A stretch of 64,000 bases of DNA. Source: Marinomonas alcarazii (GTDB lineage Bacteria; Pseudomonadota; Gammaproteobacteria; Pseudomonadales; Marinomonadaceae). Shown piece after piece: positions 1-64,000 of this stretch. Within the stretch, counting starts at the first letter, position 1. Every line of letters begins with the position of its first letter. Under the pieces are notes generated by a model. The model was not told the DNA's origin and did not search any database. It saw only the letters and a program-made list of their open reading frames with translations. The stretch covers positions 1 to 64,000 of the forward strand of contig NZ_QKLW01000008.1 in assembly GCF_003208215.1 (NCBI RefSeq), written 5' to 3'. A program made the position numbers and the translations under genes.

Positions 1-222
1 CCTAAAAACAATAAGCCAACATAAAGCGAATTGACGTGTTAGACGTTTCGCAAGACTTCAATTTTTTTGATCCTAAAAGGATCTTCTGAAGCCTCCAGCG
101 AGCGCCCACACAAATTATCTGATTATCTATTTTAAAGAGCGTGCTAACTTGAATGGCTAACCAAATCGTATTTAGTTAGTTGAACTTGGTCTTCGTTGCC
201 CTGAAGCCTTGTCCGTGTCAGC
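1..222 (-). other. 5' leader of an rRNA operon (16S gene lies beyond the left edge)
   Basis: Read on the minus strand, this stretch matches the layout of a gammaproteobacterial rrn leader. A boxA-type antitermination element (GCTCTTTAAAA, 130-140) is followed by AT-rich sequence and a boxC-like TGTGTGGGCGCTCGC (about 99-113), in the same order as in E. coli rrn leaders. A palindromic GATCCTAAAAGGATC (71-85) may be part of a processing stem. No mature 16S sequence is visible, so the gene should begin just outside the window. The assignment rests on recognised motifs and their order. Confidence 0.75.
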
Positions 223-258
223 GAGGGCGTATATTAAGGATCTACAGATTTAGTGCAA
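222..258 (-). promoter_or_regulatory. rRNA operon promoter
   Basis: On the minus strand there is a -35 TTGCAC (253-258), a 16-nt spacer and a -10 TAATAT (231-236). A GC-rich discriminator (ACGCCCTCGC) follows, as is typical of growth-rate and ppGpp-controlled stable RNA promoters. The sequence upstream of the -35 (259-300) is A/T-rich and could act as an UP element. The start site is expected near 224. DksA, a cofactor for such promoters, is encoded in this window. Confidence 0.7.
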
Positions 259-430
259 CCCTTTTTTGGTATTTCTTTTAATAAATTCAAACTTTTACGC
301 TTTTTGTTCACAAAACGCCCAGAAAACCCGTAATCTGTTTATTATTCAATCAAATTCGAAGCCCCTATATAAAAAAGCCCTTTAACTTTTCAGTTAAAGG
401 GCTTTCTATTAGCTATTTAAGGTCGCTCAA
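259..430. other. purL / rrn intergenic stretch with the purL terminator
   Basis: No coding region is visible. The right part carries the purL terminator (370-405). The left part is AT-rich upstream DNA of the leftward rRNA promoter. Confidence 0.6.
370..405 (-). terminator. Intrinsic terminator of purL
   Basis: A 14-bp perfect stem (374-387 with 392-405) closes a 4-nt loop. On the minus strand it is followed by a run of T, just downstream of the purL stop codon. Confidence 0.9.
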
Positions 431-3400
431 TTAGCCTAACCATTTACGCGCATTTTGGAACAAACGTAACCATGGTGCTTGTTCTTGCCATCCGCTTGGG
501 TGCCAACTGTGTTGAACTGTACGATAAACACGCTCTGGGTGAGGCATCATAATAGTCACACGACCATCTTCAGATGTTAAACCTGTCACACCTTGCGCTG
601 AACCATTCGGATTGAATGGGTAACGCTCGGTTGCCTGACCGTAGTTATCAACGTAGCGCAATGCAATTTGGTTTGCATCAGCAAGTGCCGCCATGTCTTG
701 ATCATCACGGTATTCCGTTTGACCTTCACCATGAGCAACCGCAATCGGCATACGTGAACCTTCCATACCAGCAAGCAAGATAGAGTTTGATTTCTGAACT
801 TCTACCTGAACAAGGCGAGCCTCAAACTGAGCAGACTGGTTACGAACAAACTTCGGCCAATGATCCGCACCAGGAATCAATTCATATAGATTCGATAACA
901 TCTGACAACCATTACACACACCTAGTGTAAAAGTATCAGGACGGTTAAAGAAAGCTTCGAACTGTTCACGCGCAACAGGGTTGAAAAGAATAGACTTAGC
1001 CCAACCTTCACCAGCGCCCAATACGTCACCGTATGAGAAACCACCACATGCAACCAAGCCACTAAATTGGTCCAGGGTCGTACGACCAGACAAGATATCA
1101 CTCATGTGAACATCTACTGGAATAAAGCCTGCTTTATGGAAAGCCGCCGCCATTTCAACTTGACCATTTACACCCTGCTCACGTAAGACTGCAATTTTAG
1201 GCTTAACGCCTGAAGCAACAAACGCAGCAACAATGTCTTCATTTTGATCGAAACGAACATCAGCTGATAGACCTGGGTCTTTCGCATCCAATAGATTATC
1301 GAATTCTTGCTGGGCAGAATCAGGGTTATCACGCAATGCTTGAATGCGGTAACTGGTTTCAGACCAAATGCGCTGCCAATTAATACGTGTTTCTTCTAAC
1401 AATGTTTCACCAGCAAAACAAACACGGATCGAATCATCACCGGATAATGTTGCAATCGGAGTCGTCGTCACACCTGCACTTGCATAAGCAGAAATCACTT
1501 CTGTCACATCCGATTCATTAACCTGTATAACCGCACCCAACTCTTCGTTGAACAAGGCTGGCGCAACTTGCATTCGGTTAGTAATGGTTTCATCAAGATC
1601 AATATTCAGCCCTAAATGGCTGGCGAATGACATCTCAACTAAAGTTGCAAAGGCACCACCGTCAGAACGGTCATGGTACGCCAACAATTTGCCTTCTGCA
1701 TTCAACGCTTGCGTGGTATCAAAGAAACCAGCCAATGCCGCTGCATCGTCTACATCTGGCGCTTGCTGACCGAGTTTATTGTAGACCTGAGCAATAACAG
1801 AACCACCTAGACGGTTTTTACCTGCACCTAAGTCAACCAATAACAAACGCGTGTCCGCTTTGTTTTGTAGCTCTGGCGTTAGTGTTTTACGAACATCCGT
1901 AACTGGCGCAAAAGCTGAAATAACCAAAGACAATGGCGAAGTGACTGCTTTTTCTTTGCCATCTTCTTTCCACACAGTCTTCATAGACATAGAGTCTTTA
2001 CCTACTGGAATGGCAATATCCAAGGCTGGACACAGCTCCATACCGACGGCTTTTACAGTTTGGTAAAGTTTTTCATCTTCGCCTTCGTGACCAGCTGCGG
2101 CCATCCAGTTCGCAGACAACTTAATGTTACTACGTTTCGTAATATGCGCTGCAGCCAAGTTAGTCAGTGCTTCGCCAACAGCCATGCGCCCAGATGCAGG
2201 AGCATCCAATAAGGCAACAGGGGTGCGCTCACCCATGGTCATCGCTTCACCAGTGTAGCTTTCTAGAGATGACGTTGTTACCGCCACATCCGCTACTGGT
2301 ACCTGCCATGGACCAACCATTTGATCACGGGCAACCATACCAGTGATTGAACGGTCACCAATGGTGATCAGGAAGTTTTTGCTCGCAACCGTTGGCAAAC
2401 TAAGAACACGCTTCGCTGCGTCCGCAAGATCCACATCAACAGCAGTGAAATCATCACCAGCAATAACCGCTTTAGTTGCTTCACGATGCATTTTAGGTGG
2501 CTTGCCAAATAGAACCGACATTGGCAAATCTACAGGCTTATTATCGAAGTGCTCATCCGCCACTTGCAAATGCATTTCTTCTTTTGCTTCACCAACGATG
2601 GCAAAAGGGCAACGCTCACGTTCACAAATCGCCGTAAACTCTTCAATGCGATCTGGAGAAACCGCCATGACATAGCGCTCTTGCGATTCATTACACCAAA
2701 TCTCTAGTGGCGACATGCCAGGCTCGTCATTTAGAACCTTACGCAGATCAAAGTTACCACCGCGCTCGCCATCTTTTACCAGTTCAGGTAAAGCATTAGA
2801 CAAACCACCAGCACCCACATCGTGGATGAAGCTGATTGGGTTCTTATCACCAAGCTGCCAACAACGGTCAATCACTTCCTGACAACGACGTTCCATTTCT
2901 GGATTACCACGTTGAACCGAAGCGAAATCAAGGTCTTCATTACCATCGGCAGACGCCATAGAAGATGCCGCACCACCACCAAGACCGATCAACATCGCAG
3001 GACCACCAAGTACGATTAACTTAGCACCCACTTTGATCTCTTGTTTTTCAACGTGCTCACGACGAATATTACCGATACCGCCCGCCAACATGATTGGCTT
3101 GTGATAACCACGCACTTCTTCTTGAGAAGCACCCTGGATAGTTTGCTCATAAGTACGGAAATAACCCAATAAGTTTGGACGACCAAACTCATTGTTAAAA
3201 GCGGCACCACCGATAGGACCTTCGATCATAATGTCCAAAGGCGTCACAATACGAGATGGCTTGCCGTAGTAGCTTTCCCACGGCTGTTCAAAGCCAGGAA
3301 TTTTAAGGTCAGAAACCGTGTAACCACTCAAACCTGCTTTTGGTTTAGAACCTACACCCGTTGCGCCTTCGTCACGAATTTCACCACCAGATCCTGTTGC

Positions 3401-4330
3401 TGCACCAGAGAATGGTGAGATCGCTGTTGGATGGTTATGAGTTTCAACCTTCATCAAAATATCGATGTTTTCATGGCTGAAATCGTATTCACGAGTCTCT
3501 GCTGATGGGAAGAAGCGCCCACCAAAATGACCTTCCATTACCGCAGCATTGTCTTTATAAGCAGACAAGGTGCCGTGTGGATTATGTTCATGCGTGTTCT
3601 TGATCATTTTAAACAAAGAGCGCTCTTGCTCTTCGCCATCAATTGTCCAAGACGCATTAAAGATTTTATGACGACAATGTTCTGAGTTTGCTTGCGCGAA
3701 CATCATTAGCTCAACATCAATTGGATTACGACCCAATTCAATGAAAGACTCAACAAGGTAATCAATTTCGTCATCGGCAAGAGCCAGACCTAGCGTTTGG
3801 TTTGCCTCAACCAAGGCTGCTCGGCCGCCACCTAACACATCGACACTTGTCATTGGCGCAGGCTCAGCATGAGAAAACATGTCAGTTGCGTCGCTTAATG
3901 CCGGAAGCACGCTTTCTGTCATGCGGTCATGCAACATAGCTGACAACAAGTCTAACTCTTCAAGCGCTAATGGCTCCGAGCTATGTATAAAGTATTCCAC
4001 GCCACGTTCAACGCGAGATACGGCCGCAAGGCCACAGTTATGAAGGATATCGGTTGCTTTCGATGACCAAGGTGAAATCGTTCCTAAACGAGGAACAACT
4101 AAAACACTTTGATCAGATGAACTGACTTGGGAGGATTTAGGACCGTAGGCCAAAGCGCGTTGAAGAACAGTTTCCTGTTCAGCAGTAAGCGTTTGATTAT
4201 CAACCAGCTCCACGAAATGGAGAAATTGAGCATCAACATCTGTAACAGATGGGATAGATGCTTGCATATTGGCTAATAACTTTGCCTTGCGAAACGCCGA
4301 TAGCGCTGCGGAACCATGCAGAGTTAGCAT
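431..4330 (-). CDS. purL: Phosphoribosylformylglycinamidine synthase (FGAM synthase)
   Basis: This enzyme carries out the fourth step of de novo purine synthesis, using glutamine and ATP to convert FGAR to FGAM in the cytosol. The 1299-residue length is that of the large single-chain proteobacterial PurL. It has an N-terminal PurS-like part, two AIRS-type halves rich in glycine loops (about 200-1000), and a C-terminal class I glutamine amidotransferase domain. The predicted triad is Cys1139 in [10 protein letters not shown] with His1264 and Glu1266 in MPHPER. The start is the ATG at 4330. The gene is monocistronic with its own terminator. I saw no obvious PurR box in the short upstream gap. 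Confidence 0.97.
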
Positions 4331-4447
4331 GTCGAGTATTGCCTCACTTGGTAGTTTTGGGGAAATGGTGCGGGTATTTTAAATCAATGAGGCAAATAGA
4401 GGCTAGCAGAGTATGAAATTTCTACACAAAATGATGGAATTAATTGG

Positions 4448-4936
4448 CTAAGTCGTCTTTTTTGCCTGTTCCTTGAGCTTCTTTTTCTGCTCACGACGAT
4501 ATTGAAAGAATTGAGTTAGTTGCGCAGAGGCAATTTCAGCTAAGACCCCAGACTCAACTTTCACCTTATGATTGAGAAAAGGTGCCTCAAAAAACTGCCC
4601 CTGACTTTCAACAATGCCACTTTTTGGCTCTGTCGCAGCATAAACGACTCGATCGATACGCGCATGCACCATAGCACCGGCACACATTGAACAAGGCTCC
4701 AGTGTTACATATAAAGCCGCACCAGGAAGCCGGTAATTATTCATCGTTTTACACGCGTTTCGAATGGCTTGGATTTCTGCATGGGCAGTTGGGTCACAAA
4801 GAGAAATTGGCGCATTGTAGCCTTCACCGATAATCTCATCATTCAGTACTACTATCGCACCAACAGGAATCTCATTTTCCGACGCCGCTTTCGCAGCTAG
4901 AGCAATCGCATGCTCCATCCATTCTTGATCGTTCAT
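4448..4936 (-). CDS. tadA: tRNA-specific adenosine-34 deaminase
   Basis: TadA deaminates A34 of tRNA-Arg(ACG) to inosine so that the anticodon can read CGU, CGC and CGA. The 162-residue protein has the cytidine-deaminase fold signatures: zinc ligand His52 and proton-shuttle Glu54 in TAHAEIQAI, and the zinc cysteines Cys82 and Cys85 in PCSMCAGA. The C-terminus is a short lysine-rich helix. An ATG at 4936 is preceded by a strong GAGGTGG ribosome binding site. The gene lies between purL and a divergently transcribed CBS-domain gene. Confidence 0.95.
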   Translation of the reverse strand: MNDQEWMEHAIALAAKAASENEIPVGAIVVLNDEIIGEGYNAPISLCDPTAHAEIQAIRNACKTMNNYRLPGAALYVTLEPCSMCAGAMVHARIDRVVYAATEPKSGIVESQGQFFEAPFLNHKVKVESGVLAEIASAQLTQFFQYRREQKKKLKEQAKKTT

Positions 4937-5047
4937 TATTGATCCACCTCAAAACGACAATATTGCTTTAAATACATGATTGCCTTTCATACATAATCCG
5001 CTCTAAACTGAATTTTAACGCGTAAATAGACACAAGGAGATTCATTC

Positions 5048-5470
5048 ATGCGTACTGTGGCAGATCTAATGATTACCGATTTAGTTACCTTGAGAGAAAA
5101 TGATTCTTTAGCGAAAGCCAAAGCATTAATGCAGGAAAAAAACATTCGCAACATCCCCATCGTGAACGATGAAGGAGAATGCGTTGGCATGTTAACGCAA
5201 CGAGAATATTTACGTCACGCTTTTCATCTTGTTAGTCAGTTTGGCACCCAACAAATTTCCAAGAAAGAGCAGCAAACGCCCATTGCCAATGCAATGAACA
5301 AAGACATACTCACCGTCAGCCCCGAGACAGATTTAGACATAGCCGCAGAGTTTTTTATTGAAAACAAATATGGCAGCCTACCCGTTACTCAAAATAACAA
5401 GCTAGTGGGGATTTTAACGCCAGTCGACTTTGTGAAACTCGCACATAAAATGCTGCAAGAATCAGCCTAA
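5048..5470 (+). CDS. Two-CBS-domain protein
   Basis: This 140-residue cytosolic protein is made almost entirely of two tandem CBS motifs (about 5-60 and 80-138), including the conserved GxLTxxD-type turns (GMLTQREYL, GILTPVDFV). Stand-alone CBS pairs usually bind adenosine nucleotides and regulate partner proteins, but no partner is evident here. The ATG at 5048 has a good AAGGAG site. The stop codon lies one base from the stop of the convergent cold-shock gene, so the two transcripts probably overlap at their 3' ends. Confidence 0.85.
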   Translation: MRTVADLMITDLVTLRENDSLAKAKALMQEKNIRNIPIVNDEGECVGMLTQREYLRHAFHLVSQFGTQQISKKEQQTPIANAMNKDILTVSPETDLDIAAEFFIENKYGSLPVTQNNKLVGILTPVDFVKLAHKMLQESA

Positions 5471-5471
5471 G

Positions 5472-5729
5472 TTAAGCACTTTCAAGTTGTTTATTAGAGC
5501 CAGAGGCTGCTGAACGCACCTCTTTCTCTACTTGAACATCCACTGCCTGCAAACCGAAGTCAGTTGAAGACAATATGAAATTAACAGGCTGTCCTTTTCT
5601 AAGGGTTTTGTGACCGTCACAGACAATAGACTTATAGTGAACAAAAACATCACTGTCTTCTTCTCTTTTAATAAAGCCTACGCCTTTGGCGTCATTAAAC
5701 CACTTAACTTTTCCAGTTAATCTTTCCAT
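5472..5729 (-). CDS. Cold-shock-domain protein (CspA family)
   Basis: A small single-stranded nucleic-acid-binding protein of 85 residues. The cold-shock domain covers about residues 1-67, with KVKWFNDAKGVGFI (RNP1 region, with GVGF instead of the usual GFGF) and DVFVHYKSI (RNP2). A hydrophilic tail of about 18 residues extends beyond the standard 67-70. I chose the ATG at 5729 because AGAGG lies 9 nt upstream and the domain begins at once; the longer frame adds an unrelated Cys-rich peptide. Directly upstream of the ribosome site lies the A-rich 11-mer found four times in the putative small RNA at 17.5 kb. Confidence 0.9.
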   Translation of the reverse strand: MERLTGKVKWFNDAKGVGFIKREEDSDVFVHYKSIVCDGHKTLRKGQPVNFILSSTDFGLQAVDVQVEKEVRSAASGSNKQLESA

Positions 5730-5738
5730 ATAAATTCG

Positions 5739-5757
5739 CCTCTTTTTTATTTTTATT
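5739..5757 (-). promoter_or_regulatory. Shine-Dalgarno plus A-rich AAN motif of the cold-shock gene
   Basis: On the minus strand AATAAAAATAA (5747-5757) is followed by AAA and the ribosome site AGAGG (5739-5743). It reads as consecutive AAN triplets, the kind of sequence bound by the distal face of Hfq. The 11-mer is identical to the core repeated in the RNA at 17.5 kb. Translational control by Hfq/Crc is inference. Confidence 0.35.
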
Positions 5758-5822
5758 AAGTAAGCGCAAGGACAGAAACCCAAACTGGGTTCCCGCCCTC
5801 TTATCTAATGATCAAAAAGCCG

Positions 5823-8606
5823 TTACAACGACTCAATACTGATTTTTTGCTCTTCTAATTTGCTGACTGCTAATTGCAGGTCATCGCATTTAGCGCGCTC
5901 TTTCTCAACCACCTCAACAGGCGCTTTCGCCACAAAGCTGTCGTTAGAAAGTTTACCCTGTATACGCTGCAAATCTTTGGTTGCTTTGTCGATTTCTTTT
6001 TGCAAACGCGCTAACTCAGCTTCTTTGTCAATCAAACCCGCCATTGGCACAAGCACTTCCATATCACCAACCAATGCGGTTGCAGACATTGGCGCTTCAT
6101 CACCCGCATTCAACCAAGTCACAGACTCTAACTTAGCCAAGGTTTGCAAGAAGGTTAAGTTAGCCTCTAGGCGCGCTTTATCTTGTTCAGAGCCATTACG
6201 GAACAAAATAGTCAGCGGCTTAGAAGGAGAGATGTTCATTTCGCCACGGATATTACGAATGCCTTCAATAACACCTTTTAGCCACTCTACGTCTGCTTCT
6301 GCTTGCGCGTCTTTTTTCGCCTCATTAGCCATTGGGTATTCACCCAACATCACAGTGTCACCTTCCACACCCGCTAGTGGCGCTACGCGCTGCCAAATTT
6401 CTTCTGTTAAGAACGGCATCATTGGATGAGCAAGACGCAAGAAAGCTTCCAACACACGCACCAAAGTACGACGAGTACCCATTAATTGCGCAGGCGTAGC
6501 GTTTTCGTCCCAAAGCACAGGCTTAGAAAGCTCCAAATACCAATCACAGTACTCGTGCCACATGAATTCATACAATGCTTGGGATGCCAAATCAAAGCGA
6601 TGCGTATCAAAAGCGCGGTTTACGGCTTCTTCTGCATGTTGCAAACGCGAAATAATCCATTTGTCAGCAAGGGATAATTCAACCTCTGCACCACTTTGGC
6701 CGCAATCTTGATCTTCTGTGTTCATCAACACATATCGAGTTGCATTCCAAATCTTATTACAGAAGTTACGATAACCTTCCAGACGATTAAGATCGAACTT
6801 AATATCACGACCACCAGATGCCAATGAACACAAGGTAAAGCGAAGAGCATCAGTACCATAAGCCTGAATACCCTCTGGGTAAGTTTCGCGAGTATTCTTC
6901 TCGACCTTTTCAGCCAAGCGAGGCTGCATCATGCCGTAAGTGCGTTTCGCCACCAAAGATTCGATATCAATACCATTGATCAAATCCAATGGATCGATAA
7001 CATTACCCTTGGATTTTGACATTTTATCGCCGCGCTCATCACGAATAAGACCAGTGATGTAGACGGTTTTGAAAGGCACTTTATTGGTAAACTTCAACGT
7101 CATCATGATCATTCTGGCAACCCAGAAGAAGATAATATCAAAGCCAGTTACCAGAACATCGGATTCACTAAAGTCTTTAAAGTCTTGTGTTTCTTCTGGC
7201 CAACCTTGGGTTGCAAATGTCCACAGTGCAGAAGAGAACCAAGTATCAAGGACGTCTTCGTCTTGAGTCAGCTCAACATCAGCCGCTAGACTGTATTTTG
7301 CACGAACCTCTTCTTCGCTCTTACCAACATAGTGTTTACCGTCGGCATCGTACCAAGCTGGAATTTGATGCCCCCACCACAATTGACGAGAAATACACCA
7401 GTCTTGAAGATCACGCATCCAAGCAAAGTAAGTATTTTCCCATTGCTTAGGTACAAATTGGATATCGCCATTCTCAACCGCTTCAATTGCAGGCTTAGCC
7501 AATGACTCAACCGCTACATACCACTGCTGAGTTAGGTAAGGCTCAATAACCGTATTACCACGCTCACCACGTGGTACTTTTAATTTATGATCGACCACTT
7601 TTTCAAGTAGACCAAGAGCGTCGAAATCAGCGACAACCGTTTTACGTGCATCAAAACGATCCATGCCACGGTATTTCTCCGGCGCCGTATCATTGATTGC
7701 CGCATCATCGTTGAAAATATTGATCAATGGCATATCGTGGCGTTTGCCCACTTCATAGTCATTGAAATCATGAGCTGGGGTGATTTTCACACACCCTGTA
7801 CCAAATTCTTTGTCTACATATTCGTCCGCAACGATAGGAATACGACGCCCCACCAATGGCAATTCAACAAACTTGCCAACAAGATCAGTAAAACGCTCGT
7901 CATCCAATGCAACCGCAACCGCTGCATCACCGAACATAGTCTCAGGACGTGTTGTTGCCACTACAATGTAATCTTTGCCATCCGCAGTTTTCACACCATC
8001 GGCCAATGGGTAACGGAAATACCACATGAAGCCATTTTCTTCTTCAGAAACCACTTCAAGATCAGAAATGGCAGTGTGCAAAACTGGATCCCAGTTTACT
8101 AGACGCTGGCCACGGTAAATAATGCCTTCATCAAACAAGCGAACAAACACTTCCTGAACCGCAGCAGACATACCAGGGTCCATTGTGAAGCGTTCTTTGT
8201 CCCAAGCAACTGAATCACCCAAAACGCGCATTTGGTCAGAAATAGTGCCGCCGGACTGGTCTTTCCACTCCCACACTTTCTCAAGGAATTTTTCACGCCC
8301 AAGTTCATGACGTGTAACGTTCTGAGCCGCCAGTTGGCGTTCAACAACCATTTGCGTTGCGATACCAGCGTGGTCAGAACCCGGCTGCCATAATGTGCGA
8401 CTGCCCTTCATACGCTCACGACGGATCATTGCGTCCATTAAGGTATGCTGAAACGCATGCCCCATGTGCAAACTACCGGTGACGTTTGGCGGTGGAATCA
8501 TGATAGAAAATGGAGAACCGTTGCCTTGAGGAGCAAAATAGCCGCTCTCTTCCCAACGTTGATAAATAGGTTGTTCGATACTCTGAGGTTGGTAGGTCTT
8601 TTCCAT
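5823..8606 (-). CDS. valS: Valine--tRNA ligase
   Basis: This class I aminoacyl-tRNA synthetase charges tRNA-Val. The 927-residue length is typical. The HIGH-type motif is HMGH at residues 47-50 (within [11 protein letters not shown]), and KMSKSKGNV lies near residue 555. The editing CP1 domain lies between them, and the C-terminus is a Lys/Glu-rich coiled coil rich in [12 protein letters not shown]-type heptads. The start is the ATG at 8606. The gene follows the acidic hypothetical gene on the same strand, as in the pepA-valS clusters of Pseudomonas relatives. Confidence 0.97.
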
Positions 8607-8742
8607 TTTGGTGTCTTAAAGCTCTTATGTAGCGGTAAATTGTAATTGGGAGAATTATAACGTGTCATAGCAAGATAAAGAATAACACACGAACAATTAA
8701 GGTCTTTATCAGGCAACAGCCTGCTGAATAAAAGTGTTTTTG

Positions 8743-9132
8743 TTATTCTTTTCCATCGGATTCGTGTGAGGTGGACGCTGTCTGCAATGTCTGCATCACT
8801 TCTTCCACCAATTCTGGCAAACGTTTTGCCAACACATCAGCAATGGCCTTGGCTATTAATTCTTTTGAAGGCTCGGCAGTAACCCCCTCTTCTTTTGCTG
8901 CGGTTTCTTCAGCAGGTCCAAGCGCCTCTTCAGGCTGTGACAAGCTGTCAATTGAACCTGGATCATCAAAAGACTGAGAAATATGCATTTCCTGACTGAC
9001 TGAAGCAGTCAATTGCTCTTCAACAACATCCATCAAAATAGGAATGTCGTCTTGATTGCGCAAAGCCGATATTAATGTTTCTTCATCTGGTTCGAAAACA
9101 CCATCATCATGCTGAGTAGCTAAATCTGACAT
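8743..9132 (-). CDS. Acidic conserved hypothetical protein between pepA and valS
   Basis: A 129-residue, strongly acidic, low-complexity protein. The N-terminal segment has an EPDEETL...DDIPILMDVV motif, the middle is Glu/Ala/Pro-rich and apparently disordered, and a C-terminal amphipathic helix (about 95-122) reads ELIAKAIADVLAKRLPELVE. I recall short acidic proteins of this type in the same slot in Pseudomonas, but no function is known to me. I chose the ATG at 9132; a longer TTG form would add a hydrophobic stub. The gene for the DNA polymerase III chi subunit (holC), usually found here, is absent. Confidence 0.7.
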   Translation of the reverse strand: MSDLATQHDDGVFEPDEETLISALRNQDDIPILMDVVEEQLTASVSQEMHISQSFDDPGSIDSLSQPEEALGPAEETAAKEEGVTAEPSKELIAKAIADVLAKRLPELVEEVMQTLQTASTSHESDGKE

Positions 9133-9402
9133 AGGAAAAACCAACGGTAAAAACACAACATATGACAAATCAACCGGATCGAGCCCGTTGATCTATCGCT
9201 CTTCATAGCCGTCAACTTTCGCACTGACAAAAGCAAAAGTCCACCCTCAGGCGCAATGGGTTGTGCTCTATTCTTGTAACAGAAAAAATAACACCTTGAT
9301 CGGATTAACCTTTCTAAGAAAAAGACAATAAAAAAGCAGTGACAAAATCATTGTCACTGCTTTTACATTTTGCAGAACACTCTAATCTTTAAATAAAGTA
9401 CG
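9133..9402. other. Gap between pepA and the acidic hypothetical gene
   Basis: This 270-bp gap holds the pepA terminator (9331-9364) and otherwise no recognisable gene. It is too short for an intact holC of about 430 bp. Confidence 0.6.
9331..9364 (-). terminator. Intrinsic terminator of pepA
   Basis: A 14-bp stem (9332-9345 with 9351-9364) with a 5-nt loop, followed on the minus strand by a T-run. It lies 39 bp beyond the pepA stop. Confidence 0.9.
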
Positions 9403-10866
9403 TTAGGACGCTTTATTTAATAAGTAGCGAGTCAACAAGGCAACTGGACGACCACTTGCGCCTTTCGTCGCACCACCAGTCCACGCTGTGCCTGCGATAT
9501 CTAGATGCGCCCAAGGGTAAGAGCCAGTGAAGCGAGACAAGAAACACGCCGCTGTCACTGAACCTGCTTCAGGGCCACCAATATTAGCGATGTCAGCGAA
9601 GTTACTATCAAGCTGCTGCTGATACTCTTCGTCCAAAGGCATTTGCCACAGTTTATCTGCTGAAGTCTGGCTCGCTGCTTTTAGTTCAGAGGCGATGTCA
9701 TCGTTGTTGGCGTACATACCAGAATTAACGCTACCTAAGGCAACCACGCAAGCACCTGTCAAAGTCGCAATATCCACAACGGACTTAGGCTTAAAGCGTT
9801 CAATGTAAGTCAACGCATCACACAATACCAAGCGACCTTCCGCATCAGTATTCAGAACTTCTACTGTTTGACCAGACATGGTCTTCACGATATCGCCTGG
9901 TTTCGTCGCACGGCCACTTGGCATGTTTTCCGCAGCGGCAATAACAGCAGTAAAGTTTAGTTTTGGTTTCAGCTCACAAATTGCTTTCATCGTACCGAAA
10001 ACACTAGCCGCACCACACATGTCGTATTTCATCTCGTCCATTTTCGGACCAGGTTTCAAAGAAATACCACCTGTATCAAAGGTAATGCCTTTACCTAGAA
10101 GAACATGAGGCGCTTCATCCTCTGCTCCACCGCGGTAATTCATTACGATCAAATAACTTGGCTGATCACTACCATGACCCACGGACAACAAGCAGTGCAT
10201 GCCTAGCTCATCCATTTTACTTTCGTCCAGTAGCTCAACACCAATGCTGTACTCTTCACCTAGCTGCTGCGCTTTTGACGCCAAGTAGCTTGGCGTACAA
10301 ACGTTACCAGGAAGGTTTCCTAATTGGCGAGCAAAGGCAGAACCTTTCGCCGTTGCGGTACCAATTGCTAATGCCGCTTCATCTGTACCCTCTAACAACA
10401 AAGAGGTCACTTTTGTCGCTTTTTCAGCATCGTCTTTTTTGAAACCAAGGAAGTTATAAAAACCTTCATTCAGCCATTGAGCCACTAACGCAAGCACATC
10501 CGCTTGAGAACGTTTTTTCAATACAAGCCCTGCACTTGCCACAGCAACCGATGCAAAAGGCAAGCCTTTGATTTGTGCTGCAACAGCGGCAACAACTTTG
10601 CGAGCTTGCATATCACTCAGCTCAGCATCTTTACCAATACCAACCAACAAGACAGCTTGAGCAAATTCTTGCGACACGCCAGGTAACAACAAAGTCTGCG
10701 CTAGACCCGCTTTAAAAACACCCGTTTCACGCAATTGAGAAATCTGCCCATTAGCATTTTCGTCAACCCACGCGGTCGACTCTGAAAAATCTCCTTCACT
10801 CGGCACAAAAGCCACGAGCAAATCAGCTTGTACTGTAGACAAGCGATCAAATAACGCCATATTCAT
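9403..10866 (-). CDS. pepA: Leucyl aminopeptidase (cytosol aminopeptidase, M17)
   Basis: A cytosolic dimetal peptidase that removes N-terminal residues; in E. coli the homologue also binds DNA in Xer recombination and carAB control. At 487 residues it has normal length, with an N-terminal macro-like domain and a C-terminal catalytic domain. The signature NTDAEGRL and the metal/catalytic segment GKGITFDTGG are intact. Two in-frame ATGs (10866 and 10860) are possible starts. The gene is divergent from lptF, the usual arrangement in gammaproteobacteria. carAB also lies in this window, so the PepA-carAB link known in E. coli could be tested here. Confidence 0.96.
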   Translation of the reverse strand: MNMALFDRLSTVQADLLVAFVPSEGDFSESTAWVDENANGQISQLRETGVFKAGLAQTLLLPGVSQEFAQAVLLVGIGKDAELSDMQARKVVAAVAAQIKGLPFASVAVASAGLVLKKRSQADVLALVAQWLNEGFYNFLGFKKDDAEKATKVTSLLLEGTDEAALAIGTATAKGSAFARQLGNLPGNVCTPSYLASKAQQLGEEYSIGVELLDESKMDELGMHCLLSVGHGSDQPSYLIVMNYRGGAEDEAPHVLLGKGITFDTGGISLKPGPKMDEMKYDMCGAASVFGTMKAICELKPKLNFTAVIAAAENMPSGRATKPGDIVKTMSGQTVEVLNTDAEGRLVLCDALTYIERFKPKSVVDIATLTGACVVALGSVNSGMYANNDDIASELKAASQTSADKLWQMPLDEEYQQQLDSNFADIANIGGPEAGSVTAACFLSRFTGSYPWAHLDIAGTAWTGGATKGASGRPVALLTRYLLNKAS

Positions 10867-10992
10867 GAAAAAACCCTCAAAAAATAACTTTTAAAAAAAA
10901 CTGGATAATGTCCTTCTTACCACGAGATAATGGGGGCTTTAGATGTGTAATCAACTCTACGCTTAGAAAGCAAGATTCATCCAGAGGTGACT

Positions 10993-12105
10993 TTGAGACT
11001 ATTCAAATACTTAGCGAAAGAAGTGCTGGTGTCAACAGCAGGCGTGACGCTAATTTTACTGCTCGTCATTCTAAGTGGCCGTTTTTCTTATTATTTGGGT
11101 CGCATCGCTGAAGGTAAAATGACCTTCGAATTCCTATTCGTCATTCTAGGATTCCACGTTCCTAGCTTCATTCAGATGATTTTACCTCTGGCTTTTTTCC
11201 TGTCTCTATTACTTGCTTTCGGGCGCTTATATATAGAGAACGAAATGTCAGTACTTTTTTCGAGCGGCATCAGCAAAATAAAATTGGCAGGCTACACACT
11301 AGGTATTGCCTGCATTATTGGTTCCCTAAGTGCCGGACTCAATTTCTGGTTAGCGCCTTATAGTGAATACAAAGCCGAAGAAGCATCACAAGCACAAAAT
11401 CAACTTTCTTCTTTTGACCTACTTCTCCCGGGGCGGTTTGAAGGCAGCGGGCAACGCACTACTTACATAGACAGTTTCACTCCTGATGAAGGCTGGATGA
11501 ACCAGATATTCCTATCCGATATAGTGCGAAAAAAAGACGGCAACATTCCTATTCAAACGCTAGCTGACTACGCCGAACAAATAAACGTAAGCTCAGAAAA
11601 CAATCAAAAATACCTTGTTTTCAAAAATGGCTCCCGCTATGAGGGCAAACCAGGCACAGCCAATTATCGCGTTACCCAATTTGACACCTACGCTGTACGA
11701 ATGGAAAACACAGCCCAAAGCGAAATAGATGAGGCCTTCACCAAAACAACATTAAGCCTCATTAACAGCGACACATTATTAGATAAAGTCGAGCTACAAT
11801 GGCGTATTTCACTGACCATTATCATCCCGATATTAGCCATCATTGGCTTATCTCTAAGCCAAGTTAATCCCAGACAAGGGCGTTTTTTCAAAATGCTACC
11901 CGCGATCTTATTAATGATATTGTATATGGCACTGCTGATTTGGGGACGCACCGGACTGGAAAAAGGTAAGTTACCTATCTCACTCGGCTTATGGTGGATT
12001 CATGGCATATTTATTCTCATTGCTGCTCTGCTGTTCGCACAGTTCAATCAAGTATTCGAGCGCCGCAAGGCAAGACTTCCCGATGCAGCCGATGAAAGCG
12101 AGTAA
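10993..12105 (+). CDS. lptF: LPS export ABC transporter permease LptF
   Basis: An inner-membrane subunit of the LptB2FG complex that extracts lipopolysaccharide for transport to the outer membrane. About 370 residues with the family's layout: two N-terminal membrane helices, a third at about 95-120, a periplasmic beta-jellyroll domain (about 130-260), and three C-terminal helices preceded by the conserved SQVNPRQGR. I favour the TTG at 10993, because the GAGGTGA just upstream is a good ribosome site and the frame's GTG at 10987 is itself part of it. lptG follows after 5 nt, so the two are surely co-transcribed. Confidence 0.93.
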   Translation: MRLFKYLAKEVLVSTAGVTLILLLVILSGRFSYYLGRIAEGKMTFEFLFVILGFHVPSFIQMILPLAFFLSLLLAFGRLYIENEMSVLFSSGISKIKLAGYTLGIACIIGSLSAGLNFWLAPYSEYKAEEASQAQNQLSSFDLLLPGRFEGSGQRTTYIDSFTPDEGWMNQIFLSDIVRKKDGNIPIQTLADYAEQINVSSENNQKYLVFKNGSRYEGKPGTANYRVTQFDTYAVRMENTAQSEIDEAFTKTTLSLINSDTLLDKVELQWRISLTIIIPILAIIGLSLSQVNPRQGRFFKMLPAILLMILYMALLIWGRTGLEKGKLPISLGLWWIHGIFILIAALLFAQFNQVFERRKARLPDAADESE

Positions 12106-12110
12106 CGATA

Positions 12111-13172
12111 ATGACTAGAATAGACAGATACATCGGCAACAGTGTTTTGTGGGCATTTTTGATCGTCGCGGTTGTGTTGCTTGGTCTCGACTTTGCGTTG
12201 ACCTTTATAGAGCAAATCAAAAAAGTAAACGACAATTACACCATCCAATCACTGTTACAGGTCATTCTTTATCGCTTACCAGGCAAACTCGCCGAATACA
12301 TTCCCATCGCCTCATTAATTGGTACATTAATGGGATTAGGGACATTGGCTGCCACATCAGAGCTCACAGTAATGAGAGCCGCAGGCATGCCCATATGGCG
12401 CATTGGCTTCGCCGCCTGCCAACCTATCTTATTGGTTTCATTGTTAGGCATGGGGATTTCTGAATTCGTTTCTCCTATCGCCGAACAAAAAGCCACTCTA
12501 ATAGAAAAATTTAAAGACCAAGAAAGCGGTACGTTCTCGCTTACTGGTGGCGTTTGGCTAAAAGCCGACAATAACTTTGTCTACATCGATGCTGCCGATG
12601 ACACAGGTAAACTTTATAACCTGCAAATTTTTTCTCCAGAAGGGCAAAAGCTAAATTACATCCGAACTGCCAGCACAGCAGAACACGTACAAGGCACACA
12701 ATGGCAACTCAATAACGTCACAGAAACACGCTTTCATGAAGACCGCATTGAAAAGATCAACATGGATCGAGCCAACTGGGATGTAAGCATTACTCCAGAA
12801 CACTTATTTCTCGCAACTCAAGAACCAGATAGCCTGTCATTAAGTCAGCTTCAAAACTATCAGTCGTATTTGAAAGAACAAAAATTAGACAGCGCTCGTT
12901 ACGAGCTAGAGTTTTGGATTACCGCATTGCGCCCTGTCGCTTCGTTGGCATTAGTATTAGTGGCACTCTCCAGCGTTTTTGGCCCGCTCAGGTCTTCAAC
13001 TATGGGCAGCCGTATTTTTACTGGGGTTATTATTGGTTTGGCGTTTCAAAATGCGCTCAACCTTTTTGGCCGCATGAGCGTAGCGGTTAACTTCCCGCCG
13101 GTCATTGGCGTGAGCATTCCGATCATTATCTGTTTGTTAGCAGGTATCATTTTAATAAGACGCAGAGGCTAG
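12111..13172 (+). CDS. lptG: LPS export ABC transporter permease LptG
   Basis: The partner of LptF in the inner-membrane LPS extraction complex. The 353 residues are normal length, with the same fold: N-terminal membrane helices (about 12-35, 60-85, 100-120), a periplasmic jellyroll (about 130-260) and a C-terminal helix trio. The ATG at 12111 lies 5 nt after lptF stops. The stop codon sits in the loop of a 14-bp terminator hairpin, so translation of the last codons and terminator folding overlap. lptA, lptB and lptC are not in the window. Confidence 0.94.
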   Translation: MTRIDRYIGNSVLWAFLIVAVVLLGLDFALTFIEQIKKVNDNYTIQSLLQVILYRLPGKLAEYIPIASLIGTLMGLGTLAATSELTVMRAAGMPIWRIGFAACQPILLVSLLGMGISEFVSPIAEQKATLIEKFKDQESGTFSLTGGVWLKADNNFVYIDAADDTGKLYNLQIFSPEGQKLNYIRTASTAEHVQGTQWQLNNVTETRFHEDRIEKINMDRANWDVSITPEHLFLATQEPDSLSLSQLQNYQSYLKEQKLDSARYELEFWITALRPVASLALVLVALSSVFGPLRSSTMGSRIFTGVIIGLAFQNALNLFGRMSVAVNFPPVIGVSIPIIICLLAGIILIRRRG

Positions 13173-13188
13173 CTCTGCGTCTTATTAT
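13154..13188 (+). terminator. Intrinsic terminator overlapping the lptG stop codon
   Basis: A perfect 14-bp stem (13154-13167 with 13173-13186) has a 5-nt loop that contains the TAG of lptG. It ends in CTTATTATT. The arms are AT-rich at the base and may also serve the convergent aminotransferase gene. Confidence 0.8.
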
Positions 13189-13214
13189 TGCTAGATATTA
13201 CTTACATGGCTCAC

Positions 13215-14381
13215 TCAAGACGCCATGAAACGTGCAATTCTTACCAATGCTTCTTTCAGCCCATGTTCATCACATGTATAAGCAAAACGAACATATTTGT
13301 GAGCATCCTTGATACCAAAATCCGCTCCCGGTGTTAACGCCACCTTCTCTTTTTCAAGCAATTCTAAACACCACGTCATAGCATCTTCAGTCACACCAGA
13401 CACATCGACATAAACATAAAATGCCCCATGAGCAGGAGCCACTATGGGTAAACCAATCGACCCCAAGCCGTCGAGCAATACAAGCCGACGCGCATCTAAC
13501 GTTTGTCGACGCGCTTCGCACTCCGCCAACACATCGGCTTCGAAAGCACGAACCGCAGCATGCTGAGAAACACTTGGCGCGGCGATGAATATGTTTTGCG
13601 CTAACTTAGTCACCCCTTCGATCGCCCATTCTGGCACCACCAACCAGCCAAGCCTCCAGCCAGTCATAGCGAAATATTTAGAAAAGCTATTAACCACAAA
13701 AATGTCGTCTGAAATAGATAAAGCTGAAAAGTCTTCCCCTTCATAAACCAGACCTTGATAAATCTCGTCCACGAGCAAATGTCCGCCTAACTCACTCACT
13801 TTCTGCCATGCTTCGGTTATATATGACTTGTTAAGCACCGCTCCTGTAGGATTGGACGGAGAGGCCAACCAAAGACCCGATGTTTTATCCCCCCAATGCG
13901 CGGCCAAAGTGCTCAAATCTAACTCAAAGCCGTCTTCAGGTTTTGTTTCCAGTAATTTTGCCTGTGCGCCTGCTTGAATAAGAAAGTGTCGATTACAAGG
14001 GTAGCAAGGGTCAGGCATCAGAACTTCATCACCCGCATTCACCATTAAGGACGCCATTAGCAACAAAGCGCCAGACGCCCCAGGAGTCACAATAATGCGC
14101 TCTGGAGAGACACCGACTTGATAACGACTAAGATAGTAATCACTAATCGCACGCTTCAATTCAGGCAAGCCAGTTGCTGAGGTATAACCCGTTTTTCCTT
14201 GTTGAATCGCCTCCATGCCAGCATTAGCAACGGCATCCACCGCAACAAAATCAGGCTCTCCAACCTCAAGATGAATCACGTCTTCTCCCTGAGATTGCAA
14301 ATGCTTTGCACGCTCCAAAAGCATCATCACTTGAAAAGGCGCAATCTGCCCCACTCGGGTTGCTAACTTATGCTGTTTCAT
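13215..14381 (-). CDS. PLP-dependent class I/II aminotransferase
   Basis: A cytosolic fold-type I aminotransferase of 388 residues. The Schiff-base lysine is in VNSFSKYFAMTGWRLGW, the substrate-carboxylate arginine in the C-terminal YVRFAY region, and the glycine-rich phosphate-binding segment is TPGASGALLL. The family includes AlaA- and AspC-like enzymes, and the amino donor and keto acid cannot be told from sequence. I chose the ATG at 14381 (MKQHKLATRV), where family homology begins; longer TTG/ATG forms add a basic peptide. The gene is divergent from dksA. Confidence 0.85.
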   Translation of the reverse strand: MKQHKLATRVGQIAPFQVMMLLERAKHLQSQGEDVIHLEVGEPDFVAVDAVANAGMEAIQQGKTGYTSATGLPELKRAISDYYLSRYQVGVSPERIIVTPGASGALLLMASLMVNAGDEVLMPDPCYPCNRHFLIQAGAQAKLLETKPEDGFELDLSTLAAHWGDKTSGLWLASPSNPTGAVLNKSYITEAWQKVSELGGHLLVDEIYQGLVYEGEDFSALSISDDIFVVNSFSKYFAMTGWRLGWLVVPEWAIEGVTKLAQNIFIAAPSVSQHAAVRAFEADVLAECEARRQTLDARRLVLLDGLGSIGLPIVAPAHGAFYVYVDVSGVTEDAMTWCLELLEKEKVALTPGADFGIKDAHKYVRFAYTCDEHGLKEALVRIARFMAS

Positions 14382-14550
14382 TCTGTATTTCTCTGCCTTT
14401 ATCAGCTTGTTTGAAAAATATCGCGGCATTTTGCGCAAAAAATGTGGTTAACGACCACATTATCTGGTAAGTTTCCGCCCGAAAATAAATCACCTAATTT
14501 TATTGGTTACAGGCTACCACAATGGGAACCTGCGAAGTGAGGCAATGCGT

Positions 14551-14985
14551 ATGCCAAATATGAACCCTGAATCATTAATGAAAGACTTCACTCCTTACGT
14601 TGCTAAGGATGGCGAAGAATACATGAACGAAAACCAGTTGGCGCACTTTAAAAGCATTCTACTCAACTGGAAGCAAAATCTTATGGAAGAGGTTGATCGT
14701 ACCGTTCATCACTTAAAAGAAGAAGCGGTGAATTACGCGGATCCTAACGATCGCGCTAGCCAAGAGGAAGAATTTAGCCTAGAACTTCGCGCTCGTGACC
14801 GCGAACGTAAACTGGTTAAAAAAATCTCTCAGACCATTGAGCTAATCGATGCGGATGATTATGGCTACTGTGAAGAGTGCGGTATCGAAATCGGCATTCG
14901 CCGTCTAGAAGCTCGCCCTACAGCAACCATGTGCATTGATTGCAAAACATTGGCTGAAATCAAAGAGAAGCAAATCGGCGGTTAA
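14551..14985 (+). CDS. dksA: RNA polymerase-binding transcription factor DksA
   Basis: DksA enters the RNA polymerase secondary channel and, with ppGpp, represses rRNA promoters and activates amino-acid genes. The coiled-coil tip carries the functional DxxDxA as DPNDRA, followed by the conserved QEEEFSLELR, and the C-terminus has a four-Cys zinc finger (CEEC...CIDC). I chose the ATG at 14551 (MPNMNPES) because GTGAGG lies 8 nt upstream; an ATG 6 nt earlier is possible. The product is about 144 residues, close to the 151 of E. coli. gluQ follows 4 nt downstream. Confidence 0.96.
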   Translation: MPNMNPESLMKDFTPYVAKDGEEYMNENQLAHFKSILLNWKQNLMEEVDRTVHHLKEEAVNYADPNDRASQEEEFSLELRARDRERKLVKKISQTIELIDADDYGYCEECGIEIGIRRLEARPTATMCIDCKTLAEIKEKQIGG

Positions 14986-14989
14986 CAGC

Positions 14990-15892
14990 TTGCTGTCAAA
15001 CCACGTTAGCTCTTCCGCGACACCCTATCGTGGCCGCTTTGCGCCATCGCCAACCGGCCCTCTCCACTTTGGCTCGCTAGTCAGCGCATTAGCGAGCTAT
15101 TTGGATGCAAAACAACAGCAAGGCAGCTGGATTATCCGCATAGAAGATGTGGATGGTACACGTTGCAATGCGCGTTTTGCAGAACAAATCATCGACACAC
15201 TTAACAGCTACGGACTTCACTCCGACGAACCTATCCGCGTTCAAAGCCAGCATCACAATCTATACGAACAGCAATTATCTAAACTCAAACAACAACAGAT
15301 CGTTTTCCCCTGTAATTGCACACGCCAGTCGCTTGCTAAACACAACGGCAGCCACCCAAACAAATGCCAAAGCAACTTAGACAACCCCCATTCGTGGCGC
15401 CTACAAACAAGCCCCGTCATCTATGAATATCAAGACCGCATTCAGGGTCGATTGGTTTTCAGCGACGATCTAAAAAATAACTGCCCAGTATTAAAAAGAA
15501 AAGACGGCTTCTTCTCTTACCAACTCGCCGTTGTGGTAGATGACCACTTACAAAACATCAGCCACTTAGTCAGAGGCGCCGACCTCATTGAAACTACCGC
15601 ACAGCAATTGCACCTTTATCACTTATTAGGCTGGACAGCACCAAACCTTTGCCACATCCCTCTTATTACCAACCACCAAGGCGATAAGATCAGCAAGCAA
15701 AATCACGCCAAACCCATAGAGAACAATCATCTCCCAACTCTCTTGCGTGCACTTCATTATCTAAAAATAGATCTAATCTCACCCACCTCGATCACCGAAG
15801 CGCTTTCGCTGGCGATCGAGGCCTGGGACCCCAGTAAGCTACAGGGCATAAAAGACCTCCCTCTGGAAGAGCAAGACCTTCATTTCATCTAA
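14990..15892 (+). CDS. gluQ: Glutamyl-Q tRNA(Asp) synthetase
   Basis: A truncated glutamyl-tRNA synthetase paralogue that attaches glutamate to queuosine at position 34 of tRNA-Asp; it lacks the anticodon-binding domain. About 300 residues, with RGRFAPSPTGPLHFGSL containing the HIGH-type motif, four zinc-type cysteines (CNC...C...), and a KMSKS-like KISKQ. The frame is open into dksA; I chose the TTG at 14990, placed after GGCGG and 4 nt past the dksA stop. The dksA-gluQ pairing is conserved in gammaproteobacteria and suggests co-transcription. Confidence 0.93.
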   Translation: MLSNHVSSSATPYRGRFAPSPTGPLHFGSLVSALASYLDAKQQQGSWIIRIEDVDGTRCNARFAEQIIDTLNSYGLHSDEPIRVQSQHHNLYEQQLSKLKQQQIVFPCNCTRQSLAKHNGSHPNKCQSNLDNPHSWRLQTSPVIYEYQDRIQGRLVFSDDLKNNCPVLKRKDGFFSYQLAVVVDDHLQNISHLVRGADLIETTAQQLHLYHLLGWTAPNLCHIPLITNHQGDKISKQNHAKPIENNHLPTLLRALHYLKIDLISPTSITEALSLAIEAWDPSKLQGIKDLPLEEQDLHFI

Positions 15893-16018
15893 CACGCTGC
15901 CTTAGATTGTTTTTCGACAATGCTATTGATTGTTTGTTATTTACAACAGGACAGTTGTCTCGACCAACAAACTCATGTGTGTATAATCGTTACACTAGTT
16001 ACAAGAGGTGACAGCTTT

Positions 16019-17401
16019 ATGCACAGCATTATGATCATTTGCCCAGACAACTCACCACTCAAAGAGTCAGAAAAGTGGTTGTCTCGATATGGTTTTCAGG
16101 TCAACACCAGCAGCACATTAGAGCAAGCAACACGCTACTATGAGCTAGCCGAATTCCACTTACTGCTTATCGATCAAGAGAGCATTGATAACACCGGCAT
16201 TGCCATGCCTGAGACACCTCCTCGTATTGTTTTGGATACCAAGCCTAGTCTCAGCACGGGTGTCAGCAGCATGTCCAAAGGCGCGCTTTATTACCTGCCT
16301 CTGCCAACCGACTCCGAAACCCTGCTAAACAATGTGGTCAACGCACTAGAACAACACAATCACACTCCTTCCCATGAAGAAGTACCGACATCCAATTCAA
16401 CCGACAGCCCGATAGAAGAAACTCTCACACTTGGGACTGCTGGCAGCGGCATAATTGGCCAATGCCAACCCATGCAAGATTTGTTTAGCGATATGAGAAA
16501 AATTGCAGGAACCGATGTCACCGTGCTGATAAGAGGTGAATCTGGTACAGGTAAAGAACTGGTCGCAAAAGCCTTGCACAACTTAAGTTTGCGCAGCAAG
16601 AATCCCATCATCAGCGTCAACTGTGCCGCTATCCCCGAAAACCTAATAGAATCAGAGCTATTTGGGCATGAAAAAGGCGCTTTTACTGGCGCCAGTGCTG
16701 CACATGACGGCCTAATATTCGCAGCCGATAAAGGCACCTTGTTCCTAGATGAAATAGGCGAGCTCCCCTTAGAAGCTCAAGCTAGGCTATTGCGCGTATT
16801 ACAAGAAGGCGAAATCCGCAGGGTCGGCGCAACACAATCCACTAAAGTAAACATTAGGCTCATCACAGCCACTCACAGAGACTTGATGGCGATGGTCAAG
16901 CAAGGACAATTTCGGGAGGATTTATATTATCGTCTCTACGTTATGGAGCTGCTACTGCCGCCATTGAGAGAAAGAGGAGAGGACATTTCGATCCTTGCAA
17001 AAAGTTTACTGGAAAAAATTTGTCAAAAACACAACAAACCCGTCTACAGCTACAGCCGAACGTTTGACAAAGCCATCCGCGCGCACAACTGGCCCGGCAA
17101 TGTACGAGAGCTAGAAAACGCCATAGAAAGAGCGGTAATACTTAGCCCCAAAGGAAAGATTGACGCCAGTAACCTGAAGCTTGCCACTCAGCAAAATTCA
17201 ACATCAACAACCAACAGCGACGCTGCAAGTAGCACCGAGACACTCACTGGAACAACACTGGATGATTACTTCAAGCACTTCGTACTAACGCACCAACACA
17301 AGATGACCGAAACACAACTTGCACACTCTTTGGGCATATCAAGAAAAAGCTTGTGGGAAAGACGACAAAAACTTTTCATACCCAAAAAAGTAACAAACTA
17401 A
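16019..17401 (+). CDS. CbrB-like sigma-54-dependent transcription activator
   Basis: A 460-residue NtrC-family activator. It has a degenerate receiver domain (1-110), an AAA+ sigma-54-interacting domain with Walker A GESGTGKE (173-180), GAFTGA (220-225) and Walker B LFLDEIGE, and a C-terminal helix-turn-helix ending GISRKSLWERRQK. The receiver keeps a candidate phospho-acceptor Asp52, but the usual Lys in the KP motif is Leu95. The ATG at 16019 has the strong site AAGAGGTGA. The slot between gluQ and pcnB is that of cbrA-cbrB in Pseudomonas; here no CbrA kinase gene is present. A sigma-54 promoter lies about 105 bp downstream of the gene, so the sRNA behind it is the obvious target. Confidence 0.85.
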   Translation: MHSIMIICPDNSPLKESEKWLSRYGFQVNTSSTLEQATRYYELAEFHLLLIDQESIDNTGIAMPETPPRIVLDTKPSLSTGVSSMSKGALYYLPLPTDSETLLNNVVNALEQHNHTPSHEEVPTSNSTDSPIEETLTLGTAGSGIIGQCQPMQDLFSDMRKIAGTDVTVLIRGESGTGKELVAKALHNLSLRSKNPIISVNCAAIPENLIESELFGHEKGAFTGASAAHDGLIFAADKGTLFLDEIGELPLEAQARLLRVLQEGEIRRVGATQSTKVNIRLITATHRDLMAMVKQGQFREDLYYRLYVMELLLPPLRERGEDISILAKSLLEKICQKHNKPVYSYSRTFDKAIRAHNWPGNVRELENAIERAVILSPKGKIDASNLKLATQQNSTSTTNSDAASSTETLTGTTLDDYFKHFVLTHQHKMTETQLAHSLGISRKSLWERRQKLFIPKKVTN

Positions 17402-17409
17402 AAGTAACA
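17390..17409 (+). promoter_or_regulatory. Candidate upstream activator sites (two GTAACA hexamers)
   Basis: GTAACA occurs at 17390-17395 and 17404-17409, at about -141 and -127 from the predicted sigma-54 start. That is a normal distance for enhancer-binding protein sites. From memory, CbrB half-sites in Pseudomonas contain a similar hexamer. The binding is inference. Confidence 0.35.
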
Positions 17410-17504
17410 CCTGATACCAAAATACCCAAAAAATATGCAAGACTTTGTAAAGAAAATGAACAGAAAGACACTAAAACGCAGCAAAATCAGCACTTTATGA
17501 TTTT

Positions 17505-17519
17505 TGGCACAACTAATGC
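17505..17519 (+). promoter_or_regulatory. Sigma-54 (-24/-12) promoter
   Basis: TGGCAC-N5-ATGC matches the RpoN consensus TGGCAC-N5-TTGC with the invariant GG (17506-17507) and GC (17518-17519) at the required spacing. The start is expected near 17531. It lies in an intergenic region directly behind a sigma-54 activator gene. Confidence 0.75.
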
Positions 17520-17530
17520 CTTATATATGA

Positions 17531-17822
17531 CACAACGATAATAAGATTGACCAAGAATAAAAATAAGTTAATCGTCGTATGTAGGTTCTTAAAAATAAAA
17601 ATAAAAGCTAAGAACACCGTGACCTCTTCAAATAAAAATAAAAATTTGAGGTCATGGATGGAAAATCGCTTTGGATAATTGATTTTTTTAGATATATAAG
17701 CCTTCGGGCAATGAAAACAATGCAAAAATAAAAATAAAACCTGAGTAGAACTGCAGAAGCAGCACCCACTTTGTTTTCGGAACTAGTATCTTCATGTATC
17801 CAAAGCGATTATTTTATTTACT
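17531..17822 (+). ncRNA. Putative CrcZ-like small RNA with four AAN-repeat motifs
   Basis: An RNA of about 290 nt is predicted from the sigma-54 promoter. It contains four A-rich blocks sharing AATAAAAATAA (about 17553-17567, 17591-17606, 17630-17645, 17724-17739), each readable as four or more AAN triplets, i.e. Hfq distal-face sites. Block 2 sits in the loop of GTTCTT/AAGAAC (17585-17590, 17610-17615). Block 3 sits in the loop of TGACCTC/GAGGTCA (17620-17626, 17648-17654). A GCC-TTCG-GGC tetraloop hairpin (17700-17709) and block 4 lie inside a 14-bp perfect long-range stem (17664-17677 with 17797-17810), after which the sequence turns T-rich. CrcZ of Pseudomonas occupies this same slot, is driven by CbrB and sigma-54, and titrates Hfq/Crc. 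The primary sequence here is different, so homology is by synteny and design. Confidence 0.7.
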
Positions 17823-17962
17823 CCTTGTAAATTCTAATCGCTTCACAACCTCCCCCTGAATTACGACACACTGAAATCATCTAAACATAACCATTATTCG
17901 TGTAATTTTACAACTTTCACGTGTAGAATGCCCTTTTCGTTAACTTTAAAATTTGTTGTCTA

Positions 17963-19423
17963 ATGCTCACAGGATTAAAATCTCTGGTACGTAAAGCTAC
18001 CTCTCTGTTTGCCTCACCACAGGCGCAGACTTACCCTATTATCATTCCTCGCAGCGAGCACAGCTTATCTCGACAAGATTTAAGCCCAAATGCTGTCAAA
18101 GTATTGTATCGCCTAAATAAAGCGGGCTTTGACGCATACCTTGTTGGCGGCTGCATCCGAGACCATTTGATTGGCATTGAACCCAAAGATTTTGATGTTG
18201 TAACCAACGCAACGCCTGAAGAAGTTCACAGCACCTTCTCGAATTCGAGACTGATTGGTCGTCGTTTCAAACTGGTTCACGTGACATTCGGACGCGAGAT
18301 CATTGAGGTATCAACATTCAGAGCCAACACAGCTCAAGATGACAATGACGCCGCAACAAGCACAACGCAAAAATCCCTGAAAGGTAAAGACTCCGCACGC
18401 TCTGCTCACGGCATAGTGTTACGCGATAATGTCTACGGCAGCATAGAAGAAGACGCCGAGCGCCGAGACTTCACTTTCAATGCCTTGTATTACAATGTCC
18501 AGGATTTCAGCATCCACGATTACTGTGGAGGCCTAAAAGACATAGAGAACAAACAAATTCGTATCATTGGTGACGCAAGACAACGCTACCAAGAAGACCC
18601 TGTTCGCATGCTAAGAGCCATTCGCTTTGCGGGCAAACTGGGTTTTGAGCTAGAAGCAGAAACCGCCGCGCCGATCAAAGAAATGGCACACCTGCTCGAC
18701 CACATCCCGCCTGCTCGCTTATTTGAAGAAGTACTCAAATTACTTGGCAGCGGTAACGGCATAGAAACCTTCGCCCTATTACGTCAATATGGTCTATTCC
18801 GCTATTTATTCCCAGACACAGAAGCATTACTGCAAAGTGGCTGGAAACGTAACGACATCGACCCAGAAGCGTTCATTCTGCAAGGCCTAAAAAATACTGA
18901 CGATCGTATCCAAAGTGGCAAAACCACTGCGCCGTATTTTTTATATGCCGTATTACTTTGGCCAAGCGTAGCGCTACGTCATGAAGAATTCCAAGCGCAA
19001 GGCATGCCAGCAACACCGGCGCTGCACCAAGCCGCTAACATGGTCTTAGACAATCAGGTCGCGTCTACAGCTATTCCTCGCCGCTTCTCAACGCCAATGC
19101 GTGAAATCTGGGATATGCAATATCGACTACCAAAACGCTACGGTAAACGAGCGTTTTTATTGCTAGAGCGCCCTCGTTTCCGTGCTGCATACGACTTTCT
19201 ACTTATTCGTGAATTAAGTGGAACCGAATTAGACGGCCTAGGCGATTGGTGGGAGAAATTCCAGCATGGCACAGAAAGCCAACAGAGAGATCTTATTAAA
19301 AGCATTGACTCATTTAGCAAAGACAAAGAAGGTCCGAAAAAGCGCCGTCCACGTCGTCGTAGAAAGAGTAATAGCAACACATCCGAAACAGCAAAATCAC
19401 AAAGCGACACTTTTGACGAGTAA
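17963..19423 (+). CDS. pcnB: Poly(A) polymerase I
   Basis: This enzyme adds 3' poly(A) tails that mark RNAs for decay. The 486 residues contain the nucleotidyltransferase signature LVGGCIRDHLIGIEPKDFD with the catalytic Asp pair DFD, the RRDFTFNALYY segment, and the RNA-binding RMLRAIRFAGKLGFELE region. The C-terminal tail is highly basic (KKRRPRRRRK) as in the family. The ATG at 17963 is the first in the frame. The gene lies downstream of the putative sRNA and 11 nt upstream of folK, so the two are probably in one operon. Confidence 0.95.
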   Translation: MLTGLKSLVRKATSLFASPQAQTYPIIIPRSEHSLSRQDLSPNAVKVLYRLNKAGFDAYLVGGCIRDHLIGIEPKDFDVVTNATPEEVHSTFSNSRLIGRRFKLVHVTFGREIIEVSTFRANTAQDDNDAATSTTQKSLKGKDSARSAHGIVLRDNVYGSIEEDAERRDFTFNALYYNVQDFSIHDYCGGLKDIENKQIRIIGDARQRYQEDPVRMLRAIRFAGKLGFELEAETAAPIKEMAHLLDHIPPARLFEEVLKLLGSGNGIETFALLRQYGLFRYLFPDTEALLQSGWKRNDIDPEAFILQGLKNTDDRIQSGKTTAPYFLYAVLLWPSVALRHEEFQAQGMPATPALHQAANMVLDNQVASTAIPRRFSTPMREIWDMQYRLPKRYGKRAFLLLERPRFRAAYDFLLIRELSGTELDGLGDWWEKFQHGTESQQRDLIKSIDSFSKDKEGPKKRRPRRRRKSNSNTSETAKSQSDTFDE

Positions 19424-19434
19424 GAGGATACGCC

Positions 19435-19920
19435 TTGATACACGCTTATATTGGCCTTGGCAGTAATCTGGAAAACCCAATAGCGCAGATAGATTGCGCT
19501 ATTGATACATTAAAGAAACACGACGATTTAAAAAATTTTCGTGTTTCTTCTATTTATGGCAGCAAACCTGTTGGCCCACAAGACCAGCCAGACTACATCA
19601 ACGCTGTCGCCTCATTCGACACCGATCTATCCCCTATCGCCCTACTTGACCTATTACAAAGCATTGAACAAGCACAACGTCGAGTCAGAGAACGTCATTG
19701 GGGACCGCGCACCCTAGATCTAGATCTGCTATTGTACGGACAAGAAAAAATACAATTACCAAGACTAAACGTGCCACACCCCTTTATGCTAGAACGAGGG
19801 TTTGTGATAAAGCCGCTTAGCGACCTAGCGCCCGATATGCTCTTAGAAAATGGCAAAACCGTTACAGAGCAGCTACACCAACTTGATACCAGCGATTTGG
19901 TTTTTATCAAAGAAGAATAA
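19435..19920 (+). CDS. folK: 6-hydroxymethyl-7,8-dihydropterin pyrophosphokinase
   Basis: HPPK transfers pyrophosphate from ATP to hydroxymethyl-dihydropterin in folate synthesis. The 161 residues carry YIGLGSNL at the N-terminus, the signature RTLDLDLLLYG with the metal-binding Asp pair, and VPHPFMLERGFV. The TTG start at 19435 is supported by AAGAGGA 5-6 nt upstream and because homology begins at once. It is followed after 3 nt by panB, so the folate and pantothenate steps share a transcript, as in Pseudomonas. Confidence 0.94.
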   Translation: MIHAYIGLGSNLENPIAQIDCAIDTLKKHDDLKNFRVSSIYGSKPVGPQDQPDYINAVASFDTDLSPIALLDLLQSIEQAQRRVRERHWGPRTLDLDLLLYGQEKIQLPRLNVPHPFMLERGFVIKPLSDLAPDMLLENGKTVTEQLHQLDTSDLVFIKEE

Positions 19921-19923
19921 ACT

Positions 19924-20748
19924 ATGTATTCAGATAACTCACAAAGAAAACTCACCAAACCGGTTACTTTATCCACGCTCAGAAAAATGAAAGCGGAAAA
20001 AGAAAAAATCACCTGCTTAACAAGCTACGATGCTTCTTTCACCAATGTCATGAACGTCGCAGGTGTTGAAACGATTTTGGTCGGCGATTCTTTGGGAATG
20101 GTCGTACAAGGCCAAGACAGCACGCTACCTGTCACCATTGAAGACATGTGTTATCACACCGCAGCGGTAAAGCGAGGCAACACCAACGCCTTTATCCTTT
20201 CTGATATGTCTTTCATGAGTTACAGCAAGCCAGAACAAGCGCTCGATAACGCAGCAAAGCTAATGCAAGCCGGCGCCAACATGGTCAAACTAGAAGGCGG
20301 AAGCTGGCTCGCAGACACAGTAAAACTATTGAGCCAACGCGGTATTCCTGTTTGTGCGCATCTAGGTCTCACACCACAATCCGTTCATAAATTTGGTGGC
20401 TATAAAGTACAAGGCAAAAGCCAAGACGCGGCCGACTTATTACTGCAAGAATCTCTAGATCTTGTTGCTGCTGGAGCCGATATCCTTCTGTACGAATGCA
20501 TCCCAACAGGACTAGGCAAAACACTAACAGAAGCCGTTCCAGTGCCAACTATTGGTATTGGTGCTGGTCACCACACGGATGGCCAAGTATTGGTTATGCA
20601 CGACATGCTGGGCATCAACCTAGGCCACACACCAAAATTTGTGAAAAACTTTTTAATCGACGGGCGCAATGTGACGCAAGCCTTTGAAGCCTACGTTAAA
20701 GAAGTAAAAGACATGACATTCCCAGGACCAGAGCACGGATTCAAATAA
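19924..20748 (+). CDS. panB: 3-methyl-2-oxobutanoate hydroxymethyltransferase
   Basis: PanB makes ketopantoate from ketoisovalerate and methylene-THF, the first committed step to pantothenate. The 274 residues form the usual TIM barrel, with the Mg-binding DSLGMVVQG and MVKLEGG segments and the IGIGAGHHTDGQVLV signature. Its TAA overlaps the ATG of panC by one base (TAATG), which indicates translational coupling. Confidence 0.96.
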   Translation: MYSDNSQRKLTKPVTLSTLRKMKAEKEKITCLTSYDASFTNVMNVAGVETILVGDSLGMVVQGQDSTLPVTIEDMCYHTAAVKRGNTNAFILSDMSFMSYSKPEQALDNAAKLMQAGANMVKLEGGSWLADTVKLLSQRGIPVCAHLGLTPQSVHKFGGYKVQGKSQDAADLLLQESLDLVAAGADILLYECIPTGLGKTLTEAVPVPTIGIGAGHHTDGQVLVMHDMLGINLGHTPKFVKNFLIDGRNVTQAFEAYVKEVKDMTFPGPEHGFK

Positions 20749-21599
20749 TGAAAACATTCCATACTATTGCCGAACTTCGTGCTGCGCTAAAAGTTGAGCG
20801 CCTACAAGACAAGAGCATTATTTTTGTACCAACGATGGGCAATCTACACGACGGCCATATGTCCTTAATTCGTCGCGCAGCAGAAGAAGGCGACGTTGTT
20901 GTGTCGTCGATCTTTGTTAACCCAATGCAATTCTCTGCCAACGAAGATTTAGAGCGCTACCCAAAAACACTAGAAGAAGACAAGAAAGTCCTTGAAGCAA
21001 ACGGTTGTCACTACCTGTTTGCGCCTGACGCTTTGGAAATGTACCCAGACGGCAAGCGCAGCCAAACACAAATTGAAGTCATGGGTCTATCTGACATCCT
21101 TTGCGGCGCATCACGCCCAGGGCATTTTGTTGGCGTTTCTACCGTAGTCACAAAATTGTTTAATATTGTTCAGCCAGACTGCGCCATATTCGGCAACAAA
21201 GATTTTCAACAATTGAAAGTCATTGAAGACATGGTGCGCGACCTAAGTTCAAACGTTCGTATTATCGGCGTTGATACCGCGCGTAACGCTGATGGTCTTG
21301 CCATGAGTTCACGCAATGGCTACCTAACAGAAGAAGAAAGACGCATTGCTCCGGCAATGTATCAAACCCTGCTATGGGCGAAAGAGGCGCTCCTAGCAAA
21401 CAGTGCGAGTCACGAGGACATTCGCGAACAAGCTCAACAGAAGCTTGAAGCGGCTGGTTTCCGTCGTGATTATTTCGAGATCCGCGCACAAGATAATTTG
21501 CAAACACCGTCAGAAGAAGAGAAACGCCTAGTCATTTTGGCTGCGGCACATTTAGGCAGTGCACGTCTGATCGATAACTTACGTGTAGAACTCGCTTAA
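20748..21599 (+). CDS. panC: Pantothenate synthetase (pantoate--beta-alanine ligase)
   Basis: PanC condenses pantoate and beta-alanine with ATP. The 283 residues show the HxGH-type PTMGNLHDGHMSLI, FVNPMQF, the GNKDFQQL pantoate/ATP-binding segment, and a KMSKS-like MSSRNGYL. Start and stop are normal. The gene is translationally coupled to panB, and pgi follows after 27 nt. panD, which supplies beta-alanine, is not in the window. Confidence 0.96.
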   Translation: MKTFHTIAELRAALKVERLQDKSIIFVPTMGNLHDGHMSLIRRAAEEGDVVVSSIFVNPMQFSANEDLERYPKTLEEDKKVLEANGCHYLFAPDALEMYPDGKRSQTQIEVMGLSDILCGASRPGHFVGVSTVVTKLFNIVQPDCAIFGNKDFQQLKVIEDMVRDLSSNVRIIGVDTARNADGLAMSSRNGYLTEEERRIAPAMYQTLLWAKEALLANSASHEDIREQAQQKLEAAGFRRDYFEIRAQDNLQTPSEEEKRLVILAAAHLGSARLIDNLRVELA

Positions 21600-21626
21600 T
21601 TCACTTTGATATCTAGGGAGATTGTA

Positions 21627-23273
21627 ATGGGCTCACCCACAGAATTGACCACTTGGCAAAAACTAACAGAGCATAAACAAGAAATGGCGTCTGTTAGTAT
21701 GAAGTCTTTGTTTGAATCGGACCCAAGCCGCGCAGAAAAGTACACCGCTCAAGCGGCTGGTTGGACTTTAGATTACGCAAAAAACCGTGCCAATGAAAAA
21801 ACCCTTTCGCTACTGACAGATTTAGCAAAAGAAGCGGGCTTAGAAAACGCCATCAACGGCATGTTCAGTGGCGCACACATCAATAACACCGAAGATCGCT
21901 CTGTATTGCACATCGCCCTGCGTGCTAGCCAAGCACAAGAATCACTCATGGTCGATGGCGTTAACGTACTCGCTGAAGTTCGTGCGACGCTAAAGCAAAT
22001 GGAAGCCTTTGTTACGCAACTACACAGCGGTGAATGGAAAGGCTACACAGGCAAACGCATCACCGACGTCATCTCTATTGGCATAGGCGGTTCTTACCTT
22101 GGTCCAAAAGTGGTTGCTGAAGCCTTAACACCGTATAAAAAAGACGACATCAAGGTGCACTTTGTGGCCAACATTGATGGCTCAGATATCACAGGCAAAC
22201 TACAACAAGTTAACCCAGAGACCACCGTCTTTGTTATCTCGTCCAAAACCTTCGGTACGCTAGAAACCCTATCTAACGCTAACGCTGCGCGAGACTGGTT
22301 TTTAAGCAATGGCGGCTCACAGAATGACGTCAGCAAGCACTTTGCGGCAGTGAGCTCCAACGTGAAAAAGGCCGTCGACTTCGGTATGGCAGAAGAAAAC
22401 ATCTTCCCTATGTGGGATTGGGTTGGCGGACGTTATTCTCTTTGGTCGGCAATTGGCTTGCCAGTCGCCATTGCCGTAGGCATGGATAACTTCTACGCAT
22501 TGCTAGATGGCGCTCACCAAATGGACGAGCATTTCCGCACAGCACCGTTTGAAGAAAACCTGCCAGTAATCATGGGCGCTCTTGGCGTGTGGTACATCAA
22601 TTTCCACAACGCACAAACTCACGCCTTGATTCCTTACGACCATTATTTACGTGCCATGCCTGCTCATATTCAGCAGCTCGACATGGAAAGTAACGGTAAA
22701 GCCAACCTATTGAATGGTGATGGTGTAGAGACTGACACAGGCCCAATCATCTGGGGCGGCGCTGGCACTAACGGCCAACACGCTTACCATCAGTTATTGC
22801 ATCAGGGTACCCGCCTTGTGCCAGTGGACTTCATTGCACCACTGACCAGCCACAATCCAATTGGTGAACATCACGTTCATTTAATTGCTAACTGCCTAAG
22901 CCAATCGCAAGCCTTAATGGTCGGCAAAACCTTAGAGCAAGCCAAGCAAGAATTGCGTGATGCAGGTGCCAGCGAAGATCAAGTGGATGCGGTTGCGCCA
23001 CACAAAGTAATTCAAGGCAACCGCCCTAGTAACACTCTGTTTACGGATAAAATGACACCAGCAACCGTTGGTGCCTTGATCGCCCTATACGAGCACCGTA
23101 CTTTTGTACAAGGCACGATTTGGGGAATTAACTCATTCGACCAATGGGGTGTAGAACTGGGTAAAGTGTTGGGCACAGACATCTATAACCGCTTAGTCAG
23201 CGACAGCGACAACAGCGCACTGGATGCTTCTACCCAAGCCTTGATCAACGCGTTCAAGAAAGCTCAGGCTTAA
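21627..23273 (+). CDS. pgi: Glucose-6-phosphate isomerase
   Basis: A cytosolic enzyme that interconverts glucose-6-phosphate and fructose-6-phosphate. The 548 residues carry [22 protein letters not shown], the catalytic [17 protein letters not shown] region, [11 protein letters not shown] (catalytic His), and [10 protein letters not shown] (catalytic Lys). I chose the ATG at 21627 because AGGGAG lies 6 nt upstream; an upstream in-frame TTG has no support. It closes the pcnB-folK-panB-panC-pgi run and has a strong terminator. Confidence 0.97.
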
Positions 23274-23310
23274 CTAAAAAAGAGCAGCTTAGACTTTCTA
23301 TCATTGCATT

Positions 23311-23342
23311 AAAAACACCAGCCTCGGCTGGTGTTTTTGTTT
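23311..23342 (+). terminator. Intrinsic terminator of the panBC-pgi operon
   Basis: ACACCAGCC pairs with GGCTGGTGT around a tight loop, followed by TTTTTGTTTTT. It lies about 40 bp after the pgi stop. Confidence 0.92.
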
Positions 23343-23345
23343 TTA

Positions 23346-23388
23346 TTCCCTCCCCTTCTCTTTAAGGGGAGGGTTAGGGAGGGGTCAT
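23346..23388 (+). repeat. G-rich hairpin repeat, copy 1
   Basis: TCCCTCCCCTT pairs with AAGGGGAGGG, and the element continues GTTAGGGAGGGG. A related, inverted copy lies at 34283-34321. Each copy is followed within 100 bp by a variable-arm palindrome. Confidence 0.6.
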
Positions 23389-23470
23389 TGAAAGCGAAGC
23401 TTTCATGTAAGTCACGGCTTCAGCTCGAAAACCACATGACAGCTCAACACTAACTTTTGTACATGACACC

Positions 23471-23531
23471 AAGCCAAGCGGCGTTTCTCTCTCGAAACTA
23501 TCGCCTACCTCATCGAAACGCCGCTTGGCTT
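23471..23531 (+). repeat. Variable-arm palindrome with conserved loop, copy 1
   Basis: The 17-bp perfect arms (23471-23487 with 23515-23531; AAGCCAAGCGGCGTTTC and its complement) enclose a 27-nt loop. From CTCGAAACTA onward the loop matches, at 21 of 24 positions, the reverse complement of the loop of copy 2 at 34183-34248. The arms are unrelated to those of copy 2 except for the innermost TTTC/GAAA. The element ends 2 bp from the stop codon of the YefM gene. Confidence 0.8.
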
Positions 23532-23533
23532 TC

Positions 23534-23758
23534 TTATGCCTCCAACTCATCGATAGAATCAAGCAGTGCTTTAGCATTAGCTCGTGAACTCAGCAAATAG
23601 GCAGTTTCTTGCATAGACTGATAATCCGCTAACGACATCATCACAACTGGGCTTTCGCTTTTCCGCGTAATAATCACTGGAGAATGATCATCGCAGACCT
23701 TAGCCATTGTCTTAGCAAGATTAGCCCGAGCTGCTGTATAACTAATAGCATCCATCAT
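23534..23758 (-). CDS. Orphan YefM/Phd-type antitoxin
   Basis: A 74-residue protein of the Phd/YefM fold: MDAISYTAARANLAKTMAKV forms the N-terminal DNA-binding region, followed by PVIITRKSESPVVMMSLADY and a C-terminal helix that would wrap the toxin. In E. coli yefM is followed by yoeB. Here the 150 bp downstream encode no YoeB-like protein but hold the variable-arm palindrome. The ATG at 23758 has AGGA 5 nt upstream. The gene is probably a toxin-less remnant or a free regulator. Confidence 0.85.
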   Translation of the reverse strand: MMDAISYTAARANLAKTMAKVCDDHSPVIITRKSESPVVMMSLADYQSMQETAYLLSSRANAKALLDSIDELEA

Positions 23759-24046
23759 TTATTTCCTGTACTTAATTCTGTACCACTGAATATAAAGTAA
23801 ACACCCAAAGCAAATCAACAGCTAACCCACAAGCTGCGATCAGTGGAACCATCCTAATCAGGTATCATTCCTGCCACCGTCCTCCAAGCGAAATAAGCAG
23901 CCTTTTTTGAACTCAGTCGCCAATATTTCGGTGGCTTTGGAGCGGTTAAAGGTACTTTAAGCCGATTACGCTAATTATTCGGCTCATAATATGGCGAATT
24001 CTGAGCCGAATATGATTACTCAATAAGTTTTAAAGAAACAGTAGAG
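23759..24046. other. Intergenic stretch without a gene
   Basis: No intact coding frame is seen. An 11-bp inverted repeat (TATTCGGCTCA at 23976-23986 with its complement at 24002-24012) lies about 35 bp from the lplA stop. It has no T-run on either side, so it is not a typical terminator. The rest may be decayed coding sequence, which I could not identify. Confidence 0.5.
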
Positions 24047-25060
24047 CTAAGAAACCGCCTTAACCAACCACTCTTTCATCTCTTCTAAATCCGCCTTATG
24101 GTCTAGATAGTTTTCAATAACCGAGTCGACACAAGCTGCGATAGCGTCTGGTCGGTAGGTCACGCCTATAAGTTTTTCTGCAAGTTGCTCTATTGGATCC
24201 GGGAACAAGCTGTCGGTGAAGGTCTGCGCGGCGGTGATTTTCGCGTTGCTCAGATCGAGGTGAATTTCTACGCCACCCCATTTGAAGCGTTCGTCTAGTG
24301 TGTGGGTAAATTGTGGCGATTTACCAAAGTTCCAATCCCAGCTTTGTTGTTGTTCGAATTTCTCTAGGAAGCCTGGCAGATCTGGCAAGGCTTCAGGGGA
24401 AATTTCTTCTATGGTTGGCGTTTCATCAAAGTATTCACAAAACGCTTCGACAATAGCGTCACACACCAGTTGATGGTTAATCTGTGGATAAAGCGAATCA
24501 AGGTTGGTTACACGAGATCGTACTGAGGTGATGCCTTTCGACTGGAGCTTTTTGACATCAGGGTTTAGGTAATTCGCTAGACGACTCAAGTCAGCGTGCA
24601 ACAATAAAGTACCATGGTGAAAACCACGATCTTTGGTTTCTTTATAGGCAGAGCCAGAGAACTTACGCATTTCCTCACCTTCGCCTACTACTAAGTCATT
24701 TCGACCATTGGCGTAGCCTTCAATGCCAAGCTTCTTCAAGCCTTGCAGAACGATCTCAGTCGACACTTCTTTGTTGTATTCAGGTTTACCCGCCATGAAG
24801 GTGAAGTTGGTATTACCCAAATCATGGAAGACAGCACCACCGCCACTCTGGCGGCGAGCAAGGTGAATTTCATCTTGCTCCATCTTACCTATGTTGCACT
24901 CTTTCCAAGGGTTCTGAGAGCGACCAATCACCACGGTTTCAGCGTTTCGCCATAAAAACAACACTCGCTGATCTGCTGGCATGGAACGGAAAATACAGTC
25001 TTCAACAGCCAAGTTAAAATGAGGATTATTAGAGTGGGAAAGTAGAATTCGGCTAGCCAT
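24047..25060 (-). CDS. lplA: Lipoate--protein ligase A
   Basis: The enzyme activates free lipoate with ATP and attaches it to lipoyl domains of 2-oxoacid dehydrogenases and the glycine cleavage system. The 337 residues are the E. coli LplA length, with the large N-terminal catalytic domain ([18 protein letters not shown], the lipoate-binding loop, and the KFSGSAYKE region) and a small C-terminal domain (about 250-337). The ATG is at 25060. It stands alone, separated from greA by that gene's terminator, and indicates a scavenging route. Confidence 0.94.
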
Positions 25061-25128
25061 GGAGTTTTCTCTTGTCGCAAAAGGAATAAGCTTAAAAATC
25101 AGCTCTCTTTATAACTTTTTTACAGACA

Positions 25129-25164
25129 TAAAAAAACCACGGTGCTTTTCGCATCGTGGTTTTT
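25129..25164 (-). terminator. Intrinsic terminator of the carA-carB-greA operon
   Basis: A stem of about 11 bp with one G-U pair (AACCACGGTGC with GCATCGTGGTT) encloses a TTTTC loop. On the minus strand it is followed by a T-run, beyond the greA stop. Confidence 0.88.
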
Positions 25165-25180
25165 AGAAGCTCGCTTTACA

Positions 25181-25657
25181 TTAAATGTATTCGACGCTTT
25201 CGATTTCGTATGTCGCTTCACCGCTTGGGATTTTCACAATGACTTCGTCACCTTCTTCTTTCCCAATGATAGCTTTGGCGATTGGAGAGGCGTAAGAGAT
25301 TTTCTTCTCTTTTACATCTGCTTCGTCGTCGCCGACTATGCGATACGTTACCGTTGCCTCAGTATCCACGTTAAACAAGGTTACCGTGGTACCAAACACC
25401 ACTTTACCGGTGGCAGGCATAGTTTTCACATCAATCACTTGTGAATCAGCAAGTTTACCTTCGATCTCTTTAATACGACCTTCAGTAAACCCTTGCTCTT
25501 CGCGAGCTGCATGATATTCAGCGTTTTCTTTTAAGTCGCCATGCTCACGCGCGGTTGCGATATCCGCAATCACGCGAGGACGGACGACAGTTTTCAAGTG
25601 ATTTAGCTCTTCTCTTAGACGAGCCTCACCTTCTACTGTCATTGGTACTTTATTCAT
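25181..25657 (-). CDS. greA: Transcription elongation factor GreA
   Basis: GreA rescues backtracked RNA polymerase by stimulating transcript cleavage. The 158-residue protein has the N-terminal coiled coil with the acidic tip ([20 protein letters not shown]) and the C-terminal FKBP-like domain ([13 protein letters not shown] ... [16 protein letters not shown]). Its ATG overlaps the carB stop codon by one base (TAATG), so translation is coupled. The carA-carB-greA order is shared with Pseudomonas. Confidence 0.97.
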
Positions 25658-28600
25658 TATTTCCCCAAGTGCAAATCTTGCAGTCTTCTAACTTTCGTTT
25701 CACCTGTTAGGCTAATCGCCATACTCGTAGCTTCAGCACCAGCCAATGTTGTAGTGTAACAAACCTTACGCTGTAATGCTGTACGACGAATAACAGAAGA
25801 GTCTGCAATCGCTTGTGTACCGGATGTAGTGTTAATGATGTAATCAATCTCGCCATTTTTCATCATATCAACGATATGTGGACGACCTTCATTCACCTTA
25901 TTCACTTTGCTAACGTTAACACCGCGCTCTGTTAAGTACTTCGCTGTACCTTCAGTACCTACAAGGTCAAAACCAAGTTCTGCCAAGCGACGAGCAACGT
26001 CTACCGCACCTTCTTTATCCATATCACGAACACTAATGAAAGCACGACCCGATGTTGGCAATTCAGTACCACCACCAAGAACAGCTTTACCAAAAGCTTC
26101 CGCGAACGTGTCACCTACACCCATTACTTCGCCCGTAGACTTCATTTCAGGCCCAAGAATCGGATCGACACCTTGGAACTTGTTGAATGGGAAAACGGCT
26201 TCTTTCACGCTGTAGTAAGTAGGGATAATTTCTTCAGTGAAACCAAGTTCTTCTAGCGTTTTACCCGCCATTACCAAGGCAGCTACTTGCGCCAAAGAAC
26301 GACCGATACACTTAGAAACAAACGGCACAGTACGAGATGCACGAGGGTTAACCTCGATCACATAAATTTCGCCATCTTGAATAGCAAGCTGAGTGTTCAT
26401 CAAGCCAATAACGCCAAGCTCTAGCGCCATATTCTTGATCATCTCGCGAATATTATCCTGCACTTCTTTCGACAAAGAATAAGGAGGCAAAGAACACGCA
26501 GAGTCACCAGAGTGAACGCCGGCTTGCTCAATATGCTGCATGATGCCGCCGATAACGACTTGCTTACCATCACTGATACAGTCGATATCAACCTCAATCG
26601 CTGCATTCAAGAAATGGTCTAGCAATACAGGGCTGTCGTTAGACACCTTCACTGCGCTGGTCATGTAACGCATCAACTCTTTTTCGTTGTACACGATTTC
26701 CATCGCGCGGCCGCCCAATACATAAGAAGGACGAACCACTAGCGGGTAACCGATAACAGCGGCTTTCGCTGCGGCTTGCTCAATACTACGTACTGTTGCG
26801 TTATGAGGCTGTTTGTAGCCTAAACGCTGGATCATGCTTTGGAAACGCTCACGATCTTCCGCACGGTCAATAGACTCTGGCGTTGTACCAATGATTGGCA
26901 CACCTTCGTTTTGCAAGGCACGAGCAATTTTCAGTGGTGTTTGACCACCAAACTGAACAATAACGCCTTTTGGTTTTTCTTTACGTACGATTTCCAACAC
27001 ATCTTCAAGCGTTACTGGCTCGAAGTACAAACGGTCAGATGTATCGTAATCAGTGGATACTGTTTCAGGGTTACAGTTCACCATAATGGTTTCGTAACCG
27101 TCTTCACGTAGACCAAGTGCTGCGTGTACACAGCAGTAGTCAAACTCAATACCTTGACCGATACGGTTTGGACCACCACCAAGGATGATAACCTTATCGC
27201 GGTCTGTTGGCGCAGCTTCACACTCGTCTTCGTACGTTGAGTACATATACGCTGTGTCTGTCGCAAATTCAGCGGAACAAGTATCTACACGCTTGTAAAC
27301 AGGATGAACGTTCATCAAGTAACGACGCTCACGCATAGACTTCTCAGTCACGCTCATCAAAGACGCAAGACGTGCATCAGAGAAACCTTTGCGCTTAAGA
27401 CGACGAAGTACATCGTACGTCATGTCGATCAGACCTTTGTCTGCCAAGGCAACTTCTTCTTTGATCAAGTCTTCGATTTGTACCAAGAACCAGTGATCAA
27501 CACCTGTGGCAGCGTATACTTCATCAACTGTCATACCAGAGCGGAAGGCATCACCAATGTACCAAATACGTTCAGAACCAGGAGATTGAAGCTCGTAAGC
27601 AAGTTTTTCTTTGCTGTTTTCTTCAGAGAAATCTAGCTGAGGATTAAAGCCATCAGAACCGACTTCCAAACCACGCAAGGCTTTTTGCAAAGACTCTTGG
27701 AAAGTACGGCCAATCGCCATCACTTCACCAACCGATTTCATTTGCGTTGTAAGACGATCATTGGCAGTTGGGAATTTCTCGAAAGTGAAACGAGGAATCT
27801 TAGTGACAACGTAGTCGATTGCTGGCTCGAAGCTCGCTGGAGTTTGACCCCCAGTGATGTCGTTTTGCAACTCATCAAGGGTGTAACCGATCGCCAATTT
27901 CGCAGCGATTTTCGCAATTGGGAAACCCGTTGCTTTCGATGCCAAAGCCGATGAACGAGATACACGAGGGTTCATCTCGATAACCACAAGACGACCTGTT
28001 TTTGGGTCCATGCCGAACTGTACGTTAGAACCACCGGTTTCTACACCGATCTCACGCAATACCGCCAAAGAAGCGTTACGCATGATTTGATATTCTTTAT
28101 CTGTCAGAGTTTGTGCTGGCGCAACGGTAATAGAGTCACCTGTGTGAACACCCATTGCGTCGAAGTTTTCAATCGCACAAACAATGATGCAGTTGTCTTT
28201 TTTGTCGCGGACAACTTCCATCTCGTATTCTTTCCAACCGATCAAAGATTCATCGATTAGCAACTCGTTGGTTGGCGACAGATCCAAACCGCGAGTACAA
28301 ATCTCTTCGAACTCTTCCATGTTGTAGGCGATACCACCGCCCGTTCCGCCCATTGTGAAAGAAGGACGGATGATACAAGGAAAGCCGACTTCATTTTGTA
28401 CTTTAAGCGCTTCTTCCATGTTGTGGGCGATGCCCGCACGAGGACACTCAAGACCGATGGCTTTCATTGCTTCGTCGAAACGATGACGATCTTCCGCTTT
28501 ATCGATCGCGTCCGCTGTCGCACCAATCATTTCAACATTGTATTTTTCCAGAACACCGCGGCGCTCAAGATCTAACGCACAGTTCAATGCAGTTTGACCA

Positions 28601-28872
28601 CCCATAGTAGGTAGAACAGCATCTGGGCGTTCTTTCTCGATGATTTTCTCAACGGTTTTCCATTCGATTGGCTCAATGTAAGTCGCATCCGCCATCACTG
28701 GGTCAGTCATGATCGTCGCTGGGTTTGAGTTCACCAGAATAACGCGAAAACCTTCTTCACGAAGTGCTTTACACGCTTGTGCACCAGAATAGTCAAACTC
28801 ACAAGCCTGACCGATAACAATAGGGCCTGCACCTAAAATTAAGACGCTTTTTATGTCAGTACGTTTTGGCAT
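25657..28872 (-). CDS. carB: Carbamoyl-phosphate synthase large subunit
   Basis: The large subunit makes carbamoyl phosphate from bicarbonate, ATP and ammonia channelled from CarA, for both pyrimidine and arginine synthesis. The 1071 residues show two ATP-grasp halves (each with GxGPxxIGQGxEFDY-type loops: [17 protein letters not shown] and [15 protein letters not shown]), an oligomerisation region, and a C-terminal MGS-like allosteric domain (about 935-1071). It begins 23 nt after carA ends and is co-transcribed with carA and greA. Confidence 0.98.
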
Positions 28873-28895
28873 AATATTTCGCTCCGCTCCTACTT

Positions 28896-30026
28896 TTAGG
28901 CTTTAGTGGCTTTAATGTTTTCAATGAACTGATCGAACAACGGCGCCACATCGTGTGGACCAGGGCTCGCTTCAGGGTGACCTTGGAAGCTGAATGCGCT
29001 CTTGTCAGTGCGTGCGATGCCTTGTAAAGAGCCATCAAACAAAGACTTATGAGTGGCTTCAAGGTTCGCTGGCAAGGAATCTTCATCAACCGCAAAACCG
29101 TGGTTTTGGCTAGTGATCATGACCGTGCCTTTTTTGATGTCTTGCACTGGGTGGTTTGCACCGTGGTGACCAAACTTCATTTTCTTCGTTTTTGCGCCAG
29201 AAGCCAAAGCCAAAAGCTGATGACCAAGACAAATACCAAAAACTGGAATGTCTGTTTCTAGGATCTCTTTAATCGCTTGAATCGCGTAATCACATGGCTC
29301 TGGATCACCAGGACCATTGGATAGGAAGACACCATCTGGGTTTAACGCCAACACATCACTTGCAGGCGTTTTCGCAGGCACAACAGTCAAACGACAACCA
29401 CGTTCAACCAACATGCGAAGAATGTTACGTTTCACACCGTAGTCGTAAGCCACTACGTGGAAATCGAATGATTCTGGGGTCGTATGACCATTAACAAGAT
29501 CCCAAGTAGACTCGGTCCACTCGTAAGCTTTCTCAACCGTGACTTCTTTGGCTAAATCCATACCCTTCAAACCTGGGAAGGCTTTGGCCGCCGCAACAGC
29601 AGCTGCTTCATCCAGATTTTCACCTGCCATAATGCAACCCGCTTGCGCGCCTTTCTCGCGAAGGATACGTGTCAATTTACGCGTATCGATATCGGCGATA
29701 CCAACAACACCTTTGCGTTTCAGGTAAGAATCAAGAGACTCTTGTGAACGCCAGCTGCTAGCAACCAAAGGAAGATCACGAATAATCAGGCCTTCACACC
29801 AAACATTGTTAGATTCTTCATCTTCAGAGTTAACGCCAGTATTCCCGATGTGGGGATAGGTCAAGGTGACCATTTGTCGAGCATAGGAAGGATCAGTAAG
29901 TATTTCTTGATAACCGGTCATCGAGGTGTTGAAAACAACCTCGGCGGTTGAGGAGCCATCCGCTCCGATCGACACCCCTTTAAAAATCGTGCCGTCTTCC
30001 AGAGCTAGAATCGCTGATGTTGCCAA
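28896..30026 (-). CDS. carA: Carbamoyl-phosphate synthase small subunit (glutaminase)
   Basis: CarA hydrolyses glutamine and feeds ammonia to CarB. The 376 residues have the N-terminal CPSase domain ([14 protein letters not shown]) and a class I glutaminase domain with nucleophile Cys in [10 protein letters not shown] and the His/Glu pair in [14 protein letters not shown] chose the TTG at 30026, placed 5 nt after GGGAGG, because it matches where homology begins; an upstream extension of 20 codons has no ribosome site. The leader holds a terminator and UTP-sensitive-looking start, described separately. Confidence 0.95.
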
Positions 30027-30060
30027 AGGAACCTCCCATTTAGAGCCTATCAGGTTGCAA

Positions 30061-30095
30061 AAAAGCGAGACGAACCGGCGGCTCATCTCGCTTTT
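30061..30095 (-). terminator. Attenuator-type terminator in the carA leader
   Basis: On the minus strand a 10-bp perfect stem (30086-30095 with 30061-30070) continues through TGAGCC/GGTTCG with two G-U pairs to a GCC loop, about 16 bp in all. Six T follow. It stops 34 nt before the carA start, so it must be read through to express carAB. Confidence 0.8.
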
Positions 30096-30124
30096 AAGAA
30101 ATTGCGTTTTTGCCGTTCATCCAT
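30083..30124 (-). CDS. Candidate carA leader peptide
   Basis: A 13-codon frame, [13 protein letters not shown], ends with a TGA that lies in the attenuator, at the point where its perfect outer stem meets the weaker inner stem. Three of the codons are for arginine. A ribosome on it could affect folding of the terminator. No good ribosome site precedes it, and an alternative frame (TTG or ATG start, ending NGKNAIS, stop about 30096) overlaps it. P. aeruginosa carA is known to have a leader peptide, which makes the idea reasonable but not proven. Confidence 0.35.
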
Positions 30125-30151
30125 TGATGGATAACCAATGAATCTCGCGTT

Positions 30152-30195
30152 CAAAAAATCTGCCTAATTCTACTCTGATACGCCTTTAGCGTCCA
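30152..30195 (-). promoter_or_regulatory. carA promoter with a UTP-sensing-type start
   Basis: On the minus strand there is a -35-like TGGACG (30190-30195), a 17-nt spacer and a -10 TAGAAT (30167-30172). After 6 nt comes GATTTTTTG (30152-30160). E. coli codBA starts with GATTTTTTGG at the same distance from its -10 and is controlled by UTP-dependent start selection and slippage. Confidence 0.55.
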
Positions 30196-30288
30196 CCAAA
30201 TTGCCGAGAAAACAGGCAAAAATACACGAATGAAGCACTTTTTTTCTTGACTTCTTAGTCAGGAATAATATCTACCTGTCAGACAGAC

Positions 30289-30840
30289 TTAACATAGCAA
30301 ACCATCAGCCACACTTTGTGCTGCTTCATAACCTTTTAAATTACCCAACACAGTCAATGAAAAAATCATCGCAGTCGCTGGTCCTTTGGCCGTCAGAATA
30401 TTGTCATCCATCACCACAGGTTCATTAGGCATATATTCTGCGCCAGTTAGACCGTCTTCAAATCCTGGGTAACAAGTCGCTTGTTTGTCGACAACAAAAC
30501 CATGGGTACCAAACACCACTGCAGGCGATGCACAAATCGCAGCCAATAGCGCATCTTGAATGTCATGCTTTTCCAGCATACCAATCAATAACTCACAATC
30601 ACGCAAATGTTCAGCGCCAGGCATGCCGCCCGCCAACACAACCGCATCAAAAATTTGATCGGCCACATCCGTCAACAAGACATCCGCTTCTAGTTTAGTA
30701 TTGTGTGCCATAACAACCTGTTTTGAGTCATGAATACTCGCCACAGTTACGTCTAAACCACCACGTCTCAAAACATCGATAATAGTAATAGCTTCAATAT
30801 CTTCGTTGCCGTTTGCAATAGGAACTAATACCTTGCTCAT
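30289..30840 (-). CDS. DJ-1/PfpI family protein (YajL-like)
   Basis: A 183-residue cytosolic protein of the DJ-1/ThiJ superfamily. It has the conserved Glu in NGNEDIEAITIIDVLRRGG and the nucleophilic Cys in the elbow AAICASPAVV; VLAGGMPGAEHLRD is the family's glycine loop. YajL-type members protect proteins from carbonyl and oxidative damage, and the exact activity is debated. The ATG is at 30840. It starts 23 nt after rimI ends and is probably co-transcribed with it. Confidence 0.88.
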   Translation of the reverse strand: MSKVLVPIANGNEDIEAITIIDVLRRGGLDVTVASIHDSKQVVMAHNTKLEADVLLTDVADQIFDAVVLAGGMPGAEHLRDCELLIGMLEKHDIQDALLAAICASPAVVFGTHGFVVDKQATCYPGFEDGLTGAEYMPNEPVVMDDNILTAKGPATAMIFSLTVLGNLKGYEAAQSVADGLLC

Positions 30841-30863
30841 ACTTACCTCTTTAACAATTTAAT

Positions 30864-31322
30864 TCATAAAATTCTGGTAAACAAACAGGCCGCTTCGCGC
30901 CCTTGTTCTGTTTGATAGTAATTCTTTCGGCGACCAACCTGTTCGAACCCTAACGATTCATAAAGGGAAATGGCGCCTAGATTCGATTCACGCACTTCTA
31001 GCAACAATTCACTGACATCTTGCTGCGCAACCGTTTCTGACCAAACCATCATCAACCTTCTAGCGAGCCCCTGTCTACGCATAGAAGAATCAATCACAAT
31101 TAATTCTAATTCGGATTGATCAAGCACAACCGATGCAGTCAGCCACCCCAAAGCAACCAAGGGGGTCGAACCCACCGACTCGATTATCCAATTTTCCCGA
31201 CTGTGCAAGGCGTCAGCCACCAATTTTTCACCCCAAGGATGAGGGTTAGACAAAGCATCAAGTTGGATAATGGCGGGAAGGTCAGACAAAACGGCAGGAC
31301 GGATAGAAACAGAGACATTCAT
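30864..31322 (-). CDS. rimI: Ribosomal protein S18 alanine N-acetyltransferase
   Basis: A GNAT-fold enzyme of about 152 residues that acetylates the N-terminal alanine of ribosomal protein S18. The acetyl-CoA loop is RRQGLARRLM, and the C-terminal segment NLGAISLYESLGFEQVGRRKNYY is diagnostic of RimI. I chose the ATG at 31322 (MNVSVSIRP); an in-frame GTG 15 nt earlier is also possible. It follows the HolD-like gene as holD precedes rimI in E. coli. Confidence 0.9.
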   Translation of the reverse strand: MNVSVSIRPAVLSDLPAIIQLDALSNPHPWGEKLVADALHSRENWIIESVGSTPLVALGWLTASVVLDQSELELIVIDSSMRRQGLARRLMMVWSETVAQQDVSELLLEVRESNLGAISLYESLGFEQVGRRKNYYQTEQGREAACLFTRIL

Positions 31323-31355
31323 AGGATTCAAAACCACATCAGTCGAAATATGACA

Positions 31356-32186
31356 TTAGCTAAAAAGCGTAGACTGCATTTCTTCCCACGCTTCTTTGCG
31401 TAACTCTGGAATGCGATGTAGCTCAGGCAAACTCACAATACGAGCAGTAGGATATTGCTTCAATAACGTATCAGCAGGTAAATCTTCCACCAGCTGAGTC
31501 ACCTTAGCACCTGCCAGAACCAGCAAAGGCACTTCAGGAAAGTCTTTCACTAGACGGCCAACATAGCTTTCTAAGGCTCCAAACAACCAGTCAGTGCGAT
31601 TTGTGAAGTACGGATTACGCAATTGACCAGGCCAGCTAAACGCACTACCTTGCCATTCATCAATAGGCTGTTTCAGCAGAGCTTGCCCCATTTTCAGCGC
31701 CAAACGTTCGATATCTTCTGCTTGGGAAAACACCTGTGGCACATCACTCAAAATTAACAATTTATTCAGTAACGCATAAGCTCGAATATCAAGGTGTGTA
31801 ATTTGGCTGACAACATTGGATTCAGGCTCAATCACAATATCTACCGCCAATTCTTCAATAGGCTGTAGATCTTCAACAATAATTTCCGGACCAGCATTTA
31901 ACTGCTCACGAAGGTTATGAACCAAAGGCTCTTTTTCTTCTGGCGATAATTTAGGCACGGGAGCGGGTTCAGGATCTGCCGCTTTAAATCCCATAGACGG
32001 TGGTGCCGAAACGACATCCGCCGCGACATCAGTATCAATCGGCCAAGGTTGAGGCGGCATAAAAACCGTCCCAGAGACATTGTCCGAAGCAGACCCACTT
32101 TTATCAATAGACAACCAAGACACCACGCCCATTTGCGCTAAGCAATGAGTTTGAAAAGCCTGTTGAGGTGGTAATTCGCGGGACAT
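31356..32186 (-). CDS. HolD-like protein (possible DNA polymerase III psi subunit)
   Basis: A 276-residue protein that is not obvious from overall sequence. Its N-terminus (FQTHCLAQMGVVSWL) resembles the DnaX-binding start of psi (QLQQLGITQW), and the C-terminal 75 residues (LVLAGAKV...ARIVSLPELHRIPELRKEAWEEM) resemble the end of psi. Between them is a Pro/Glu-rich, probably disordered region of about 100 residues and a helical part. Psi is about 137 residues in E. coli, so this is twice as long. The location upstream of rimI supports the call. The chi partner (holC) is not at its usual place in this window. Confidence 0.55.
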   Translation of the reverse strand: MSRELPPQQAFQTHCLAQMGVVSWLSIDKSGSASDNVSGTVFMPPQPWPIDTDVAADVVSAPPSMGFKAADPEPAPVPKLSPEEKEPLVHNLREQLNAGPEIIVEDLQPIEELAVDIVIEPESNVVSQITHLDIRAYALLNKLLILSDVPQVFSQAEDIERLALKMGQALLKQPIDEWQGSAFSWPGQLRNPYFTNRTDWLFGALESYVGRLVKDFPEVPLLVLAGAKVTQLVEDLPADTLLKQYPTARIVSLPELHRIPELRKEAWEEMQSTLFS

Positions 32187-32390
32187 AATAACCTTAATCG
32201 CAGCCTAAAAAAGTGCCTATTCATAGATTTGAATATTGGTACGCAAATATACCCGCTTACGCCAACAGATGCCACTTGATGGCCTAAAGCTTGCTAGAGA
32301 TCTTTGCACGATGGCTGTGTATAATCGCAACCAATTTTGAACCTATTGAACCACTTTAATTAATATAACGCCCTCTATAAAGGTAAAAGC

Positions 32391-33179
32391 ATGACCCAGA
32401 TTTTATCTCGTTTGATGCTGATCGCGACCGTTGCGATCAGCAGCCTAAGTTTTGCAGACAACTTACCCGACCTTAAAGGTCGCACTATTTTAGCCGTCAC
32501 GGAAAATGCCTACACGCCACTGAACTTTGTTGATCCAGCAACAGGCGAAGGTATTGGCTGGGAATACGACGCCATGAATGAAATTGGCAAACGCTTAAAC
32601 GCCAAAATCGAATGGCACCTAAGCAGCTGGGACACCATGATCCAAGCCATCAAACAAGGCCAATACGATGTCGGCATGGATGGCATCACTATTAATGAAG
32701 AACGCGCCCAGCAAATCGACTTCACGATTCCTTATATGACCTCTCAGCAGTTTATGTTAGTTCGTGCCGATGAAGATCGCTTCAACGATGCCAAATCCTT
32801 TGCCGCCAACCCAGACCTGCATTTTGGTGCACAAGCTGGAACCACCAACTTTTATGTGGCTGTTTATGACGTTCTTGATGGCGACGAAGGCAACCCTCGC
32901 ATCACTTTATTAGAGACTTTCGGTGCGTCCGTTCAAGCGCTAAAATCGGGTGACGTCGACAGTGTATTAATGGACGCTGCATCGGCACGTGGTTACATCG
33001 GTGCTAACCCTGGCGCATTCAAGATCGTTGGCGGTCCACTGGGCTCTGAAGATTTCGGCTTCATCCTGACCCCAGGTTCAGACCTTGTTAAGCCGATCAA
33101 TGCTGCTATCGAAAGCATGAAAAAAGATGGCACATTAGAAGCACTAAACAAAAAATGGTTCTTCGACTTTAATCAGTAA
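32391..33179 (+). CDS. Amino-acid-type ABC transporter substrate-binding protein
   Basis: A periplasmic solute-binding protein of family 3, 262 residues, with a signal peptide ending SLSFA (cleavage near residue 22). The typical start [19 protein letters not shown], the [15 protein letters not shown] segment and [20 protein letters not shown] are those of polar amino acid or opine binding proteins. The ligand is unknown. It is followed by a terminator and then a permease gene, so it is probably expressed in excess over the membrane component. Confidence 0.9.
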
Positions 33180-33217
33180 GCAGCACAACTGATAAACGCG
33201 ATGTAACAGACAACAGC

Positions 33218-33254
33218 AACGGATCTTCTACTTTATATAGCGATCCGTTTTTTT
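33218..33254 (+). terminator. Partial terminator between binding protein and permease
   Basis: AACGGATC (33218-33225) pairs with GATCCGTT (33242-33249), followed by a T-run. It is placed to lower permease expression relative to the binding protein. Confidence 0.7.
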
Positions 33255-33292
33255 ATTGATAAACCACGGAACGGTCTTGCTATGAATGTATT

Positions 33293-34099
33293 ATGCCCTT
33301 TAAAAAATCCCTAGATCGCACGCCTTGGTGGCTCGTCACCATCATTATTATCGCTCTGGTTTTGGTTTGGAACATGGTTTCCGACCAAAGCTACCAACGC
33401 ATCGCGGGCGCACTAAGCGAAGGACTGCTGACCACAATTGGCGTCACCTTCACGGCCTTTATACTGGCAAGCTTACTTGGGTTATTAATTGCACTGGCAG
33501 GGTTTTCTCGTCATCGACTACTACGTGAGTTTGCTCGCCTATATGTAGAAATTTTTCGTGGCGTCCCCGTTCTCGTACTGCTCTTCTACATCGCCTTTGT
33601 CGGCGCACCGGAAATGGTCAAACTCTACAACTGGGCGTTACAAATGCCGATTGAAGCGGGCTGGATAGAAAAAGCTCGCACACGAGATTTCACCTTATTG
33701 TGGCGCGCTATTATCGCCCTTGCCATCAGCTACAGCGCCTTCATTGCAGAAGTGTTTCGCGCTGGTATTCAAGAAGTCGGCAAAGGCCAAATCGAAGCTG
33801 CAAAAGCACTCGGCTTATCCAACTGGCACCGCTTCCGCCTTATCACCCTCCCCCAAGCCATGCGTAAAATCTTACCGCCCCTTGGCAACGACCTCGTCGC
33901 CATGATCAAAGACTCAGCACTCGTTTCGGTTTTAGGCGTACAAGACATTACCCAACTTGGCAAAGTCTTCAGCTCCTCCACCTTCCAATTCTTCGAAACC
34001 TACAACGTCGTCGCCTTCATGTACCTCGTACTCACACTCAGCTTATCCCTCATGATCCGCGCCTTTGAAGCGCATTTGAGAAGAAATGATCATCATTGA
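33293..34099 (+). CDS. Amino-acid-type ABC transporter permease
   Basis: An inner-membrane permease of the HisM/GlnP type, 268 residues. It has a first membrane helix at about 14-34, then the five-helix core, and the cytoplasmic EAA loop (EVGKGQIEAAKALGLSNWHRFRLITLPQ) that docks the ATPase. The conserved end DSALVSVLGVQDITQLG is present. No ATP-binding subunit gene follows, which is unusual; it may be encoded elsewhere or shared with another system. Confidence 0.9.
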   Translation: MPFKKSLDRTPWWLVTIIIIALVLVWNMVSDQSYQRIAGALSEGLLTTIGVTFTAFILASLLGLLIALAGFSRHRLLREFARLYVEIFRGVPVLVLLFYIAFVGAPEMVKLYNWALQMPIEAGWIEKARTRDFTLLWRAIIALAISYSAFIAEVFRAGIQEVGKGQIEAAKALGLSNWHRFRLITLPQAMRKILPPLGNDLVAMIKDSALVSVLGVQDITQLGKVFSSSTFQFFETYNVVAFMYLVLTLSLSLMIRAFEAHLRRNDHH

Positions 34100-34182
34100 C
34101 TAAAGACAGATTAGCGCCTCCCCCAAAAAAGGGGAAAGCGTTGGTTTCGGGGAAAAGGTTATCCGGTCGGAGGGAATCAACA

Positions 34183-34248
34183 CCATGAACGAATAACATT
34201 TCGACGAGGGAGGCGGTAGTTTCGAGAAGAAATGTTATTCGTTCATGG
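34183..34248 (-). repeat. Variable-arm palindrome with conserved loop, copy 2
   Basis: The 20-bp perfect arms (34183-34202 with 34229-34248, CCATGAACGAATAACATTTC and its complement) enclose a 26-nt loop. Read on the minus strand, the loop carries CTCGAAACTA and continues nearly as in copy 1 at 23471-23531 (21 of 24 matches). Arm sequences differ entirely from copy 1 except the inner TTTC/GAAA. Confidence 0.8.
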
Positions 34249-34282
34249 CAACATAGACAGTTTGAGTAACAAAAACAACCCC

Positions 34283-34321
34283 ATCCTAACCTTCCCCTTG
34301 GAAGACAAAAGGGGAAGGAAC
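34283..34321 (-). repeat. G-rich hairpin repeat, copy 2
   Basis: On the minus strand TTCCTTCCCCTTTTG pairs with AAGGGGAAGG and continues TTAGGATGGGG. It resembles copy 1 at 23346-23388 in order and sequence. Here, too, it lies upstream of the variable-arm palindrome when both are read in the same direction. Confidence 0.55.
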
Positions 34322-34327
34322 TAAGCG

Positions 34328-34810
34328 CTAAAAAACAAACTCAACCAAAGCCTGTAGTACGACAAAAGACATAACACCGGCCAGAATATCGTCTAGCATG
34401 ATACCGAAGCCACCGTGTACGTTTTTATCGACCCATGAGATCGGCCAAGGCTTCAAGATATCGAATAAACGAAACAAGACAAAGCCCAACACGATGTAAA
34501 ACCAACCCGCAGGCGCCAGCCACATGGTAATCCAGAAGCCGACAAACTCATCCCAAACAATCCCTGCATGGTCATGTACGCCCATGTCTTTGGAGGTTTT
34601 ACCACAAAGGTAAACCCCCACTAATGATGTCACGACCAGCACAATAAAATACGCGGTGGCCGTTAAATCTTGTAATAACCAAATAAAAATCGGCACCGCT
34701 GCTAATGTACCAAAAGTGCCAGGTGCTTTTGGCGCGGCACCAGAGCCTAGGCCAAATGCCAAAAAATGTATCGGATTACGCCATACAGACGCTGGGGCAG
34801 AATTTGCCAT
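34328..34810 (-). CDS. pgpA: Phosphatidylglycerophosphatase A
   Basis: An inner-membrane phosphatase that makes phosphatidylglycerol from PGP. The 160 residues have the family's FGLGSGAAPKAPGTFGT start, the conserved DHAGIVWDEFVGFWITM (catalytic acidic residues), and several membrane helices. It follows thiL on the same strand, 57 bp apart, as in the nusB-thiL-pgpA clusters of many gammaproteobacteria. Confidence 0.95.
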   Translation of the reverse strand: MANSAPASVWRNPIHFLAFGLGSGAAPKAPGTFGTLAAVPIFIWLLQDLTATAYFIVLVVTSLVGVYLCGKTSKDMGVHDHAGIVWDEFVGFWITMWLAPAGWFYIVLGFVLFRLFDILKPWPISWVDKNVHGGFGIMLDDILAGVMSFVVLQALVEFVF

Positions 34811-34867
34811 GGTGTTACTACCTATTTATTAAATGAAAAACTAAAAATCTTTGCGCCCATCTCGGCT

Positions 34868-35818
34868 CTAAAAATGTTGCCAGCCCGATGCCTCACCGTC
34901 ATAGCCTTGAATACTAAAGCCTTCCGCAACAATTTCTCCTACCTTGGTACAAGGTAAACTCAGTGTTTGCGTGATTAAGGCAATCTCGGCTGCTTGCTCT
35001 TTCGGGGCAGTAAAACAGAGTTCGTAATCATCGCCGCCGGTTAATGCCAATGAAATTGCCGATTCGGGTTGCCAATAACGCAATTCAGAAGAGATTGGTA
35101 AACGACTCGCATCGATCTTCGCTCCGGCTCCTGATGCTTTAAGTATATGCTGGATATCTTGAGCGAGACCATCAGAAATATCCATCATAGAATGAGCCAC
35201 TCGCTTCAGCGCCATGCCGGCAATTAACCTTGGTGTTGGTCGCCAGTAACGATCATAAAAATAATCAAAGCGCTCACTCGATACTTGCAACTCTCCCGTA
35301 ACAATCGGCACAGCCGCTGCCGCATCACCCAGCAACCCTGTAACGTAAATATCGTCACCAACCTTGGCGCCACTGCGTTTTAGCGCCATGTCCGCTTCCA
35401 CATAACCATGCACTTGCAGGGTGATCGTTAGCGGCCCTTTGGTCGTATCACCACCAACTAAAGCCAAGCCAATTGGCTCCGCCAGTTCCGCCATGCCTTG
35501 TGCTAATCCGGCCAACCACGATGGATCAGAGTTTGGAATGGTCAGCCCTAGGGTGAAAAAAGCCGGTTTTGCCCCCATTGCAGCCAAGTCACTGACGCAG
35601 CTTGCTACCGCACGGTAACCGATATCGACAGGGTCAGCATCGAAGGGAAAATGTCGCCCTTCAACCAAGGTATCCATAGAAAACACCAAGCTCTGACCTT
35701 GCGGCACTTGCACCTGAGCACAATCATCACCAATGCCTAACAAAAGATCCCCACGCCCTTGCGTGTTCGCCATGACAGACGCTTGAAAGATGTTTTGTAT
35801 CAACTCGAATTCTTTCAA
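34868..35818 (-). CDS. thiL: Thiamine-monophosphate kinase
   Basis: ThiL phosphorylates thiamine monophosphate to the active diphosphate. The 316 residues have the GIGDDCAQV nucleotide/Mg loop, the SMDTLVEGRHF segment, and LVGGDTTKGPL. The start is a TTG at 35818 with AGGA about 9 nt upstream; no ATG is close. The first residues KEFELIQNIF agree with the family N-terminus. It is separated from nusB by two other genes, unlike in E. coli. Confidence 0.94.
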   Translation of the reverse strand: MKEFELIQNIFQASVMANTQGRGDLLLGIGDDCAQVQVPQGQSLVFSMDTLVEGRHFPFDADPVDIGYRAVASCVSDLAAMGAKPAFFTLGLTIPNSDPSWLAGLAQGMAELAEPIGLALVGGDTTKGPLTITLQVHGYVEADMALKRSGAKVGDDIYVTGLLGDAAAAVPIVTGELQVSSERFDYFYDRYWRPTPRLIAGMALKRVAHSMMDISDGLAQDIQHILKASGAGAKIDASRLPISSELRYWQPESAISLALTGGDDYELCFTAPKEQAAEIALITQTLSLPCTKVGEIVAEGFSIQGYDGEASGWQHF

Positions 35819-35920
35819 CAGAAGATCCTTTTATCCTAATTAATAGCTCACGCCTAACGGTCAAAATAAGCCAGTTTAATGAGTAAGAGGATACCGTATT
35901 GTCAGTAGGATGTCAGAAGC

Positions 35921-35955
35921 AAAAAAGGGCAGATTGCCTAATGCAATCTGCCCTT
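35921..35955 (-). terminator. Intrinsic terminator after the DUF6172-like gene
   Basis: A 13-bp perfect stem (35925-35937 with 35943-35955) closes a 5-nt loop. On the minus strand the T-run follows. Confidence 0.92.
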
Positions 35956-35984
35956 AAGACATCATCCAATCCGAATACCCAGAG

Positions 35985-36278
35985 TTAATCTTCTGAGCGT
36001 TTAGTGCGTGTTTTCGGTGTTGGGATCACTTCTAAATAAAAAGACTTCCAATGCTGGCTTTGTGCAGAACTAATATTGGCATTGATGTCACCTTCATGAA
36101 TCGCTCGTGCCTTGTCTGCGACTTGACCAAACTTGCAGTTAAATCCCCAAAAATCCGCACCTTCTGGCAAGGCTTTGTTGCGCTCTGCTTTTATGTATTG
36201 CTTAACGTCGTTTTTCGCTTCTTCAATAAGACGCTGGTATGGCTTTTTGGGGTGAGATAGTACAAACGTCTTTTTCAT
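35985..36278 (-). CDS. Small conserved protein (DUF6172-like)
   Basis: A 97-residue soluble protein beginning MKKTFVLSHPKKPYQRLIEEAKNDVKQYIKAERNK. The core ALPEGADFWGFNCKFG...AIHEGDIN and SFYLEVIPTPK match, from memory, a small conserved family (DUF6172) of gammaproteobacteria with unknown function. I chose the ATG at 36278 with AGGATC before it; the longer frame adds a hydrophobic stretch that is probably not translated. It follows the CNNM-type gene by 130 bp on the same strand. Confidence 0.7.
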   Translation of the reverse strand: MKKTFVLSHPKKPYQRLIEEAKNDVKQYIKAERNKALPEGADFWGFNCKFGQVADKARAIHEGDINANISSAQSQHWKSFYLEVIPTPKTRTKRSED

Positions 36279-36408
36279 TATGATCCTAAAAATATTGGGT
36301 AAGGCAGCATAACAACCACCTTTAAGACGCCTATAATAGCGGGTTAAGAATAAACCAGCCATCAATAAAACGATAAAATAGCTGATCATAAACATCATAC
36401 CCAAGACT

Positions 36409-37479
36409 TTACTCTACGCGATCTACCTCTATTCCAAGCGCTCTGGCTCGCGTTGTCCACATTTTGCGCGCCAACACCCGCATGTTTTCAACACTGTCCA
36501 TTTCATCCATAATTTCTACGCCAAGTAAGGTCTCCACCAAATCCTCAAGAGTCACGATTCCTTTTACCCTTCCATATTCATCTACCACCAATGCAATATG
36601 CTGACGCTCGTTAAGAAAGCTGTCCAAGAGCATTGGTAATGATACTTTTTCAGGGACCACGGTAATATCACGCTTTAAAGACTTAAGTGTTTCATTATGT
36701 CGGTCAGACGCCTTACTTAACAAAATGTCGTCTCTAAGCACAAAACCTGTAATGTCATCAAAGCCCGATTTATAAACAGGTAAACGTGAAAACGGCTTAC
36801 TTTTAATAAGCTCAAACACCTCTGAAACCGTTTGATTCTCTGAAAGTGCAAAAGCAACCGTTCGAGGCGTCATGACATCCATTGCTTTAACCGACCCATA
36901 ACGAAACAAGTTACGAATAACCCTGGATTCACTATCATGAATCTGGCCATCTGCTTTACCAAGCTCTGCCATGGCAATAAACTCGTCTCGGCTAAAGTGA
37001 TGCAGCGTCTTTCCGTGAGATATTAGCTTAGTTAGCTTCTCTGAAACCCACACGATGGGGTAAAGGATGACGATAAGTCCCTGTACAAAGTACATCGTAG
37101 GAACAACAAGCTTTGACCAATAAATTGCGCCGATGGTTTTAGGCACTATTTCAGAGAAAAATAAGATCGCCATCGTCATGGCCGCTGAAAACACACCAAA
37201 CCATGCACTTCCAAATACCGCCGTAGCTTTCGCACCTGCTCCAATCGCCCCAGCCGTGTGGGCAATGGTGTTAAGTGTCAGAATAGCCGCAAGCGATTGG
37301 TCAATATTATCTTGTTTTAGTCGCTTCAAACGCTGTGCGAATTTTGGCTGTTTTTCTTTCATGCCTTCTACATATGACGGCGTAATACTCAGTAATACGG
37401 CTTCTGCCACAGAACAAAGAAAGGAAAAACCTATTGCCGTCAAAACATAAATAATTAACAGCAAAGCATCTGTACTCAT
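36409..37479 (-). CDS. CNNM/DUF21 membrane protein with CBS pair
   Basis: A 356-residue inner-membrane protein. The N-terminal DUF21 (CNNM) domain has about four hydrophobic segments (2-25, 58-80, 88-110, 118-142), followed by two CBS motifs (about 195-310; PVYKSGFDDITGFVLRDDIL and VVDEYGRVKGIVTLEDLVETLLG). Related proteins are called hemolysin-like or CorB and act in Mg2+ homeostasis. The C-terminal CorC/HlyC transporter-associated domain seems to be missing, as the protein ends about 40 residues after the CBS pair. Confidence 0.85.
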   Translation of the reverse strand: MSTDALLLIIYVLTAIGFSFLCSVAEAVLLSITPSYVEGMKEKQPKFAQRLKRLKQDNIDQSLAAILTLNTIAHTAGAIGAGAKATAVFGSAWFGVFSAAMTMAILFFSEIVPKTIGAIYWSKLVVPTMYFVQGLIVILYPIVWVSEKLTKLISHGKTLHHFSRDEFIAMAELGKADGQIHDSESRVIRNLFRYGSVKAMDVMTPRTVAFALSENQTVSEVFELIKSKPFSRLPVYKSGFDDITGFVLRDDILLSKASDRHNETLKSLKRDITVVPEKVSLPMLLDSFLNERQHIALVVDEYGRVKGIVTLEDLVETLLGVEIMDEMDSVENMRVLARKMWTTRARALGIEVDRVE

Positions 37480-37788
37480 TACCGACCCTCGCGTTCATTT
37501 TTTCGGTTGTTTTTAAGACCTTCATCATCACATTTACAAAGCTGTGCTTCCCCTAAATAACATGAAGCGTATTCTTGCCACTCTAAATAGTTCAGTGGCA
37601 AACATGCTAATCTAGGCTTCTAAGCACTCGGGCTATGTTAATTTAGTCTGTGATTAGGACGTTAGGTTCAAATAAAATTGGACAGTTTGAAGCAGATATA
37701 AAAAAGCCCCGTTATTAACAAGTAATAACAGGGCTCTTAGTTGTCTTTCTCAAATACTATTGAGAGCGTTTAAGTAATCGGTTTTTGA
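37480..37788. other. Intergenic gap between the CNNM gene and nusB
   Basis: A 309-bp gap with no visible gene. It contains an 8-bp hairpin (TTGCCACT 37575-37582 with 37594-37601) without a T-run, and the nusB terminator (37700-37738). Confidence 0.6.
37700..37738 (-). terminator. Intrinsic terminator of nusB
   Basis: A 13-bp stem (37705-37717 with 37723-37735) with a 5-nt loop. The single mismatch is a G-U pair only on the minus-strand RNA, and a T-run follows on that strand, so it serves nusB. Confidence 0.9.
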
Positions 37789-38313
37789 TTACTTGTTTGA
37801 CTCTTTATTCGCTTCTCGGCGAGCGGCGATTTCTTCGCGACGCACGCGCTGTGCTAGTTTATCTAGAATGCCGTTAACGTATTTGTGGCTTTCTGTCGCG
37901 CCGAAGCCTTTTGCTAGCTCTACGCTTTCATTGATCGCAACACGATATGGCACATCTAAACGCTGAGACAATTCATATGCCCCGATACGCATAACTGCCA
38001 ATTCGATTGGATCTAGTTCGCTTAATGGGCGATCTAATAACTCTTCAAACATAACGTCCAGTTTTTTTGCACTGGCAGTAACGCCTTGTAGCAACTCGCG
38101 GAAGTACACCTTGTCACAAGAATCCATTTCTTGATCCTGGTTCATCACGAATTGGGTCTCTATCTCGCTAACAGCAGAGTGATTCATCTGCCACTGGTAG
38201 ACCGCTTGTAATGCCAAACGACGTGAAGCACTGCGCAATTGCGAACGTGAAGGCTTTTTCTCCTTACGTTTTGGTGCTGGAGTTTGGTCGTTTGTTGTTT
38301 CCACTTCGCTCAT
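37789..38313 (-). CDS. nusB: Transcription antitermination factor NusB
   Basis: NusB binds boxA with S10 and enables rRNA antitermination; a boxA lies at the left edge of this window. The protein is 174 residues, longer than the 139 of E. coli because of a charged N-terminal extension (about 28 residues, KRKEKKPSRSQ) and a C-terminal RRE-rich tail. The core RRLALQAVYQWQMN, LLDRPLSELDPIELAVMRIGAYEL and VAINESVELAKGFG is canonical. I chose the ATG at 38313 with GAGG 8 nt upstream. Confidence 0.94.
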   Translation of the reverse strand: MSEVETTNDQTPAPKRKEKKPSRSQLRSASRRLALQAVYQWQMNHSAVSEIETQFVMNQDQEMDSCDKVYFRELLQGVTASAKKLDVMFEELLDRPLSELDPIELAVMRIGAYELSQRLDVPYRVAINESVELAKGFGATESHKYVNGILDKLAQRVRREEIAARREANKESNK

Positions 38314-38591
38314 TTTTTGCCTCAATTGTCCAGACTACGCTGCCTTGTGGGCTAACGCTTATGTCTGTTTGAAAGTACCCTTGGTTGTTAAAGAGCTATT
38401 AGACACTGTTTAGACAGCATCTGAGTCATATCGACCAAAGGCACGAATATATGGGTTGTCTTGGGCGGCGATTATAGCAACATTTATTCTAGGTTTCTCG
38501 GCAAAGTTCTCTAAATATTCGCAAGAAAAAACAATTTTCAGGCATTTCAAAAAAAAAGCCTGAAAAAGCAATGACTCACGTTTCTTTATTT
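38314..38591. other. Gap between ribD and nusB
   Basis: This is where ribE, ribBA and ribH stand in many relatives. Only a terminator hairpin for ribD (38527-38566) is visible. No FMN riboswitch is seen. Confidence 0.6.
38527..38566 (-). terminator. Terminator-like hairpin after ribD
   Basis: TTTTCAGGC (38535-38543) pairs with GCCTGAAAA (38558-38566) around a 14-nt A-rich loop. On the minus strand TTGTTTTTT follows. Confidence 0.7.
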
Positions 38592-39764
38592 TTACAACTC
38601 TGCGTCAAAGTCACCTTCAAGGTCGTCTTCAAAATCATCTTCTAGATAACGTGGTTGATACACTAAACGCACATCTTGACCAACTTGGCGAACCGATTTA
38701 AGCGTCAAATCCACCGCCTCATCCATTTCATCTAAAGGTAATTTAAACAAAGGACGCGCACTGGAACCTAATAGCTTTGGTGCCATATAAACGACGATTT
38801 CATCTACCAGCCCCGCCGCTAAAAAGCCACCAGCCAATTCGGCACCCGCTTCTAACAAAACTTCGTTAATACCCGCATCGGCCAGCTGCTCCATCGCGTC
38901 TAATAAGTCGAGTCGCCCGTCTAAACCGCGTGGCGAAAAACGCACCGTCACGCCTTTTTTAGTCAGCGTGTCTAAGTGTTCTTCTTCTACTTCTTCTTCG
39001 ACCGAAAACACCCAAGCTTGATTCGTCGGGTAAAGAATTTTCGCTTCTGGAAGAATCGACAGCGCCGTATCCATTATGACTCGAATCGGTTGGCGCACGC
39101 TTTTTGGATCAGCTTCTTGACCCTCGTTATCAATACGAACCGTCATGCTTGGGTTATCAGCCAAAACCGAACCAATCCCCGTCACAATTGCATCACTTTG
39201 AGCACGTAGACGTTGTACATCAAGACGCGCAGCAGAGTCCGTAATCCATTGGCTTTCACCAGATTCCATTGCTGTGCGGCCATCCATGCTCATAGCCAGC
39301 TTTACTCGCACATAAGGAAGCCCTTCGCGCATGCGTTTGATAAAGCCAGGATTCAGCGCTTCGCATTCCGCCTCTAAAACCGGACCAATCACTTCGATGC
39401 CAGTTTTTTTGATTTTCAGTAAACCATTGCCAGACACTTCAGGATTCGGATCTTGCATACCATAAACAACGCGCGCAACACCCGCATTGATTAAAGCATC
39501 AGCACAAGGTGGCGTTTTACCTTGGTGACTGCAAGGCTCTAAGGTGACATAAGCCGTTGCACCCGCCACATCTTGTTTCGCGTCAGCTAAAGCATTCACT
39601 TCAGCGTGACCTTCTCCTGCTTTAACATGGAAGCCTTGGCCAATGATTTGCTGATCTTTAACCAAAACACAGCCAACACGTGGATTTGGGTGCGTGGTAT
39701 AAAGGCCTTTCTTTGCCAATTGAATGGCTTTCGCCATCCAATATTCGTGATGATAAACAGTCAT
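38592..39764 (-). CDS. ribD: Riboflavin biosynthesis deaminase/reductase
   Basis: A bifunctional enzyme that deaminates and then reduces the pyrimidine intermediate of riboflavin synthesis. The N-terminal deaminase domain (1-145) has HAEVNAL and [15 protein letters not shown], and the C-terminal reductase domain starts about [16 protein letters not shown]. The 390 residues end in an unusual acidic tail ([16 protein letters not shown]). Its ATG overlaps the nrdR stop codon (ATGA), so the two genes are translationally coupled. Confidence 0.95.
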
Positions 39765-40273
39765 GCTTTGTCTTCTTTTTTAAGTTCTTGGGCGGCTTCT
39801 TTCGGCTCTGGAACAGAGGCGCTGTGATTTTCTAAACGGTCAATTTCCTCGCGAAACTCGCTAATGTCTTTGAAGCTTCTATACACAGAAGCAAAACGCA
39901 CATAGGCAACTTGGTCGAGACGTTTCAATTCCTCCATTACCGCTTCGCCAGTCCAACGAGAAGGCAGTTCTCGCTCGCCAGTCGCTTGCATTTTTTCTTT
40001 AATTCGGGTGATCGCAGTTTCTACCGCTTCAATGCTGACAGGACGTTTTTCAATGGCTTTAATAATGCCGTTGCGTAACTTATCCTCATCAAAAGACTCC
40101 CGACTTCCGTCACTTTTGATTAGTTTCGGCATTTGTAATTCAGCCACTTCAAAAGTGGTGAAGCGTTCTTGGCAATGACTGCAGGTACGACGGCGACGAA
40201 CCTGTGCGCCTTCAGAAACCAGACGAGAGTCCACTACTTTAGTATCTTGAGTTCCACAAAAAGGGCATCGCAT
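39761..40273 (-). CDS. nrdR: Transcriptional repressor NrdR
   Basis: NrdR represses ribonucleotide reductase genes in response to dATP/ATP. It has an N-terminal zinc ribbon ([17 protein letters not shown]...CSHCQERF) and an ATP-cone domain (about 49-139). At 170 residues it is about 20 longer than the E. coli protein because of a Glu/Lys/Ala-rich tail after residue 150. The ATG is at 40273. It is the first gene of an nrdR-ribD unit. Confidence 0.96.
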
Positions 40274-40387
40274 GGTGCTTCCAATATCACTAATTTGGTG
40301 TAAGAATGCCTGAAATTAGGCCATCCATGATGGGTGAAATGATATCAACCTCGCCATAATATAGCTACCAAGCTACTGTGTGCGCTT

Positions 40388-40416
40388 CTCCCCTTTTTTT
40401 ACCTATAAAAGGGGTT
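40388..40416 (+). terminator. Hairpin in the leader of the EamA gene
   Basis: CCCCTTTT (40390-40397) pairs with AAAAGGGG (40407-40414), followed by TTTGTTT, 20 bp before the next start codon. It could be a terminator or attenuator; its role is unclear. Confidence 0.4.
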
Positions 40417-40433
40417 TGTTTATAAGGATTTAT

Positions 40434-41345
40434 ATGCCGTTCGCAGAATTATCGGGCTTGGTTGCCGCTTTGTGTTGGACTATTTCGAGCCTAATGGCCC
40501 CCAACTTAATTCAACGTTTTGGCACCATGCGCTTCAATACGGTTCGTATTGTCATTGCCAGCTCTATCCTCTTAGCAATTTGCCTAATCACCCAACGGTT
40601 CAATACCACGCTGTGGCAGCATGCTGAAATTATTATGCTGTCTGGGCTGCTAGGCATCTTTATTGGCGATACCATGCTGTTTACTGCGGTGCATCGCCTT
40701 GGTCCTCGACGCACTGGGGTGCTTTTCGCCACCAATGCGCCTATGTCGATTCTATTGGGTTGGCTATTCTTAGATGAAAACCTTTCTTTCAATCAGCTTT
40801 TCGCCTGCGGCTTGGTGCTTATCGGAGTCGTGATTGCCATTCTTTTTGGTCGTAGAGCTAGCCTCCACGCTTGGGAACAAACCAAGGGCAAATTAAGCAT
40901 AGGCATTTTACTCGCTCTTGGTGCTGCACTTGGACAAGCCTGTGGTGCACTGCTTAGCAAGCCAGCCTTAGTCGACGGCGCTGATCCTATTGCAGTATCG
41001 GCAATACGCGTCGGCACAGGCGCCCTAGCATTAGTGTTAGCGTATGGCTTGTTTTATAGACACAAACAGGCTGAAGATACGATCCCATTCGGCCAACTAA
41101 CGCGTTTCGATTTTATGAGGGTCGCCGCCCTCGCCACCATCGGCATGGTGATCGGCATGAGCGTCTTAGTTTGGGGCGTCGGCAACGCTAACGTCGGTAT
41201 CGTCACCACTCTGTCAGCCATTGTTCCGGTATTGATTCTCCCAGGCTTATGGATCACCACAGGCCAACGTCCTGCATTTGGCGCGTGGATTGGGGCTATT
41301 TTCGTTGTGACCGGAGCGGCTCTTCTCATTTTAGCCAGTAACTAA
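40434..41345 (+). CDS. EamA/DMT family transporter
   Basis: An inner-membrane protein of 303 residues with ten hydrophobic segments in two EamA repeats (about 4-140 and 155-300), the drug/metabolite transporter topology. The end of the first repeat carries the usual GPRRTGVLFATNAPMSILLGW. The substrate is unknown. I chose the ATG at 40434 with AAGGA 7 nt upstream; the in-frame GTG upstream lies within the leader hairpin. Confidence 0.85.
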   Translation: MPFAELSGLVAALCWTISSLMAPNLIQRFGTMRFNTVRIVIASSILLAICLITQRFNTTLWQHAEIIMLSGLLGIFIGDTMLFTAVHRLGPRRTGVLFATNAPMSILLGWLFLDENLSFNQLFACGLVLIGVVIAILFGRRASLHAWEQTKGKLSIGILLALGAALGQACGALLSKPALVDGADPIAVSAIRVGTGALALVLAYGLFYRHKQAEDTIPFGQLTRFDFMRVAALATIGMVIGMSVLVWGVGNANVGIVTTLSAIVPVLILPGLWITTGQRPAFGAWIGAIFVVTGAALLILASN

Positions 41346-41473
41346 AGCTCTCTCTTCTCCTTTTTATCTCTTCCATAGTTATAATGAAATTTAGCTTGAA
41401 ATAGAAAAGCTATAAGACATAAGATTAAGAAAAGTGTAATTTTATGTAAAAAATAATAAGGAAATAAGATCAC

Positions 41474-42325
41474 GTGAATATATTGAGACACATCGGAATG
41501 GTGGCTCTTATGCTTCATTCCCTGCAGGTAATAAGCGCTGAAACCATCAGAGTTAACAAGGTGGTAGGCGAGAAAGAAGAGCTGATGTTCAGTGTATTGA
41601 AGCTCGTTATGAGTAAGGTAGATCAAAATACCACCTTCATTCAAAATGACCAAGAGCTAAACACAGCGCGAGCTATTGGCGCCGTCGAGTCAAAAAAATT
41701 CGATGTGATGTGGGGTGGCTCCACCTCTACTTACGAAGATAAAATGCTCCCGATCCGAATTCCGGCACTAAAGGGGCTACTCGGACACCGAATCTTTATT
41801 ATTCGCGCCAGTGACCAAGAAAAATTCGACCAAATACATTCTTTAGAAGATTTAAAGAAACTCGATGCTGGCTTGGGCAAACTTTGGGGTGACACAAAGG
41901 TAATGAAATTAGCCAACATCCCGACCGTCACCACAATGAAATACCCTAACTTATTTTTAATGCTAGAAGGCGGCCGTTTCGATTACTTTCCCAGAGCGCT
42001 TCATGAACCTTGGGTAGAAGTAAAATCACGTCCAGAGCTGAACTTAGCCATTGAAAAACATCTCATGCTGATTTATCCATTCGCGCAATATTTCTATGTT
42101 GAAAAGTCCAACAAATCGCTGCACGACAAAATTTACAAAGGCTTTGAAATGGCTATCGCTGATGGCAGCTTTGACAAACTCTTCTTCAATCACCCGATGA
42201 TTAAAGATGTGTTAGAGCAGGCCAACTTAAAGCAGCGCAAAGTCATTCGTATCAAAAATGCCACAATGCATCCAGATACCCCCTTTGACCGCAAAGAATT
42301 TTGGCTAGATTTAGACAACCTTTAA
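41474..42325 (+). CDS. Periplasmic binding-protein-like protein
   Basis: A 283-residue secreted protein. A signal peptide (HIGMVALMLHSLQVISA) is followed by a family 3 binding-protein-like fold: TIRVNKVVGEKEELMFSVLKLVMSKV, FDVMWGGSTSTYEDKMLPIRIPAL and GRFDYFPRALHEPW. It has no ABC permease or ATPase next to it; the next gene is a chemoreceptor 54 bp downstream, so it may be a sensory ligand-binder or an orphan. The start is a GTG at 41474, after AAGGA. The leader contains AAAAATAATAAG, an AAN-triplet stretch that overlaps the ribosome site. Confidence 0.75.
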   Translation: MNILRHIGMVALMLHSLQVISAETIRVNKVVGEKEELMFSVLKLVMSKVDQNTTFIQNDQELNTARAIGAVESKKFDVMWGGSTSTYEDKMLPIRIPALKGLLGHRIFIIRASDQEKFDQIHSLEDLKKLDAGLGKLWGDTKVMKLANIPTVTTMKYPNLFLMLEGGRFDYFPRALHEPWVEVKSRPELNLAIEKHLMLIYPFAQYFYVEKSNKSLHDKIYKGFEMAIADGSFDKLFFNHPMIKDVLEQANLKQRKVIRIKNATMHPDTPFDRKEFWLDLDNL

Positions 42326-42379
42326 ACCAAAAATGTAACGACATATTCCTTACTCCCAAAGCAACGATACGAGATAGAA

Positions 42380-43876
42380 ATGAATTCAATCAAACAAAAA
42401 TCCATGCTTTTTCTTTCTACTGCCTCACTACTCGTGATGGTGATCATTTTTTCCAGTAGTTACATGTTGGCAAAAAATCATTTTGAAGAGGCATTAAACA
42501 AACAAATAAAAGGGTTAAACAACACCTTATCTATTGCGCTGCAAGAACCGATATTCTCTTATGATTCGAGTCTTATTGAGCGCATCATGTCTTCATTTAT
42601 GAATCTCCCTTTTGTTGACAGCATCAAAGCCTATGATCAAAGAGATAAACTACTAGGCACAGCGAAAGATGATCAAAGCACCAAAGCAGACTCCAAGGAC
42701 TTACGTGTCGATACAGTCAATATCGTTTGGAGTGACAACAGCGTTATAGGCCATCTTGAAGTGACCTACCGTATGGACAGCAACGCCAAGCTCTTATCGT
42801 CAATTCGCAATATGTTCCTTCTAATCGGCATCATTTTGATCCTCGTTTTACAGATTACTAACTGGTTTGTACTAACTCGTTATGTCGTCAACCCTATCAA
42901 AGTTGTCGCCAACGCTATGGCTGAAATCGCACAAGGTGGCGGTGACTTAACAAGACGCCTAAACATTCAGAGTAAAGATGAAGTGGGCGCACTTGCACAT
43001 GGTTTCGATACTTTTATTTCCAACCTTCATACCTTGGTACAAAAAATTGTTAATTCAAACAACGAGCTATCGCACTGCTCTCAAAGCATAAAATCCAATG
43101 CCAATGAAAACACCAAGTCCACTGAGCAACAGTTACTAGAGATTGAACAAGTCGCTACAGCACTTAATGAAATGTCATCAGCTACTCAAGAAGTCGCTAG
43201 AAACGCCAACGAAACGGCCGATAAAACCCAACGCTGTAACGAGCTGGCCCTCAAAGGCAATACCATTGTCAAAAATACCATCAATGATATTCACAACTTA
43301 GGCCAAGAAATTAATTCAACGTCTGAGAAAATCATTGAATTGAAAGACCAAAGTGCGCAAATCAACACGGTACTGGAAGTCATCAAAGGCGTTGCCGAAC
43401 AGACCAATTTACTGGCTCTTAACGCAGCAATAGAAGCCGCTCGTGCTGGTGAACAAGGTCGTGGGTTTGCGGTAGTGGCCGACGAGGTGCGTTCATTAGC
43501 GCAACGAACTCAAGATTCCACCACAGAAATTGAAGGCATCATTAACAATTTGCAGTCCGCTTCGGAAGGCGCTAGTAAGCTAATGCAATCAACCAGCGCA
43601 ACCCTGCAAAAAACCATTGATGAATCCAGCGGAGCCATCACAGCCCTTGATGACATTATTCAAGATATTGTCGTCATCAACGACATGAACGCTCAAGTAG
43701 CAACAGCGACCGAAGAGCAAAGCTCCGTTGCGTCTGAAGTGAGCGACAAAGTGCTGATCATTAATAATGCCACCATCGTGATCACGGACAATGCAGCAAG
43801 TATCGAACAACTAAGTGATCAACTCGACTCTCTTAGCTCCAGCATTAACAGTGATTTATCTAACTTTAAGCTTTAG
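42380..43876 (+). CDS. Methyl-accepting chemotaxis protein
   Basis: A 498-residue inner-membrane chemoreceptor. It has a membrane helix at about 8-30, a periplasmic sensor of about 110 residues (31-140), a second helix (about 143-165), a HAMP domain (about 168-220) with [12 protein letters not shown], and a long methylated coiled coil with the kinase-control hairpin tip [19 protein letters not shown] (about 355). The ligand is unknown. The adjacent binding-protein gene may act with it. A hairpin (43887-43921) follows. Confidence 0.92.
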
Positions 43877-43886
43877 TAAAAAACAC

Positions 43887-43921
43887 AGTAAGAACCGCCA
43901 CGATAAATAGCGGTTCTTACT
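43887..43921. terminator. Hairpin after the chemoreceptor gene
   Basis: A 12-bp perfect stem (43887-43898 with 43910-43921) of AGTAAGAACCGC. The nearest T-run on the plus strand is about 12 nt further on, so it is a weak terminator on that strand; on the minus strand a T-run follows directly, but no minus gene is near. Confidence 0.6.
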
Positions 43922-44093
43922 CGCATCTGTATTTTTCCTAATCATCCCCTGTGCTATCCTTACCCCACTAATTGCATTTGGCTCTCCATCGATTTGCTCA
44001 GCTCTTTTGGCAACCCCGTGGAGTGTTTTAACGAAATTCATTCACGACGTTAAAAGTGCATGGATCTCCAATCATAGGATAAGTTGATTCTTT

Positions 44094-45755
44094 ATGGCTC
44101 AGTTTGTATACAGCATGAACCGCGTTGGGAAAATTGTTCCCCCGAAACGCGAGATTCTAAAAGACATTTCTCTTTCATTCTTCCCTGGCGCTAAGATCGG
44201 TGTATTGGGTCTTAACGGTTCTGGTAAATCGACTCTTCTACGCATCATGGCGGGTGTTGATACCGAGCATAACGGTGAAGCACGCCCAATGCCTGGCATC
44301 AAAATCGGCTACTTGGAACAAGAACCTCACCTTGACCCAGAAAAGAACGTCCGTGGCATTGTTGAAGAAGCCTTCACTGACGTTATCGAAGCCATGGCGC
44401 GTTTGGATGCCGTTTACGCAGAATACGCAGAACCAGATGCTGACTTTGATGCCCTAGCAAAAGAACAAGGCCAACTTGAAGCCTTGATCGAAGCAAAAGA
44501 AGGCCACAACCTAGAGCGCGCCCTTGAAGTCGCAGCCGATGCACTACGTCTTCCACCTTGGGATGCAAAAGTAGAGCATCTTTCTGGTGGTGAGCGTCGC
44601 CGTGTTGCCTTATGTCGTCTATTGCTTAACAAGCCAGACATGATTCTTCTAGACGAGCCAACCAACCATTTGGATGCGGAATCCGTTGCTTGGCTAGAAC
44701 GCTTCCTTAAAGATTACCCTGGCACCGTTGTGGCAATTACCCACGACCGTTACTTCCTAGATAACGCTGCTGGCTGGATTCTGGAATTGGACCGTGGCCA
44801 CGGTATTCCATACGAAGGCAACTACTCTTCTTGGTTAGAGCAGAAAAACGCTCGCCTAGAAACCGAAGCGAAGCAACAAGCCTCTCACCAAAAAGCCATT
44901 AAATCGGAACTTGAGTGGGTTCGCCAAAACGCCAAAGGCCGTCAGTCTAAATCCAAAGCTCGTTTGGCTCGATTCGAAGAAATGAACTCGCAAGAGTTCC
45001 AAGATCGTAACGAAACCAACGAATTGTACATTCCACCAGGACCACGTCTTGGTAACAAAGTCATCGAAATCGAAGGCGTTAGCAAAAGCTTCGAACACAA
45101 GATGCTACTAGAAGACTTCAACATGGTCGTGCCACAAGGCGCGATCGTCGGTGTGGTGGGTGGTAACGGTGCCGGTAAATCGACCCTATTCAAAATGATC
45201 GCGGGTATCGAACAACCTGATACAGGTACCGTCACCATAGGCGAAACGGTACAGCTGGCTTACGTAGACCAAATGCGTGAACTGGATGGTGACAAAACTG
45301 TATTTGAAGAAATCGCCGACGGCCAAGACATGATCACGGTTCACAACTACAAAGTACCGTCTCGTGCCTACATCGGCCGCTTTAACTTCAAAGGGTCTGA
45401 TCAACAAAAATTGGTTAAGCACTTGTCTGGTGGTGAGCGTAACCGTTTGCACCTTGCAAAACTGCTTAAAGAAGGCGGCAACGTATTGCTACTGGATGAG
45501 CCAACCAACGACCTTGACGTAGAAACTTTGCGTGCACTGGAAGACGCACTACTTGCCTTCCCAGGCGCCGCGATTGTTATTTCCCATGACCGTTGGTTCC
45601 TAGACCGTATCGCGACACACATCCTAGCGTACGAAGGCGACTCTAAAGCTGTCTTCTTCGAAGGTAACTACGCAGAATACGAAGCCGACTACAAAAAACG
45701 TACCGGCAACGAAGCCACACCAACGCGTATCAAATACAAACGTATTGATGCGTAA
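44094..45755 (+). CDS. ettA: Energy-dependent translational throttle protein (ABC-F)
   Basis: A soluble, ribosome-associated twin-ABC ATPase (553 residues; E. coli EttA is 555) that gates the first translation cycle according to ATP/ADP. It has two nucleotide-binding domains with Walker A GLNGSGKSTLLR and GGNGAGKSTLFK, signatures LSGGERRRVALCRLLL and LSGGERNRLHLAKLL, joined by the linker (about 245-300) rich in K and R (GRQSKSKARLARFEEM). The N-terminus MAQFVYSMNRVGK is typical. It has a strong terminator of its own. Confidence 0.95.
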   Translation: MAQFVYSMNRVGKIVPPKREILKDISLSFFPGAKIGVLGLNGSGKSTLLRIMAGVDTEHNGEARPMPGIKIGYLEQEPHLDPEKNVRGIVEEAFTDVIEAMARLDAVYAEYAEPDADFDALAKEQGQLEALIEAKEGHNLERALEVAADALRLPPWDAKVEHLSGGERRRVALCRLLLNKPDMILLDEPTNHLDAESVAWLERFLKDYPGTVVAITHDRYFLDNAAGWILELDRGHGIPYEGNYSSWLEQKNARLETEAKQQASHQKAIKSELEWVRQNAKGRQSKSKARLARFEEMNSQEFQDRNETNELYIPPGPRLGNKVIEIEGVSKSFEHKMLLEDFNMVVPQGAIVGVVGGNGAGKSTLFKMIAGIEQPDTGTVTIGETVQLAYVDQMRELDGDKTVFEEIADGQDMITVHNYKVPSRAYIGRFNFKGSDQQKLVKHLSGGERNRLHLAKLLKEGGNVLLLDEPTNDLDVETLRALEDALLAFPGAAIVISHDRWFLDRIATHILAYEGDSKAVFFEGNYAEYEADYKKRTGNEATPTRIKYKRIDA

Positions 45756-45787
45756 TTCTATTTAATAGGATTGGTTGGTTTGAATGG

Positions 45788-45820
45788 AAAACCGCTTATC
45801 GGAAGGTAAGCGGTTTTTTT
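45788..45820 (+). terminator. Intrinsic terminator of ettA
   Basis: An 11-12-bp stem with CCGCTTATC and GGTAAGCGG around a GGAA loop, followed by TTTTTTT. Its CCGCTTACC-type stem resembles the terminator at 48119-48147. Confidence 0.93.
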
Positions 45821-45831
45821 GTGTCTGATTA

Positions 45832-46734
45832 CTATGTATTAATCTCAAATGAAGATGCTCGAAAGACATCTGAAAATAAGGAAAGTGAACTTCTAATTGC
45901 AAGAACAGCCTCATACCGAGTTACTTTTTGCTCACCATATCGAACCTTCGCATCACACTGTATATTGTCGATTAGTTGTTTTGAGACATTTATTCCTATT
46001 TTTTCAAGATCACCTGAAAGATCAGAAAGAAAATGTATATGTTTAATCTTTACATTATGTTGCTTCAGCTTTGATTTTATAGTTTTTTCTGCAAACTGAA
46101 GTGCAGACCATTTTGCATTGTTGTAATCAGGGTATTTATAAAAAATGTTGTGAATCGCTGTATCATAATCATTCATTCCCTGTTCCATATATGGAACACC
46201 TTTTAAATCTCGTAAAAATTGCACTGAGTTCAAAGCAAACATATAGTCTTGAAAAATAATCTCTCGCTCTTCATCAGAAAGAGATAAGGCTACTTTTCTC
46301 GTTATGTTTTCCACATGCCAAAGAATATTAGTCGATGGGACTTTTTTTCCGTCATTTGCAACAACATACCTTTCAACTCTTTCAAGATCAGAGTCGATTG
46401 TAAAGTTATTCCTTCCATACACTAAAGGAAGCTCAACCTTCCAAGGCTCACCTTTGATAATAAGGATATAGCTACCAGGCCCCATATGTATTTTTGTTCG
46501 ATCACCATAAGTTTCTTCATACCAATTATGGACTTGAGTGAAAATAGCCTCATTTGAAAAATCATCTGGATCATTAAAATCTTCAGAAGTGATAGGAAAT
46601 ACACCCTTTGGATCAAGTTTGCCTGCTAAACTAGAAAAAGCATGCATTGGTCTTTGATGAAAGAGTAAGTTTCTATCACCAAGCTCTCGATCAATTTCAA
46701 CTATAAGCCTTTCAAATTCTTTTCTAGTCAGCAA
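45832..46734 (-). CDS. HEPN-like domain protein of unknown function
   Basis: A 300-residue, AT-rich gene of accessory character. The N-terminal half has no recognisable domain (MLTRKEFERLIVEIDREL, then HMGPGSYILIIKGEPWKVELP). The C-terminal third looks like a HEPN helical bundle: WSALQFAEKTIKSKLKQHN, then KIKHIHFLSDLSGDLEKIG, then KVRYGEQKVTRYEAVLAI. The RNase motif RxxxxH of toxin-type HEPNs is not seen. The TTG start at 46734 has AAGGA 6 nt upstream. It lies 64 bp downstream of the toxin-antitoxin pair, suggesting an accessory or defence role, but this is inference. Confidence 0.5.
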   Translation of the reverse strand: MLTRKEFERLIVEIDRELGDRNLLFHQRPMHAFSSLAGKLDPKGVFPITSEDFNDPDDFSNEAIFTQVHNWYEETYGDRTKIHMGPGSYILIIKGEPWKVELPLVYGRNNFTIDSDLERVERYVVANDGKKVPSTNILWHVENITRKVALSLSDEEREIIFQDYMFALNSVQFLRDLKGVPYMEQGMNDYDTAIHNIFYKYPDYNNAKWSALQFAEKTIKSKLKQHNVKIKHIHFLSDLSGDLEKIGINVSKQLIDNIQCDAKVRYGEQKVTRYEAVLAIRSSLSLFSDVFRASSFEINT

Positions 46735-46798
46735 AGTACTTCCTTATTTCATTGATTCCAAAAAAATCACATTATGTATTTCCAATATTTCACTACAG

Positions 46799-47101
46799 TT
46801 AAGCAATGGTCTCTATCCCCTTACGCTTCACAAGAGACAGCATTTTCAGCGCAGCGCCTCTAGGTTTACTTTCACCTTGCTCCCATTTTTTAACGAGCTT
46901 ATCGCTGACGTTAAGGTATTGAGCAAAAACAGGTTGGGAAAGGTTGTTGGCGAGTCTTAGTTTTTTGACTTGCTCAGGTGTGAAATCATGAATGGAGGTT
47001 AAGCATAAGGTATCAAACTGACGCATGGTGGTTTTATCAATCGCACCCGCCTTTTTAAGGCCTTTGGCTGTCTTGTGAACAGACTTTAAAATATCACTCA
47101 T
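46799..47101 (-). CDS. HigA-type antitoxin with XRE helix-turn-helix
   Basis: A 100-residue protein with a C-terminal Cro/C1 helix-turn-helix (VKKLRLANNLSQPVFAQYLN, VSDKLVKKWEQGESKP). It should bind and neutralise the toxin encoded just upstream and repress the operon. Its ATG lies inside the toxin gene's 3' end (8-nt overlap), with AAGGAG as ribosome site. The toxin-before-antitoxin order is that of higBA-type systems. Confidence 0.85.
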   Translation of the reverse strand: MSDILKSVHKTAKGLKKAGAIDKTTMRQFDTLCLTSIHDFTPEQVKKLRLANNLSQPVFAQYLNVSDKLVKKWEQGESKPRGAALKMLSLVKRKGIETIA

Positions 47102-47483
47102 GGCGATCTCCTTCTTGGCAATGCTCTACTTTGATTAACTCTTGTGAGGCTATCAAGTTTTCTAATTCAACTTGGCTAAAACTAATGAAGATTTGGGCTA
47201 GTTCCCTTAGCGCCATTTGCTCTTTTTTCGTGATGTTGGCTCGTTTATTTTTAGCAAAGGCATACAAGAAAAAGTACTTTTCACCAATGACAGCACCAAT
47301 AATCGTTCGATAGCTACCACTCTTACCCTTGCCCTCTGTTGCCACTCTCTTTTTATAGAGAGCGCCACCTAGGTCTGCATCAACTAATCCTCTCTGGATC
47401 TCATCACATGCTTCAATGAGATCCATATCAGACAAACGATCTTTTTTAGTTAAAGAACAAAACTCTTTCGTTTTATAAATCAA
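47094..47483 (-). CDS. HigB/RelE-type toxin
   Basis: A 129-residue putative mRNA interferase. It shows the RelE/HigB2 pattern: IYKTKEFCSLTKKDRLSD, LVDADLGGALYKKRVA, GKSGSYRTIIGAVIGEKYFFLYAFAKNKRANIT, then the C-terminal helix KKEQMALRELAQIFI. It begins with TTG at 47483, preceded by a perfect GGAGGG site 6 nt away. Toxin and antitoxin overlap by 8 nt and are thus translationally coupled. Confidence 0.85.
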   Translation of the reverse strand: MIYKTKEFCSLTKKDRLSDMDLIEACDEIQRGLVDADLGGALYKKRVATEGKGKSGSYRTIIGAVIGEKYFFLYAFAKNKRANITKKEQMALRELAQIFISFSQVELENLIASQELIKVEHCQEGDRHE

Positions 47484-47549
47484 AGTATACCCTCCTTGGG
47501 CAGTATTTCAACAATACTCAACACATCCTGTGCTTGTTTTATCTTGCCG

Positions 47550-47954
47550 CTAACTTAACTGTAGCACTTTCTTCGATGCTTCGGCCAAGAACCCAGAACG
47601 GGATTTGTACTTCGGATTAGCCGCCACCATTTTGTCGATTTTGGTAATGAGTAAATGTGGCAGTGTTACGTTAATTTTTTCGCTTTTACCAAGCAGTGGT
47701 GTGATATCTATATTCACCACAGCCCACACGCCATCGGCGTAGTCTGGGTTGTCTTTATGAACAGAGATTGGGCTGGCGGTTGGAATGTCTTCACCGTCTT
47801 CTAGCAAGAGTTCAAGGTGAGAAAAAATCGCTTCTTCAGCCATTTCTAGTGCTTCATCAAATGTATCGCCAGCCGAAAAACAGCCGGGCACATCTGGCAC
47901 AGTCACGCCATAACTAACGCCGTTATCGGTATGTAATACAATTGGATATTTCAT
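47550..47954 (-). CDS. Orphan HicB-type antitoxin
   Basis: A 134-residue HicB-fold protein. It has the partial RNase H-like domain MKYPIVLHTDNGVSYGVTVPDVPGCFSAGDTFDEAL and a C-terminal ribbon-helix-helix (EKINVTLPHLLITKIDKMV). No HicA (about 60 residues, dsRBD-like) is found in the gap upstream (47955-48174) or downstream, so it is solitary. I chose the ATG at 47954; the longer frame adds MALAEVRS, which is weakly supported. Solitary HicB proteins may act as repressors. Confidence 0.85.
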   Translation of the reverse strand: MKYPIVLHTDNGVSYGVTVPDVPGCFSAGDTFDEALEMAEEAIFSHLELLLEDGEDIPTASPISVHKDNPDYADGVWAVVNIDITPLLGKSEKINVTLPHLLITKIDKMVAANPKYKSRSGFLAEASKKVLQLS

Positions 47955-48107
47955 TGATCGTACCTCTGCTAAAGCCACTAATGAACTAGTTGAGCTGAGC
48001 TTGTTTTCAAAAATTTCAATAGGTTATTTTTTTGAACAAAACAAACCACAACTCCAATAACCCTTAAAATAAATAGCTATGACTTCGAGGAAAATAAAAA
48101 TCTCTAT

Positions 48108-48147
48108 AAAAAAAACAAAACCCCGCTTACCTTAGGTAAGCGGGGTT
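48108..48147 (-). terminator. Intrinsic terminator of the EamA exporter gene
   Basis: A 13-bp perfect stem (48119-48131 with 48135-48147) with a 3-nt loop. On the minus strand TTTTGTTTTTTTT follows. Confidence 0.93.
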
Positions 48148-48174
48148 ATCAGAGCTCTGAGGTGATAAAGAAAA

Positions 48175-49131
48175 CTACCGCTTTTTAAAGATCCCGCTGG
48201 CGATGACAACGCCGACGCTGACGAAGATAAGCCCTGCGATGGAGTAGCCTTCTAGATATTCGCCAAGTACGGGGATGGCGATGAGCGCGGCGAGTACTGG
48301 GGTGAAGGCGCCGATGGCGGCCATGTTTTCCGCGCCAAGTTTTTGGATGGCATAGCCATAGGAGAAGCCCGTCATCAGGCCAACAAGTAGGCTTTGCACT
48401 AGAATTTGACCTGCCAACATATCCCAAGAGGCATCGGCTAGTCCACTAGACGCTAATCCTGTGGCCCATAAGAAAGCCAACGCGATTAGGGAGACTAATC
48501 CCATTAGAGCGGTCGATACCAACGGTGGTAATCCTGCAATCCGCAAACTCACTGTGTACACCGCCCAGAAGAAGCTAGCGGCCAGCAATAATAAATCGCC
48601 TTTCCATGTGTTTTCTGGTGCGGTAAGCAGTGACAAGCTGAATAAAACAACCACGCCGATACAAACTAAGCTCAAGCCGATTTTACGCGCTTGGCTGACT
48701 TTTTCTTGATAGAAAAGCACGGCCAGCAAGGTCACAAAGAAAGGAAAAGCGCCAAGAATTAATAAGCCAGCATGGGACGCAGGAGCGTATTTAACGCCTG
48801 TTGCACTGAGGTAGAAAAACGGCAGGCCGGCACCACATACAATGCCCAATAAAAGTATGGGAGAAACCGCTTTTACTTGGGCTCTAGCGCGCCATAAGAA
48901 AGGAAACAGTAATAATGCTGGCGGAGAAAATCGTAGAATACCCAAATCGAAAGCAGTCAAAGTATTGGTCATGCCAGCACGCATACTGACCAACCAAGAC
49001 GCCCAAATCAAAATACTTACAAAAGCCGCCAATAAGCCAAGGCGAAAACCCCAACCTGTGGCGTATTGTTTGTATTTTGGTGTTTCTTGAGCTGCTATTG
49101 CTGATGTGTGCTGTGTGACTGTTTGGGACAT
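48175..49131 (-). CDS. EamA/DMT family transporter
   Basis: A 318-residue inner-membrane protein with ten predicted helices in two EamA repeats (about 22-160 and 175-310). Typical features include GLPFFYLSATGVKYAPASHAGLL and GAENMAAIGAFTPVLAALIAIPVLGEYL. The substrate may be an amino acid or a drug. The divergent neighbour is an Lrp-type regulator, and such pairs often control amino-acid efflux. I chose the ATG at 49131 after GAGGTGG; a GTG at 49137 is also in frame. Confidence 0.85.
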   Translation of the reverse strand: MSQTVTQHTSAIAAQETPKYKQYATGWGFRLGLLAAFVSILIWASWLVSMRAGMTNTLTAFDLGILRFSPPALLLFPFLWRARAQVKAVSPILLLGIVCGAGLPFFYLSATGVKYAPASHAGLLILGAFPFFVTLLAVLFYQEKVSQARKIGLSLVCIGVVVLFSLSLLTAPENTWKGDLLLLAASFFWAVYTVSLRIAGLPPLVSTALMGLVSLIALAFLWATGLASSGLADASWDMLAGQILVQSLLVGLMTGFSYGYAIQKLGAENMAAIGAFTPVLAALIAIPVLGEYLEGYSIAGLIFVSVGVVIASGIFKKR

Positions 49132-49267
49132 AACCACCTCTTGGGAAATCGATAGCTTTATTATCTGCTCTCATCCGCGAGCATGTCCTTGCTATTTACC
49201 CTCAAGAAAGGCTACTTTTTAGCATATAACACTCAATTCAACTCTTTACATTACTAAGTGTGCCATT

Positions 49268-49729
49268 ATGGATAAAACCGACCTAGATATTCTCTCTCAT
49301 CTGCAATCGGATGGCCGTTTAACCAACGTCGCCCTAGCGGAAGAAATACACTTATCCCCTTCTCCGTGTTTACGCCGCGTTAAACACTTAGAAGATTCGG
49401 GTGTGATAGAAGGTTATCACGCCCGCATTGACCGACAAAAAGCGGGCTTTTCCATGACAGTATTTGTCGAAGTACGCTTAAAAAGCCATGCGGGAGACAA
49501 GCACATCGTCTTTGAACAAGCGATCTTAGAAATGGAAGACATCATCAGCGCCCATCTGGTGTCCGGTATCGCGGACTATCGCCTAGAAGTGGTAGCAAGG
49601 GACTTACAGGATTACGAGCGTATATTAAAGGCTTTGCAGTCACTGCCTCATGTCAAAGACATTCAGAGCCATTTTGCTATTCGCTCAGTAAAAACAGCGG
49701 CACCACTGCCGTTGAACAGGGTGTCTTAA
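49268..49729 (+). CDS. Lrp/AsnC family transcriptional regulator
   Basis: A 153-residue regulator with an N-terminal helix-turn-helix (DLDILSHLQSDGRLTNVALAEEIHLSPSPCLRRVKHLE) and a C-terminal RAM domain (about 65-140) that senses amino acids and forms octamers. It is divergent from the EamA exporter with a shared 136-bp regulatory gap, which makes that gene its likely target. Confidence 0.9.
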   Translation: MDKTDLDILSHLQSDGRLTNVALAEEIHLSPSPCLRRVKHLEDSGVIEGYHARIDRQKAGFSMTVFVEVRLKSHAGDKHIVFEQAILEMEDIISAHLVSGIADYRLEVVARDLQDYERILKALQSLPHVKDIQSHFAIRSVKTAAPLPLNRVS

Positions 49730-49804
49730 TAAGCAAGGGAAAGGCTTTGTTTAATAGCCTGTTTTTAGTATGTTAAGGGGCTATATCCCCTAGAGAATGA
49801 GTCA

Positions 49805-50512
49805 ATGTCATTGAAGCATTACCGCCATCTGCAAGAACATTTCCACAGCCTGATTCGCAATAAGGTGCTGGAAGCGGGCAGTAAGTTACCCTCCGAACGA
49901 GAAATTGGTGAGCAATTCAAACTCACCCGAGTCACAGTGCGCCAAGCACTGCAAAGCCTCGAAATGGAAGGTATGGTTTATCGCCAAAATCGCCGTGGCT
50001 GGTTTGTTTCGCCACCAGCCGTAGTGTATGACCCAGCCGCCCACCTGAGCTTCAATATTTTCGTCACCGAGCAAGGCTATACACCTCATACGGAAAAGCT
50101 GCAGCAAACACTGGTCGCAGCCGATTCAGAAGTGGCAACCAAAATGAACTTAGCCGTCGGCACACCTGTCCTCTTCTTGCACCGTCGACGTTATATTGAT
50201 AATCGCCCTGTATTGATCGAGAAAATGTACATCAATACCACGCTATTACCCGGCATCGAGGAGGAAGACCTAACTCAGTCTCTCAGTCAACTGCTAGCCC
50301 GCAAGTACCAGATGTCTTATCGTGATATGGATTTATCTTTCAAGGCCACCTCTTTGCCTGAAGAAGCCACCAGCGCACTGGGCATTACCGCAGGGCAATC
50401 TGGCCTAAACATTGAACGCATCAATTATACTCAAGACAAACAAGTGCTGGAAATCGACTACGAATACTGGCGCCATGACGCCGTCACTATCCAAATAGCC
50501 ATTCGCGACTAA
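49805..50512 (+). CDS. GntR-type regulator (PhnR-like, UTRA domain)
   Basis: A 235-residue regulator of the GntR/HutC subfamily. The winged helix (LPSEREIGEQFKLTRVTVRQALQSLEMEGMVYR) is at about 25-62, and the UTRA ligand-binding domain covers about 90-228 (PVLFLHRRRYIDNRPVLIEKMYI; LNIERINYTQDKQVLEIDYEYWR). It sits upstream of the phosphonate-type ABC operon, and a HutC-style palindrome lies just before that operon, so it is probably the repressor of the operon and the ligand is probably a phosphonate or related compound. Confidence 0.88.
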   Translation: MSLKHYRHLQEHFHSLIRNKVLEAGSKLPSEREIGEQFKLTRVTVRQALQSLEMEGMVYRQNRRGWFVSPPAVVYDPAAHLSFNIFVTEQGYTPHTEKLQQTLVAADSEVATKMNLAVGTPVLFLHRRRYIDNRPVLIEKMYINTTLLPGIEEEDLTQSLSQLLARKYQMSYRDMDLSFKATSLPEEATSALGITAGQSGLNIERINYTQDKQVLEIDYEYWRHDAVTIQIAIRD

Positions 50513-50633
50513 CCCCTTCTCCAATTCCTGTCTTTTTTTCGCACTTTAAAACATCGCTAAGGACAGCATCGTTTTACTTTTTTACATCTGTCATCAAGAT
50601 GCAACATTTCATCATTATTGTTTTCAACACCAA

Positions 50634-50647
50634 CTGGTATATACCAG
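50634..50647 (+). promoter_or_regulatory. Probable GntR operator
   Basis: CTGGTATATACCAG is a perfect 14-bp palindrome that fits the HutC-subfamily pattern GT-N-TA-N-AC. It lies between the GntR gene and the binding-protein gene, 38 bp before the ATG, and so is well placed for repression. Confidence 0.7.
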
Positions 50648-50685
50648 ATTAACTTTTGTATTCTGACTGCCCACGGAGAGTTGAA

Positions 50686-51717
50686 ATGAACAAGAAGACC
50701 CTTGCTAAATGCTTTACCACGTTTGCAGGTTTCGCTGCTCTTTCTATGACAAGCGTCCATGCCGCACAAACGGAATTAACGGTTTACACCGCCATCGAAG
50801 CGGAAGACCTAAAAAAATACGCAGCGCGTTTCAACGAAGATCATCCAGAAATCAAGATTAACTGGGTACGTGACTCAACTGGGATCGTCACCGCCAAGCT
50901 ATTGGCGGAAAAAGACAACCCACAGGCCGATGTAGTTTGGGGCTTAGCGGCGACCAGCCTAATGCTGCTTGATGGTGAAAATATGCTGCAAAGCTACAAG
51001 CCAAAAGGTTATGACAAGCTTTCGCCTAAATTCAAAGACCGTTCCGAAGAGCCAGTTTGGACTGGTATGGACGCGTGGATGGCGGCCGTTTGTTATAACA
51101 CCGTCGAAGCCGAAAAGTTGGGCTTACCAAAACCAACCTCTTGGCAAGATCTGACTAAGCCTATCTACAAAGATCACATCATCATGCCCAACCCGAACTC
51201 GTCTGGTACAGGCTATCTAGATGTGAGCAGCTGGTTACAACTGTTTGGCGAAAAAGACGGCTGGGCATTCATGGACGGCTTACACCAGAACATCAATCGC
51301 TACACTCACTCTGGCTCTAAGCCTTGTAAACTAGCGGCCTCTGGTGAAATCCCAATTGGTATCTCTTTCGCCTTCCGTGCCGCTAAATCGAAAAAGTCAG
51401 GCGCGCCACTCGACATTGTTTTCCCAACCGAAGGTCTTGGCTGGGATATGGAAGCAACCTCAATCGTGAAAGGCACAGACAAACTGAAAGCAGCCCAAAC
51501 ACTGGTTGACTGGACTGTGTCTAAGAAAGCCAACGAAATGTACAACGAAGGCTATGCCGTTGTAGCGATGCCGGGTGTTGCCAAACCAGTCGAATTCTTC
51601 CCAGCCAATGCGGAAGAACTGATGATTGATAACGATTTTGCTTGGTCTGCTCAAAACCGCGATAAGATTTTAGCGCAATGGCAGCAACGCTTTGATAGCA
51701 AGAGTGAATCCAAATAA
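50686..51717 (+). CDS. Phosphonate-type ABC transporter substrate-binding protein
   Basis: A periplasmic binding protein of 343 residues with a signal peptide (MNKKTLAKCFTTF...SVHA, cleavage near residue 28). The mature part starts TELTVYTAIEAEDLKKYAARFN. The protein has the profile of the putative 2-aminoethylphosphonate binding proteins (PhnS type), which are related to iron-binding FbpA. The ATG at 50686 follows GGAGAG. Codons 2-4 (AACAAGAAG) form an AAN triplet run near the start codon. The ligand is a guess from operon type; iron or other phosphonates cannot be excluded. Confidence 0.8.
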   Translation: MNKKTLAKCFTTFAGFAALSMTSVHAAQTELTVYTAIEAEDLKKYAARFNEDHPEIKINWVRDSTGIVTAKLLAEKDNPQADVVWGLAATSLMLLDGENMLQSYKPKGYDKLSPKFKDRSEEPVWTGMDAWMAAVCYNTVEAEKLGLPKPTSWQDLTKPIYKDHIIMPNPNSSGTGYLDVSSWLQLFGEKDGWAFMDGLHQNINRYTHSGSKPCKLAASGEIPIGISFAFRAAKSKKSGAPLDIVFPTEGLGWDMEATSIVKGTDKLKAAQTLVDWTVSKKANEMYNEGYAVVAMPGVAKPVEFFPANAEELMIDNDFAWSAQNRDKILAQWQQRFDSKSESK

Positions 51718-51802
51718 CACAACAAAGCGGTAATTTCTATTGCACAACAAGCAGTGCTGACTGGCTTCAGCGCTGCTTTTTCATAGGATGAGAGAACAAG
51801 TC

Positions 51803-52876
51803 ATGTCAAATAAAACCTACTTAACACTCGAAAATGTCCAGCAGTTTTTCGGTTCTTATCAAGCGCTAAAGGACATCTCACTGAGTATTGCCGAAGGCGA
51901 ATTTGTCTGCTTTCTAGGGCCTTCTGGCTGCGGGAAAACCAGTTTATTACGAATTATTGCAGGCCTTGATCTACCCACTGGTGGCATGGTTTCCCAAGCA
52001 GGCAAAGACATCACTTATTTACCAGTCAAACATCGTGACTTTGGTATTGTTTTCCAATCCTATGCCCTCTTTCCCAACCTAACCGTAGCAGACAACATTG
52101 CCTATGGTTTGGTATCACAACGCATTCCAGCCAACCAACGTCGAGCACGAGTCAAAGAGTTACTCGCTACCGTAGGATTATCTGGTAGCGAAGAGAAATT
52201 CCCTATGCAGCTGTCTGGCGGTCAACAACAAAGGGTCGCCTTAGCCCGCGCTTTAGCCACATCACCTGGGCTTCTGCTGTTAGACGAGCCCTTGTCTGCA
52301 CTAGATGCTCGAGTACGAGCCCATTTACGCCAAGAAATCAAACAGCTCCAAGAAAAGCTTGGCGTGACTACAATTATGGTAACCCATGATCAGGAAGAAG
52401 CTCTGACCATGGCGGACAAAATTGTTGTCATGAATCACGGTGTGATCGAGCAAGTTGGCTCACCACAAGAGATTTACGCCAACCCCAAAAGCCCCTTTGT
52501 GGCAGAGTTCGTTGGCGAAATGAACTTTCTAGAAGCACAAGTCACACAAAGCGGCCTTCTCAATTCAGGGTCGCTACACCTACGCTCTCCTAAAAACACG
52601 CTTGCTTATGAACAAGCAGTTCGTGTCGCCATTCGTCCAGAAGATATTCGTTTCACAGCTGACACCAACATTGGCAACATTGTGAATGCCAGAGTGGTAC
52701 ATCTGGAGTTTTTAGGCTCCCGTGTACGCTCCCTACTTCAATTGGACGACCGCGAAACACCGATTATGGCCGACATCTCCATGAACGAAATGGCTCGTCT
52801 TGAACTATCACAAGGACAAAAAGTGGTCTGCCAATTGCCACAAGATCGCCTACATATCTTTGCAGGAGCGGTGTAA
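51803..52876 (+). CDS. Phosphonate-type ABC transporter ATP-binding protein
   Basis: A cytoplasmic ATPase of about 357 residues. Walker A is GPSGCGKTSLL, the signature LSGGQQQRVALARAL, Walker B LLLDEPLSALD and the switch His in VTHDQEEAL. A TOBE domain follows (about 270-355, including RPEDIRF), as in PotA/FbpC/PhnT-type importers. I chose the ATG at 51803 (MSNKTYLT) since the ATG at 51788 has no space for a ribosome site. Its TAA overlaps the permease ATG. Confidence 0.9.
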   Translation: MSNKTYLTLENVQQFFGSYQALKDISLSIAEGEFVCFLGPSGCGKTSLLRIIAGLDLPTGGMVSQAGKDITYLPVKHRDFGIVFQSYALFPNLTVADNIAYGLVSQRIPANQRRARVKELLATVGLSGSEEKFPMQLSGGQQQRVALARALATSPGLLLLDEPLSALDARVRAHLRQEIKQLQEKLGVTTIMVTHDQEEALTMADKIVVMNHGVIEQVGSPQEIYANPKSPFVAEFVGEMNFLEAQVTQSGLLNSGSLHLRSPKNTLAYEQAVRVAIRPEDIRFTADTNIGNIVNARVVHLEFLGSRVRSLLQLDDRETPIMADISMNEMARLELSQGQKVVCQLPQDRLHIFAGAV

Positions 52877-54591
52877 TGGAAGCCACCTTAACTACAACAG
52901 ATACAAGCAGCCAAAAACAGCCTCTGATCCGTCGTCGCAGTTGGGATGAATGGGCGCTTGGCTGCATGATGATTGTTGGCACCTTAGCACTGGTCGTTAC
53001 AATTGTACTGCCTATCTACAGCCTTTTATCTAAAAGCGTACAAAACCGCGAGGGTAACTTTGTTGGGCTAGAAAATTTCACACTGTTTTTAACCACCCCA
53101 AGTCTGTCCAGCTCCATTGGCCATTCTGTTTTCTTAGCCTTTGTCTGTACCTTGATCGTCACTAGTCTGGCGTTTTTTTCAGCTTACGCTATTAACCGTA
53201 CCTGTATTCCACTCAAAGGTATGTTTCGTCTGATTTTGGTTCTACCAATTTTGTCCCCCTCTCTGTTGCCTGCCATCAGTTTGGTGTACTTGTTTGGCAA
53301 CCAAGGCATTTTGAAAGAACTGTTGTTTGGAGAAAGTATCTATGGCCCGATCGGGATTATTATTGGCTCCTGCTTTTGGACCTTTCCCCATGCGCTGATG
53401 ATCATGCTAACCGCACTATCGAAAAGTGATGCACGCTTATACGAGTCTGCAGAAGTGTTAGGCGCGTCGCCATGGCGTACTTTCGTCACCGTCACCTTGC
53501 CAGCAGCTAAGTACGGCATTATCAGCGTGGCTTTCGTAGTGTTTACCTTGGTGATCACCGATTTTGGCGTACCTAAAGTAATTGGCGGACAGTACAATGT
53601 CTTGGCGACCGACATTTACAAGCAGGTAATTGGACAACAAAACTTTGAAATGGGCGCCACTGTTAGTGTGATTCTCTTATTGCCTGCGGTACTCACTTTC
53701 TTAACCGATCGCTGGTTACAACGTCGGCAGTCTGCGCAGTTAACGTCAAAAGCCGTGCCTTTTGCTCCCAAACCACGCCCACTAGCCGACAAGCTGTCCT
53801 TGTTGTTTATGCTTGTTCTTTCCGGTGTGATCATCGGCATTATTCTGATGGCGGTATACGCCTCTTTGGTAACGTTCTGGCCTTATAACCTATCTCTTTC
53901 TTTGAAGAACTATCAGTTTGATTTGATGGACGGCGGTGGCTGGGCTTCCTATTGGAATTCTTTACAGATGGCAGCCTATACCGCAGTGATCGGTACGCTG
54001 TTTATTTTCTTCCAATCCTATTTGGCGGAAAAGCTGTCTGGATATGGCGTACTAAAAGGCTTTTTCCAATTATTTGCCATTCTGCCCTTGGCAGTACCTG
54101 GCTTGGTATTGGGTTTGGCGTACATCTTTTTCTTCAACGCTCCTAACAATCCACTCAATAGCATTTATGGCACCATGACCATTTTAGTCGTGTGCACCAT
54201 TAGCCACTTTTATACGGTGTGCCACATGACCGCATCGACTGCCTTAAAACAAATTGACCCTGAGTTTGAATCCGTCTCAGCGTCACTCAAGGTGCCACAA
54301 ATTATCACCTTTTGGCGTGTGTCATTGCCGGTCTGTTTGCCTGCGGTATTGGACATTGCCAGCTATCTTTTTGTGAACGCGATGACAACAGTTTCTGCGG
54401 TCGTATTCTTGTACTCCTACAACACGACCTTAGCTTCAGTTGCCGTGCTCAATATGGACGATGCGGGTGACATTGCTCCTGCTGCAGCGATGGCGGTCTT
54501 AATCATGGTGACGTGTATGGGCGCTCGAGTGGTGCATTGGTTTCTCGGTGATGTGTTACTAAAACACACGCAAAGCTGGCACAAGCGCTAA
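52876..54591 (+). CDS. Phosphonate-type ABC transporter permease (fused, two-domain)
   Basis: A 571-residue inner-membrane protein with two permease halves (about 30-275 and 310-560), each with about six helices and an EAA-type loop (ESAEVLGASPWRTFVTVTLPAAKYG and ESVSASLKVPQIITFWRVSLPVCLP). Such fused permeases are found in PhnU2-type and FbpB-type importers, while Salmonella has separate PhnU and PhnV. Its start overlaps the ATPase stop by one base (TAATG). Confidence 0.9.
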   Translation: MEATLTTTDTSSQKQPLIRRRSWDEWALGCMMIVGTLALVVTIVLPIYSLLSKSVQNREGNFVGLENFTLFLTTPSLSSSIGHSVFLAFVCTLIVTSLAFFSAYAINRTCIPLKGMFRLILVLPILSPSLLPAISLVYLFGNQGILKELLFGESIYGPIGIIIGSCFWTFPHALMIMLTALSKSDARLYESAEVLGASPWRTFVTVTLPAAKYGIISVAFVVFTLVITDFGVPKVIGGQYNVLATDIYKQVIGQQNFEMGATVSVILLLPAVLTFLTDRWLQRRQSAQLTSKAVPFAPKPRPLADKLSLLFMLVLSGVIIGIILMAVYASLVTFWPYNLSLSLKNYQFDLMDGGGWASYWNSLQMAAYTAVIGTLFIFFQSYLAEKLSGYGVLKGFFQLFAILPLAVPGLVLGLAYIFFFNAPNNPLNSIYGTMTILVVCTISHFYTVCHMTASTALKQIDPEFESVSASLKVPQIITFWRVSLPVCLPAVLDIASYLFVNAMTTVSAVVFLYSYNTTLASVAVLNMDDAGDIAPAAAMAVLIMVTCMGARVVHWFLGDVLLKHTQSWHKR

Positions 54592-54603
54592 GGCAATAGG
54601 ATC

Positions 54604-55524
54604 ATGACGCTAACCGCTATCCTACTGGTATTAATTTCAGCGTTTATGCACGCTGGCTGGAATTTCTTTGGAAAACAGGCGAAGCCTACCCTCGCCTTTT
54701 TCTTTTTGACCATGTTACTAGGCAGCCTGTTATTTTCTCCATTAATTGTTTGGCAGTGGTCATTGATTCAAGCCTTTGATCTTCGCATTCTGGGCTTGCT
54801 GTTATTGACAGGTCTATTCCAAGCTCTGTATTTATGGGGATTAGCAGAAGCGTATCGCGCTGGAGATATGTCGATCGCCTATCCAATCGCACGTTCATCG
54901 CCATTAATAATCGTCTGTGTCTCAAGCTGGCTTTTAGGGCAAGGTTCTGGTATTTCCAATCAAAGCATCGTTGGGGTGATTTTGATTGTTCTAGGCTGCT
55001 TATTGATTCCTCTACCTCGCTTACAAGACTTCAGTTGGCGCAATTATAACAATCGCACCACTGTATTTGCGCTCATTGCCGCTTTCGCTACCGCAGGCTA
55101 TTCCTTAGTAGATGATCGTGCGACACAGTTAATGCGGGAGTTAGCAAGCCCTGATGGCACCCCTATTTCACCACCTGAGCATATTGCTATTTTGTACGTC
55201 ACCCTACAAAGTTGCTTTTCACTTATCTGGATGGTGTGGTTTGTCTGGCTATCCAAACCGCAGAGGCAACAATTTAAAGACATGGCTCGAAGGCAATGGC
55301 GACTTGCGGCCATTACAGCGGTGCTAATGCTATGCACCTATTCTCTGGTCATTTTAGCCATGGCGTTTGTGAGTAACGTGAGTTACGTGGTGGCATTCCG
55401 GCAACTGAGCATTCCGCTCGGTGTGCTTTTCGCGGTCATCGGTTTTGGTGAATCATTCAAACTCCCCAAGCTCATTGGTGTTGGTATGACCTTCACAGGC
55501 CTAATTGCCGTCGCATTGGGTTAA
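54604..55524 (+). CDS. EamA/DMT family transporter in the phosphonate-type operon
   Basis: A 306-residue membrane protein with about ten helices in two EamA repeats (4-140 and 155-305; SAFMHAGWNFFGKQ and GLAEAYRAGDMSIAYPIARSSPLII). It lies 12 bp after the permease gene and 60 bp before the HAD gene on the same strand, so it is probably in the operon. It could export a by-product or take up the same nutrient by another route; the sequence does not say. Confidence 0.8.
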   Translation: MTLTAILLVLISAFMHAGWNFFGKQAKPTLAFFFLTMLLGSLLFSPLIVWQWSLIQAFDLRILGLLLLTGLFQALYLWGLAEAYRAGDMSIAYPIARSSPLIIVCVSSWLLGQGSGISNQSIVGVILIVLGCLLIPLPRLQDFSWRNYNNRTTVFALIAAFATAGYSLVDDRATQLMRELASPDGTPISPPEHIAILYVTLQSCFSLIWMVWFVWLSKPQRQQFKDMARRQWRLAAITAVLMLCTYSLVILAMAFVSNVSYVVAFRQLSIPLGVLFAVIGFGESFKLPKLIGVGMTFTGLIAVALG

Positions 55525-55584
55525 TCCTATTTAACAGAGTATATCGCCAACCATGTTAAGGTTGGCCTAGAGTAAGGAGCCGAG

Positions 55585-56238
55585 ATGGCACTGGCATTTT
55601 TTGATTTAGACAACACGCTTGTGGCTGGCGATACAGCACAAGCTTTCTCTGAGTATTTGGCAGCAAGCAACTTACCGACCCCAGACGATTTTCTCAGCGT
55701 TAACCTAGCTTATATGGAAGACTACGATGCTGGCCGACTTAACTTAGCGGATTATATGCGTTACACCCTCGCGCCTTTAATCCAGCTCAATGCGGAACAA
55801 GTAAATGATGTGATTGATGCATTTATTAAAGATAAAGTGTCAGAAATGATCTTACCGAAGGCAAAAGCCACCCTAGCAAAACACAAAGCAGCCGGTGATA
55901 CTCTGGTGATCATCTCGGCCACGGGCACTCACCTTGTGGCCCCCATTGCTCGCTACCTTGGTGTTGAACACGCCTTAGGGGTCGATATTGAGTACCACAA
56001 CGGCCAGATCACTGGAGAAATAGCAGGCGTACCCACTTTTCGTGAAGGCAAGGTAACACGAGCCATAGAATGGGCTGAACAGCACCACATGAGTATGGCC
56101 GATTGTTTTTTTTACAGCGACTCTCACAACGACCTCCCCTTACTAGAAAAAGCGTCCAACCCTATCGCAGTCGATGCTGACCCAATTCTCTTGAAGGTGG
56201 CTCAAGAACGCGACTGGCCTGTCATTAGCCTTCGCTAA
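55585..56238 (+). CDS. HAD-IB family phosphatase
   Basis: A 217-residue haloacid dehalogenase-superfamily hydrolase of the SerB-like IB type. Motif I is FFDLDNTLV (the nucleophile Asp and general acid), motif II is IISATGTH, the lysine is in FREGKVTRA, and motif IV is FFYSDSHNDLPLL. It lies at the end of the phosphonate-type operon, preceded by AAGGAG. It is probably a phosphomonoesterase acting on the imported compound or its product, such as a phosphorylated alcohol; this is inference. Confidence 0.85.
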   Translation: MALAFFDLDNTLVAGDTAQAFSEYLAASNLPTPDDFLSVNLAYMEDYDAGRLNLADYMRYTLAPLIQLNAEQVNDVIDAFIKDKVSEMILPKAKATLAKHKAAGDTLVIISATGTHLVAPIARYLGVEHALGVDIEYHNGQITGEIAGVPTFREGKVTRAIEWAEQHHMSMADCFFYSDSHNDLPLLEKASNPIAVDADPILLKVAQERDWPVISLR

Positions 56239-56246
56239 TTCTTCCA

Positions 56247-56279
56247 TAAAAAAGGGTCGCTTTCATGCGACCCTTTTAT
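56247..56279. terminator. Bidirectional terminator between HAD phosphatase and chemoreceptor genes
   Basis: An 11-bp perfect stem (56250-56260 with 56267-56277; AAAAGGGTCGC and its complement) has A-runs and T-runs on both sides. It lies between two convergent genes. Confidence 0.9.
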
Positions 56280-56303
56280 CTTTATAGCGTTATCAGCAAC
56301 AGA

Positions 56304-57917
56304 CTAAACTTTAAAACTCCCCACCTGTTGATCCAATACTTTGTACAACTTAGTAATGTCTTTTGACTGTTGTTGTATCAGATCAGACACAGATTGGACA
56401 GAGTCCGTTTGATCCTTTAGCGACACCATGTTTTGATTAATGTCATTAGCAACAACCGATTGCTCCTGAGTAGCTTGTGCCGTTTGCGCTGCCATCTCTT
56501 GAACCTTCGCAAAGGATTCCTGCAAACTATTGAACACGCTGGTAACTTCACCAAAATTACTCACTGTAAATTCAGCATTGTCACGGCTGTTTTGAATCGC
56601 TTTAGAAGATTCAGCCACATTGATTTTTAGCTGCTCTATCATACCTTCAATTTCATTAGTGCTGTCTTGCGTACGAGTTGCTAAGGTGCGCACTTCATCC
56701 GCCACCACAGCGAAACCACGTCCCTGCTCACCTGCTCGAGCCGCCTCAATAGCGGCGTTCAATGCCAACAGGTTGGTCTGTTCAGCGATATTTCGGATCA
56801 CTTCCAAAACGGAGGCAATACTCTCTGAACTCTTTTGTAGCTCACCAGAACGGCCAAGAGCAAGTTCAATATCCGCCACGAGCGTAGTAATTGCATGCTG
56901 AGATTTGTTGACTGCAGACATACCATTTTGCGTCAAACTGTTAGAATTTTTGGCTTCGTCTGCCGTATCACGAGCGACAGCCGCCATTTGCTGGTTAGAC
57001 ATATCCATTTCATGACCTGCACTTACGATCGAAGCAGAAGCATTCGCCAGTGCGGTGGTAATGCCCGCCGTTTTCGTTGCTACGCTATTTAGCTGGCCAG
57101 TCATTTCACCCAACGCATCCGACTGTTTATGAATGCTACCAATGATGCCTTTTAGACGTTCCACAAAACCGTTAAATTCATCCGCAAGATCACCCAACTC
57201 GTCTTTAGTAGAAAACTCGATACGTTGAGTTAAGTCACCATCACCTTCCGATATTTCACGAATACGTTGTCCTAAGTAACGCACTTGATTAGTAAGCGTT
57301 TTAGGTGTTTTGTAGCTGAACCAAGCAGCTATTACCAAACCGATAACCACAACAACAATCGCCATTTTCTCAAAAGCTTTTTCCTGTTCTATTACGGTTT
57401 TTTTAGACATTTCCGCATGGTTATTTACCGCTTCGCCAGCTTTATCAAGAATGTCCCTTAAAGCGCTAAAGTCTGCATTGGCTTTCTGCTCTGCAGCCGC
57501 AAAATTCGGATCATTTCGCTCTAACTTCACAAGCGCATTTGAAGCATTCAACCAAGTCGTAAAGGCCTTATCAAAACCACCTTGCGATTGATAAATTTCA
57601 GGCTCTGCTGATAAGTACTGACGGTATAGATTAAAGCGATCTTTTACTTGTTGGGCATTTTCAACACGATCCTTTTCTTCGTCATCACGCTTACCAACAC
57701 CTACGACAAGGCGCTGCTCTGCGAGCTTCGCTTGATAAAGATCTCTATCCGCATTCAGAATAACCGCAGACGCTTTTCCATAAGAGTCGGCTTGTGTATT
57801 GAGAGCAACCGTTAGTTGATTGATGATAAATACCACTGCAATCATAGCGATCACAAAGGTGATACTCATCACAAGTACGGGCAAAGAGCTTTTCACTCTA
57901 ATAGAATTTAAACGCAT
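56304..57917 (-). CDS. Methyl-accepting chemotaxis protein
   Basis: A 537-residue inner-membrane chemoreceptor with a membrane helix at about 12-34, a periplasmic four-helix-bundle-like sensor (about 35-180), and a second helix ([14 protein letters not shown], about 185-200). A HAMP domain has [12 protein letters not shown], and the tip is [19 protein letters not shown] (about 390). I chose the ATG at 57917 with AGGGGA 8 nt upstream; the longer TTG frame is poorly supported. The ligand is unknown, and it differs from the receptor at 42.4 kb in the sensor region. Confidence 0.92.
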
Positions 57918-58262
57918 AATTTTGTCCCCTAACAAAAACCACCGTGTCTACGGTATGTAAGGTGATAGTAGAGTGGCGCAGCACAATGAATCAATCAGCA
58001 TTAACAATTACCTACATTTATACTGTACATAATAACCAATAAATAACATCCTCTTGATATAGCGCAATAAAACAACACATTACCTCTAACTGATTGATGA
58101 AGAAGTATTTTCAGATAGCATTATGAAAATATTCAAGAAAAACCTTGTGGTTTTTGCCTTTATCGACAACATCAAGTAAAACAAAGAGGATAATGTCGTC
58201 ATTCCAAGTATTCGCCTTACAACGAATAGAAGAGTAATAAATGAAAAGAGCAATGCGATAAC
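57918..58262. other. Intergenic gap between chemoreceptor and DUF2868 gene
   Basis: An AT-rich, 345-bp divergent gap. It holds a terminator-like hairpin (AAAAACC/GGTTTTT around 58138-58156) and no visible coding region. Promoters for both flanking genes should be here, but none is clear to me. Confidence 0.55.
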
Positions 58263-59588
58263 ATGACCTTTCCAACACCCAGCGCCAAACTTGCTCTTGC
58301 GGCTTGGTTAGAAACTCATAGCGATTTTCGTTTGCCTGCTCAGGCGAACAACCTGCCTAGTGCGCTAAAAGAGTTAGATACCTCACCTAAAACTACCAGC
58401 TACTCGGCTCAGTTTGCTTTGTTAAAACGCTACTTTAATCGCACGATTTTAGGTTTATTGTGCGCTTCGCTGCTATTAGGTTTTATGGCTGTACCGCCCG
58501 CTTTTGCGATAAACCAATCCAATCAGGTGAATATTTTTTGGTTGTTTATTATCTTATTAGGGTTTCATGCGCTAAATTTTGTCGTCTGGTTCGTGACCAT
58601 TATGGCCACCATGAAGCAACAAACTGAAAACAAAGGCATGCTGTTAAGCCTGCTGATTTTCCTCAACAAAAAGATAAGTAAGCACTCACATATCAACACA
58701 GACGTGAGCACTGCTTATATCCATTGGCAATGCCCTGCTCACTCAAACAAATGGTTAGTCAGCAGTATTTCCCATGGTGCGTGGGGCTGTTATTTGCTGG
58801 CAGGCTGGGTAATGACTCTGCTTTTGCTGCTTACCAATCAAGTTAATTTTGTCTGGGAAACCACGTTATTAAGCGACGATGCTTTTATTCAACTGACGCA
58901 AGCTTTAAGCATCATTCCTCAATGGTTTGGTGTTTCCTTGCCGAACCAATTAGACATTCTCGCCAGTCGCGTCGACCTTATTTCGCAAACCGCGACAACA
59001 AGACAACATTGGGCTAACTTTCTACTCGCCAGTATTTTTATTTATGGCGTGTTGCCAAGGGTAGTTTTTACTATTATTTGTTTGGGTATGTATCACCTTA
59101 AACGCGCAACACAACCTCTGAGCACCCAGGAAAAAATCATTCAAAATCGTTATCGTCAGCAGGAAAGCCAGAGCCGAAACATTGTAGATGCAGATCATCA
59201 CAAACGTTCTGCCTCTGCGATAAGCGCAAACGGAGCAAGCGATGACTCGCTTACAGACAGCGCATTTTCCCAACAATGGGCTTTATTTGAATGGAGCCAA
59301 GCTAAGCCCGATTATTTGCGCTCTGCACGTTCTTTATCAGTATTAAACAACCGAGAAGAACAAGATCGCTTTTTAGCATCATCCAGCGACGAACCGGTTT
59401 ATATTTTAGTTAATGCCGAGCAAAGCCCTGATCGTGGCACGAGACGATTTTTTTCACGAGCAAGCATGACCTACCCGTTATTGTTTCTGGTGATAGCAGG
59501 CGATGAAAACGCTAGATTTATTGAGGATTGGCAGCGCCTTGCCAGAGAAACACGTCTTCACTTTACACAAATAAAGCAAAAGGACTAA
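58263..59588 (+). CDS. DUF2868-type membrane protein
   Basis: A 441-residue protein with about four hydrophobic segments (60-80, 88-112, 175-195, 260-285) and a hydrophilic C-terminal half that ends in a compact domain (about 340-441; ALFEWSQAKPDY, DEPVYILVNAEQSPDRGTRRF). I recall this as the DUF2868 family, which often precedes a DUF3482 GTPase. The next gene is exactly that and starts 3 bp after this one ends. Function unknown. Confidence 0.8.
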   Translation: MTFPTPSAKLALAAWLETHSDFRLPAQANNLPSALKELDTSPKTTSYSAQFALLKRYFNRTILGLLCASLLLGFMAVPPAFAINQSNQVNIFWLFIILLGFHALNFVVWFVTIMATMKQQTENKGMLLSLLIFLNKKISKHSHINTDVSTAYIHWQCPAHSNKWLVSSISHGAWGCYLLAGWVMTLLLLLTNQVNFVWETTLLSDDAFIQLTQALSIIPQWFGVSLPNQLDILASRVDLISQTATTRQHWANFLLASIFIYGVLPRVVFTIICLGMYHLKRATQPLSTQEKIIQNRYRQQESQSRNIVDADHHKRSASAISANGASDDSLTDSAFSQQWALFEWSQAKPDYLRSARSLSVLNNREEQDRFLASSSDEPVYILVNAEQSPDRGTRRFFSRASMTYPLLFLVIAGDENARFIEDWQRLARETRLHFTQIKQKD

Positions 59589-59591
59589 ACC

Positions 59592-60959
59592 GTGTCGATT
59601 TCCCTTTTGGTCGTTGGCCACGCCAACACGGGCAAAACTTCGCTAATCCGCACCTTGTTGCGCAAGCAAGATTTTGGCGACGTCAGTGACCGAGCTGGTA
59701 CGACTCGACACGTTGAAAGTGTGAAAATCAAAATCGGCAAACAAACTGTGATTACGCTCACGGACACACCAGGGTTTGAAGATTCGATCGGCCTTTGGCA
59801 AATCCGTCATTCAGATGCATTCCGTTCTTACCAAGGTTCAGACTGGCTACAACCATTCTGTGAAAGTCACTTTGCACAGGATGAATTTGAACAAGAAGCA
59901 AAGATTCTTAAACAATTAAGCCAAGCCGATATCATTTTATATGTGATTGATATTCGCCAAGCGCCACTTGGTAAATACCTTGATGAATTAGCGTTACTGG
60001 CTAGCGCCAATAAACCCATTATTCCTATCCTGAATTTCAGCGCGTCGCCCAGTGCGCATTTAGAGGCATGGCGCAAAGTTTTGGCAGAACGTCACCTACA
60101 TGCGGTTATTAAATACGACACTGTCGCGTTTTACTTTGAAGATGAAAAGCGTCTCTATCAAAGCATTCAGAGCTTAATGCCTGAAGACTACGACGCAATC
60201 AAACATCTCATTCAAAACCGAGAAGAAGCCGCACAATTACGCCGTTCGATGGCCTGCAACCTATTGTCTGATTTACTATTAAAAGCGGCCAGCACACGTT
60301 TAGAGTGTTCCAGCTACCCTCCTAAGAGCGAAGAAATGCGTGTTTTTGAAGATAAAATACGTGCTCTTGAACAAGGCTACACCAGCCAACTTTTGCGGTT
60401 ATATGAATTCCAACAGGAAGACCTTATTGCATCACCGCTGGACATTCAAAACGCTCGCTGGGAACAAGATCTGTTTGATGCAGACACACTAAAAGAATGG
60501 GGCGTTGAAACGGGCACCAGTGCATTAACTGGTGCGGCTATAGGAGCTGGTATTGATGTTATGTCCGCTGGCCTAACGTTAGGCACGGCCACCACAATTG
60601 GTGCGATCTTAGGCGCTACCTGGAAAACGGGCCAGCATTACAAAGACACGTTGAAAAGCAAATTCACCAAACAACATTTTTTGTGCCTCGACCAAGCCAC
60701 TTTAACCTTATTATGCCTACGAGGCGTCAACGCTATTGAACACTTCCATCAACGGGGACACGCCTCTCAACAGGCATACCAACTGTCGCCTTCATTCCCA
60801 AGTAATGACTTAATGGATCGAATCAAACCTTACTGTAAGCAGGCTCGACAACACCCAGAATGGTCACAACAAGATTTACCAGACGATCACCCTAGTAAGC
60901 TGGGCATCAAGAAACAACTAGAAGAAACCCTAGACTCACTTCCTAACGTCAAAAGTTAG
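59592..60959 (+). CDS. GTPase with DUF3482 domain
   Basis: A 455-residue P-loop GTPase. G1 is GHANTGKTSL, G3 is DTPGFED, and the G4 region resembles ILNFSA, which is non-canonical for NKxD. The C-terminal DUF3482 domain contains a Gly-rich hydrophobic stretch (LTGAAIGAGIDVMSAGLTLG, about 315-345) that could insert in membrane. The GTG at 59592 follows AGGA at 7 nt. It pairs with the DUF2868 gene; together they may form a membrane-associated GTPase unit of unknown function. Confidence 0.85.
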   Translation: MSISLLVVGHANTGKTSLIRTLLRKQDFGDVSDRAGTTRHVESVKIKIGKQTVITLTDTPGFEDSIGLWQIRHSDAFRSYQGSDWLQPFCESHFAQDEFEQEAKILKQLSQADIILYVIDIRQAPLGKYLDELALLASANKPIIPILNFSASPSAHLEAWRKVLAERHLHAVIKYDTVAFYFEDEKRLYQSIQSLMPEDYDAIKHLIQNREEAAQLRRSMACNLLSDLLLKAASTRLECSSYPPKSEEMRVFEDKIRALEQGYTSQLLRLYEFQQEDLIASPLDIQNARWEQDLFDADTLKEWGVETGTSALTGAAIGAGIDVMSAGLTLGTATTIGAILGATWKTGQHYKDTLKSKFTKQHFLCLDQATLTLLCLRGVNAIEHFHQRGHASQQAYQLSPSFPSNDLMDRIKPYCKQARQHPEWSQQDLPDDHPSKLGIKKQLEETLDSLPNVKS

Positions 60960-60969
60960 TCGCCATTGT

Positions 60970-61689
60970 CTAAGGCTGGGCGAGCTCTTGATCGAGACGT
61001 TGCTTGGTTTCATGCATCAAGGTTTCGCAGGTAGCCATCAACTTCACAACGTCGGTTTCATGTAGCCCAGTCGTATCGATTGGAGGCAGCATTTCCACAA
61101 TAACCTTGCCATTATGCAGACGGTTTAAATTAACCTGATCGTGTGTACTGCTACACACAATGGGAATAATAGGCACTCCAGCCTGAACGGCTGCATGAAA
61201 CGCACCTCGCTTAAAGGGAAGCCAGCCGCGACCTCGGCTACGAGTCCCTTCAGGAAACATCCAAATAGAAAGACCTGTTTTTTTCATGCTTTCTACAACT
61301 TGGCTGATCGTCTCAATGGCTTTTTTGCGATTGGCTCGATCAATAAGAATATTACCGCTTAACCAATACAAAATACCAAAGAAGGGAATCCAACGTAGGC
61401 TCTTTTTACCGACCGTCACCACGCCTTCTGGCACAACGGCGGCGAGCGTAAATAAATCAAAATTATTTTGGTGATTAGCAACGTAAACCGCTTGGGGAAC
61501 GGTTTTCGCCAGCTCAGAAACACGTGGTTCAACCGACAATCCAAACAACGCAGCAACCTTCGCAAATACCCGTCCTAGGTAGTAAACACGGTTTTTTGAA
61601 GATAATGTAAACAAGCAAAACACAATGCCAAATAGCGTCACACTCACAATCAGCAATAGCAGCAATGTCATCCGTATCAAAAGCAACAT
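60970..61689 (-). CDS. plsC: 1-acyl-sn-glycerol-3-phosphate acyltransferase
   Basis: A membrane-bound acyltransferase that makes phosphatidic acid from lysophosphatidic acid. The 239 residues have an N-terminal membrane helix (about 5-30), motif NHX4D as NHQNNFD, FPEGTRSRGRG (substrate-binding motif), and a region with VPIIPIVCSS. The ATG is at 61689. The stop lies 10 bp from the stop of the convergent GTPase gene. Confidence 0.94.
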   Translation of the reverse strand: MLLLIRMTLLLLLIVSVTLFGIVFCLFTLSSKNRVYYLGRVFAKVAALFGLSVEPRVSELAKTVPQAVYVANHQNNFDLFTLAAVVPEGVVTVGKKSLRWIPFFGILYWLSGNILIDRANRKKAIETISQVVESMKKTGLSIWMFPEGTRSRGRGWLPFKRGAFHAAVQAGVPIIPIVCSSTHDQVNLNRLHNGKVIVEMLPPIDTTGLHETDVVKLMATCETLMHETKQRLDQELAQP

Positions 61690-61741
61690 ATTGAAATTAA
61701 CCTCACATTAACAGCGTGTAAGATTGATTAGAAAAAATGGC

Positions 61742-64000
61742 TTAATGCTTATTAAAAGTGTCTCGCCATCGTAAGAAGTCTTCTGCAACCAAAGGCTTAG
61801 AAAAATAATAGCCCTGTATCTTATCACAATGATATTGTCTTAAAAGCGCCACACCTTCGGCATTCTCGGCCCCTTCCGCAGTGACTTGAAACCCTAGGCT
61901 GTGCGACAAACCAATTGTCGCATTAGTGATAAACTCATCCCCTTTATTGGTATCAATAAACTGAATAAAGGCGCGATCTATTTTCACTTCATTCACAGGC
62001 AATTCGCGTAAATAAGACAAAGAAGATTGTCCTGTTCCAAAGTCATCAATCGCCAAATGAACCCCCATTTCTTGCAATGCCTTTAGTACGCCAATCACTT
62101 TTTCTCGGTCTTTCATGACCGCACTTTCAGTAACTTCTAACGCCAAAGCACGCACGGGTAAATCGTATTTCTTTAGGGCTTTCGCTACCGTATTTGGTAA
62201 ACGTTCGTCCAGAAGATCATGAGCGGACAAGTTCACTGCAACACGTATTTCATGCCCAGCCGCCCACCACTGGCTTAGCTGAGATAGCACCGAGTTAACT
62301 ATCCATTTGGTTAGCTGCTGAATACTACCGGCATGTTCAAGCACAGCGATAAATTCATCCGGTGGCAAAAAGCCAAGCTCAGGATGAATCCAGCGAATCA
62401 AGGCTTCCGCTTCTTGGCAGTCATTTGAAGCAACACCGACTTTAGGTTGGTAAACCACAAACAACTGATTTGCCTCTAGCGCAGCTGGCAAGTCGCGAAT
62501 AATGGTTAATTGTCGACGGTGGTTCTCATCTTGGCCCACCACATAAAACACAACCCCATCGCTTTCTTCACGCGCTTTGTCCGAGACGATCTCTAAACGG
62601 CGCATTGCACTATTCACACTGGCTGTGGCGTGTTCAAAAGGGAGTACGCCGATACTAATATCAAGATGGATATTGGAGCCTTTTTCAACTTCGAAATCCA
62701 CATTAAAAAGCTGTTTTAGGTTAAAGCAATCTTGTTCGTTAATCGTACGATCAAACAGGACTAAGAACTTATCTCCCGTCTGTCTCGCGATCATGGTTGC
62801 ATCATGACCCCATAACTTAAGTCGCTCAGCCACTTTAGATAACATGATATTGCCAACATCAAAGCCCAACATATTATTAATACGTTTAAAGTGTCGGACG
62901 TTAATAGTCACCAAACTACCCTGCTCTCTTGGCAGAGCCTCAGACAAATAAAACTCAACCGCACTTTGATTAAATAACCCCGTAAGCTGGTCATGAGAAG
63001 CTCGATACGTCAGCTCTTCTTCGCGATTGATAATGGAATTCTGCATTGTTTTCATGGTGTTAGATAGCACACCAAATTCGCCCTCTATTTCCGGCGCGGT
63101 CACTTTTTCCTTAGTAACGCCTAGTCCAATCTGAGTTGCATAATCCACTAATCGGCCAATCGGTTTGGTCATATTTCGCGCCAGTGCGATACCAAACAAC
63201 AAGGCTAAAGCAAGCGCACCGGTAAAGATCCATATCAACTGAGTACGCGTGTCGCGATAACTTTCTAACCAAGGACCATAAGGCAAATGAATAATGCCCC
63301 ACTGATTAGGCACACCGATATCAACACCCAGAGATAAATACTTTTCATCGTTTGAGAACACAGGTGACGTGATAATGTCTTTGATATTACCAATCTCATT
63401 TAACAAGGTTTCTTTTTCGATAGACGGTAATGTCGATGCACCAGACAGCATATTTGTATCTTTCGTTTCGTAGACAAAACTAATGTCCAAGCCTGTTACA
63501 TTTTTAATACGTTCGGCCAACGCCTGATCCAACAAAAACGCCATGCCAACCCAAGCCACCACATTTGGTGCTCTGATCGGCACTAAAACAAGTTGATAAG
63601 CACGGTTATCTAACGCCACCGTCGTGCTAATAGACGACCCACGAGAGCGACGCGCCGCAAACACTAAGTCGGCAACAGTATCTGTAATATTTAACGGTTG
63701 AGTGGCAGTAATCAGTTCACCGCGAGGTGAGACGAGTAGGGAAATGTCCGCATTAATTCGTGCGCCATGATTCTGTAAAACAGAACGTATTGTTCCCGTT
63801 TCTCTGGTCGCAACAGCCTGTTTAAAACCAAAATCCGAGGTTAATATTTCGACCCCTTTGGTAAGCTGCTCGGCACGTGCGGCTAAAAATAGGTCGAAAA
63901 CATTACGGGACACGTCAATGGATTGCACCCCTTGTTTGTAGTTGTCTGCTTTTAACGATTTTAACACTGCCAACGCTGTGCCCAATTGCGCCAATGCCAG
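61742..64000 (-). CDS. GGDEF-EAL protein (c-di-GMP phosphodiesterase), 5' end cut by window edge
   Basis: An open frame of 752 codons that runs off the right edge, so the start codon and any first membrane helix are missing. It has a periplasmic double-Cache-like sensor region (about 10-240), a membrane helix (about 255-275), a HAMP domain, and a degenerate GGDEF domain (RQTGDKFLV, with TGDKF instead of GGDEF). The EAL domain is intact: YQPKV, AEALIRW, DDFGTGQSSL and KIQGYYFSKPL. Phosphodiesterase activity is therefore likely and cyclase activity is not. Confidence 0.9.
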   Translation of the reverse strand: MALAQLGTALAVLKSLKADNYKQGVQSIDVSRNVFDLFLAARAEQLTKGVEILTSDFGFKQAVATRETGTIRSVLQNHGARINADISLLVSPRGELITATQPLNITDTVADLVFAARRSRGSSISTTVALDNRAYQLVLVPIRAPNVVAWVGMAFLLDQALAERIKNVTGLDISFVYETKDTNMLSGASTLPSIEKETLLNEIGNIKDIITSPVFSNDEKYLSLGVDIGVPNQWGIIHLPYGPWLESYRDTRTQLIWIFTGALALALLFGIALARNMTKPIGRLVDYATQIGLGVTKEKVTAPEIEGEFGVLSNTMKTMQNSIINREEELTYRASHDQLTGLFNQSAVEFYLSEALPREQGSLVTINVRHFKRINNMLGFDVGNIMLSKVAERLKLWGHDATMIARQTGDKFLVLFDRTINEQDCFNLKQLFNVDFEVEKGSNIHLDISIGVLPFEHATASVNSAMRRLEIVSDKAREESDGVVFYVVGQDENHRRQLTIIRDLPAALEANQLFVVYQPKVGVASNDCQEAEALIRWIHPELGFLPPDEFIAVLEHAGSIQQLTKWIVNSVLSQLSQWWAAGHEIRVAVNLSAHDLLDERLPNTVAKALKKYDLPVRALALEVTESAVMKDREKVIGVLKALQEMGVHLAIDDFGTGQSSLSYLRELPVNEVKIDRAFIQFIDTNKGDEFITNATIGLSHSLGFQVTAEGAENAEGVALLRQYHCDKIQGYYFSKPLVAEDFLRWRDTFNKH

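Follow-up and report, generated by a model that had tools for sequence, protein, structure and literature searches.

The cbrB-pcnB locus of Marinomonas

The window examined here, i.e., the whole 64,000-nt stretch of DNA, comes from a Marinomonas genome, and its CbrB-like protein is 90% identical to that of M. foliarum and 84% to that of M. pontica. The gene order is dksA, gluQ, a CbrB-like sigma-54 activator gene, a 561-bp gap, pcnB, folK, panB, panC and pgi, with the names of the genes past pcnB read off their translations. In Pseudomonas, cbrA and cbrB lie between gluQ and pcnB, and crcZ is found behind cbrB. Gene calls, Pfam matches and synteny place a candidate RNA between cbrB and pcnB, in the same orientation as both, in 38/38 sequences. 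The features of the locus are as follows:

14936..15892, + strand: gluQ (glutamyl-Q tRNA(Asp) synthetase-like), immediately 5' of the CbrB-like gene; Pfam tRNA-synt_1c 5e-41, synteny
16019..17401, + strand: CbrB-like sigma-54 activator; Pfam Sigma54_activat 8.5e-72, receiver residues, C-terminus; open frame from 15920, likely start at ATG 16019
17390..17417, + strand: candidate CbrB enhancer, GTAACA (17390)-N8-GTAACA (17404)-N2-TGATAC (17412)
17504..17520, + strand: predicted sigma-54 promoter, -24 GG at 17506-17507 and -12 GC at 17518-17519, in the same place in 38/38 sequences
17530..17820, + strand: candidate CrcZ-type RNA, ~290 nt; conservation bounds, folding z-score, presence in 36/36 Marinomonas genomes
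17545..17573, + strand: hairpin 1, 7-bp stem, loop holding AAN block 1 (17553-17566)
17585..17615, + strand: hairpin 2, 7-bp stem, loop holding AAN block 2 (17591-17604)
17617..17657, + strand: hairpin 3, 10-bp stem, loop holding AAN block 3 (17631-17644), strongest covariation
17658..17819, + strand: 3' domain, nearly invariant; long closing stem (core 17664-17677 with 17797-17810), U-rich tract at its end; contains AAN block 4 (17724-17737) and a GCC/GGC hairpin (17700-17709)
17963..19423, + strand: pcnB (poly(A) polymerase I); Pfam PolyA_pol and PolyA_pol_arg_C

The initial annotation of this DNA had placed a -24/-12 promoter in the gap, and the site is indeed present as TTGGCACAACTAATGCC. 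The match alone is not significant, as the window holds 16 matches with up to two mismatches and 17 are expected; the promoter call is supported because the position is conserved, 107-115 bp from the end of cbrB in 38/38 distinct Marinomonas sequences. Furthermore, candidate activator sites lie upstream of the promoter. The Pseudomonas CbrB subsite is GTAACA/TGTTAC, within the pattern TGTTAC-N12-14-GTAACA-N15-19-GTAACA (PMC8871633). In Marinomonas the hexamers are conserved and arranged GTAACA-N8-GTAACA-N2-TGNTAC, with a spacing of 8 bp in contrast to the 12-19 bp of the Pseudomonas pattern. The two GTAACA copies are spaced 14 bp apart in 35 of the 38 sequences, and the second GTAACA-N2-TGNTAC is invariant in all of them. 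A separate promoter-like block (CGTGTAA...CACGTGTAGAAT), conserved in nearly all Marinomonas, lies directly upstream of pcnB at 17899-17930 and suggests that this gene has a promoter of its own.

Structure and conservation of the candidate RNA

In the alignment of the 38 sequences, conservation begins at the promoter and stops at a U-rich tract near 17819. The RNA is predicted to start at 17530-17532 and to end at the U-rich tract, 17809-17819. A terminator scan found no classical terminator; termination probably takes place where the closing stem runs into its U-rich end. Folding of the RNA yielded a z-score of -5.4, with none of 200 shuffles as good, and the consensus fold consists of three hairpins carrying blocks 1-3 in their loops, followed by the long closing stem that encloses block 4. 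The display of A-rich blocks in hairpin loops had been proposed earlier for two blocks on 6-7-bp stems; the display was confirmed, and the count was corrected to three blocks on stems of 7, 7 and 10 bp. The 14-bp stem joining 17664-17677 to 17797-17810 is perfect and encloses a UUCG hairpin together with block 4, just as first described. This hairpin reads GCC-UUCG-GGC in the window, and it is its GCC/GGC stem that is conserved, not the UUCG loop.

Covariation in the syntenic gaps of relatives had been put forward as a check on the candidate RNA, and the Marinomonas stems do covary. Across the 38 sequences, standard pairs account for 99.4% of cells, compared with 39-46% paired in slid-structure controls, and both sides of a pair are changed in 47 cells compared with 13.9 after shuffling. 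Most of the covariation is carried by hairpin 3, with four pairs changed on both sides. In the closing helix, 18 of the 23 pairs never vary, leaving it neither supported nor contradicted by covariation. The RNA was found as a single copy, with 81-100% identity, in all 36 Marinomonas genomes searched, and no paralogue was found elsewhere in the genome. In addition, the 3' domain exceeds the decoy hairpins in conservation across the genus, and no relative of it is known outside Marinomonas; a simple decoy does not need such a near-invariant domain.

The four A-rich AAN blocks with a common sequence, which the initial annotation had reported, are all present, and each contains AATAAAAATAA. This 11-mer occurs five times in the 64-kb window (0.13 expected), four of them in the cbrB-pcnB gap, and AAN runs there span 56 nt compared with 14 expected, a value that none of 1000 shuffles attained. 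Loss of the blocks in related genomes would have spoken against the RNA; they are kept in 38/38 Marinomonas sequences. Within the 11-nt AAN cores of these sequences, 28/28 substitutions affect N and all 1201 base-bearing A cells are unchanged, the only further changes being 15 gap cells. The A positions of the AAN triplets are under selection, and substitution confined to N is the pattern expected if the A-R-N distal pockets of Hfq select the sequence. The blocks had been described as an AAU/AAA motif departing from the CA type. This part of the description was withdrawn, and with it the idea of a new motif, since AAUAAAAAUAA fits the published CA motif, AAnAAnAA (PMC12533007).

A candidate Hfq/Crc decoy and its possible targets

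Both partners of a decoy RNA are encoded in the genome. Hfq is nearly identical to that of P. aeruginosa, and Crc, encoded next to pyrE, has P. aeruginosa Crc as its best PDB match (1.6e-78). Genome-wide tests were carried out as pattern searches combined with fetched stretches, and a motif copy was assigned to a start codon when located within -100 to +30 of it. The exact 11-mer AATAAAAATAA has 44 genomic copies, 40 of them outside the RNA. Among these 40, 25 lie at sense start codons, mostly at -16 to -32, and one at an antisense start codon (binomial p = 8e-7), whereas the off-register control AATAAAATAAA, of equal composition, has 1/14 copies at a sense start (Fisher p 4e-4). Because a simple script based on ORFs and Shine-Dalgarno sequences called the surrounding genes, single start positions are provisional, and it is the sense/antisense contrast that counts as evidence. 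The transport genes behind motif copies encode two sugar ABC binding proteins, a sugar-type ABC permease, a FadL-type porin and MFS and BCCT transporters; the enzymes include a fatty-acid oxidation protein, two aldehyde dehydrogenases and a gluconolactonase-like protein, and further genes encode a sulfatase, sugar isomerase-like proteins and an MCP. Hfq/Crc repression typically acts on genes of this kind. As the 11-mer also stands at the start codons of catabolic genes, decoy and targets would have the ordinary motif in common.

The start-codon copies (among the 44 places in genome G000; L001-L008, L133-L164) outline a candidate Hfq/Crc regulon, which also takes in LysR regulators, a cold-shock protein (window 5747-5757) and a DksA-type protein. 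Candidate Hfq/Crc targets in Marinomonas can be drawn directly from this list of motif copies.

CrcZ (Rfam RF01675) of Pseudomonas and Azotobacter has the paralogues CrcY and CrcX, and to our knowledge the decoy circuit has so far been described in these two genera only. An Rfam scan of the window at the gathering threshold found nothing; the CrcZ model itself scored 12.2 bits (E 1.1) against a cut-off of 95 bits, which no Marinomonas genome passes. In a permissive Rfam scan the CrcZ match covered chiefly the A-rich 5' end, and a snoRNA match was taken as chance. The open-licence papers searched for CrcZ or CbrB in Marinomonas held no report of this RNA. In P. aeruginosa, CrcZ is an RNA of 407 nt with six A-rich stretches that binds the distal face of Hfq and titrates the protein off its target mRNAs (PMC4063720). 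The Marinomonas RNA resembles CrcZ in the cbrB-pcnB position, the sigma-54 promoter, the upstream CbrB hexamers, several AAnAAnAA sites and the motif at catabolic gene starts, with Hfq and Crc in the genome; it also begins with ACAAC. However, it is ~290 nt long and has four sites, and it differs further in its own structured body, single copy, lack of CbrA and other enhancer spacing.

Altogether, these results point to a CrcZ-type Hfq/Crc decoy RNA encoded in the gap, a reading to which we assign a probability of about 0.86; that the RNA is transcribed, depends on RpoN and CbrB, and binds and titrates Hfq/Crc is what we infer from the features described. In the proposed mechanism, sigma-54 RNA polymerase would start the ~290-nt RNA at about 17531, assisted by the neighboring CbrB-like activator bound at the GTAACA sites of 17390-17417. 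The RNA would display AAUAAAAAUAA at four sites, three times within a hairpin loop, and Hfq together with Crc could bind these sites via its distal face. This would draw Hfq/Crc off catabolic and transport mRNAs, whose ribosome-binding sites carry the same motif, and allow them to be translated.

Other readings of the conserved block have to be weighed against this one. The RNA could act mainly as a trans-acting base-pairing sRNA, in which the distal-face sites serve stability, the 3' domain pairs with targets and titration is secondary. That domain is better conserved than the hairpins of the decoy and is left without a task in the decoy model, which speaks for such a function, but almost all of its conserved strands pair within the RNA, the four AAN sites held in common with catabolic gene starts are what a decoy needs, and both position and promoter match crcZ; we therefore consider a base-pairing sRNA unlikely. 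A cis-acting leader or attenuator of pcnB is more improbable still. Although pcnB is the next gene downstream and has the same orientation, a stem with a U-rich tract closes the RNA 143 bp ahead of the pcnB start, the conserved promoter-like block of pcnB itself intervenes, and a leader would leave the AAN sites and the CrcZ position unexplained. As for an A+T-rich or simple-repeat stretch that is functionless as RNA, the region is A-rich and its AAN runs are of low complexity, yet shuffled sequences fail to match it, the triplet register is kept through all substitutions in 38 sequences, the stems covary and the motif recurs in the sense orientation at start codons, which reduces this explanation to a negligible one.

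CbrB without CbrA and distribution across the order

The Marinomonas activator is a CbrB ortholog by synteny and whole-length similarity. Its AAA+ domain and GAFTGA motif are retained in 38/38 Marinomonas sequences, and its DNA-binding C-terminus gives a close alignment to CbrB from other families. It differs from the known CbrA/CbrB system at its receiver end: the protein has no Pfam Response_reg match, and in 38/38 sequences the acidic pair is lost and the lysine replaced by leucine, with the aspartate kept. Furthermore, a CbrA ortholog is absent from all Marinomonas genomes searched, and gluQ adjoins cbrB. Because CbrA is absent and the receiver degenerate, CbrB probably acts here without its kinase; its activity may instead follow from how much of it is made, respond to a ligand, or be uncontrolled. 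The best CbrA match in the genome is the SLC5 part of a 1152-aa sensor kinase paralogue (G000:C2:630512-632272; CrbS-like), which has counterparts in many genomes of the order and is a possible alternative source of the signal.

CbrAB has been stated to be exclusive to Pseudomonadaceae (PMC6296734, PMC8871633). Across the GTDB order, CbrB-like proteins were detected in 252/294 sampled genomes and CbrA in about 200-219/294 (219 at E 1e-60, a few of which are weaker SLC5-kinase paralogues), a spread that calls for revision of this statement. The gap behind cbrB was sampled in 20 other genomes, one per family of the order, and in Marinobacterium, and usually carries a -24/-12 site, CA motifs and CbrB hexamers. 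Twelve of the 21 gaps beat all 300 shuffles on both AAN measures and three more on AAN coverage, the clear exceptions being L083 (contig end), L090 and L095. The Rfam CrcZ cut-off was passed in two non-Marinomonas genomes, with sub-threshold matches next to cbrB in two others, and scores in five non-Marinomonas genomes were graded (306, 111, 49, 36 and 29 bits). Cassettes of other families, such as that of Marinobacterium (L065), share the gene order, the -24/-12 site, the GTAACA/TGTTAC hexamers and the AAN clusters, in Marinobacterium with two AATAAAAATAAAAA blocks; in contrast to Marinomonas, most keep cbrA and a canonical receiver, their RNA bodies do not align and some contain two tandem units.

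When a profile of the Marinomonas RNA was searched against the syntenic gaps of the other families, no sound relative was found (best nhmmer E 8e-4, an A-rich match). Homology beyond the genus consequently rests on synteny, promoter, hexamers, CA motifs and the graded Rfam scores. The RNA lies outside Rfam CrcZ as modelled and nevertheless belongs, by its synteny, promoter, activator sites and motifs, to a cassette shared by most of the sampled families. The divergent, unannotated CrcZ member envisaged by the initial annotation is upheld in part, as a CrcZ-like, sigma-54-type, CbrB-linked RNA that Rfam does not recognize and that occurs in all Marinomonas sampled, with Hfq and Crc clear; what falls away is a motif of its own. 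Nor is the RNA an isolated oddity, as most of the order has comparable cassettes. Its divergence lies in the RNA body and in the upstream control, which has lost CbrA and retains a CbrB with a degenerate receiver. Given the distribution across the order, control of Hfq/Crc by a decoy RNA would date far back in a large group of mostly marine bacteria.

Loss of cbrA beside cbrB, with the downstream CrcZ-like RNA kept, was observed in Marinomonas and in L096, L097 and L111-L131 (families f13, f15, f40 and f41), and the CbrB receivers of these lineages often show Asp to Glu or loss of the lysine. Families f13 and f15 are without cbrA, many of their members carry Asp to Glu, and the receiver is deleted in two (L128, L130); the aspartate is also lost in two f40 genomes and one f41 genome. 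Every sampled locus with cbrA has a canonical receiver. In a tree built from the AAA+ and DNA-binding parts, about eight changes are needed to account for the lack of cbrA, and well-supported branches force at least three of them. A strict pairing of every cbrA loss with receiver decay was rejected, as G037, G112 and G273 lack cbrA beside cbrB and have a canonical receiver.

Phosphorylation reportedly matters little to CbrB of P. putida (PMC6296734), and such losses would be tolerable for that reason. These patterns are consistent with a circuit repeatedly made kinase-free, in which CbrA was lost several times, followed by the phosphorylation chemistry of the receiver (Asp to Glu, loss of the lysine, domain deletion), while the decoy and the Hfq/Crc targets were kept, and in which the rigid, near-invariant 3' domain of the Marinomonas RNA has a second function. 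We put this combined scenario forward tentatively, at somewhat less than even odds. The kinase-less lineages represent natural experiments on what CbrB needs.

The loci with tandem units, L088 and L089, each show two successive sigma-54 promoters between cbrB and pcnB, with AAN clusters after both, and probably carry tandem CrcZ-like genes.
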